From a virus, in IMG/VR virus record IMGVR_UViG_3300020084_000055, positions 1 through 32,443 of that record: a stretch of DNA of 32,443 nt. One strand, 5' to 3'. How positions within the stretch are numbered: position 1 is the stretch's first letter; every line of letters starts with the position of its first letter. Positions 1 to 32,443 of this stretch are shown one piece after another. A program made the translations under genes and the position numbers. Below the pieces are notes generated by a model that saw only the letters and a list, made by a program, of their open reading frames with translations, was not told the DNA's origin and made no database searches.

Positions 1-70
1 GAATGAGATTAAGTTGTGCATAATGACCTCCATGCAAAAGAGAAACCATGATAAAGAAGTTTTCGTTCAT
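1..70 (-). CDS. Start of a small late gene, cut by the window edge
   Basis: Only the first 23 codons are visible; they read MNENFFIMVSLLHGGHYAQ and then NLI, and the frame runs off the window. The start ATG (70-68) has a good Shine-Dalgarno, AGAGGTG, about 8 nt upstream. A late-promoter motif CTAAATA lies about 26 bp before the start, the same spacing seen at other late genes here. Promoter, ribosome site and open frame all agree, so I take it as real. Nothing in the visible part identifies a family, and no function is proposed. Confidence 0.65.
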   Translation of the reverse strand, partial: MNENFFIMVSLLHGGHYAQLNLI

Positions 71-95
71 CTAAATCACCTCTTAATTCTATCAC

Positions 96-102
96 TATTT
101 AG
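96..102 (-). promoter_or_regulatory. T4-type late promoter motif (CTAAATA)
   Basis: On the minus strand this reads CTAAATA, close to the T4 late -10 box TATAAATA. It lies in the 77-bp gap between the gene ending at 148 and the ATG at 70, about 26 bp from that ATG. Sequence match and spacing support it; there is no expression evidence. Confidence 0.5.
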
Positions 103-147
103 ATATTTTGTGTTGATTTGCTGATATTACGCAATAAAAATTTATGC

Positions 148-348
148 CTACTGTGCTTTATGAAGCATTATCTCTAGTTCATTTACACGCACAAACTCTC
201 TGTGTGCTGACTCTGAACGAGCAGATAGGACATCAAGAATATCTGCCATCACGACAGCATTATCCACATAGTCATCCAAATACTTGTCTAATGCTTCTTT
301 TAAGTATCTGTAGCGATGCCACTCAGGTGAATAGGGTTTGTAATCCAT
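148..348 (-). CDS. Small conserved-type hypothetical protein (66 aa)
   Basis: I chose the ATG at 348, giving a 66-residue protein that begins MDYKPYSPEWHRYRYL. Its middle is acidic and helical and its end is charged. A longer reading from a TTG at 399 would begin inside the -35 box of a perfect sigma-70 promoter (371-399), so the transcript would not contain that start. The ATG lies some 15 nt beyond the expected transcription start, so the leader is short and the ribosome site is weak. The protein resembles small uncharacterised cyanophage proteins with a YSPEWH-type start; this is from memory, not a search. There is no signal peptide or membrane segment. It is probably expressed early. Confidence 0.7.
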   Translation of the reverse strand: MDYKPYSPEWHRYRYLKEALDKYLDDYVDNAVVMADILDVLSARSESAHREFVRVNELEIMLHKAQ

Positions 349-370
349 GATAAGGGAAGTATATGTAGGA

Positions 371-399
371 ATTATAGAGTATCTAGTTTTGATTGTCAA
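371..399 (-). promoter_or_regulatory. Consensus sigma-70 promoter (TTGACA-17-TATAAT)
   Basis: On the minus strand TTGACA (399-394) is followed by exactly 17 bp and then TATAAT (376-371), a full match to the bacterial sigma-70 consensus. It overlaps the 3' end of the gene ending at 383 and points at the ATG at 348. It is expected to be used by the unmodified host polymerase soon after infection. Confidence 0.85.
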
Positions 400-601
400 G
401 TTCTTCTAGGTAGTCCGTCCACCACTGAGGATCTTTTTCATATTTCCAGTTGGGAACTTCCTTACCGTTCTCAAAATACCATTGCCAGATGGCTTCATCA
501 ATTATTTCAGCAATCTCAATCCTCTTCATTCTCTCTGTCAGTGTCTTCATATGGGTTCTCCACATAGGGTCCGTGTGGTCGTTTTGCATCTTCTCTGACA
601 T
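383..601 (-). CDS. Small hypothetical protein (up to 72 aa)
   Basis: The protein is hydrophilic and Trp-rich, with helix-like EIAEIIDEAIWQWYFENGKE and a C-terminal QWWTDYLEEL. No family is recognised. The start is uncertain. The ATG at 601 has a weak AGAAG ribosome site but makes an unusually long 86-bp overlap with the upstream membrane-protein gene. An internal ATG at 529, preceded by ACAGAGAGA, would cut the overlap to 14 bp and still give a self-contained 48-residue protein. The 3' end carries the -35 box of the next sigma-70 promoter. It sits in a run of small genes that follow one another with overlaps, suggesting one transcript. Confidence 0.6.
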   Translation of the reverse strand: MSEKMQNDHTDPMWRTHMKTLTERMKRIEIAEIIDEAIWQWYFENGKEVPNWKYEKDPQWWTDYLEELDNQN

Positions 602-704
602 AATTGACTTCTGTTACACTAGAGGACAACCATAGAGATAATTTCATCACTAACCATATCACAGCGATAGGCAGAAAACAAGTGATTAATACAAAAGGTT
701 TCAT
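516..704 (-). CDS. Small single-pass membrane protein (62 aa)
   Basis: I start it at the ATG at 704, which overlaps the TGA of the upstream gene as ATGA; this is the coupling used across this cluster. A longer GTG start at 725 is less likely. Residues 3-25 (FVLITCFLPIAVIWLVMKL and onward) form one clear hydrophobic segment. The rest is acidic and charged, with many Asp, Glu and Arg. The protein probably sits in the host inner membrane with a polar tail. No family is recognised. Small membrane proteins of this kind are common near phage host-takeover genes, but nothing here assigns a role. Confidence 0.6.
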   Translation of the reverse strand: MKPFVLITCFLPIAVIWLVMKLSLWLSSSVTEVNYVREDAKRPHGPYVENPYEDTDRENEED

Positions 705-904
705 TCTTCTTCTACGTTCAGACACTTCTCAAACTTATCTCTCAACTCATTAATCTTAGCATTGTGCTGAAACTCCATAATGTAATCATTGATTTGTTTT
801 TCTTCTTCCGTAAAAGACATACGATATTTGAGTTTAATGTCAATCAAACGCACCATATCTATATAATGTTCGGTGCCTTTGTGTATAAACTCATCGTAGG
901 TCAA
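701..904 (-). CDS. Small helical hypothetical protein (67 aa), TTG start
   Basis: The best start is the TTG at 904: it overlaps the previous stop as TTGA, and a strong GGAGG ribosome site lies 8 nt upstream. The next start codon upstream, another TTG at 919, has no comparable ribosome site. The protein (reading LTYDEFIHKGTEHYIDMVRL near the start) is charged and predicted helical, with alternating Glu, Lys and Arg. There is no signal peptide, no membrane segment and no known motif. It is part of the overlapping small-gene run from 1,653 to 383. Function unknown. Confidence 0.65.
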   Translation of the reverse strand: MTYDEFIHKGTEHYIDMVRLIDIKLKYRMSFTEEEKQINDYIMEFQHNAKINELRDKFEKCLNVEEE

Positions 905-1227
905 TCTCTTTGCCTCCAATCATCGGGTTTGTCTCTACCTTCAGTCCACCAGTCAATCATATCATCTACATCATTAAAACTACGCTTACCGAAACGATCA
1001 AGTCCAGTGCCGCCAATATCAAGTTGATTTAAAAAATCGTCCATATCTCCCTCTCTCATATCAGGATTTTCTGCTTTCCTTCTTGCCTGACGGAGTATAG
1101 TCGCAGCGGAGCGATTTGCTTTGGAAAGCTTCTCTGCCCAAATCATATCCTCTAAACTTACTTCCTCTTGAGAAGCAATCTTCTCACATATTGCCTCTAA
1201 TCTTAATCTATATTGCGTGGAGAGCAT
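901..1227 (-). CDS. Hypothetical charged protein (108 aa), late promoter
   Basis: I place the start at the ATG at 1227. A late-promoter motif AATAAATA (1248-1255) lies 21 bp upstream, the usual distance in this window, so a longer reading from the ATG at 1272 would begin upstream of this promoter. The N-terminal half is a charged helix with a Lys/Arg-rich patch (KANRSAATILRQARRKAE). The acidic C-terminal half holds FNDVDDMIDWWTEGRD. No family is recognised. The basic helix followed by an acidic tail could bind nucleic acid or protein, but that is only a guess. Confidence 0.7.
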   Translation of the reverse strand: MLSTQYRLRLEAICEKIASQEEVSLEDMIWAEKLSKANRSAATILRQARRKAENPDMREGDMDDFLNQLDIGGTGLDRFGKRSFNDVDDMIDWWTEGRDKPDDWRQRD

Positions 1228-1246
1228 AAGATTTTCCAGATATAGT

Positions 1247-1486
1247 TTATTTATTTTTAGATTGTAACTCATTCATCAACTCTTTAGCAAGTCGATTTGA
1301 GCGTCTCCACATTACATATTGTGCCCAGGGTGTTCTGGGATTGTGTATCACCCACCAACGGAATCTTGCAAGTTTATTATTTACAATCTTACCTGTAAAA
1401 TAAACTGCCTTGGCAACATTCTCATCTGTTGCGATCAGATAAGCAATACAGGCAAAGATAATAAACCAAACAGCATAAGCAGTCAT
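1247..1486 (-). CDS. Small N-terminally anchored membrane protein (79 aa)
   Basis: The ATG at 1486 overlaps the upstream stop as ATGA. Residues 2-19 (TAYAVWFIIFACIAYLIA) form a hydrophobic membrane segment, followed by a basic, Trp-rich soluble part (RFRWWVIHNPRTPWAQYV, then RRSNRLAKEL). By the positive-inside rule the tail would face the cytoplasm. There is no signal-peptide cleavage motif. Its TAA stop shares bases with the late promoter of the next gene. Function unknown. Confidence 0.65.
   Translation of the reverse strand: MTAYAVWFIIFACIAYLIATDENVAKAVYFTGKIVNNKLARFRWWVIHNPRTPWAQYVMWRRSNRLAKELMNELQSKNK
1248..1255 (-). promoter_or_regulatory. T4-type late promoter motif (AATAAATA)
   Basis: The minus strand reads AATAAATA, 7 of 8 bases of TATAAATA. 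It overlaps the TAA stop of the upstream gene (1247-1249) and lies 21 bp before the ATG at 1227, which it helps to define. Confidence 0.55.
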
Positions 1487-1653
1487 CGTCTTAAAGTTTT
1501 AAGATATTCTAGAACATTTTCTCTGACCCACATCAACTCGTGATAACACTCTTGATTATGAGCACACTGTCTTAATTCGTTATCTGGTTTATACACGGAT
1601 TCTATAAACAAATCTAAACCACGGTTCCACTTGATATCTGGGGTTTCATCCAT
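1483..1653 (-). CDS. Small Cys/His-containing hypothetical protein (56 aa)
   Basis: The ATG at 1653 gives a 56-residue acidic protein with a compact cluster C-AHNQE-C-YH in its middle and a helical end (MWVRENVLEYLKTLRR). A TTG at 1683 would add ten residues, but it lies upstream of the TTAAATA promoter motif, so the ATG is preferred. No clear ribosome site precedes either start. The Cys/His cluster could bind a metal, yet it is too short to assign to a zinc-finger family. Its stop overlaps the next start as ATGA. Confidence 0.55.
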   Translation of the reverse strand: MDETPDIKWNRGLDLFIESVYKPDNELRQCAHNQECYHELMWVRENVLEYLKTLRR

Positions 1654-1673
1654 AAACAGTATAGTAGTTATAC

Positions 1674-1680
1674 TATTTAA
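1674..1680 (-). promoter_or_regulatory. Possible late promoter motif (TTAAATA)
   Basis: The minus strand reads TTAAATA some 20 bp before the ATG at 1653, at the spacing seen for stronger late promoters here. The first bases deviate from the consensus, so this is a weaker call. Confidence 0.35.
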
Positions 1681-1683
1681 CAA

Positions 1684-2082
1684 TCAATCCCAAGATACAT
1701 TTTGTAGTAAAAATCCAGGCATTACCATAGACCAGGCACCCTGATCTGCTACACCTGAAACTCTGTATTGCCACTTATATGGAAACTTATTATGACTATC
1801 CCAAGTCATAAAACCTTTCTCCTTATCAAACCAGGACTTAATTGTGAGTCCAAAGCGATTAGAATAAATGTTACGAGTGCGAAGAGCGCCACCAGTCTCA
1901 CGGGTTTCTACTACTTTACAGGTGTCAAACTGCGTTTGCAGACTGACATTCAATGCACACGGAGTTTCATATGTAAATGTGCGATATACTTTTGGTGTTG
2001 TCGGTGTTTTAACAGTGACATCATAATTATGTGCAAGTGCAGGTGTAGTCAGTAGTGCAGCAGCAAGTAGTAGTGATTTCAT
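1684..2082 (-). CDS. Secreted or periplasmic protein with signal peptide (132 aa)
   Basis: The protein starts MKSLLLAAALLTTPALA followed by H, a textbook Sec signal peptide: a basic residue, a Leu/Ala core and an ALA cleavage site near residue 17. The mature part is about 115 residues, beta-rich, with two cysteines 15 residues apart (near 42 and 57) that could form a disulfide in the periplasm. It ends in an aromatic segment containing FPYKWQYRVSG. I recognise no family. The start ATG overlaps the upstream stop as ATGA, so translation is coupled to the gene before it. A phage protein sent to the periplasm could serve lysis or superinfection exclusion, but neither is shown. Confidence 0.75.
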   Translation of the reverse strand: MKSLLLAAALLTTPALAHNYDVTVKTPTTPKVYRTFTYETPCALNVSLQTQFDTCKVVETRETGGALRTRNIYSNRFGLTIKSWFDKEKGFMTWDSHNKFPYKWQYRVSGVADQGAWSMVMPGFLLQNVSWD

Positions 2083-2297
2083 TTTTCTATTTTCCAGTGT
2101 TCGTTGCCTTCTTTCTGAATCCAGAAGCAGTACATTTTATTTAATGAAACAAGAAAGAACTTATCCGTAGTTTCTTGTTCCACTTCACAGGTATGAAAAG
2201 ACTCCATAATATTCACAAAACGGTTCTTTGCTTTGGAACTGATTGGAGTGACAGAAACAAGGTGTTTTTTGGTCTTTGGAGTTTTCATTGAGATCAT
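2079..2297 (-). CDS. Small basic hypothetical protein (72 aa)
   Basis: The ATG at 2297 is preceded by a very strong ribosome site, GGAGGT, 9 nt upstream, and a consensus sigma-70 promoter just before that, so start and expression are well supported. The N-terminus is Lys-rich (MISMKTPKTKKHLVS); the rest is mixed, with a C-terminal aromatic and charged part. A second ATG three codons in is possible. No family or motif is recognised. It is likely the first gene of an early transcript that continues into the secreted-protein gene through an ATGA overlap. Confidence 0.75.
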   Translation of the reverse strand: MISMKTPKTKKHLVSVTPISSKAKNRFVNIMESFHTCEVEQETTDKFFLVSLNKMYCFWIQKEGNEHWKIEK

Positions 2298-2321
2298 AGT
2301 TTTTTAACCTCCACAAAGGTC

Positions 2322-2350
2322 ATTATACAGAGTTTTCAGGATTGTGTCAA
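2322..2350 (-). promoter_or_regulatory. Consensus sigma-70 promoter (TTGACA-17-TATAAT)
   Basis: On the minus strand TTGACA (2350-2345), a 17-bp spacer and TATAAT (2327-2322) match the consensus fully. The -35 box lies inside the 3' end of the metallopeptidase gene. The ATG at 2297 follows with a strong ribosome site, so this is a strong early promoter candidate. Confidence 0.85.
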
Positions 2351-2788
2351 GCGATTAGGAAAAGCAGTGACTTTGTTGATACCCAGATACTCATTATAGA
2401 GTTGTTTTTCCATCAGGTGTGCTTCACATTCCCAGGGCTGGTCTGAATAGTCCGTCTCCGTGTGGTCTATGCCCTTCCAGAGGCGTTTTCCATGCTTATC
2501 TTTAAGATTCCTCATAACGTGTTGATAAACGTGCCAGAGTTCATGGAATAGAGTTTGAAGATAGAGATCCTCATTCATTTGATTGTGAAGTTCAATCTCA
2601 AACTCACGGGGACGATAGTTACAGTCTATCACAGTACACCATCCATAAACTCCCTCTCGCGCAAGACCACGATGATTGACAGTGATCTCAATTTTGTGCT
2701 TTGGAAGATACTTTTGAATGAACCAAGTTACAGCATCCTGACAGCGACGCTTGCTGTAAGAGTATCCACTGGTGTATAGTGTGAGCAT
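2336..2788 (-). CDS. SprT-like zinc metallopeptidase
   Basis: This 150-residue protein carries HELWH at residues 82-86, the HExxH zinc-binding and catalytic motif. A downstream PWECEAH segment (118-124) holds candidate third ligands, Glu120 or Glu122. Length and motif layout fit the small SprT-like/zincin proteins I know from T4-like cyanophages; cellular SprT/Spartan relatives cleave DNA-protein crosslinks. There is no signal peptide, so it would act in the cytoplasm. Its start overlaps the stop of a tiny hydrophobic gene (TGATG), and no strong ribosome site is seen, suggesting coupled translation. The substrate in infection is unknown. The family call is fairly firm, the role is not. Confidence 0.75.
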   Translation of the reverse strand: MLTLYTSGYSYSKRRCQDAVTWFIQKYLPKHKIEITVNHRGLAREGVYGWCTVIDCNYRPREFEIELHNQMNEDLYLQTLFHELWHVYQHVMRNLKDKHGKRLWKGIDHTETDYSDQPWECEAHLMEKQLYNEYLGINKVTAFPNRLTQS

Positions 2789-2892
2789 CAGAAGAGTGCG
2801 TTGAGTGCAACTGCAGATACTTTAACACCCCAGTGCGTCGCCCAGACGAAGGATGTGACAAAAATCAATCTGTCTAGTGTGGAGTACCGCAT
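2788..2892 (-). CDS. Tiny hydrophobic protein (34 aa)
   Basis: An ATG at 2892 opens a frame of 34 residues, starting MRYSTLDRLIFVTSFVWATH and ending NALF. Most of it is hydrophobic, enough for one membrane segment. Its TGA overlaps the ATG of the metallopeptidase gene as TGATG, which suggests translational coupling. The ribosome site is weak (AGAG about 7 nt upstream). It fills the stretch between the terminator and the peptidase gene. The overlap and composition support it; shortness and lack of homology knowledge limit confidence. Confidence 0.5.
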   Translation of the reverse strand: MRYSTLDRLIFVTSFVWATHWGVKVSAVALNALF

Positions 2893-2920
2893 TCGGATCT
2901 CTGTGTGTCTCCATACACTA

Positions 2921-2950
2921 TAAAACCCCCCAGGTCAATTCTGGGGGGTT
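2921..2950 (-). terminator. Strong Rho-independent terminator
   Basis: A perfect 10-bp stem (AACCCCCCAG with CTGGGGGGTT) encloses a 7-nt loop and is followed on the minus strand by TTTTA. It sits just after the tail-fiber gene and its small companion, so it ends the long fiber transcript and separates it from the small-gene cluster. Confidence 0.85.
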
Positions 2951-2975
2951 AGTGGACACTTTTTAAAGTGGCATA

Positions 2976-3107
2976 CTATCCAGGCTCTGGTGGATTGTGA
3001 GGTCCCTCAGGATTTGGTGGTGGGATTTCCTTTAATTCTGGTGGTTGATCAAGGTTATCCTCTGCAAGAGGTGGCATTGGTGTTGATTGCATATCAGGAT
3101 GATCCAT
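2976..3107 (-). CDS. Small proline-rich protein (43 aa) downstream of the fiber gene
   Basis: The ATG at 3107 comes 1 nt after the TAA of the S74 fiber gene, so translation is likely coupled. The 43-residue product is very Pro- and Glu-rich (starts MDHPDMQSTPMPPLAEDN; ends NPPEPG) and is expected to be unstructured. Its stop lies just before the terminator at 2921-2950. No family is recognised. Position and coupling argue for a real gene. It might be a small structural or assembly peptide made together with the fiber, but this is inference. Confidence 0.5.
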   Translation of the reverse strand: MDHPDMQSTPMPPLAEDNLDQPPELKEIPPPNPEGPHNPPEPG

Positions 3108-3108
3108 T

Positions 3109-5697
3109 TTAATCTAGATTTAAGTGAGATTCGATTCTTTCAAGTCTCTTTTTGAGATCTTGATTTTCCTTATTTAGTTCCTTAATCGCATTTACGAGGA
3201 CTGGAATCAAATAAGAATCGGTCAGACACAACTTATCTGGGTTATTTGAATCTACAATTACCGAATCATTGCCTTCAAGTTCAAGAACTTTTTGAGCACT
3301 AAAACCATATCTCTTAGTAGTATCTTTAACTTCACCAGTTTCCCTGTCTTTGAATTGATATTCGATTGGTTCTAAACTGTCAATAAAGTCTTTTCCATGA
3401 GGAACTGTTCCAGTTATATTTTTATCACGCTCATCTGAAACAATAGTCCAAGAAATTTGAATGTATGCATTTGTGTGGGATGTGTTGCCCATCACAATTT
3501 TATTAGATGTTCCATTAATGTAATGGAGACTCCATCCAGAATAATATCCTATTGCAATATTATTAGATCCTGCTTCAGTTACATTATTATATCCAGCAGC
3601 ATATCCAATATAAGTATTTTGATTTCCTGTATTGTAATTTCCACTATAAGATCCAACAAGAGTATTATAATCTCCTGCACCACCGTAATATTTTGCCGAT
3701 CTTCCTATAACAACGTTTTCTGTACCTGATGTAGCTGATCCACTTCCTCCATATGCAGCGTATCCAAGAACAGAATTATATGTCCCATTTACAGATAAAA
3801 ATCCCGCATATGTTCCAACAAGAGAGTTATAACCACCTGTTATGCCACTATAACCAGCGGCATAACCAATGGCAACATTCTCGGGAGCAGCAGAAGTAAT
3901 TCCACTACGCACAACAGAAGAACCTAAAACTATGTTATTTGGACTTGATATTGCTGCTGCAACAGAAGCATTTGATCCAATAATGATATTTGAATTCGAA
4001 CTAATTCCAGCGTATCCTGCATTTTTTCCTATTATAATATTTGATCCTGTGCTAGTTACTTCTGCAATTCCATTATATGCAGCCGCAGGTCCTATTATTA
4101 TGTTATCAGGAGTTCTTACTGTTCCTAATCCTGCTGCAAAAGATCCAACAACAACATTGTTAAAGGAGCTGATTCCAGCATATGCTGAATTGGTTCCTAA
4201 TACAACATTGCCACCCTCAGTGCCAGTAGAACCATTATATAAAGCCTTTGTACCTATGACTACATTGGCTCTTGTTGATATCGTTTTTCCGTAACCAACA
4301 GATGGTCCTATAAGAACATTAAGACCCGTAGAAACACCTGCATATCCTACATTTCCACCTATTAATATATTTGAACCGGCATCGATATTATTAATGCCGG
4401 TCAATCCATTATATGCAGCTGATGGACCTATGGCTATATTGCCAAGAGTTGTTATTGATTTTGCTCCACCTACTTCGGCTCCAACAAGGACATTAGCTCC
4501 TGCTTCAACACCAGCATAACCAGCAAAATTTCCTACTATAACGTTAGATCCAAAATTGAAAGTAGGGTCGCTAATGCCATTATATGCTGCTCCCTGACCT
4601 ATTACTACATTGTAAGGTAATGTTATAGATTTAGCGAGTCCTGCATTAGTTCCTATAATAACATTATAGGAATTTGGAATGCCAGAAGACCCAGCACCAT
4701 ATCCAATTACAACATTACCTTCTGAATTTTGAGAGGAAGTTCCAAATCCAGTATATGATCCTAGATAAGTTGAAAAACTACCAATTCCATTTTTTGCAGC
4801 ATAATGACCAACCGCGACTGAAAAACTTGATGAATATAAACTTGTTGGTAGGTAATATGGATTTGTTACTCCCGCACCAGCACCACTGAAATCACCTAAA
4901 AAGACATTCTGGTTTCCTGTATTTCCTGCCCCAGCCCCCGCTCCAAAATAATTATTAAATGAACCATCACCAGAATGCTGTCCAGCAGAATTTCCATAAA
5001 AATTATTTTGGAATCCAGTATTTCTTTCTCCTGCATATGCTCCAACTATTGTGGAGAAACTTCCTAGACCAGAAACTACAACAGTACTTCCCGCACCCGC
5101 ACCAATAATAACTGAGTGAAGGTTTGGCGATTTGTATTCTGGTGCTAATAGTTCTGTTTCAATCGAACCAATATAAACACTCTGTCTAGTATTCCCTACA
5201 CCAATTCTAACTTCATTTCCAGTTAGAGAAATATCTCCATTGATTGATAATTCTGATAATGGATTTGTTGTTCCAATTCCAACATTTCCAAGAGTATGAA
5301 TACCTGCTGATGTTCTTGACCAACTTGCATCTGCATTTATTGCAAAAGTTGCAACATCAGCCAAAGTAGCTTTTGTTGCAGTTCCTATAAAATTATTTGC
5401 ACTAACATCTCCAACAACAGTCAGAGTGCTTGTCGGTATTGTGGTTCCAATTCCAACACTTGAATTTGTATTAATGCCAGTTACTGTCTTCTCCCAATAA
5501 GCATTTTGTGCATGTGTTGCTACACCAGCAACAGAAGCAAAGGAAGAACTAGATGCATTTCCACTTATAGTTCCAATAAATGTTGGCGCACTTACAATTC
5601 CGACAACATTAAGACTTGTATTAATACCTACTGTTTTATTGGTATCATTAACGTTGATGTAACTACCTAACTGCGAAAGCTCTCTATTATTGGGCAT
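3109..5697 (-). CDS. Tail-fiber protein with YadA-head-like repeats and S74 chaperone domain
   Basis: This 862-residue protein has three parts. Residues 1-50 share MPxNRELSQLGxYINV with the fiber at 9837-10907, a likely attachment module. A 'VGIGTTIP' stretch follows, then from about 190 to 745 many repeats of roughly 25-30 residues built on N-V-x-I-G-x-x-A-G, as in trimeric YadA/Hep_Hag-type beta-helices. The C-terminus is a Peptidase_S74 (endosialidase-type intramolecular chaperone) domain: SDERDKN at 754-760 supplies the Ser754/Lys759 pair expected for self-cleavage, and a coiled-coil-like tail (IKELNKENQDLKKRLERIES) ends it. In known S74 proteins the chaperone trimerises the fiber and is then released. 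A late promoter precedes the gene and a terminator follows it. Confidence 0.85.
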   Translation of the reverse strand: MPNNRELSQLGSYINVNDTNKTVGINTSLNVVGIVSAPTFIGTISGNASSSSFASVAGVATHAQNAYWEKTVTGINTNSSVGIGTTIPTSTLTVVGDVSANNFIGTATKATLADVATFAINADASWSRTSAGIHTLGNVGIGTTNPLSELSINGDISLTGNEVRIGVGNTRQSVYIGSIETELLAPEYKSPNLHSVIIGAGAGSTVVVSGLGSFSTIVGAYAGERNTGFQNNFYGNSAGQHSGDGSFNNYFGAGAGAGNTGNQNVFLGDFSGAGAGVTNPYYLPTSLYSSSFSVAVGHYAAKNGIGSFSTYLGSYTGFGTSSQNSEGNVVIGYGAGSSGIPNSYNVIIGTNAGLAKSITLPYNVVIGQGAAYNGISDPTFNFGSNVIVGNFAGYAGVEAGANVLVGAEVGGAKSITTLGNIAIGPSAAYNGLTGINNIDAGSNILIGGNVGYAGVSTGLNVLIGPSVGYGKTISTRANVVIGTKALYNGSTGTEGGNVVLGTNSAYAGISSFNNVVVGSFAAGLGTVRTPDNIIIGPAAAYNGIAEVTSTGSNIIIGKNAGYAGISSNSNIIIGSNASVAAAISSPNNIVLGSSVVRSGITSAAPENVAIGYAAGYSGITGGYNSLVGTYAGFLSVNGTYNSVLGYAAYGGSGSATSGTENVVIGRSAKYYGGAGDYNTLVGSYSGNYNTGNQNTYIGYAAGYNNVTEAGSNNIAIGYYSGWSLHYINGTSNKIVMGNTSHTNAYIQISWTIVSDERDKNITGTVPHGKDFIDSLEPIEYQFKDRETGEVKDTTKRYGFSAQKVLELEGNDSVIVDSNNPDKLCLTDSYLIPVLVNAIKELNKENQDLKKRLERIESHLNLD

Positions 5698-5722
5698 TTC
5701 CCATAAAAAAATTCTTATGCTT

Positions 5723-5730
5723 TATTTATG
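5723..5730 (-). promoter_or_regulatory. T4-type late promoter motif (CATAAATA)
   Basis: The minus strand reads CATAAATA, 26 bp before the ATG of the S74 fiber gene (5697), within the only gap between that gene and the oxygenase gene ending at 5744. Confidence 0.6.
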
Positions 5731-5743
5731 GTATAGGAACACA

Positions 5744-6322
5744 TCAGGAGTCTTTTCTCATTCCCAAAAATTCTCTTCCATCATAAAGATTATCTTTATA
5801 TGGACCTTCCGCATTTACATAATGTAGAAATGATTGCAAATACCATTTCTGAGTAAATGCTTCTCTCCAATGATAAAGATCACAACCTCTGTAAAGGCAG
5901 AGATCGCCTGGTTCTAAGATAATTTCTACCGCATTTGATTTATCTTCTTTCTCGCTGAAATAAATTGGACTGACTTTTTCTTCATCTGGAATACCGAGAG
6001 ACAAAGTAGCAGAAACTTCACATGAAGGTCTATCTCTATGAATATGCAACTCATCACCAATAGAATATAATCTTGTATAGGTGTATGTTGGTAGAAGATT
6101 GAGTCCAGAAATTTCTGATAAAGATTCACATGACAAATCTAAAACAGAATCCATCAATGGATCACCATAAAAAGATTTGCTCAGTGGTGCTTGTGTATCT
6201 TCTTTTTCGTATTGTCCACCTTTGATTCTTACGAAGAAGTAATGCTGAATAAAGTTTACAAAATCAGAATCAAGGAAATTTTTAACTACGAAATAACCTT
6301 TATCTAAAAAACTATTTTCCAT
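5744..6322 (-). CDS. 2-oxoglutarate/Fe(II)-dependent oxygenase (prolyl-hydroxylase-like)
   Basis: The 192-residue protein has the double-stranded beta-helix oxygenase pattern: an HxD iron motif in HIHRDRPS (His95, Asp97), the segment EPGDLCLYRGCDLYHW carrying the distal His151, and nearby basic residues (Arg153, Lys159) that could bind 2-oxoglutarate. Family members use Fe(II), O2 and 2-oxoglutarate to hydroxylate substrates, often proline residues. There is no signal peptide, so it would act in the cytoplasm during virion assembly. It overlaps the upstream oxygenase gene by 11 bp and precedes the S74 fiber. The substrate is not shown by sequence; a structural protein of this operon is the natural candidate. 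Confidence 0.75.
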   Translation of the reverse strand: MENSFLDKGYFVVKNFLDSDFVNFIQHYFFVRIKGGQYEKEDTQAPLSKSFYGDPLMDSVLDLSCESLSEISGLNLLPTYTYTRLYSIGDELHIHRDRPSCEVSATLSLGIPDEEKVSPIYFSEKEDKSNAVEIILEPGDLCLYRGCDLYHWREAFTQKWYLQSFLHYVNAEGPYKDNLYDGREFLGMRKDS

Positions 6323-6968
6323 GAACCCATGCCACTAATGAATATCTTTCTCCTTTTGTTACGGGAGTAACCTCATGTAAAGTATATGAAGGGAAGAAAA
6401 CTGCTAATCCTTTTTCCTTGTTGAGGAGAACTGGATCTTGTTGATAGTGAAGAATTAGATCTCCTCCTTCATATGATGCAGGATCGGATAATTGAATTGA
6501 TATTGATAACTTTCGATTGTGAGGAATATTCCAAAGTAAAGGGTCAGTATGCTTAGCATAGAAACCAGATTCTTCCGATTTATAGAGAGTGAATTGAAGT
6601 CTTTCTATTTTTTCCAATTCAAATTCAAAAAACTGATCGTTTATTTCATTAATAGCATCAGTAAGAATTTGATAGATCCAACTTGTTTGACTGCTTACGG
6701 GAATCCATGAAGTAAAACTTCTTCTCACATCTAAACAATCAGGACCTCTACTTCCAACTGTGGCACGTTCTTGATTTAGAAGTTTTCCTATTGCTTTTAT
6801 TTTTTCTATTTGATAATCTGAGAATATGTTTTGTTTCCAGGCAAAATTATTATTGGGTTTTCCTTTAAGATACCAATATTCTGGTGATGGTCCATTCAAA
6901 TCAGATAAATTTATTGTTGAATCTAGTTCTTCTAATGAACTTTTATTTTTTAAATACTTTGAAATCAT
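6312..6968 (-). CDS. 2OG-Fe(II) oxygenase, prolyl-4-hydroxylase type
   Basis: I start at the ATG at 6968, which overlaps the upstream stop as ATGA; a TTG at 6989 is less likely. The 218-residue protein has all family landmarks: FYAKHTDPL with His140 and Asp142, YEGGDLILHY, the distal His198 in PSYTLHEV, and Arg208 ten residues later in KGERYSLVAW for the 2OG carboxylate. This H-x-D...H...R layout is that of P4Hc-domain enzymes. The first 110 residues form a helical extension. It lies between an assembly-factor-like gene and a second oxygenase gene, in the same transcript as the Asn-Pro-Gly-rich adhesin. Confidence 0.85.
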   Translation of the reverse strand: MISKYLKNKSSLEELDSTINLSDLNGPSPEYWYLKGKPNNNFAWKQNIFSDYQIEKIKAIGKLLNQERATVGSRGPDCLDVRRSFTSWIPVSSQTSWIYQILTDAINEINDQFFEFELEKIERLQFTLYKSEESGFYAKHTDPLLWNIPHNRKLSISIQLSDPASYEGGDLILHYQQDPVLLNKEKGLAVFFPSYTLHEVTPVTKGERYSLVAWVHGK

Positions 6969-7531
6969 AGTAATATTGTACTCGGCCAACTTGCAGATAA
7001 TTTAATAGAAATCAAATCATCGATATTTGTAATAGTATCTATTATTGAATATAATCTTGCTTCTTCATTATAGCACTCTTGCGTATAATTATCCAAAAGA
7101 CTTAATAAAGTATTAACTTCTTCAACTGAAAGTAATTGGTGGGAATTGATAAACTTCCAATAAAAACTCTTATTAGACAACAACTTTTTAACTATTAAGT
7201 TAATTTTGGTTTTCTCGTCGGCAATGATATAATTGCCTTTGTAATTTAATATTTCACTTTGAGACTCAACTTTTTTATTTGAAATAGATTCTTTTAGGTT
7301 ATTTTTATTGATCTCTAACCACTCTGGACTGTATTTTAATTTGGATATTTTGGTTGATGATATCTTAATCCAACCTAATCCAGGATGCCCTGCCCAAGTT
7401 AGATCTTCTAATTTTTGATCACTATAATTTGGAAGCCCTGAAATATTACTCCAATTTTCTGGAAGTGGTTTTATATGATCAATAATTTGATTTAAGTTAT
7501 AGTCAACTAAAACATAATAATCATTCTTCAT
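6965..7531 (-). CDS. DUF4376-like protein, possible fiber assembly factor (188 aa)
   Basis: The N-terminus holds short repeats of aromatic/acidic sequence and the motif LTWAGHPGLGWIKI. The C-terminal part (about 95-185) follows the DUF4376 pattern as I know it: a YIIADEKTK strand, a Trp/Asn segment, an Leu-rich helix with VEEVNTLLSLLDNY, then a helix ending in IDTITNIDDL. DUF4376 proteins often sit beside phage tail-fiber genes and are regarded as fiber-associated or assembly proteins. It is Asn/Lys/Ile-rich, more AT-rich than its neighbours. It overlaps the genes on both sides. The family call is tentative. Confidence 0.55.
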   Translation of the reverse strand: MKNDYYVLVDYNLNQIIDHIKPLPENWSNISGLPNYSDQKLEDLTWAGHPGLGWIKISSTKISKLKYSPEWLEINKNNLKESISNKKVESQSEILNYKGNYIIADEKTKINLIVKKLLSNKSFYWKFINSHQLLSVEEVNTLLSLLDNYTQECYNEEARLYSIIDTITNIDDLISIKLSASWPSTILL

Positions 7532-7973
7532 TTACTTCCGCTTCTTCTAGTTTTTCAACTTTTTTTCTGGTTCTTCTTTTCTTTGGTTCTTTTAGTAATT
7601 TTAACTCTTCTTCTCTGTGTGCCAATTGATATGGAGCAGCTCCTTTCCATTCAAGTTTATTAACAGAAATATTTCTATCAATAACTTCTTCCCATCCTCT
7701 CCATGCTGCAAAATTTTGTTTTGGTCTCATAGCAATTTCTACGCCACAACCTGCTGCAATCTGTTCCATTAACTCAATTGCTTCAACAGGTTGCATCTGA
7801 GCCCATACTGTCGCAGCATCAGACCTTAGGACCAGTTCTACAACTCCTCCAAATGCAGTTCCAACAGTGACTGATCTGGCTCGATTTGGATTTTGTTGAA
7901 TGCTTAGATATTCTTGTTTTTCGTAAAATTCATTAATCTTTTTTCTCGTTTGAGATTCTTTTTGATTTTTCAT
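7521..7973 (-). CDS. Conserved-type hypothetical protein with charged ends (150 aa)
   Basis: A globular core of about 80 residues (roughly 33-110; includes RSVTVGTAFGGVVELVLRSD and PVEAIELMEQIAAGCG) is flanked by a charged N-terminal helix and a Lys/Arg then Glu-rich tail (KEPKKRRTRKKVEKLEEAE). I recognise the core as a type seen in cyanophage structural operons but not a named family. The start ATG at 7973 has a late promoter 23 bp upstream (7996-8003). It directly follows the glycine-rich adhesin gene and overlaps the next gene by 11 bp, so it may help assemble or attach that adhesin; this rests on position only. Confidence 0.65.
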   Translation of the reverse strand: MKNQKESQTRKKINEFYEKQEYLSIQQNPNRARSVTVGTAFGGVVELVLRSDAATVWAQMQPVEAIELMEQIAAGCGVEIAMRPKQNFAAWRGWEEVIDRNISVNKLEWKGAAPYQLAHREEELKLLKEPKKRRTRKKVEKLEEAEVNEE

Positions 7974-7995
7974 TTCAAATTAAGAATATTTTTAA

Positions 7996-8003
7996 TATTT
8001 ATT
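7996..8003 (-). promoter_or_regulatory. T4-type late promoter motif (AATAAATA)
   Basis: The minus strand reads AATAAATA, 23 bp before the ATG at 7973. It overlaps the TAA stop of the glycine-rich gene (8002-8004). Confidence 0.55.
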
Positions 8004-9228
8004 ACTGAGTGGTCCAGGTAATAGTTACAAATCCACCAGAAGCAACTGTTATTGGATATGTAGATGATGCAGTAACTTTAACTGGGAATGATGTTGATGG
8101 ATTTGCATTTAATCCAGGTGATCCTGGATTTGAAGAACCAGCAGATCCGTTAAATCCTGGATTTCCTACACCTGCACCTGATCCTGGATTTCCAGATGCT
8201 CCTGTACTTCCGGATGATCCAAATCCACCAGTTCCAGCTCCTCCTCCTCCACCTCCACCTCCACCTCCTCTATCACCATAAGTTCCTGGCCACCCTCCGT
8301 CACCACCATTGCCGCCCCAAAGGGCTGTATTTGGTATATTTAATGGGTTAAATCCAAAATTTCCACCTAAAGATATATTAGATGGCGGTGTCGTTCCGCC
8401 AGCATTTGCGGTCGTACCTCCTGGATTTCCTGCATTTCCGCCTGGACCTCCAGCTCCAGCAGTTCCTGGGCCTTGGCCTGGAACGCTATTAGTTCCACCA
8501 CCACCACCGGCACCGCCTCCACCACCATTTCCACCAACACCAGGATTTCCTGTTCCTCCTGTTCCTCCTGCGTTTCCTGCGTTTCCACCTGTTCCTGCAC
8601 TTCCAGGAGTTCCAGAGTTTCCATTTCCTCCTGTACCACCAGCTCCGCCAGGAAAAACAACACCCAAAGCAGATGAACTCGCACCTATATTTCCGCTTGC
8701 TCCAACACTTCCAGATCCTCCTGCATTAAAAGTGCCAGGATTTCCTGGATTTCCTGGATTTCCTGCATTTCCTGCAGTTCCTGCATTTCCAGTTCCTGCA
8801 TTTCCAGTAAAACCAGCAAATCCTGCATTTGATGGTGTTGGTACAGTGCCGCCATTTCCACCTACACCAAAATTGAATGGTATTTGTGTTGCACCATTAT
8901 TTCCTGGATTTCCTGGTCGATTTGGTTTTCCCGATCGCTGCATCGCTCCACCTCCACCTCCACCTCCTCCACCACCGGGGTTTCCTGAGTTTCCTGTTCC
9001 ACCGTTACCACCTAAACCACCTGATCCATTAATTCCTGGATTTCCTGGGTTTCCTGTTCCTGCATTTCCCGCAATGCCAGGAGCTCCCGGATTGCCTGCA
9101 CCACCTCGTCCTGTTACTGTAACTGAATGAATTCTTGCAGGAGCAGTCCAATTTCCAGGAGCATTAAAAGTTATTGTGCCTCCTGGAAACATTCTTCCCT
9201 GTCTGATATTTTCGTGAATGAAAGGCAT
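8002..9228 (-). CDS. Glycine-rich (Asn-Pro-Gly) adhesin / collagen-like tail protein
   Basis: This 408-residue protein opens with GTITFNAPGNWTAPARIHSV, the start typical of glycine-rich phage adhesin-type domains. About 320 residues of Gly, Asn, Ala, Pro, Ser and Thr follow, with runs of up to ten glycines and many GNPG, GNAG and GGTG units. I count 24 Pro-Gly pairs, most as Asn-Pro-Gly. Short Gly-X-Y triplet runs occur but are often broken, so a polyglycine-II sandwich (as in the phage S16 gp38 adhesin) is as plausible as a collagen triple helix. A beta-strand C-terminus ends the chain. Three oxygenase genes lie within 3 kb. A role in host receptor binding is inferred. Confidence 0.8.
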   Translation of the reverse strand: MPFIHENIRQGRMFPGGTITFNAPGNWTAPARIHSVTVTGRGGAGNPGAPGIAGNAGTGNPGNPGINGSGGLGGNGGTGNSGNPGGGGGGGGGGAMQRSGKPNRPGNPGNNGATQIPFNFGVGGNGGTVPTPSNAGFAGFTGNAGTGNAGTAGNAGNPGNPGNPGTFNAGGSGSVGASGNIGASSSALGVVFPGGAGGTGGNGNSGTPGSAGTGGNAGNAGGTGGTGNPGVGGNGGGGGAGGGGGTNSVPGQGPGTAGAGGPGGNAGNPGGTTANAGGTTPPSNISLGGNFGFNPLNIPNTALWGGNGGDGGWPGTYGDRGGGGGGGGGGAGTGGFGSSGSTGASGNPGSGAGVGNPGFNGSAGSSNPGSPGLNANPSTSFPVKVTASSTYPITVASGGFVTITWTTQ

Positions 9229-9237
9229 AACTTTATT

Positions 9238-9840
9238 TTAACCTAAGTGGAACCATCCTGTTATTATATATTTTGCTTCATCACCAAAAACCACATTTCC
9301 TCGGTGAGTGTGAGTATATGATGCTGGGAAAATTACCATCGTATTTTTCTTAGGAGGAATTCTCTTTTTCTGATATAAGAATTCGGTTTCTCCCGCACAA
9401 TCTGGTTCAAGAGTATTCAGATACGCAATGAATGTCATAATCCTAGTAGAAACTTGAGAACTACATTGCTCATAGTGCCAAATATGATATCCTCCGCCCG
9501 GTGAAGTTTTTTGCATCTTAACTTCTGAGCAAAATATATTTGAATCAGTCAGAACATCATATTCACTCACATAATGATCAAAGCAAGTTTGAAGACCATC
9601 AAAAAATACTTTAACATTGGTTTTGTCAGTGCTCTGAAAACGATCATTTAAGTGTGGTTTTAAATTTAAAAAATAAAACTCATCATTTTTTCTAAACTTT
9701 TTTTCGTTCTCAAAATCTTGCCTATTTGAACAATGACCACAAACAACTTTATTTTCAAATTGTTCGATCATATGTTCACAGTAATCTTCGGGAAACACTT
9801 CATCGTACATGCCGATGAAATCAATATACTTAGAATTCAT
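9238..9840 (-). CDS. 2OG-Fe(II) oxygenase with HxE iron motif
   Basis: The 200-residue protein resembles prolyl-4-hydroxylase-like phage enzymes: GGGYHIWHYEQC with His122 and Glu124, the segment AGETEFLYQ, distal histidines 177 and 179 in SYTHTHRG, and Lys190 as the likely 2OG-binding base. Glu replaces the usual Asp of HxD, which may alter activity. The N-terminal part has several cysteines (CGHCSN near residues 34-39). The gene sits 9 bp before the Asn-Pro-Gly-rich adhesin and overlaps the preceding fiber gene as ATGA. This intimate linkage suggests it acts on one of these two proteins. The fold call is good, the substrate is inference. Confidence 0.75.
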   Translation of the reverse strand: MNSKYIDFIGMYDEVFPEDYCEHMIEQFENKVVCGHCSNRQDFENEKKFRKNDEFYFLNLKPHLNDRFQSTDKTNVKVFFDGLQTCFDHYVSEYDVLTDSNIFCSEVKMQKTSPGGGYHIWHYEQCSSQVSTRIMTFIAYLNTLEPDCAGETEFLYQKKRIPPKKNTMVIFPASYTHTHRGNVVFGDEAKYIITGWFHLG

Positions 9841-10907
9841 ATTGTATAATTAAAGAGTGTAAGATTTCCGTACCAGGTTGTACCACCATTAAAGGTAAAG
9901 AATGACCAAACATCAGATCTATTTGCATCTGTTGTTCTTGATGGAACTGTATTATTCGGCCATTTTACTGATACTGGCCAAGTAATAGATCTTCCAGGTG
10001 TTCCATCATTCGTTAAGAATAGTGTGAATGAAATTGCACCAGAAGTGATTCCTGGTGTAAAAGTAAATGTACAATTATCAGTGAGAGTTGCTGTTACAAA
10101 ATTACCATCTTTCAAATTTATTGTGACAGATGCACCAGTAGTTCCAAGAGCATTGACAGTTTCTGCGTAATTTTTAAATGATAAAGATTCGGCAGTTCCA
10201 AATCCCAAATTAATTCCTGTTGAACTAATTGTTACAGCAGATCCAACGGTAACATTACCAGAATTAACAGCAACATTTCCAGAAACTGTTAGTCTTGAAG
10301 TTGGATTTGTTGTTCCAATACCAACACTTGATGTTGTGTGAATTCCAGAAGCAACTGTTTCCCATTGAGATGGAACACCAGTGACAGCTGTAACAATAAA
10401 GTTTCCTGGTGGATTTTGGGAAATTACTATACTATTACCAGCTTGAATATTTGTTGCGATTCCTGTTAGTCTAGAACCATTCCCACTAAAACTTGTTGCT
10501 GTGGCAATGCCGATAACATTGACACCATCAGAATTTGTTTTAAATGTTGGTGCATTTACTTCACCAGTTAAGTTACCTGTTACATTTCCAGTGACGTTCC
10601 CAGATAAATTACCAGAGAATGTTGTCGCGGTAACGATTCCCGTTGAAAAAATATTTCCAGATTTGAGTCTTGCAATAGTTGTAATACCAGTAACAAAAAC
10701 GTTTGCAAAGTTTGATGTTCCGGTTGTATCAATACCAACAATATCGTTCGGAGTTAGGATTCCAGTAAGATTTGAACCATCTCCATAATATGATGTTGCA
10801 GTGATAATACCCGATATTAATACATTGGTGCTGATTCCAATTAACTTGGAAGCATCATCAACATTAATATAACCACCTAATTGTGAAAGCTCTCTATTGC
10901 TAGGCAT
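9837..10907 (-). CDS. Tail-fiber protein with shared N-terminal module (356 aa)
   Basis: The first 50 residues (MPSNRELSQLGGYINVDD and so on) match the start of the S74 fiber at 3109-5697, marking a common attachment module. The middle has repeats of 'GDGSNLTGI', 'TGNVTGNVTGNLTG' and 'VGIGTTNPTSRLTVSGN', typical of long cyanophage fibers. The last 110 residues (with ATLTDNCTFTFTP and GRSITWPVSVKWPNN) form a beta-rich tip of the kind found at the end of many phage fibers. There is no S74 domain. A late promoter lies 21 bp before the start and its stop overlaps the next gene, an oxygenase. It is probably a trimeric virion fiber. Confidence 0.8.
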   Translation of the reverse strand: MPSNRELSQLGGYINVDDASKLIGISTNVLISGIITATSYYGDGSNLTGILTPNDIVGIDTTGTSNFANVFVTGITTIARLKSGNIFSTGIVTATTFSGNLSGNVTGNVTGNLTGEVNAPTFKTNSDGVNVIGIATATSFSGNGSRLTGIATNIQAGNSIVISQNPPGNFIVTAVTGVPSQWETVASGIHTTSSVGIGTTNPTSRLTVSGNVAVNSGNVTVGSAVTISSTGINLGFGTAESLSFKNYAETVNALGTTGASVTINLKDGNFVTATLTDNCTFTFTPGITSGAISFTLFLTNDGTPGRSITWPVSVKWPNNTVPSRTTDANRSDVWSFFTFNGGTTWYGNLTLFNYTI

Positions 10908-10927
10908 TTCTCATGAATCCTGTGTTT

Positions 10928-10935
10928 TATTTATT
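10928..10935 (-). promoter_or_regulatory. T4-type late promoter motif (AATAAATA)
   Basis: The minus strand reads AATAAATA, preceded by T, 21 bp before the ATG at 10907. It lies in the 75-bp gap after the cupredoxin-fiber gene. Confidence 0.6.
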
Positions 10936-10982
10936 AGTCGGTATTAAATATGATTTTTAATCTGGACTGAATTAGATTAAAT

Positions 10983-11984
10983 CTATGTGACAATATTGAG
11001 AGTTCCAACCATACCTGCGTGAATAGTGCATTGATAAACTAAAGTATTTGGAGCATCAAAAGGAACTGTGAATATTTGTGTTCCACTTTGAGATCCACTC
11101 AAGAATGCAGAAGTGTATGCGGATCCTCCATTGCTTGTGCGAATCGCAAATGGGTGACCACCTCCAGTAGAGTTTTCAAAAATATAAGTAAATCCTCTGT
11201 GTAAGTAAAGAGTTGGATTATCTGTACTATTCAATACTCCAGGTCCAGCTAATCTATATTTACCTGAAGATTCAGTTATATAGTATTTGATAGCAAATCC
11301 AATATCTGTTCCATCACCAACCGTAGTAGTGGATCTGAAAGAGGTTGCTGTTGTAGTAGTTGCACTAATGGTCCCAACAGTAATATTAGGAGTTCCAGAA
11401 AGACCCGTTGCGTTTCCTGTTACATTTCCTACAAACCCACCAGTGGATGTAGTAACACCTGTTACATTCAGATTAGTAAATGTAGAAGTTCCAGATGTAT
11501 TAATACCAGCAATACCACCACCACCGCCAGGAAGATTAGTGAGTAATGAACCATCACCAACAAATGATGATGCTGTAACTACACCAGAAACATTTAATTG
11601 TTTAGCAAATAATGTCGGTCCAGTGACCGTTGTAATACCAGCAAAAGTAGAAACACCAGTAACAAAAAGTTGAGATGTTGATGTCCCACTACCAACAACA
11701 GTAAGAGTGTTATTAAAAGTAGAAACACCAGTAACAAAAAGTTGAGATGTTGATGTCCCACTACCAACAACAGTAAGAGTGTTCGTCGGAAGTGTAGTTC
11801 CTATACCAACTGACTTGCCCGTGCCAACAATAATATTAGAAGTTACCTGCCCACCAATAGTCACATCAGTGCTGATAGCAACGGTTACGGCATTTAAGTT
11901 TAAATTATTAGGACTTTCAATCTTTGGCGTCCCAGAGGCACCAATTAGATTTAATTGTCTTATACCAAAACCTTTATCAGCCAT
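10983..11984 (-). CDS. Tail-fiber protein with C-terminal cupredoxin (plastocyanin-like) domain
   Basis: Residues 1-225 are fiber-like, with 'VGIGTTLPTNTLTVVGSG' and a perfect 24-residue duplication. Residues 231-333 form a separate domain: NPTLYLHRGFTYIF, GGGHPFAI, VPFDAPNTLVYQCTIHAGM. His277, Cys319, His322 and Met325 fall where type-1 copper ligands lie, and the C-x2-H-x2-M spacing is that of amicyanin. The domain thus looks like an intact blue-copper site at the tip of a virion fiber. Copper binding is inferred, and the fold may simply serve as a stable tip. I recall related domains in marine phage structural proteins. A late promoter precedes the gene. Confidence 0.8.
   Translation of the reverse strand: MADKGFGIRQLNLIGASGTPKIESPNNLNLNAVTVAISTDVTIGGQVTSNIIVGTGKSVGIGTTLPTNTLTVVGSGTSTSQLFVTGVSTFNNTLTVVGSGTSTSQLFVTGVSTFAGITTVTGPTLFAKQLNVSGVVTASSFVGDGSLLTNLPGGGGGIAGINTSGTSTFTNLNVTGVTTSTGGFVGNVTGNATGLSGTPNITVGTISATTTTATSFRSTTTVGDGTDIGFAIKYYITESSGKYRLAGPGVLNSTDNPTLYLHRGFTYIFENSTGGGHPFAIRTSNGGSAYTSAFLSGSQSGTQIFTVPFDAPNTLVYQCTIHAGMVGTLNIVT
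11643..11783. repeat. Perfect tandem duplication, 72-bp period
   Basis: Bases 11643-11711 recur identically at 11715-11783 (69 identical bases, offset 72). The offset is a multiple of three, so the fiber frame is kept and the protein gains a second copy of a 24-residue unit (TLTVVGSGTSTSQLFVTG and onward). Complete DNA identity, with no silent changes, points to a recent duplication. Confidence 0.95.
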
Positions 11985-11998
11985 TTTGATTTTTTAGG

Positions 11999-12006
11999 TA
12001 TTTATG
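11999..12006 (-). promoter_or_regulatory. T4-type late promoter motif (CATAAATA)
   Basis: The minus strand reads CATAAATA about 15 bp before the ATG at 11984. It contains the TAA stop codon of the subtilisin gene (12002-12004). Confidence 0.5.
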
Positions 12007-14047
12007 ATTGTGTAAAAGATATACCAGAAATATTGACACCACTTATAGAAGGTAGAGTATTGTTTGCATAAGGATTGTGTAAAACTCTTTTTGGAGCACC
12101 CCTCAAGTTGCCATTACCACGTATATTGTAAACTTCACTTGAATTTGCTGGACTATCATAAGTTGAATTATAAGTTTGTGTCCAATATCCTGTATCATTC
12201 ACTCCAGGATATGGATCTGATAATGCAATTTCTCTACCTCCGTGTCTAGATAACCATTCTTTAACATCTCTTTGAGTTGCTTTTCTATTTATCTGTAAAT
12301 GTAAACCAATCAAAGCACAAGCATTAGGACAAGCAGAACTTGTTCCATTAAACCAAGTATCGTAAAAACTTGTATTATCTTGTCGCTGATAATCTTCATA
12401 ACTACCAGCATAACCAGCAGCCATTGTCATCTCTGCGGGTGCCCATACATCTATCATTGGACCATTAGCAGAATAACACACTTTACGAATAGCATATGCT
12501 GTGGCACCTTGTTTTGCACTTGGAGGTTCTACACCACAATCCAAAGCGCCAACCCGAATACTTCCACTTGAAGGAGTATCAGTTCCAGAATGACCTTTCT
12601 GAACTCCCTGAACTCTGCAAATATATGTTCCGTCCAGTGCATAATAGTTATTATAATCTATATCAGTGCTGTCAGAAAGTTTTTGATTACTATTACTAGC
12701 AGCGGTCACAATAATACATCCAGCGGCAATTGCGTTTTCTGCACCCAAATTTGAGGTAGAACTTGGATATAGATATTGTCCATTTGTTGTAGTGTATGCA
12801 TAGTAATTTGTTCCCCCACTTTGATATATAATTCTTGTATTATTTCTACAAGCACCAGCATTTGCAGGGATGGTTGCGGAATCCCCTGAACCAGTATAAG
12901 TTAAATTAGAACCTCTGTAGGTGTGTGAGTATGTAGTGCTACTTGTATTTCCTGTGCTATAAAAAGTTCCATATGAATTGTTCACCAAAGTTGGATCTGG
13001 ATTACCAGGTTGCATTATTTTTTTGGCCTTATGAAATATGGTACATATATCAAGTGCCGTTCCAGAACTAATATACCCATCACCAAAACTAATCCTTATA
13101 GCCCAGAGATTACATTCAAATGCTAATCCAAAAGACTTTCCACCAATCTGAGATGCACAGGCAGTGCCATGGCCATCAGTCATTTGGTTGCTATTCGAGT
13201 TAGATGTTTTAGATAATGCATGACCAATTGTATATAATGAATTGATGGAACTAATTGTCCCTAAAGATTGAAAAGACGCCGATCTTTTAGATGAATCTGT
13301 CCACCACTCACGAGCAGCAGTTGACGCAATCCCAACTCCAAAATTAACACCATCAATTATTTTTGTATAGGTTAGATTATTTGTTGTAAAATACGTTGGA
13401 TCAACTTTATATGGACCATCAAGAATTAAATCTTTGACTCTACGGGTTCCATCATCTGCAATGAACTCGGGATGAACAGCACCAATACCATCATCAACAA
13501 TTATAGCATCAACACCTCTACCTGTTAGTGAATATGGAACATCAGTATTCTCAAGTGTTGTGGTTGTAATACCAGTGCCTTGATAGGGTAAACTTGATTG
13601 ATTTCCATTAACAAATGTGATATTCCAATTTGATCGTATTCCATTTGTGTGAGATGTTGTTTCAGTATCAAGTGCTGCCGTGAGTGCTGGTTTATTAAAT
13701 GCAACACTTTTTTTAAATCTATTTGTTAATTTTGATTCTGGTATTGGATATTTGTCTGGATTTAATATTACACTCTCTACCTTTGGATGAGTTCTCAAAA
13801 CCTCCGCTTCTTGACGACTCATTAGATAAACAGAACTTCTTAAAGAATATTCTCTAATATTAGAACAAGTAATACTTCTATTTGGTACACCATCAATCTC
13901 ATTTTCTTCAATAATGTAAGTATGAATTTCCTCCCAATCAGAAGAATCATTAACAATAACCATATACTCATCAATTGGTTCTGGAATATATTCAAAGATT
14001 GGAGTATCTTCTGTTAATCTTACTTCTATTACTTCAATAGGATCCAT
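12002..14047 (-). CDS. Subtilisin-like serine protease (S8 family) in the fiber operon
   Basis: The 681-residue protein carries the S8 catalytic residues in order: Asp185 in AIIVDDGIG, His293 in DGHGTACASQIGG, an oxyanion-type Asn452 in VTAASNSN, and Ser570 in FNGTSSACPNA. A segment near 80-103 (EAEVLRTHPKVESVILNPDK) looks like the end of an inhibitor-I9-type propeptide. There is no signal peptide. It lies 1 bp after one fiber gene and its stop overlaps the promoter of the next, so it is made with virion proteins. It could mature fibers, act from the virion on host surface proteins, or be a structural protein that kept the fold. Catalytic residues look intact; the target is unknown. Confidence 0.85.
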   Translation of the reverse strand: MDPIEVIEVRLTEDTPIFEYIPEPIDEYMVIVNDSSDWEEIHTYIIEENEIDGVPNRSITCSNIREYSLRSSVYLMSRQEAEVLRTHPKVESVILNPDKYPIPESKLTNRFKKSVAFNKPALTAALDTETTSHTNGIRSNWNITFVNGNQSSLPYQGTGITTTTLENTDVPYSLTGRGVDAIIVDDGIGAVHPEFIADDGTRRVKDLILDGPYKVDPTYFTTNNLTYTKIIDGVNFGVGIASTAAREWWTDSSKRSASFQSLGTISSINSLYTIGHALSKTSNSNSNQMTDGHGTACASQIGGKSFGLAFECNLWAIRISFGDGYISSGTALDICTIFHKAKKIMQPGNPDPTLVNNSYGTFYSTGNTSSTTYSHTYRGSNLTYTGSGDSATIPANAGACRNNTRIIYQSGGTNYYAYTTTNGQYLYPSSTSNLGAENAIAAGCIIVTAASNSNQKLSDSTDIDYNNYYALDGTYICRVQGVQKGHSGTDTPSSGSIRVGALDCGVEPPSAKQGATAYAIRKVCYSANGPMIDVWAPAEMTMAAGYAGSYEDYQRQDNTSFYDTWFNGTSSACPNACALIGLHLQINRKATQRDVKEWLSRHGGREIALSDPYPGVNDTGYWTQTYNSTYDSPANSSEVYNIRGNGNLRGAPKRVLHNPYANNTLPSISGVNISGISFTQS

Positions 14048-14048
14048 A

Positions 14049-15563
14049 TTATAGCATCGTCTCTCTTGTAAATCTATAAGTCGTTAGACCACTGATTCCT
14101 GTTTCTGGTGTTACTTGCAATTTACATACACCAGAGGAGATTGTTGCCCCGACCGAAACAATCAAATTTGGATCTGACATAACACCATATTCTTGTGAGT
14201 ATGCGGTTGTTCCATTTTGCATCACAAGAACTTTTTGTGCCTGCATATTGGAAGAATGAATAAAGTGTAATGTGTATTCTGTGGTCTTAAAATCAGTTGT
14301 AGAAATTGTAAAAGTATCAATGTCTGTTGCTATTCCAGCAGAGGCATTAAATGTTCCAAGTCCGGTCTTTACACCATATCTTTCAACTTGTAATTTTGTT
14401 TGTGGATTTGTGGTTCCGATGCCAACATTAGAGAGTGTATGAATACCAGCAGCAGTGTTTACAAATTGTGTCGCTCCACCAGATGAGGTTACTGTTACTA
14501 CACCAGCAGATACATTAGATACCGATAATCCAGATCCAAAATCAATGGAACCAGCTGCTCCAACTAATGCACCATCATCTCTGATAATAATTCCTGCTCC
14601 AGATGCAATAATTCCAGTTATTCCAGATCCATCACCAACAAAAGATGTCGCCGTAACAACACCAGAAGCATTGAGACTTGTTGCCGCAATGGTTCCTACA
14701 TTGATGTTAGGAGTTCCAGAAAGACCCGTTGCATTACCAGTGACATTACCAGTCAGAGCACCAACAAAAGATGTGGCAGTTACAACACCAGTGAAAGTTC
14801 CATCACCAGTCACAGTGAGTTTTGATGTTGGATTTGTGGTTCCTATGCCGACATTAGAAAGTGTATGAATACCAGCAGAATTGGTTACAAACTGAGAAGA
14901 TTGTCCACTAGCAGTTCCAGAAACTGTTATTGTTACTCCTGCTCCTGATGCAGCTGCTGTAATTGCTGTTCCAACAAAATTGATCGAAGTAACTCCTTGT
15001 GGATTGCCAATTAGTATGCCGTCGTCTTGGATTGTTAAACCAGTGATTCCTGTTGCACCAATACCAAGACCTTGAACTGCATATGCAAGAATATCAACAT
15101 TCTCTCCACCAAAACATGCTTCATTTAATGTAATTGAAACTCCATCTGTTGCAACAAATTCTGATGGGGTTAACTTAACACCGTTGATAAAAATATCAAC
15201 AAGTCCTACCGAATATGCTGTGTTAAAAATAGTTTGACCAGCAGTTGCAATAATTGATGTGGATGTTCTTCCCACTGGAAAATTTTCCCACGCAACACCA
15301 GTCCCTGTTGATTTTAAATATTGCCCACTTAAACCTGTAAAACTTGTTGCACCAACAGCAACAGATCCAGATATTGCTAATGAAGTGAGTGAAGCAATAC
15401 CTGTGGCAACAAGGTTTGTTACTCCAATACCACCATTAACATGTAGAGTATGCCTTACATTGGTAGTACCAATACCAATTGTATTCGTGATGTCATTGGC
15501 AAAAATAAGGTCTGTTCCTACTTCAAGACCGTTCTTTATTATGAAATTCTTATTGATTGCCAT
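14049..15563 (-). CDS. Tail-fiber-like structural protein (504 aa)
   Basis: The N-terminus MAINKNFIIKNGLEVG differs from the NRELSQLG module of the other fibers. It is followed by 'TIGIGTTNVRHTLHVNGGIG', a beta-rich segment (residues 100-200, with GQTIFNTAYSVGLVDIFING) of a kind common in phage fibers, then repeats of 'GIHTLSNVGIGTTNP' and 'VVTATSFVGDGSGITGI'. The last 110 residues form a beta-rich tip. The repeats suggest a trimeric fiber. Its start lies 28 bp from the minus-strand half of the palindromic late promoter at 15591-15602, and the subtilisin gene follows after 1 bp. Part of its DNA is nearly identical to part of the cupredoxin-fiber gene. Confidence 0.75.
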   Translation of the reverse strand: MAINKNFIIKNGLEVGTDLIFANDITNTIGIGTTNVRHTLHVNGGIGVTNLVATGIASLTSLAISGSVAVGATSFTGLSGQYLKSTGTGVAWENFPVGRTSTSIIATAGQTIFNTAYSVGLVDIFINGVKLTPSEFVATDGVSITLNEACFGGENVDILAYAVQGLGIGATGITGLTIQDDGILIGNPQGVTSINFVGTAITAAASGAGVTITVSGTASGQSSQFVTNSAGIHTLSNVGIGTTNPTSKLTVTGDGTFTGVVTATSFVGALTGNVTGNATGLSGTPNINVGTIAATSLNASGVVTATSFVGDGSGITGIIASGAGIIIRDDGALVGAAGSIDFGSGLSVSNVSAGVVTVTSSGGATQFVNTAAGIHTLSNVGIGTTNPQTKLQVERYGVKTGLGTFNASAGIATDIDTFTISTTDFKTTEYTLHFIHSSNMQAQKVLVMQNGTTAYSQEYGVMSDPNLIVSVGATISSGVCKLQVTPETGISGLTTYRFTRETML

Positions 15564-15590
15564 GGGGTTTCACTCTCCACCCTTTTTACT

Positions 15591-15602
15591 TATTTATAAA
15601 TA
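15591..15602. promoter_or_regulatory. Palindromic, divergent late promoter pair (TATTTATAAATA)
   Basis: The 12-bp sequence is its own reverse complement and contains a perfect T4 late box TATAAATA on each strand (15595-15602 plus, 15591-15598 minus). The plus box lies 27 bp before the ATG at 15629 and the minus box 28 bp before the ATG at 15563. The two start sites would be served by overlapping boxes, so they probably cannot be used at once. Confidence 0.75.
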
Positions 15603-15628
15603 CAAGAAAAGTATTTTTTCAGGTAAAT

Positions 15629-16027
15629 ATGGCAGCAGAAGTATTAAGTGGAACTGGTAATGTTTCATATACCAATAACACTGGTCAAAATGTTAGAATT
15701 GTGATTAATTATTTGCAGGCTCCTGGTGGTGGAGGGGCTTTTGATACCATGTCATGGGGAAATGGTGGAAGTGTTGCGATTCCTCAGGGAGTTAGAATTG
15801 GAAGAAATCTTGCTTTTGCTAACTTCACATTCGCCGGTCAAAGTCAATTTACTCCTGCAGTAACTAGTAACAACGGTTCATATGTATCCATACAGGGATC
15901 AGGTGTGGATTTTGGAGTTCCAACAGAATTGATGTTAGCAGCTGGACAGACCTTTTCAGTAACTACGTCAAACTCATCATTCCCATCTGGTGCATATAAT
16001 ATCGTAGTCATCCCAGAAGCAGGATAA
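15629..16027 (+). CDS. Small beta-rich structural protein (132 aa), only plus-strand gene
   Basis: The true start is the ATG at 15629, with an AGGTAA ribosome site just upstream and a perfect TATAAATA late box 27 bp before. An in-frame ATG at 15557 lies upstream of that promoter. The protein (MAAEVLSGTGNVSYTNNTGQ and so on) is rich in Gly, Ser, Asn, Val and Thr, has no signal peptide, and looks like a compact beta-sandwich fiber tip or adhesin. Its C-terminus reads SGAYNIVVIPEAG. It is encoded opposite to everything around it, and its TAA abuts the stop of the giant gene with no base between. I do not recognise a family; a virion role is inferred from the late promoter. Confidence 0.75.
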   Translation: MAAEVLSGTGNVSYTNNTGQNVRIVINYLQAPGGGGAFDTMSWGNGGSVAIPQGVRIGRNLAFANFTFAGQSQFTPAVTSNNGSYVSIQGSGVDFGVPTELMLAAGQTFSVTTSNSSFPSGAYNIVVIPEAG

Positions 16028-19000
16028 TCAAATAGGCATACTAAATCCACGAGTTGTGAATGGGAATGGTGTAGCCGCTGAACTGTTAAAGTTAATGCGG
16101 TTATTTACATCATCATATGTAACAGTAATTCCTGTTTGAATACCGGAAGTAATTGCAGCACCAATCGCATCCTGGGCTCTCTCAGCAGTGAAGTATAGAT
16201 TGGTAGAACCCTCTGGGAGACCATCAGTATTTGTATATGCAAGAGCAACTAATGCTTGTGGGGAAATCCAATTTAGAATTCCACTGCCAGTTGTATAGAG
16301 AATGCTGCTAGCAGCACCAACGACTGGTGGTAGAGTTAGATTTACATTTGCATTGAGAGTTGTTGCTTGTAGACCAACATAATAATCTCTGCTATTATTA
16401 TAGACTCTTAATTCACCAGTAACAGCGGCATTACCTACAACATCAAGTGCTCCGATCGCAGTCGTTGTTCCGATACCAACATTACCATTAGCATCTACAA
16501 TAACTGGTGTTTGGTCGTTGTTAGTTGACTTAATGCGAAGTGCCTCAGTGGTTGAGGATACAATTTCAAGTCTTGCAGAAGGTGTTGAACTATTGATACC
16601 AATAGAGTTTCCTGCAATAAGACTTGTACCATTAAAAAGTAGTGCAGAACTTCCACCAAGGAATCCCCCAGCATTATATTGTAGTGAGTTCGCAGGGAGA
16701 CCAGGAGGATTTCCTGCGGAACCAGATGCATCAAAAGTGATACTTGCAATTCCTGCATTTTGGAAAGCAGTAATTGTTATTCCATAACCAATAAAGTTAA
16801 TTTCAGTAGCGATACCAGCAAATACTTTGCTGAGTCCAAGACCAGTTGAAACTCCAACTTGAAGCGGGCTTGCCTGGAATGTAAATGTAGAAATTCCGGT
16901 TGTAGTGTCAAATGCACTTGTAAGAGTTGCACCAACACCTGCAACAAAATTAATTGCCGTAGAGAATCCTAGATAAGATCCGTTAGAAGATACGCCAACA
17001 CCCTTTTCCCCAGGATCTCCAATATAACCAAACTGTTCCCAACGATTATTATTGGTATATACCCATCCAATAAAGTCTTCACTGACAGGAACTCCATTAT
17101 AATGAACATCGCCAGGATTTCCTGCAAGAACAGGTGTTGCAATACCAACGGTATACTTTCTTGAAACAGTTGTATCACCTTGTAAGTAGAGTGATGTTGC
17201 TTCAATACCTTTTGTTGAGTTAGAAGTAATTTTATTATTGAAAATAACTGGACCATCAAATTGGCTGATTATATTAGAATCAGGGCCACCTTCAACTCTT
17301 ATTGATCTACCGATCTTAGATTCGGATGTAGTTTGAACATCAAATCCAACAGTTTCGCCAGGAGTTACATCTTCTCCTGTTACGGTAGGAATAGGAATAT
17401 CGAATACTTCTTCTCTTCCTGTTGATGGGCTGACTTTCTTATTACCAATATAGAAATCACCCTTATCATTCATAGCAGTGAATGCAACAATACCACCTTC
17501 ACTCTTAGTTGCCTGAGCAAGAATTTCTTCTTGTGGTGTTAGGTTTCTATCATGTCTATCCGGTAGTGCTGTTGAATAGTTTCCAGGACCAAAACCAAGA
17601 TATTCAAAGGTATGTGCAGACGCACGAATTAATGAATTTCTACGAAGTTCAATTGGACGTGGAGTAATTCTCTTAATAACAGCACCAGAATTATGAGTCG
17701 TTGTTTTTGTTCCAAGAACACTACGGAAAACTGTAATTGGATTTCCAAAAACTGTGGACCTAACTCTTATAATTTCGTTATCAACTAGGAGATAATCTCC
17801 AATATTAAAATCAAAATTAGTGATATTTGTAATGGAGATAGTTGTATCAAGAACTCCAATAGCAGATGATAGAGTTGTGGTGATACCCGCATATTCTGCA
17901 ACTAAGCGACCAGAAGTATCCTCAGTTGTAGGAACAATATTTCCGCCACTTGAAGAATATTTTGGTGGATGAGTAAAGATTGTTCCTAATGTAGAGCGAG
18001 AAGTTGTGCTAGTTCCTGGGTTAATCGTAAATGATGTTGTAGTTCCAACTGCTTTAATTACAAAGTGATTGTTAAAGAATGAATCATTTGCACCACTAAG
18101 ACTAATCTTATTGTCAATCTGCAATCCATGAGTTTGAACTGTCGCAACCGTAGCAATTCCTGTTACATGATTATAGATGATAGAATGAACATTTAAAGTT
18201 CTGCCAAGAAGAATTGCATTTGAATTTGAAGTAATAACAGATCCGATTCCAGAAGTGTAAGCTGGTGCGATCGTCGCAGCAGAAGAAACAACAATTTGTC
18301 TTGGATCTCTTACTTCTGCGATTCTATAAAGAGTATTATATTCAGTATAACCATCTCTTGTGATTCCATCAACACTTAAAGTGTCTTCAACATTATTATA
18401 GATGTTGCTGACTGTGAAAAGTGCGGGTGTGTTTGATGTCGTAGTTGCAACACCAACGACTGTAAGAGTATTTCCTACACCATATGCACTGCCACCATCA
18501 ATAATCTTTACAGAGATTATAGTTCCACCAGAAACTGTAACTCTTGCAGTAGCATGAGATCCTGTTGTAGATCCTGCAAATCCAACAAGATTTACATTAT
18601 AGTAACTACCATTAATATAATTTGTACCTGCATTAGTGATAGTGAGACCAGTGATTCTATTAAATCCATGATCAACTCTTGTACTTAAAGTGTGAGAAGT
18701 TCCAACTGTGTTGGATACAATATTTGTTAGACCAACACCTACACCAATATCAACTAGACTTTTGTGTAAAGTCTCTTTTGTAATTGATTTTTGTGGATCA
18801 TTGACAACAACTTGTCCAACAATATCGGGCAGTGCTATGGATACAGATGCTTGTGGATCTGATATTGGATTATCTCTGTTTGCTTGTGGATAGAGATTCT
18901 GAACTGGTTGTGAAAACTTTTCTACATTAAATGGCGCTGCGCCTGGTGTATTTGATGAATTTAAAACTGTTAAGTAATAGATGCCATCTTGCTTAGCTGG

Positions 19001-21826
19001 AACAAATCTTTGAATCTCATCAACTTTGTAAATATAATATGTTCCGGAAGTTTTCTTCTTTCTGAAATATGGAAGACTTGGAGTTCTGGTTGCAGTATCA
19101 TTTGCAAAAGTTCCTGGATTTGCTGCAAGTGCGAAACTAAAATTCTTCGCGCTGCTTATTCCAGAAACTGTAAAGATTCCGTTGTAAGCAGAGTTTGCAA
19201 TACCTGTTGTATTATTGGTGCTCTTTACATTTAAAATTTCTACCTGAGATCCAACTAGTAAATCGTGTGGGATTTCAGTTGTAACATTTGCAGCTCCACC
19301 ACTCCAACTTGCACCTGCAATAAATCTTGGATTTCTCAACTGGTTTGAGTTGGAAAACGATGTAAATGTCGGATTATAAAGAGCATTTGTTTCTAATGTA
19401 GATGCAATAGAAACATTAGATTCTTGAATTACATATCCCTCAGTTGGTGGTTTTGCTGTTTCCTCTGAATCAGATGGGATTACATAACGTAAACGATAGA
19501 TCGTGTCATTTAGATTTCTTGTATCTGGTTTACGCTTGATATAAGTTCTTGGAGTAGCTACACCAAGACCAGAAAGACCAAGACCAGTTATTGTGCTGTA
19601 AAGAGTATTTTCAGTTGATGCTAATGCAACATTTACATACCATTGATTATGAGATACGTCATATTGTACTGGGTGTCCTAGGTCTCCTGCTTTTTTATCA
19701 CTGACTCTACTTACAACAGTTAAAGCAGATCCTTTATTGTTAATGTTAACAGGATTATCAATTAATGCATCTGTTAGAGTTTGTGCAATCTTGATCTGAT
19801 TTAATCCTACACCAGATGTAATTGCATAATAAACGAAATTATTTCCGATACCATCAGGAAGGTTTCCAGTTTCACTGATAACACGAATTGATTCGCCATT
19901 AATGAAACTGTGATTTGATGTTAAAGTGAGAACATTACTTGCAATACTGTTGATACCAACAGCACTTCTTCCAACAGTTGATCTCTTTTCAGAAGTGAAT
20001 TGAGTATGAGGCATGACAATTCTTGCCAAATACTCTGTTGATACTCCACTCTGAGTAAGTAAGATATTCAGTTTATCATTTTCTCTTGCACCAATTCTAT
20101 ATCCATCAATAACAGAATCTGGTGCGATTGATGAATTAGTTTGGCCATAGAGATATAGTTTGGTTGTAGATCCCACACCAACAGTTCTACCTACATCAAT
20201 AGAGTAATACTCAATGCTGATTTCAGAAGACTCATTCTCTTTTGGAGAAACAATGTGAGTGATATAACCTATATCATCTCTTCGGAAAGAACTCTCCTTA
20301 AATCCAGATGCTTTTAGAGCAACACTACCAAAGTTTGAGTTTGAGTTGTTGATTGATTGGTCGCCACCATTTTCTGAAAGGAACTGGTTTGCATAACCAA
20401 TTGCGAATACAGATACTACTTGAAGATACGCATCATTTGAAGCTTTAATATGATAGTTTGAATATGATGGTTTAAATCTGGAAGAAGACTCTGATTGAAT
20501 ATTTTGATTTTCCGCAGCAGTTCTATCCTCATACGTGCCAGTAATATGATCGTATCTGACAAAAGCATTGGGATCTTTTTGTAGACCAATTCCAGTGTAT
20601 TGAGCCACAACCATACTCTTAAATCCAGATGCTTTATCACCATCTGCATGTAGTCCACACATTCCATAAACAGAACGTAGGGAACAGTTGAAGATGTAGG
20701 GTGATGCTGATGTTACCGTATCAACAGAAATACTAATTGTTGCACCTGCAAGTGTTGGTAGTGCATTTATAGGAGCATTCTGAACTTTATATCGAATATT
20801 AGTTGAATCTAGTTTTTCAGAAACGACAAATTGACCATCATATCCAAATGCTCCAACACCATCAATTTTGAATGGAGTATCTACATCAAATTCAGTTGCT
20901 GGTTGTGCAAGAGTAACGGTAATTGTTGTTGAGGAGATTACGCCATCACCTGCTTTAATGCTGGTGATTCCAACTTCTGTACCGCGAGATCCAACGATAC
21001 GAAATTCATCAATTTTTGTTTGAATATCAAGTGCATCTGATGGATAGTCTGGTTGAACTTCACGAGCAGAGGAAGCACCATATGCAAGACCTACCTTTAC
21101 ATAGTAAAGGTCTAGGTCGGTTTTATCTGTTGAGAATGTATTGAAGTCGTCATTAATAACGACATGATTCACACCATCTGCATACTCAAATACTGTAAGT
21201 TTGTGGTGTGAAAAATTAGGAACAAAAATATTGGTTGTATAATCTTTGTAGCAGATATCATTTGGATCTGCATCAAATATTGAGAACTGCCAGAGATAGC
21301 ATCCACCAGTTACACGGAAAATTGCAGATCTCTCAATGTTATTATTTTCTGGATCTGGAACATATTTTGGTCTGATTTTTGTTTTTCTAAGATCAAGACC
21401 GACAATTGAAGTTCCTCTTGGAAGGATAACTCCACCATGAACACTGTTGAGTTTGTATAGTGCGTTATTATTAGTTGTTAAATCGTAATTAGTCGTAGCA
21501 TCCCATTCTGGAAAGTCATTGGATGTTAGACCATTTCGGAGTCTAAAATTGTTTGCCCCATCAGGAATCCATCCTGGGCGGTTGTCAACGATGTGGTCTC
21601 CCGGATAAAGTAGAATAGTTGTCCTACCGAATCTATCGTTATCTAGTCCACCCTGATATGAGAATCTTGCTGCTTCAATTAGAGCTCTTTGGATAGTCTT
21701 AAAAGGTCTGGTAAGACTATTACCTTGATTATCAACACTATCAGTGGAGTCGATACTATTGGGATCAACGTAAAGAATAGTACCGCGAACTGATTTCAGA
21801 AAATTATCTAATCTGGAGAGACCCAT
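16028..21826 (-). CDS. Giant virion structural protein (1,932 aa), beta-helix N-terminus
   Basis: The N-terminus MGLSRLDNFLKSVRGTILYV, then NSLTRPFKTIQRALIEAARF and TTILLYPGDHIVDNRPG, is the start of a large structural protein I associate with T4-like cyanophages. The 'TRPFKTIQRAL' element is typical of right-handed beta-helix, pectate-lyase-like folds. The long middle is beta-rich. Near residue 1600 there is a short collagen-like GDPGEKG, followed by fiber repeats (SSTPSARLEIVSSTTEALRI, NVGIGTTTAIGALDVVG) and an aromatic end FPFTTRGFSMPI. It is the largest gene here and heads the fiber region behind a late promoter, so it probably forms a long tail fiber or baseplate appendage. There is no enzyme motif I can defend. 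Confidence 0.8.
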   Translation of the reverse strand: MGLSRLDNFLKSVRGTILYVDPNSIDSTDSVDNQGNSLTRPFKTIQRALIEAARFSYQGGLDNDRFGRTTILLYPGDHIVDNRPGWIPDGANNFRLRNGLTSNDFPEWDATTNYDLTTNNNALYKLNSVHGGVILPRGTSIVGLDLRKTKIRPKYVPDPENNNIERSAIFRVTGGCYLWQFSIFDADPNDICYKDYTTNIFVPNFSHHKLTVFEYADGVNHVVINDDFNTFSTDKTDLDLYYVKVGLAYGASSAREVQPDYPSDALDIQTKIDEFRIVGSRGTEVGITSIKAGDGVISSTTITVTLAQPATEFDVDTPFKIDGVGAFGYDGQFVVSEKLDSTNIRYKVQNAPINALPTLAGATISISVDTVTSASPYIFNCSLRSVYGMCGLHADGDKASGFKSMVVAQYTGIGLQKDPNAFVRYDHITGTYEDRTAAENQNIQSESSSRFKPSYSNYHIKASNDAYLQVVSVFAIGYANQFLSENGGDQSINNSNSNFGSVALKASGFKESSFRRDDIGYITHIVSPKENESSEISIEYYSIDVGRTVGVGSTTKLYLYGQTNSSIAPDSVIDGYRIGARENDKLNILLTQSGVSTEYLARIVMPHTQFTSEKRSTVGRSAVGINSIASNVLTLTSNHSFINGESIRVISETGNLPDGIGNNFVYYAITSGVGLNQIKIAQTLTDALIDNPVNINNKGSALTVVSRVSDKKAGDLGHPVQYDVSHNQWYVNVALASTENTLYSTITGLGLSGLGVATPRTYIKRKPDTRNLNDTIYRLRYVIPSDSEETAKPPTEGYVIQESNVSIASTLETNALYNPTFTSFSNSNQLRNPRFIAGASWSGGAANVTTEIPHDLLVGSQVEILNVKSTNNTTGIANSAYNGIFTVSGISSAKNFSFALAANPGTFANDTATRTPSLPYFRKKKTSGTYYIYKVDEIQRFVPAKQDGIYYLTVLNSSNTPGAAPFNVEKFSQPVQNLYPQANRDNPISDPQASVSIALPDIVGQVVVNDPQKSITKETLHKSLVDIGVGVGLTNIVSNTVGTSHTLSTRVDHGFNRITGLTITNAGTNYINGSYYNVNLVGFAGSTTGSHATARVTVSGGTIISVKIIDGGSAYGVGNTLTVVGVATTTSNTPALFTVSNIYNNVEDTLSVDGITRDGYTEYNTLYRIAEVRDPRQIVVSSAATIAPAYTSGIGSVITSNSNAILLGRTLNVHSIIYNHVTGIATVATVQTHGLQIDNKISLSGANDSFFNNHFVIKAVGTTTSFTINPGTSTTSRSTLGTIFTHPPKYSSSGGNIVPTTEDTSGRLVAEYAGITTTLSSAIGVLDTTISITNITNFDFNIGDYLLVDNEIIRVRSTVFGNPITVFRSVLGTKTTTHNSGAVIKRITPRPIELRRNSLIRASAHTFEYLGFGPGNYSTALPDRHDRNLTPQEEILAQATKSEGGIVAFTAMNDKGDFYIGNKKVSPSTGREEVFDIPIPTVTGEDVTPGETVGFDVQTTSESKIGRSIRVEGGPDSNIISQFDGPVIFNNKITSNSTKGIEATSLYLQGDTTVSRKYTVGIATPVLAGNPGDVHYNGVPVSEDFIGWVYTNNNRWEQFGYIGDPGEKGVGVSSNGSYLGFSTAINFVAGVGATLTSAFDTTTGISTFTFQASPLQVGVSTGLGLSKVFAGIATEINFIGYGITITAFQNAGIASITFDASGSAGNPPGLPANSLQYNAGGFLGGSSALLFNGTSLIAGNSIGINSSTPSARLEIVSSTTEALRIKSTNNDQTPVIVDANGNVGIGTTTAIGALDVVGNAAVTGELRVYNNSRDYYVGLQATTLNANVNLTLPPVVGAASSILYTTGSGILNWISPQALVALAYTNTDGLPEGSTNLYFTAERAQDAIGAAITSGIQTGITVTYDDVNNRINFNSSAATPFPFTTRGFSMPI

Positions 21827-21857
21827 CTTATTAATACTTATAGTTTCCGTTATGGAT

Positions 21858-21865
21858 TATTTATC
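21858..21865 (-). promoter_or_regulatory. T4-type late promoter motif (GATAAATA)
   Basis: The minus strand reads GATAAATA, 32 bp before the ATG at 21826 and immediately after the terminator at 21876-21911. This places the giant structural gene under its own late start. Confidence 0.6.
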
Positions 21866-21875
21866 ATACAACAAA

Positions 21876-21911
21876 ACCCTCCGAAGAGAGTTCTGAAGCA
21901 CACGGAAGGGT
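21876..21911 (-). terminator. Rho-independent terminator after the Mom-like gene
   Basis: On the minus strand ACCCTTCCG pairs with CGGAGGGT (one bulged T) around an 18-19-nt loop, followed by TTTTGTTG. It comes 6 bp after the stop of the Mom-like gene and ends the accessory-island transcript before the late promoter of the giant gene. Confidence 0.7.
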
Positions 21912-21916
21912 CTGGT

Positions 21917-22546
21917 TTAAGTATCACCTCTATTATTATACCACTTTTCTTCTTTCCATGTCAAGCGTTTTTGTAACTCTTTATCAAAAACCAAGAGGTA
22001 TCTATGCTTTCTTGAACGTTCTTTCCATTCTCCTTCGAAACCTTTTACTTGCCCACGAGAGTGTTTAGTTCCGTCTGAATAATAGAAATCTTTTTTTCTA
22101 TCCGTGAGACCGTAATACTTAAAGTTGCAAGCGCGATAAATTGTACCAGAATGGTGATCTGAATCAGCATAAGAAAGGATTGCTTTAACTTCAGTATCTC
22201 TCCGAAATTGTCTAATCGTTTTTGACACAAACCAAGAAGTGATGTTATATTCGCATGACTGCGTACTAGGTTCGATACAAAGTCTTGAGAGTTCAAAGAG
22301 TCCTTGTTGTTCGTGTCTTTCAAGTTCAAATGCTCCTTTCGCAATTTCAGGTACAGGTAATCCAGTAAAAATGCAGACTCCTTGAAGTCCACCAATATTC
22401 AAAGGAGAGAACTCATTCTTCTTAAAGAGTCCATAGTTCCAACCTGATTTGAAACCCTTAGAAATATCTTTAAGATAATGATATTGAAGTAAAAGTTCTT
22501 CTGCTTGTTTTTTTGTTACTTTATCAATATAGAAGTCAGACTTCAT
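21917..22546 (-). CDS. Mom-like DNA-modification protein (GNAT-fold)
   Basis: The 209-residue protein matches the pattern I know from the phage Mu Mom family: FELSRLCIEPST (84-95), a helix with Arg/Lys, ILSYADSDHHSGTIYRACNF (123-142), KYYGLT (143-148), and a basic C-terminus with KHRYLLVFDK. Mu Mom turns adenine in phage DNA into N6-(methylcarbamoyl)adenine, which blocks many restriction enzymes, and its fold is related to GNAT acyltransferases. It would act in the cytoplasm on phage DNA. The start ATG overlaps the upstream stop as ATGA; a terminator follows, and a sigma-70-like promoter lies inside its 3' end. The family call is good; the exact base modification is not shown. Confidence 0.75.
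   Translation of the reverse strand: MKSDFYIDKVTKKQAEELLLQYHYLKDISKGFKSGWNYGLFKKNEFSPLNIGGLQGVCIFTGLPVPEIAKGAFELERHEQQGLFELSRLCIEPSTQSCEYNITSWFVSKTIRQFRRDTEVKAILSYADSDHHSGTIYRACNFKYYGLTDRKKDFYYSDGTKHSRGQVKGFEGEWKERSRKHRYLLVFDKELQKRLTWKEEKWYNNRGDT
21935..21964 (-). promoter_or_regulatory. Sigma-70-like promoter (TTGACA-18-TATAAT) inside a gene end
   Basis: On the minus strand TTGACA (21964-21959), an 18-bp spacer and TATAAT (21940-21935) match both hexamers fully. The expected transcript starts near 21928 and meets the terminator at 21876-21911 after only a few dozen bases, so its purpose is unclear. Confidence 0.6.
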
Positions 22547-22716
22547 TCAAGTTGCTTACATTCCATCATATATTCTACCGTATTTGCTACATCATTCATA
22601 GCATCACGAAGAAATGGTTGTTGCCCAGATTCTTGTTTGAGAATGGGATGTGCATCATCAGTAAGAACCCAACGCCACTGCTTCATATCCTTGCAATACC
22701 AAAGATTAATTTTCAT
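22543..22716 (-). CDS. Small Trp/acidic hypothetical protein (57 aa)
   Basis: I start at the ATG at 22716 (MKINLWYCKDMKQWRWVLTD), which overlaps the upstream gene by 11 bp; a longer in-frame reading to 22836 would run through that gene. The N-terminal half is beta-like and aromatic. The C-terminal half is a helix with QPFLRDAMNDVANTVEYMME. No family is recognised. The stop overlaps the Mom-like start as ATGA, so it is translated just before that protein. A role with the modification enzyme is possible but rests only on adjacency. Confidence 0.65.
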   Translation of the reverse strand: MKINLWYCKDMKQWRWVLTDDAHPILKQESGQQPFLRDAMNDVANTVEYMMECKQLE

Positions 22717-22861
22717 GTTTGAAATATTCCAGTCGTATCCAGTTGAGAAGTGCGTTGAATTCTGCTCGCTTTTCTTCGCTGAAGTCTTGTCCTTTGCTGA
22801 AGAGATAAAAGTCAAGGGATTCAATAACGTTTTCACGATCTTGTTGGGAAATTAATGACAT
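22706..22861 (-). CDS. Small helical hypothetical protein (51 aa)
   Basis: The likely start is the ATG at 22861 (MSLISQQDRENVIESLDFYL), 22 nt after the tRNA-Thr gene. A longer frame from 22939 would overlap the tRNA and is rejected. The protein is charged and predicted all-helical, with FSEEKRAEFNALLNWIRLEY at its end. No ribosome site is evident. A short hairpin (GAGTT with AACTC) lies between the tRNA and the ATG. Function unknown. Confidence 0.55.
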   Translation of the reverse strand: MSLISQQDRENVIESLDFYLFSKGQDFSEEKRAEFNALLNWIRLEYFKHEN

Positions 22862-22882
22862 TTTGGAGTTTATAGAACTCAG

Positions 22883-22955
22883 AGCCCCCAGACGGAATTG
22901 AACCGTCCTCTCCGCTTTACAAGAGCGGTACATCGCCACTTAATGCTTTAGAGGC
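22883..22955 (-). tRNA. tRNA-Thr (anticodon UGU)
   Basis: The minus strand from 22955 folds as a cloverleaf: acceptor GCCTCTA with TGGGGGC (two G-U pairs), D stem GCAT/ATGT, anticodon stem CCGCT/AGCGG with loop CTTGTAA (anticodon TGT), variable AGAG, and T arm GACGG-TTCAATT-CCGTC. It is 73 nt long with discriminator U and no encoded CCA. It would read ACA codons, which suit the AT-rich phage. Confidence 0.9.
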
Positions 22956-22958
22956 AAA

Positions 22959-23228
22959 TTAATCAACAGGCAACATTTCTGGATTTTCCAGTTCAAGTTC
23001 AAACATCAAAGGATGGCACTCTTCATCAATCAAATAGAAAGATGTTCGGTATAAATCCTCTGGTTCATATCTTCTTTCGTTGTTTGCTAGATGAATGATT
23101 TCCAAATCTTGCATTGCACAATCTGGAAGTTCATCAAAAGTAAAAGGAACGTTGTTTATGAAATACATTAAGACAATCATCTTGCCTTCATTGTACCAAA
23201 CATATGCAGTATCGATACGGTACTTCAT
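22959..23228 (-). CDS. Hypothetical protein between two tRNA genes (89 aa)
   Basis: The ATG at 23228 opens an 89-residue acidic protein (MKYRIDTAYVWYNEGKMIVL), beta-rich at the start, with a very acidic C-terminus (ELELENPEMLPVD). A late-like motif CTAAATA lies 22 bp upstream. The gene lies between tRNA-Leu and tRNA-Thr, ending 3 bp before the latter, so tRNA-Thr is probably transcribed with it. No family is recognised. Confidence 0.65.
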   Translation of the reverse strand: MKYRIDTAYVWYNEGKMIVLMYFINNVPFTFDELPDCAMQDLEIIHLANNERRYEPEDLYRTSFYLIDEECHPLMFELELENPEMLPVD

Positions 23229-23249
23229 ATGACATTTCCCACTTTTGAT

Positions 23250-23256
23250 TATTTAG
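23250..23256 (-). promoter_or_regulatory. Possible late promoter motif (CTAAATA)
   Basis: The minus strand reads CTAAATA between the 3' end of tRNA-Leu and the ATG at 23228, at 22 bp spacing. It would drive the 89-residue gene and tRNA-Thr. Confidence 0.45.
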
Positions 23257-23269
23257 AGGGAGTACCGCA

Positions 23270-23342
23270 TACCCGTGGTCGGATTCGAACCGACACTGGG
23301 AGGATTTTAAGTCCTCTGTCTCTGCCGTTGGACTACACGGGC
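23270..23342 (-). tRNA. tRNA with UAA anticodon (Leu), short variable loop
   Basis: The minus strand from 23342 folds as acceptor GCCCGTG with CACGGGT (first pair G-U), D stem GTC/GAC, anticodon stem GAGGA/TCCTC with loop CTTAAAA (anticodon TAA), variable CCAGT, and T arm GTCGG-TTCGAAT-CCGAC. The 73-nt length and 5-nt variable loop are class-I features, while bacterial tRNA-Leu normally has a long variable arm. The anticodon reads UUA. No CCA is encoded. Confidence 0.85.
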
Positions 23343-23344
23343 AT

Positions 23345-23368
23345 AAAAAACTCAGGGAAGACTGAGTT
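23345..23368 (-). terminator. Rho-independent terminator of a two-gene operon
   Basis: On the minus strand AACTCAG pairs with CTGAGTT around TCTTCC, followed by a T tract. It overlaps the stop codon of the gene ending at 23352, and its T tract ends 3 bp before tRNA-Leu begins. Confidence 0.8.
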
Positions 23369-23531
23369 GATCGTTTGATTCTACCACATAAGTGGGTAGA
23401 TGTAACCGACAGTATTCATTAAACGTAATCTTCATCTCTTTGTTAGTAAGACCACAGTTTACTGCTGCGGTTGGAACATTCCACTTTGCAGTGAAAAGCA
23501 TTTCCATTGATTGTCTAGTTTCAGGTCTCAT
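23352..23531 (-). CDS. Small HTH-like protein (59 aa)
   Basis: An ATG at 23531 overlaps the upstream stop as ATGA and opens a 59-residue frame (MRPETRQSMEMLFTAKWNVP and onward). The central part, VPTAAVNCGLTNKEMKITF, looks like a helix-turn-helix: helix, 'CGLT' turn, second helix. Its TGA lies inside the terminator stem, so the operon ends exactly here. I recall similar small proteins in T4-like cyanophages but no characterised function. A DNA-binding or regulatory role is plausible because it is driven by a sigma-70-type promoter. Confidence 0.65.
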   Translation of the reverse strand: MRPETRQSMEMLFTAKWNVPTAAVNCGLTNKEMKITFNEYCRLHLPTYVVESNDQLSLP

Positions 23532-23710
23532 AGAGGACTTGCATAAGAAAGAGTATCTTCATCAACAACAGAACGAACATAAGTTAGAACGTTCATAAAC
23601 TCTTCGACAGTATCACAGATGACTTCTTTACTATCACCTTCATTAGAATACAGATACACGGTTCGTCTCACTGGATCAATCACGCATCGTGACAGGTACT
23701 CATCTTGCAT
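23528..23710 (-). CDS. Small acidic hypothetical protein (60 aa)
   Basis: The ATG at 23710 follows a near-consensus sigma-70 promoter by about 20 nt of leader. The 60-residue acidic protein (MQDEYLSRCVIDPVRRTVYL; later CDTVEEFMNVLTYVRSVVDE) has a beta-hairpin-like start and a helical end. There is no membrane segment and no recognised family. It forms a two-gene operon with the HTH-like gene. Probably an early gene. Confidence 0.65.
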   Translation of the reverse strand: MQDEYLSRCVIDPVRRTVYLYSNEGDSKEVICDTVEEFMNVLTYVRSVVDEDTLSYASPL

Positions 23711-23735
23711 TAGTTCGTTTTTTGATTACCCAGGT

Positions 23736-23764
23736 ATCATAGCACCGCTTGGGCGCAGTGTCAA
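23736..23764 (-). promoter_or_regulatory. Sigma-70 promoter (TTGACA-17-TATGAT)
   Basis: On the minus strand TTGACA (23764-23759), a 17-bp spacer and TATGAT (23741-23736) match 11 of 12 consensus bases. It overlaps the stop of the oxygenase gene and drives the 60- and 59-residue genes. Confidence 0.8.
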
Positions 23765-24360
23765 TCTTCTTTGTACCAAAGTGATAAAACGTATCTTTCT
23801 CCATTTTCAACTTTTGAAACATGATGCAAATATAAGGAGTTTGAAAATATTATGAGTTTGCCTGGTTCTGGTTTAACTTCAAAATTTTCAAAACAGGTAT
23901 AACCACCTTCAAAATCATCGTTTAGATAAAGCATTGCTGCAAATACATCCTGTCCATGTACATCATTTTTATCAAAGTGAGGTTTCATGAAAGTTCCAGA
24001 AGGCCACCTTACAACACCAACATAATCTAAAATGATCTCTTTATCAAAGGATTTGCATATTTTTGTGATAGCATTTACAACTTCTGCATGTAAATCATCA
24101 TTATTAATTTCAATATTAGTTGGATCTACGTTTCCTCCCAAGTAAATCGCACCATAATTGCCATCTGGTTCTGGAACCATTGGTTCTTTGGGTAAGGATT
24201 CATTGGGATTTGAATGAGTTACTGTGGTAAGAAATGTGTCTCCACCTCTACTCTCGTCTCCGTATGGTATTTCTTCCCTGTTACTTTTTGCAAAATTGAT
24301 GAATGATTTACACAAAAAAGGATCTAAAAAATTTTCTTCAATGTAAATCAATTTTTTCAT
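23761..24360 (-). CDS. 2OG-Fe(II) oxygenase, prolyl-4-hydroxylase type
   Basis: The 199-residue protein shows KPHFDKND with His128 and Asp130, FEGGYTCFENF, EPGKLIIFSNSLYLHHV with the distal His179, and Arg189 ten residues later in GERYVLSLWY. This is the complete H-x-D...H...R set of the P4Hc family. The N-terminus LIYIEENFLDPFLCKSF is typical too. It is coupled as ATGA to the structural gene at 24357-25133 and is the last gene of the baseplate operon, so it is made late with virion proteins. Its substrate is unknown; a protein of the hub operon or the Asn-Pro-Gly-rich adhesin are candidates. Confidence 0.85.
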   Translation of the reverse strand: MKKLIYIEENFLDPFLCKSFINFAKSNREEIPYGDESRGGDTFLTTVTHSNPNESLPKEPMVPEPDGNYGAIYLGGNVDPTNIEINNDDLHAEVVNAITKICKSFDKEIILDYVGVVRWPSGTFMKPHFDKNDVHGQDVFAAMLYLNDDFEGGYTCFENFEVKPEPGKLIIFSNSLYLHHVSKVENGERYVLSLWYKED

Positions 24361-25133
24361 AGTGTTTTGGTATTCACTTTATTTGCATACTGAGGATCGT
24401 TGTAATCCTTGTCTGGATAATCACTCCATTCGTTGCCTTCATATTCAACGACCAGAGCATTCACATCCTTTCTTTCGGCATATACATGATAGAAACAGTC
24501 GATTGGCATACCGCCATTTGATTGAAGATAAATTTTTGAATCATCCCATCTCTTTACAATCACATTCTGATGGGATCCAATTGGTTGGAGTTGAACTGAG
24601 ATACTATCAGTATGCACTAAATCTTTCCAATACCAAGGAAGTTTAATTTCTGTTTTATTTTTTAGTCTACCTCTAAAATATACGCCAACCTCTGGTCCCT
24701 CAATACATGCGTAACGGAGACGATTTCCTTCACCCAAAGATGGATGAACCATATCAAAAGGTTTTGGTCTTGCATCTGCCTGGCTAAATCTATCTGCTAA
24801 TGCACCTTTATTTCCACAATCAACCTTACCATTAACAAGAACATCTCCATCGATAACAAGAACATTAATTCCAGATCTTTGGTCTCCCTCAATTTTTACA
24901 TCTCCTTTTACATAAAGAGATCTATCAGATGATGTATCACTATTTTCCATCTGACCGATCATTACAGTCGCTTTTACTTCGGAGAAACTACTATCCTTTC
25001 CAGCTAGAACAGGACTTTGTAGATAAGCTGATCCATTAATTTTCTTTTTCCCTCTACCAAAAAGATTTGGTTTTACCTCATCCTTCGCAACAAATAATTG
25101 ATTAATATATTCAGAGTCACTAAACGATGACAT
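24357..25133 (-). CDS. Virion structural protein with a C-terminal beta-domain (258 aa)
   Basis: The start has a good ribosome site (AAAGGAGAG). Residues 50-110 contain strand repeats (SLYVKGDVKIEG, NVLVIDGDVLVNGKVD) of a beta-helix type. Residues 140-235 form a domain with RYACIEGPEVGVYFRGRL, IELP-like KLPWYWKDLV, SISVQLQPIGSHQN and FYHVYAERKD, a layout I associate with phage tail/fiber proteins, without a firm family name. The tail is acidic and Tyr/Asp-rich. It sits at the end of the baseplate operon, coupled to an oxygenase gene. Probably an accessory tail or fiber-base component. Confidence 0.65.
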   Translation of the reverse strand: MSSFSDSEYINQLFVAKDEVKPNLFGRGKKKINGSAYLQSPVLAGKDSSFSEVKATVMIGQMENSDTSSDRSLYVKGDVKIEGDQRSGINVLVIDGDVLVNGKVDCGNKGALADRFSQADARPKPFDMVHPSLGEGNRLRYACIEGPEVGVYFRGRLKNKTEIKLPWYWKDLVHTDSISVQLQPIGSHQNVIVKRWDDSKIYLQSNGGMPIDCFYHVYAERKDVNALVVEYEGNEWSDYPDKDYNDPQYANKVNTKTL

Positions 25134-25147
25134 AATTATCTCTCCTT

Positions 25148-25744
25148 TTAATTTGAACCTGGTTTAGATGAACCCAATAATCTTGAATTAACTGGGATTA
25201 CTGGTGACTTTAATGTACTAGCAGAACTTAACTTTTGAAAAGATCCTGCGGTCATCTTCATAATATTTTTGGCAGTAGTATTTAGTTCTCCGTCAGAAAG
25301 TATGCTCATTGCCTCAGCGGCATTGATATTAATCTGCTTTGAATCTAATTTTATTTCTTCGTTGGATTGAAGAGTAATCCTACCAGTACTATTATCTGTT
25401 CCAGTTGCAATTAATTGAATTTCCTTTGCATTAACTTTGAAGACACCTTTTGTATGAATCTCAATATTTCCTAGATTCAAACCATTTTCACCAGCAGAAC
25501 TTATGAAAATTGCAACATCTCCTTCTGGAATGTTATCTCCACATTTAATCTGATATCGACCTCTACACCTAGAAGTGATCCATGCTTTTCTTTTTCCAGT
25601 TTGGTCAATGGTTACATATTCAAGACCACCTTGACCTTGCATCATAATCGAAGACTTTACTTGGTCTTCATGAATATGACCAAATCTTAGATTTCCATCT
25701 TTTGTTCTTACGTCTTTTGTTTCTAAATTTTCTGAACGTGCCAT
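25148..25744 (-). CDS. Beta-prism spike-like structural protein (198 aa)
   Basis: I start at the ATG at 25744 (MARSENLETKDVRTKDGNLR), which has a GAGGTAA ribosome site. A longer frame to 25801 would overlap the upstream gene. Residues 85-170 are repeats of short alternating strands (GNIEIHTKGVFKVNAKEIQL, then GRITLQSNEEIKLDSKQINI) that resemble the triangular beta-prism of gp5/VgrG-type spikes. The gp5-like protein of this operon lacks such a C-terminus, so this protein may supply the tail spike. This is inferred from repeat style and position only; a general structural protein is the alternative. Confidence 0.6.
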   Translation of the reverse strand: MARSENLETKDVRTKDGNLRFGHIHEDQVKSSIMMQGQGGLEYVTIDQTGKRKAWITSRCRGRYQIKCGDNIPEGDVAIFISSAGENGLNLGNIEIHTKGVFKVNAKEIQLIATGTDNSTGRITLQSNEEIKLDSKQININAAEAMSILSDGELNTTAKNIMKMTAGSFQKLSSASTLKSPVIPVNSRLLGSSKPGSN

Positions 25745-25749
25745 TTTAG

Positions 25750-26832
25750 TTACCTCGGTACAATATCGAAAATTTGTTTGGGTGGAATTTTTCCTACACA
25801 ATCAACAACTTCAACCACATTTGCACCCTCAGGAACAATAAATGGATCTTTTGGTCTTGGAGTTGCTTTGAAAATTGGTGTGAATGTTGCATTAAATCCT
25901 GTTGGGGAATCAGTTCTCATATCAGGAATATCATTAAAACCACATCCCACTCTCAGAACTTTTACTTCTGCAATTTGACCAAACTCATTTATTACAAGTT
26001 CAGTCTCAGTTCCATTGTTTGGTGTAATGATTAATCTATCTCCTTGCCTATATCCAAATCCTTGATCAAGAACTTCTATTTTTTCTAAACACAAATAAGT
26101 TGGATATGTTGTGGCTTTTGGTGGGTCTACTGGAACTAATGGTAAATTGATAACCTCATCTGTTTCAAGAACTCTTGGTGGACCATCGGGAGGATAATAG
26201 GTGCTACCTTTTTTAACTTGAATTGGTCTATAAGGTTGCACAACATAATAACGACCATCTTCTGTTTCAACATATCCTTCATCAGGTTCTTTCCAAACTC
26301 TTTCATTGCCACCTAAACTACCGTCAGGTGAAGCAATATATCCATCTCCTGGTGCAACAGGAACCATATCTTGAATTTGACCATTTTTAATATTAACTCT
26401 TACACTGGATCCTGCGCCCTTTCCGCATGGATCAATAAGTTCTGCATTTGGCGGAGACTTGTACCCCTTTCCACGATTGACAATATCAAATCCAATTACA
26501 GAAGATGAAATGGGACTAATGATTGCATTTGCAGCTGCTCCAAATCCACCACCACCAAAAAACTTAACCACGGGCGGTCCACATTTTACTGGTCCAGTAT
26601 TGCAATTTGATTTGGAAGGAAGTATATTTTTCTTATTTGGAAGTTTTTTAACCTCCTTAATAGTGAGTTCTTGTTCTGTACCATCACCTGTTTTAAAATA
26701 AAACAGAGTTTCATTATTACGTTCCCAAACTTTAACAGCTTGTTTAATACTCAACCCTTCTACTTTTTGACCATCCTTGTCAAAAAAAGATACTTTAATA
26801 GCAGAATCAAATGGTATACTAGTGGAAAGCAT
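25750..26832 (-). CDS. Baseplate/tail structural protein with glycine-rich turns (360 aa)
   Basis: The protein is Pro/Gly-rich and beta-like, with a repeated turn-strand pattern: FDIVNRGKGYKSPPNAELID, VAPGDGYIASPDG, VLDQGFGYRQGDRLIITPN and VGCGFNDIPDM. An SH3-like N-terminal part (VKVSFFDKDGQKVEGLSI) precedes a Lys-rich linker. No enzyme motif is present. It sits between the gp5-like gene and the spike-like gene, starting 10 bp after the former, and is probably made from the same late transcript. I know proteins with such 'GxGY' turns from cyanophage tails, without an assigned T4 counterpart. Confidence 0.65.
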   Translation of the reverse strand: MLSTSIPFDSAIKVSFFDKDGQKVEGLSIKQAVKVWERNNETLFYFKTGDGTEQELTIKEVKKLPNKKNILPSKSNCNTGPVKCGPPVVKFFGGGGFGAAANAIISPISSSVIGFDIVNRGKGYKSPPNAELIDPCGKGAGSSVRVNIKNGQIQDMVPVAPGDGYIASPDGSLGGNERVWKEPDEGYVETEDGRYYVVQPYRPIQVKKGSTYYPPDGPPRVLETDEVINLPLVPVDPPKATTYPTYLCLEKIEVLDQGFGYRQGDRLIITPNNGTETELVINEFGQIAEVKVLRVGCGFNDIPDMRTDSPTGFNATFTPIFKATPRPKDPFIVPEGANVVEVVDCVGKIPPKQIFDIVPR

Positions 26833-26841
26833 ATGTTTTAA

Positions 26842-28737
26842 TTAAAAAAGTGTAAATCCTGTTGTTTCAGAGTCTCCTGATCTAACAGCTTCTCTAAAAT
26901 TATCTGTTGTAGGAGTATCTATATTGTTTTGACTTGGAACATTATTCACTACGTTTGCCGCAGATGCAGAAGGATCTCCTGTTCCAACTGGTGCTCCTCC
27001 GTCCTGAGTTGGAGATGCCGCAGCATCTCCACCCGGAATTGCAGGTCCATCTAATGATATTTCTGTATATTTTACAGGACTTTCTTCATCATCGCAAGAG
27101 AAGAATTGTTTAATTCCCTTTACATAGTCAAGAGCATTAAACATATTTCCAAATTCTCCACCATCCAATTCAAATCCTTTTAGGGAAGATCCGATAGCAC
27201 TAACTGTATCCGCAGCACTAGATGCTTTTTGAAGAGCACTAGATGCTGAACCAAGAACCCCTCCAATAGCACCAAGAGTTCCTGTTATTGATGCAAGAGC
27301 TGAATTAATCATTGAAAAAACTTTGCTCAGAGCATCAGTAAGTTTTTTTATAACATTATTCATAATTGCAGACAAAACATTTTCTGCCGCACATAATGGA
27401 GCATTGATCATTTTATCAAGAAGACCTTTAAGCAAATCTTTCAAAAGTCCTGGCATATTTGCAGTAATTTTATTGAATACACAATTCATCAAAGCAATTC
27501 CTTCTTCTATCTTTTTATAAAATTTTGGAACCTCTGATGGAAAAAGATTTCCTGCTGCTTTTTTAGCTTGATCCGATAGTTTGGATAGAGTATAAGAGCG
27601 AACTCCTCCCATTATATTTTTTGTAAATCCAGAAATTTCACCTACAATACCATTTATTTGACTTTCAATCTTATTTGAAAATTCTTTTGCTTCTGTCGCA
27701 AGTGCAGACACTTGGTTGTGTGTCTTTTTCAGTTCTTCAACAGTATTGATTAAATTCTTAATTGAACGTTGAATTCCTGTTATATTGCTATTATTCTTTT
27801 TTGATACGTCGAGTAGAGGAATTTTTACTTTTTGATCTTTTTTTAGATCTTTGGTTGACTTTACGCCAATATGGAGTGCTTCTGTTGTTGAAAGTGGAGT
27901 AGAATTTAAAACCAGATTATCGGGGACTTTTGAAGATTTTTCTTCTGAACCATCTCTGAATGTATTATTAAATTGTTGATATCCCAGATTACAATTGGCA
28001 TTTGTTCCTGCGTCAGCACCAGGTTGTCTAGATGCCTTTACAGTAGCTGCTAATACCAGTCTTTCAACTTCTGCCTCTGGTAAACCTGCTGCCTTTGCTT
28101 TTTGTCTTGCCTTAGATGCTTCTTTGAAAACTGCTGATGAGGGTGTTTTTGATGGATCTAATAGTTTTTTAAGTTGATTTGTACTTAACTGATCAACATT
28201 TTGGGGAACTGGTTGAGTAGCGGCACTTCCAGGTCCTGTTGGTGGTGTTGGGGGATTTGTTTTTGTTGGTGTTGGTTTTCCACCTGTCGTTGCTGTTGGT
28301 GGTACAGATGTTTGTGGTTGATTGGGAGCAGATTTTCCTCTTTCTTTGGGAACATTATTATTTGAGTTGCCGACAAGACCTACAATATATCCCTCTTGAC
28401 CTGCCATCCCATCCATGAAAAATCCAAATACTATGGATCCTGCTTCAATAGACGGTGTTTGTGCTGCTCCACCATGTCCAGATCCAGCAGTGACAGGTAG
28501 GATAACCTGACAGAATGCCATCTCTTTAGGTTGAAGTTTGCTTACATCACCAGTATGCCAGTTAAAAATTCTTACTTTATATCGATGCCCCCAACCTTTA
28601 ATATCTGCAACATTAGTAAAGGTCTTTCCTTGAATATTGTCTTTCCATACTTCTTTATCCTCAACTCTTCCAATCCACCAAGGTGGATTCATGAAAAATT
28701 GAGGATTAAATGTAGTTCCAGTGGTTACATCAGACAT
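26842..28737 (-). CDS. gp5-like baseplate hub protein, OB-fold domain but no lysozyme
   Basis: I start at the ATG at 28737. Residues 15-130 match the OB-fold of T4 gp5: PPWWIGRVEDKEVW, HRYKVRIFNWHTGD, FCQVILPVTAGSGHGG, and GSIVFGFFMDGMAGQEGYIV with GLVGN after it. A Pro/Thr-rich linker follows (135-170), then Ala/Lys-rich helices, a coiled-coil-like stretch (near 320-380, with IKNLINTVEELKKTHNQ), and a Ser/Ala-rich helical end. No T4-lysozyme domain is visible, unlike T4 gp5, so peptidoglycan cutting is probably done by the neighbouring SleB/M15-type protein. It would form the central hub of the baseplate. Confidence 0.75.
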   Translation of the reverse strand: MSDVTTGTTFNPQFFMNPPWWIGRVEDKEVWKDNIQGKTFTNVADIKGWGHRYKVRIFNWHTGDVSKLQPKEMAFCQVILPVTAGSGHGGAAQTPSIEAGSIVFGFFMDGMAGQEGYIVGLVGNSNNNVPKERGKSAPNQPQTSVPPTATTGGKPTPTKTNPPTPPTGPGSAATQPVPQNVDQLSTNQLKKLLDPSKTPSSAVFKEASKARQKAKAAGLPEAEVERLVLAATVKASRQPGADAGTNANCNLGYQQFNNTFRDGSEEKSSKVPDNLVLNSTPLSTTEALHIGVKSTKDLKKDQKVKIPLLDVSKKNNSNITGIQRSIKNLINTVEELKKTHNQVSALATEAKEFSNKIESQINGIVGEISGFTKNIMGGVRSYTLSKLSDQAKKAAGNLFPSEVPKFYKKIEEGIALMNCVFNKITANMPGLLKDLLKGLLDKMINAPLCAAENVLSAIMNNVIKKLTDALSKVFSMINSALASITGTLGAIGGVLGSASSALQKASSAADTVSAIGSSLKGFELDGGEFGNMFNALDYVKGIKQFFSCDDEESPVKYTEISLDGPAIPGGDAAASPTQDGGAPVGTGDPSASAANVVNNVPSQNNIDTPTTDNFREAVRSGDSETTGFTLF

Positions 28738-28739
28738 AA

Positions 28740-28955
28740 TCAATCTTCATAAATTTTACACTCTATTGCGCCTGGGTTTTCGTTACAATAAAGTTCCAAT
28801 GGAGTTGGGTCGTGATCATCTTCTGGATGACTTGTATGATAAACTTTTAAAGAATTTAATTCACCCTCTAAGTGACGACGCCGCTGACTACTTGTATTTG
28901 AATTGTCTAGTTCGTCTTTATTATCATTAATGTGTTGTTGGATTGTTCTGTCCAT
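28740..28955 (-). CDS. Small charged hypothetical protein in the hub operon (71 aa)
   Basis: The ATG at 28955 follows a late promoter by 24 bp. The 71-residue protein is very hydrophilic, with a helical charged first half (MDRTIQQHINDNKDELDNSN, SSQRRRHLEGELNSL) and an acidic His/Pro/Cys-containing end (HPEDDHDPTPLELYCNENPG). The two Cys residues lie near the C-terminus. It separates the gp27-like and gp5-like genes and overlaps or nearly touches the latter. It might be a chaperone or small hub component, but there is no family evidence. Confidence 0.65.
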   Translation of the reverse strand: MDRTIQQHINDNKDELDNSNTSSQRRRHLEGELNSLKVYHTSHPEDDHDPTPLELYCNENPGAIECKIYED

Positions 28956-28978
28956 AGGGACACAAAATATACTTAACT

Positions 28979-28986
28979 TATTTATT
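28979..28986 (-). promoter_or_regulatory. T4-type late promoter motif (AATAAATA)
   Basis: The minus strand reads AATAAATA, 24 bp before the ATG at 28955, and overlaps the TAA stop (28985-28987) of the gp27-like gene. It would drive the gp5-to-oxygenase part of the baseplate operon. Confidence 0.6.
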
Positions 28987-30508
28987 ATCTAAATCTAAAT
29001 TGTGCTTCTGCTTCTTCTGGTGTTAAAATATCAGCATTTGTCAAATTTTCTTGATTTCTATTGCTGGTAGAGTTTGCAGCAGCTTGATCACTCAACAGTT
29101 TTCTTTCACCAGCAGCTGCTTGAATCGCATCTGCATCTGGAATTCCAGTTTGCCCACTAACTAATGATCCTGATGGTGAGGATGCTGTTTCCTTACTTGA
29201 CGATGCCATTCCGCTTGGTTTTCTTCCATAAGAATCACGAACCAATTCTAATGATGTTATTCCCTGAAATCCTGAATTGTTTGTTCCTGGGGTAACTTTA
29301 TGGCAAAGTGCTGAAATAATATAAATTCCACTCATTCTTGAGTTATTATCTGGATTTGTTTTAGAAGACTGCTCTGGAAAATCAACAAATATTGCTTGCC
29401 CTGCTTCCAAACTAAAATCAGCAGCGATTGTAATATTAACTTTGTTTGTAAAGAACTGATTATATCGTGATGATGATGTTGATAAAATTTGAGACTTTTG
29501 TACATCATACTCGTGTGAACGATCAATATCAGTCAATGCTCCTATTGCTTCATTTCCAGTAAAAAAACGAGATGGATCTTTGATAAAAAATGAATTCAAA
29601 TTTTTTCCATACTCGGTTCCTGGATACTTGATAGCAGATTCTTGCGCTCCAATGTTAAGTGGATTGCAATTGAAAGCACTTTCAAATGAATTAAACAAAT
29701 TTACAGATGAATTAAATGCTCCCATCATCAACTTATCATTCATATCAGAAGTAAAGTTTGAATCATAATTAATAATTTTGCCAGTATATCCCTTAGGAAT
29801 CTTTGATGAAGTTGTGTTATTATAAATGTATTTTTTTGTTGGAGTCTGTCCAAGTAAAGCATCTATGGATTTAAATTTATATCCCGATTTTGTTTCAAAG
29901 AAAAAATAACCAGCAGTTAAACCCAAAGCACTTGTATTCTCACGAATTGATTGAGATGCTAACCAATAGATAAACCAAAATGGTTTCTTAGTCGTACCAA
30001 TAAAGGCTCTTTGATTCTTTGTAGATTCAATATCTAATGGTTTTGTAGTTTGTAAAACTTCTTGCAATATTTTTTTAATAGAGTCGGATATTTTGCCTTC
30101 ATATTTCTTTATGACTCTAACACTTTCATTTCTAAGATTTTCTTTTGAAACTATCTCTAAAATTTCTAGATCATTTAATTTCTCAGTTAATCTTTGTCTT
30201 GAACCAACATGAATGTCTTTGAGTGTAATTTTTTGCCCAAGAGCATCTTCTAGTTCAATCTCACACTTTTCCATTCCAGTAAGTTTTATCTTTTCTGCCG
30301 CTGTTATTTTTGCACCACTACCGTCATTTGCCCCTGCTGCACGACCAGTATCTATAAATCCTGTGGTAACTCGAACAGTTGGTGACATAATATCTTCATA
30401 GTAACTCAATTCAACTACACCACCTGCAACATTTATTTCCTTTCCGCCTGCATTTGGGTAAATATTAAACTTTTTAATATCGGCTTTTGAATTAGCATCT
30501 AATGACAT
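28985..30508 (-). CDS. Baseplate hub protein, gp27-like candidate (507 aa)
   Basis: The protein is soluble with a beta-rich first half: GGVVELSYYEDIMSPTVRVT, MEKCEIELEDALGQKITLKD, and IHVGSRQRLTEKLNDLEILE. A helical stretch follows (KISDSIKKILQEVLQTTKPL) and then FWFIYWLASQSIRENTSALG. This order, a beta-barrel, then a helical insert with 'WLA' and a second beta-barrel ending in IYIISALCHKVTPG, is what I expect of gp27/VgrG-type hub proteins. It lies directly upstream of the gp5-like gene, as hub partners often do. The C-terminus is a Ser/Ala/Glu-rich tail. The gp27 call rests on layout and neighbours rather than a strong motif. Confidence 0.6.
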   Translation of the reverse strand: MSLDANSKADIKKFNIYPNAGGKEINVAGGVVELSYYEDIMSPTVRVTTGFIDTGRAAGANDGSGAKITAAEKIKLTGMEKCEIELEDALGQKITLKDIHVGSRQRLTEKLNDLEILEIVSKENLRNESVRVIKKYEGKISDSIKKILQEVLQTTKPLDIESTKNQRAFIGTTKKPFWFIYWLASQSIRENTSALGLTAGYFFFETKSGYKFKSIDALLGQTPTKKYIYNNTTSSKIPKGYTGKIINYDSNFTSDMNDKLMMGAFNSSVNLFNSFESAFNCNPLNIGAQESAIKYPGTEYGKNLNSFFIKDPSRFFTGNEAIGALTDIDRSHEYDVQKSQILSTSSSRYNQFFTNKVNITIAADFSLEAGQAIFVDFPEQSSKTNPDNNSRMSGIYIISALCHKVTPGTNNSGFQGITSLELVRDSYGRKPSGMASSSKETASSPSGSLVSGQTGIPDADAIQAAAGERKLLSDQAAANSTSNRNQENLTNADILTPEEAEAQFRFR

Positions 30509-30522
30509 TATCTTATATTATA

Positions 30523-32443
30523 TTATAGGGTTAGGATATCGTATGTATTATCTATGCCGCCGCCACCAGACATTCCCATTCCCCTACTAATAGGAACGGG
30601 AACTGCAGCAGGAACTTCGATTGTTATATAAACAATCTCAGGTTCTTCACCATAAGGTGCATTATACGACATGTATGATTGAAGAATATTTTCAACTTGT
30701 TTTTCAGTTTTTGCTATATTCAATTTGTCTAAGAGTTGTGGCGCGAGTCTATCCAATCCAGCAGTTGTATCAGCATCAAAGACAAACTCTGGACCCCTTT
30801 CTCCCAGAATAGCTCTTGTTAATTTACGAACTCTGCCACCTTTAAAATATGCGACATGAACATGATTATGATGATAATTTGGTTCATTTTTTCCATGTAA
30901 CAGTTGCACAGGTTTTACACCTTTCATTCTATTAAACTCAGATATTACATTTAAAATTGGACCTTGCTCATGAGTAAAAGCACCAATATCAAGTGCCCTG
31001 CCTTGATAATGTAAAGATCCAGAACTATGTCCAGAAGTTAAACTATAAGGTGGGTGCTCTGGATGACGATGAACTAGTGAAAAATCTTGCGGTGATTTTA
31101 ATTTACTTTTTATATATCTACCAAGTTCACCTGCAATTTTACTTCCCTCGCTGCCATATCCCTTTCCTAAGGCAATTTCTCCACCAACGAAAGATCCTCC
31201 TGGACCAGCTCCACCAGCAGTCGCTGTTGCTCCAAAGTTTGGGACAGAACCTATTTTATTTTGTTTATAATTATATTCCCATCCAAACCAATTATCTCCA
31301 CCTTTTCTCTGAATACTTGGAGGTCCACCCGAATTAGCACCTTTAAAATCAGTTCTTCCCTGAACAAATTGTCTTGCATTTTCCTGTAGGGTTGGGTTTA
31401 AAATTGAAGCTGCGACCGATTTCATCGCTTCTTCTGACATTCCAGAGGCAGCTGCAGCACTTGCAGCGTCCTTAATCGCAAACCACTCTGGATTCGGTTT
31501 ATTTTTAATGTTAGGAGCTCCCTTAGGATACTGCCAGGTTGGTTCATACTGACGATCGGCAGTAATCAAATCCTTAATTGTTTTTCCTGTATATGCTCCC
31601 GATGCAAGTCTGTTATAGATTGACTGTGCAACGTCAGCAGACCCTTGAGGATCTGCATCCTCTCTTGATACAATAGCAACGAGAGTCCAAAAATCAGCAC
31701 TACCACCTTGTATATTAACCGTGCTTGGATCCCCAGGTTTAGTTGGTCCAGGAACACCAGCAGGTTGAGAAGATGGTTGTAGCATCAACTGACGCATCAA
31801 GTCTTGAATAGCCTTATCAACCTCAGATGAAACAGAATCTTTAACTGATCTTGCTATTACATCACTATAATCTTCACCTGAGACAATGCTCTCCATTTTA
31901 ACTTCGCCACCACCTGCATATGCAAGAGTTCCTGATGCGATTGATCTATTCATCCAGTTGTTGATGCCGACACCAGCATTTTTATAATCTGCTGTGGTTG
32001 GTCTATCTCCCAGTACGGGTTTCATTGCAAGAGCAACTAATGATCCAAGTCCAGTAGATTTTGAGAAAATATCATATGTCTTTTTCAGGAACTCAAAAGA
32101 GTTCATTTCTTTTTTGTTTTTCGAATCAGGGAATAATTTCTTAATATTCTTTTCACCACCAACAGCACCACCCGGTCTTAATCTTGGTGCAGTTGCTTTA
32201 ACTGTTCTTGGAGTTTTCTTTTTCTTTACCGTTCTTTTTGCAGGACCACTAACTAATTTTCCACCACGAGTTGCAGGTTTTCCACCACCCGCTGCTTTTG
32301 CTGTTTTTTGAGTTGGTTTTTTACCACCGGAAAACATAAAATCATATAGTTTTCCAGCCGCTTCACCACCTAAATATGCTCCCAATCCACCAGTGAATAA
32401 GGCAAATGGTCCACCTAATGCGGCACCAATGGCACCAAATAAA
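30523..32443 (-). CDS. Tail-associated cell-wall hydrolase (SleB-like + M15-like), 5' end outside window
   Basis: The frame stays open to the window edge, so the N-terminus is missing. The visible 640 residues begin Gly/Ala-rich, then basic. At about 31,740-31,250 lies a SleB-type hydrolase pattern (FWTLVAIVSREDADPQGSAD, SIYNRL, ITADRQYEPTW, later FGWEY). At about 31,110-30,850 there is an M15/VanY-like metallopeptidase pattern: SGHSSGSLHYQGRALDIG (His and Asp ligands) and HHNHVHV. A segment GGRVRKLTRAILGERGPEFV follows, familiar from tape-measure C-termini. It could thus cut both glycan and peptide bonds as the tail enters. It directly precedes the gp27-like hub gene. Confidence 0.75.
   Translation of the reverse strand, partial: LFGAIGAALGGPFALFTGGLGAYLGGEAAGKLYDFMFSGGKKPTQKTAKAAGGGKPATRGGKLVSGPAKRTVKKKKTPRTVKATAPRLRPGGAVGGEKNIKKLFPDSKNKKEMNSFEFLKKTYDIFSKSTGLGSLVALAMKPVLGDRPTTADYKNAGVGINNWMNRSIASGTLAYAGGGEVKMESIVSGEDYSDVIARSVKDSVSSEVDKAIQDLMRQLMLQPSSQPAGVPGPTKPGDPSTVNIQGGSADFWTLVAIVSREDADPQGSADVAQSIYNRLASGAYTGKTIKDLITADRQYEPTWQYPKGAPNIKNKPNPEWFAIKDAASAAAASGMSEEAMKSVAASILNPTLQENARQFVQGRTDFKGANSGGPPSIQRKGGDNWFGWEYNYKQNKIGSVPNFGATATAGGAGPGGSFVGGEIALGKGYGSEGSKIAGELGRYIKSKLKSPQDFSLVHRHPEHPPYSLTSGHSSGSLHYQGRALDIGAFTHEQGPILNVISEFNRMKGVKPVQLLHGKNEPNYHHNHVHVAYFKGGRVRKLTRAILGERGPEFVFDADTTAGLDRLAPQLLDKLNIAKTEKQVENILQSYMSYNAPYGEEPEIVYITIEVPAAVPVPISRGMGMSGGGGIDNTYDILTL

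Follow-up and report, generated by a model that had tools for sequence, protein, structure and literature searches.

Oxygenases that resemble prolyl hydroxylases are encoded together with a glycine-rich protein in a tail-fibre gene cassette of phages, and the best reading of this cassette, to which we give a probability of roughly 0.6, is phage-encoded prolyl hydroxylation of a collagen- or polyglycine-II-like tail-tip adhesin. As judged from sequence comparisons, the reading builds on the cassette itself, on the strict linkage of its genes, on the prolyl-hydroxylase-like fold and metal site predicted for one of the enzymes and on the placement of proline at Y in the Gly-X-Y steps of the glycine-rich protein. 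In Gly-X-Y, the site that collagen prolyl-4-hydroxylase (P4H) hydroxylates is a proline at Y. A protein with proline at Y that travels with prolyl-hydroxylase-like enzymes has the look expected of a collagen-type hydroxylation system.

The analysed stretch (the window), a virus-record fragment of 32 kb, carries tail and baseplate genes, among them a hub/lysozyme gene, a tail fibre of 1932 amino acids, a gp10-like connector and several fibres. The cassette is a minus-strand run in which neighbouring genes overlap or almost touch from 10907 to 5744 (Table 1), and it is followed in run order by an S74 chaperone-tipped fibre. The initial annotation had placed the three oxygenase genes and the Gly-rich gene correctly, all on the minus strand, had recognised the overlapping run and had given exact figures for the 24 Pro-Gly pairs of the Gly-rich protein and for the gap of 9 bp between the oxy1 stop and the Gly-rich start (TAA-AATAAAGTT-ATG). 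Two further members of the unit, u150 and u188, had been overlooked. For oxy2 an alternative TTG start at 6989 gives a longer open reading frame. Within the window, matches to the phage late promoter (TATAAATA) ahead of the cassette occur at chance level only.

Table 1. Positions of the cassette genes and of a further oxygenase gene in the window
Feature	Position	Strand	Basis and remarks
Tail-fibre protein, 356 aa	9837-10907	-	PHROG tail fiber matches (E 1e-13); directly upstream of oxy1, overlapping it by 4 bp
oxy1, 2OG-Fe(II) oxygenase, 200 aa	9238-9840	-	PF13640 (E 9e-13); predicted prolyl-4-hydroxylase-like fold
Gly-rich protein, 408 aa, 35% Gly	8002-9228	-	Beta ends and Gly-X-Y middle; presumed tail-fibre-tip adhesin and hydroxylation substrate
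u150, conserved protein, 150 aa	7521-7973	-	Homologue alignment; directly downstream of the Gly-rich gene
u188, tail-fibre-assembly-type protein	6965-7531	-	Relatives match DUF4376 / Phage_tail_APC
oxy2, 2OG-Fe(II) oxygenase, PKHD/PiuC-like, 218 aa from ATG	6312-6968	-	PF13640 (E 7e-14)
oxy3, divergent 2OG-Fe(II) oxygenase-like protein, 192 aa	5744-6322	-	phrog_2954 (E 5e-43)
Fourth oxygenase	23761-24360		Overlooked in the initial annotation

The Gly-rich protein has conserved beta segments at both ends and at residues ~170-205, while the middle differs in length between homologues. Asn-Pro-Gly (NPG) accounts for 13 of the Pro-Gly pairs, and shuffling with glycine positions fixed gives an expectation of 1.5, with 13 reached in none of 2000 shuffles. 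Across 48 homologues there are 540 NPG against 81.7 expected (s.d. 8.5); the excess is not due to chance. The Pro-Gly sites had been proposed as targets of the collagen P4H type, and the proline does stand at Y, the position that collagen P4H uses: the Gly-X-Y sites of the window protein have 16 prolines at Y and none at X, and 99 cassette Gly-rich proteins together have 1395 at Y and 85 at X. In the Gly-X-Y-Gly steps X is mostly Asn and Y mostly Pro or Ala. Conservation is moderate, with proline at Y kept in 44% and alanine at Y in 29% of the homologous positions of the steps in the window protein.

The long unbroken Gly-X-Y of a collagen triple helix is not found in this protein. Its longest run amounts to 7 strict triplets, or to 18 if any triplet containing Gly is counted, and poly-Gly tracts (residues 85-94 and 321-330) interrupt the pattern. 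Among 21 homologues, 5 are matched by the Pfam Collagen model; the window protein is not. The alignment profile has matches to animal collagens down to E 1e-29, but these carry a heavy composition bias and were read as indicating Gly-X-Y periodicity and nothing more. An AlphaFold2 (AF2) model has low confidence in most of the repeat region (pLDDT 30-45), and a Foldseek search with this model, unreliable in the repeats, gave no match among solved structures. The protein is presumed to be a tail-fibre-tip adhesin. Its gene belongs to a tail-fibre module and follows a fibre gene in the run. The same location relative to the tail-fibre gene is seen for the gp38 tip adhesins of T2, S16 and PP01 (polyglycine-II sandwich, 6F45), which also have poly-Gly tracts parted by variable stretches and a variable middle between conserved ends (PMC12892980). 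The Gly-rich protein differs from them in the kind of its conserved N- and C-terminal strands and in having far more Pro-Gly, and no homology was detected between it and the gp38 adhesins or any solved chain. No oxygenase gene is present in the annotated tail-fibre regions of S16 and T2. Neither the Gly-rich protein nor its N-terminus nor u150 had a tblastn match in cultured phages, so no isolate with the cassette was found, though low-complexity filtering may conceal some.

Relatives of oxy1 were gathered from IMG/VR, and u150 served as a second, independent bait. The loci have two main gene orders, fibre > oxy1 > Gly-rich > u150 > u188 > oxy2 > oxy3 and oxy2-oxy1-(oxy3)-Gly-u150, both of which occur across divergent phages. 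Most cassettes contain three different oxygenases, and homologues of the fibre lie upstream of oxy1 in most loci. With u150 as bait, the Gly-rich gene was directly upstream in 86/86 loci and oxy1 was present in all 74 loci with enough contig. In the reverse direction, a Gly-rich gene was found at most 1.3 kb away from 80 of the 83 oxy1 relatives with a profile score of at least 240. Almost all relatives above ~45% identity to oxy1 have this neighbour and almost none below ~40%. The linkage is kept in one locus (L086) that lacks u150. Chance clustering in phages crowded with 2OG genes can be ruled out because the cassette phages have only 1-4 PF13640 genes per contig of 39-208 kb, and the two on the 208-kb contig are both inside the cassette. 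The psbA gene is present on 5 and a T4-type gp23 on 2 of 20 long cassette contigs, so at least some of these phages are T4-like cyanophages. One contig with the cassette (L162) comes from a metagenome-assembled genome binned as Verrucomicrobiales; it looks like a phage contig, so the host label is weak.

The linkage was also approached from the peptide pattern. IMG/VR was searched for DNA encoding (Gly-Asn-Pro)3-Gly, with (Gly-Asn-Ala)3-Gly and (Gly-Pro-Thr)3-Gly as controls, and non-redundant Gly-rich open reading frames flanked by 4 kb or more were scored for oxygenase genes of these families up to 5 kb away. Such an enzyme was found beside 63 of 69 phage proteins with proline at Y (67/69 anywhere on the contig) but beside only 3 of 22 collagen-like proteins with proline at X, none of them oxy1 (5/22 anywhere on the contig). 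The nominal Fisher p is 6e-12, which overstates the difference since the homologues are related. For four of the six exceptions with proline at Y, a PF13640 gene lies farther off on the contig, and inclusion of PF13759 adds no record among the control contigs with proline at X. A (GNA)n protein without NPG (L330) was dropped as a clean negative because a truncated PF13759 oxygenase lies downstream, and homologues of gp38 as a larger control gave 5 loci only, too few for statistics. Co-occurrence of oxygenase and Gly-rich genes, named in advance by the initial annotation as a check, is borne out very strongly by the counts from u150, from oxy1 and from the peptide patterns.

The pattern search also revealed a third arrangement, in which a fibre and an Asn-Pro-Gly protein are accompanied by an oxy2-type enzyme as the sole oxygenase; a DUF6065-like protein is often present too. 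The 14 loci of this type have a different backbone and a density of Asn-Pro-Gly equal to that of the others. They imply that the prolyl hydroxylase may be an enzyme other than oxy1, and the assignment of this activity to oxy1 is not secure.

Known proteins with Gly-X-Y repeats give a background for the position of proline. Bacterial collagens without hydroxyproline have proline at X and threonine at Y, and the P4H of Bacillus anthracis favours Y (PMC8968730). Collagen-like proteins of bacteria and phages with GPT/GPQ repeats resemble the Gly-rich protein in that they are fibres, of tails or of surfaces, built with Gly-X-Y repeats, but their proline is at X and 2OG oxygenases rarely adjoin them. 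Other collagen-like fibres of the cassette phages themselves have proline at X, or none, or Gln/Thr (134 at X and 11 at Y in L006; about none in L084 and L142). On the other hand, gp38 of S16, a polyglycine-II protein without such an enzyme nearby, has three prolines at Y and none at X. Part of the Y bias may therefore be structural; the pattern alone is no proof, and the weight lies in pattern and linkage together.

This bears on the possibility that the oxygenases act on another component of the tail fibre, such as the upstream or a chaperone-bound fibre, so that the Gly-rich gene would be a fellow member of the module and its proline at Y a consequence of polyglycine-II packing. The preference for Y in polyglycine-II proteins that lack such an enzyme agrees with this, and so do the ordinary phrog_61 oxygenases of cyanophages (S-PM2p225, SRSM4_210). 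These belong to the enzyme family of oxy1 and have a comparable neighbourhood of fibre, oxygenase, tail chaperone and second oxygenase, but in S-PM2 and S-RSM4 the short tail fibre, oxygenase and tail assembly chaperone follow each other without a Gly-rich or u150 gene between them. An EGLN3-like fold (human EGLN3) has been noted for phrog_61, with no substrate named (PMC12774648). The phrog_61 enzymes, which lie beside tail fibres and not beside Gly-rich genes, share at most 43% identity with oxy1 and form a separate branch in a tree where the split from the Gly-linked oxy1 has an SH-aLRT of 96 and one long-branched row is misplaced. Action on another component is nevertheless fairly unlikely, because the linkage tracks the protein with proline at Y through at least three arrangements, including the oxy2-only loci with their different backbone and the locus without u150, and is rare at collagen-like fibres with proline at X.

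The enzymes themselves differ in their likeness to prolyl hydroxylases. oxy1 is a member of the 2OG-Fe(II) oxygenase superfamily by profile score (49.5 bits to PF13640, Pfam cut-off 27), iron site and fold. The iron site is His122-x-Glu124...His179, Lys190 occupies the place of the 2OG anchor, and all four residues are invariant in 62 homologues. The AF2 model (pLDDT 93.8) has the collagen prolyl hydroxylase of PBCV-1 as its best solved match in Foldseek (E 5.6e-12), and its solved matches are almost exclusively prolyl hydroxylases: the Pseudomonas putida P4H (Z 21.0, rmsd 2.5 over 177), PHD2 (Z about 20) and an algal P4H bound to (Ser-Pro)5 (Z 19.3). A profile of the 62 homologues finds only the B. 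anthracis P4H (3itq, 5hv0) and the PBCV-1 enzyme vCPH (5c5t) among solved sequences, and the model of oxy1 shares their fold. The likeness to collagen-type P4H systems includes lysine at the 2OG-binding place and proline at Y of Gly-X-Y in the protein encoded beside the enzyme. However, oxy1 has Glu where the HxD motif of collagen-type P4Hs has Asp, in 62 of 62 homologues, and it is therefore classed as P4H-like and not as P4H. Further differences from the collagen-type systems are that the phage genes are located in tail-fibre operons, usually with one or two more oxygenases, and that the Gly-rich protein is rich in Asn-Pro-Gly with interrupted Gly-X-Y runs, unlike collagen substrates.

oxy2 also belongs to the superfamily, with 53.1 bits to PF13640 (cut-off 27) and a complete HxD...H...R motif (H140, D142, H198 and R208, invariant in 29 sequences). 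Its profile matches the PKHD hydroxylase 3dkq (E 3e-21) and, more weakly, the P4Hs of PBCV-1 (E 3e-8) and B. anthracis (E 5e-8), so by profile comparison it is PKHD/PiuC-like with a weaker likeness to prolyl hydroxylases. oxy3 is recognisable solely through phage families mislabelled 'ferrochelatase' (phrog_2954) and a conserved HxD...H triad (H in 24/26, D in 23/26 and H in 24/26). No model exceeded the cut-off when oxy3 of the window was searched against Pfam, and its profile has no clear relative among solved structures. The initial annotation was thus right about the number of oxygenases in the run, but the prolyl-hydroxylase-like look is limited to oxy1 and oxy2.

The variety of enzymes leaves some room for modification of the Gly-rich protein on asparagine (beta-hydroxylation, as by FIH or AspH) or on several residue types, with Pro-Gly being structural. 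Asparagine dominates X at 984 Gly-X-Y-Gly sites in 48 proteins and is as characteristic as proline at Y, and most cassettes combine three different oxygenases of which oxy2 and oxy3 are unlike P4H. We still regard this as distinctly unlikely, since the folds nearest to oxy1 are prolyl hydroxylases, the oxy2 profile matches prolyl hydroxylases too, and the linkage follows phage proteins with proline at Y and not merely Gly-rich ones. It is very improbable that the oxygenases serve in auxiliary metabolism or DNA repair, use 2-oxoglutarate during infection and lie among tail genes incidentally, as a role in 2OG/nitrogen stress or DNA repair proposed for cyanophage 2OG oxygenases (PMC3037559) might suggest, because incidental placement does not explain complete linkage in two gene orders, PF13640 genes are few per contig and the predicted oxy1 fold is of the protein prolyl hydroxylase type.

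If the tip protein is hydroxylated on proline, as we prefer to think, the 2OG-Fe(II) oxygenases would act on this Gly-X-Y-rich, collagen-like substrate before or during fibre assembly. The likeliest chemistry would be 4-hydroxylation by oxy1 of the Y-position proline in Gly-X-Pro-Gly, mostly Asn-Pro-Gly. oxy2 may work on this protein too, redundantly or at different residues, and oxy3 might modify some residue or have another role. With the hydroxyls in place, the polyproline-II conformation would be favoured and hydrogen-bonding groups would be exposed; the outcome may be a stiffer bundle or a tuned receptor-binding surface. u188 would be the fibre-assembly chaperone; it has weak PHROG tail fiber matches in the window, and its homologues, which match DUF4376 (E 8e-7) and Phage_tail_APC (E 6e-14), are tail-assembly chaperones. 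u150 is probably a chaperone devoted to the Gly-rich protein, or its cap.

No paper tying phage tail proteins to proline hydroxylation was found among the open-licence papers searched. Collagen-type hydroxylation is known, and what would be new is its setting in a phage tail-fibre cassette. The wider claim is evenly poised: with prolyl hydroxylases of their own, aquatic phages, some at least of them cyanophages, would introduce hydroxyproline into the tips of their tail fibres, and phage Gly-X-Y proteins would in general be encoded together with such an enzyme if their proline is at Y but not if it is at X. If true, phages would possess a modification system in the style of collagen, and enzymatic hydroxylation of proteins would become part of phage virion biology. 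Cyanophages have several 2OG oxygenases per genome, many of them unexplained, and some of these would then gain a role. The prolyl hydroxylases, compact and with Asn-Pro-Gly as a defined substrate, would be usable for hydroxylated collagen-like materials. Attachment of the phage would also be tied to the oxygen, iron and 2-oxoglutarate of the host cell.

A third type of cassette in the tail-fibre region occurs in L193, L212, L243, L244, L331 and L181. Here an Asn-Pro-Gly protein is encoded upstream of a PKHD-type oxygenase and, in most cases, of a DUF6065-like protein. A protein of about 105 amino acids precedes the Asn-Pro-Gly protein in several of them, while the prolyl-4-hydroxylase-like oxygenase oxy1, the conserved 150-residue protein u150 and the divergent oxygenase oxy3 are missing. 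One phage (L002/L081) carries two cassettes in tandem; its first Gly-rich protein is 69% identical to that of the window and is preceded by a gp10-like gene, not by oxy1.

Other enzymes are encoded nearby. The sulfotransferase-like protein (weak match) and the flavin-dependent tryptophan halogenase (PF04820, E 4e-102) located 3' of the cassette in the phage-like contig L162 are possibly additional tail-protein-modifying enzymes. The S8 protease of the window, for which both L087 and L018 have a homologue close to their cassette, is a candidate tail or fibre maturation protease.

Selected features in the window and in other loci
Locus	Position	Strand	Feature	Remark
Window	5744-6322	-	oxy3	phrog_2954
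Window	12002-14047	-	Subtilisin-like (S8) protease, 681 aa	amid fibre genes
Window	21917-22546	-	Mom-like DNA modification protein match	phrog_1384, E 6e-34; amid tail genes
Window	23761-24360	-	Fourth 2OG-Fe(II) oxygenase	phrog_2297/phrog_61
Window	24357-25801		Two conserved proteins	adjoin fourth oxygenase
L084	11422-14502		Very long collagen-like fibre	GTQ/GIQ/GLQ repeats
L142	639-5315		Very long collagen-like fibre	GTQ/GIQ/GLQ repeats
L082	7938-10139		Very long collagen-like fibre	GTQ/GIQ/GLQ repeats
L162	7089-9614		Sulfotransferase-like protein, halogenase	3' of cassette
L330	4534-6418		Gly-Asn-Ala-rich protein region

The PHROG name "DNA endonuclease" for the fourth oxygenase looks wrong. 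The "ferrochelatase" families phrog_2954 and phrog_3531 match 2OG-oxygenase-like proteins, including oxy3; their name is apparently a mistaken annotation that is being passed on.

Proline is nearly absent from the long collagen-like fibres encoded by cassette-carrying phages, which are proline-free phage collagens with Gln/Thr in its place. L330 encodes a Gly-Asn-Ala-rich protein lacking Asn-Pro-Gly, and downstream of it lie a pair of DUF6065-like proteins along with a PF13759 oxygenase in truncated form, an arrangement which suggests that the linkage of Gly-rich tail proteins with 2OG oxygenases is even broader.
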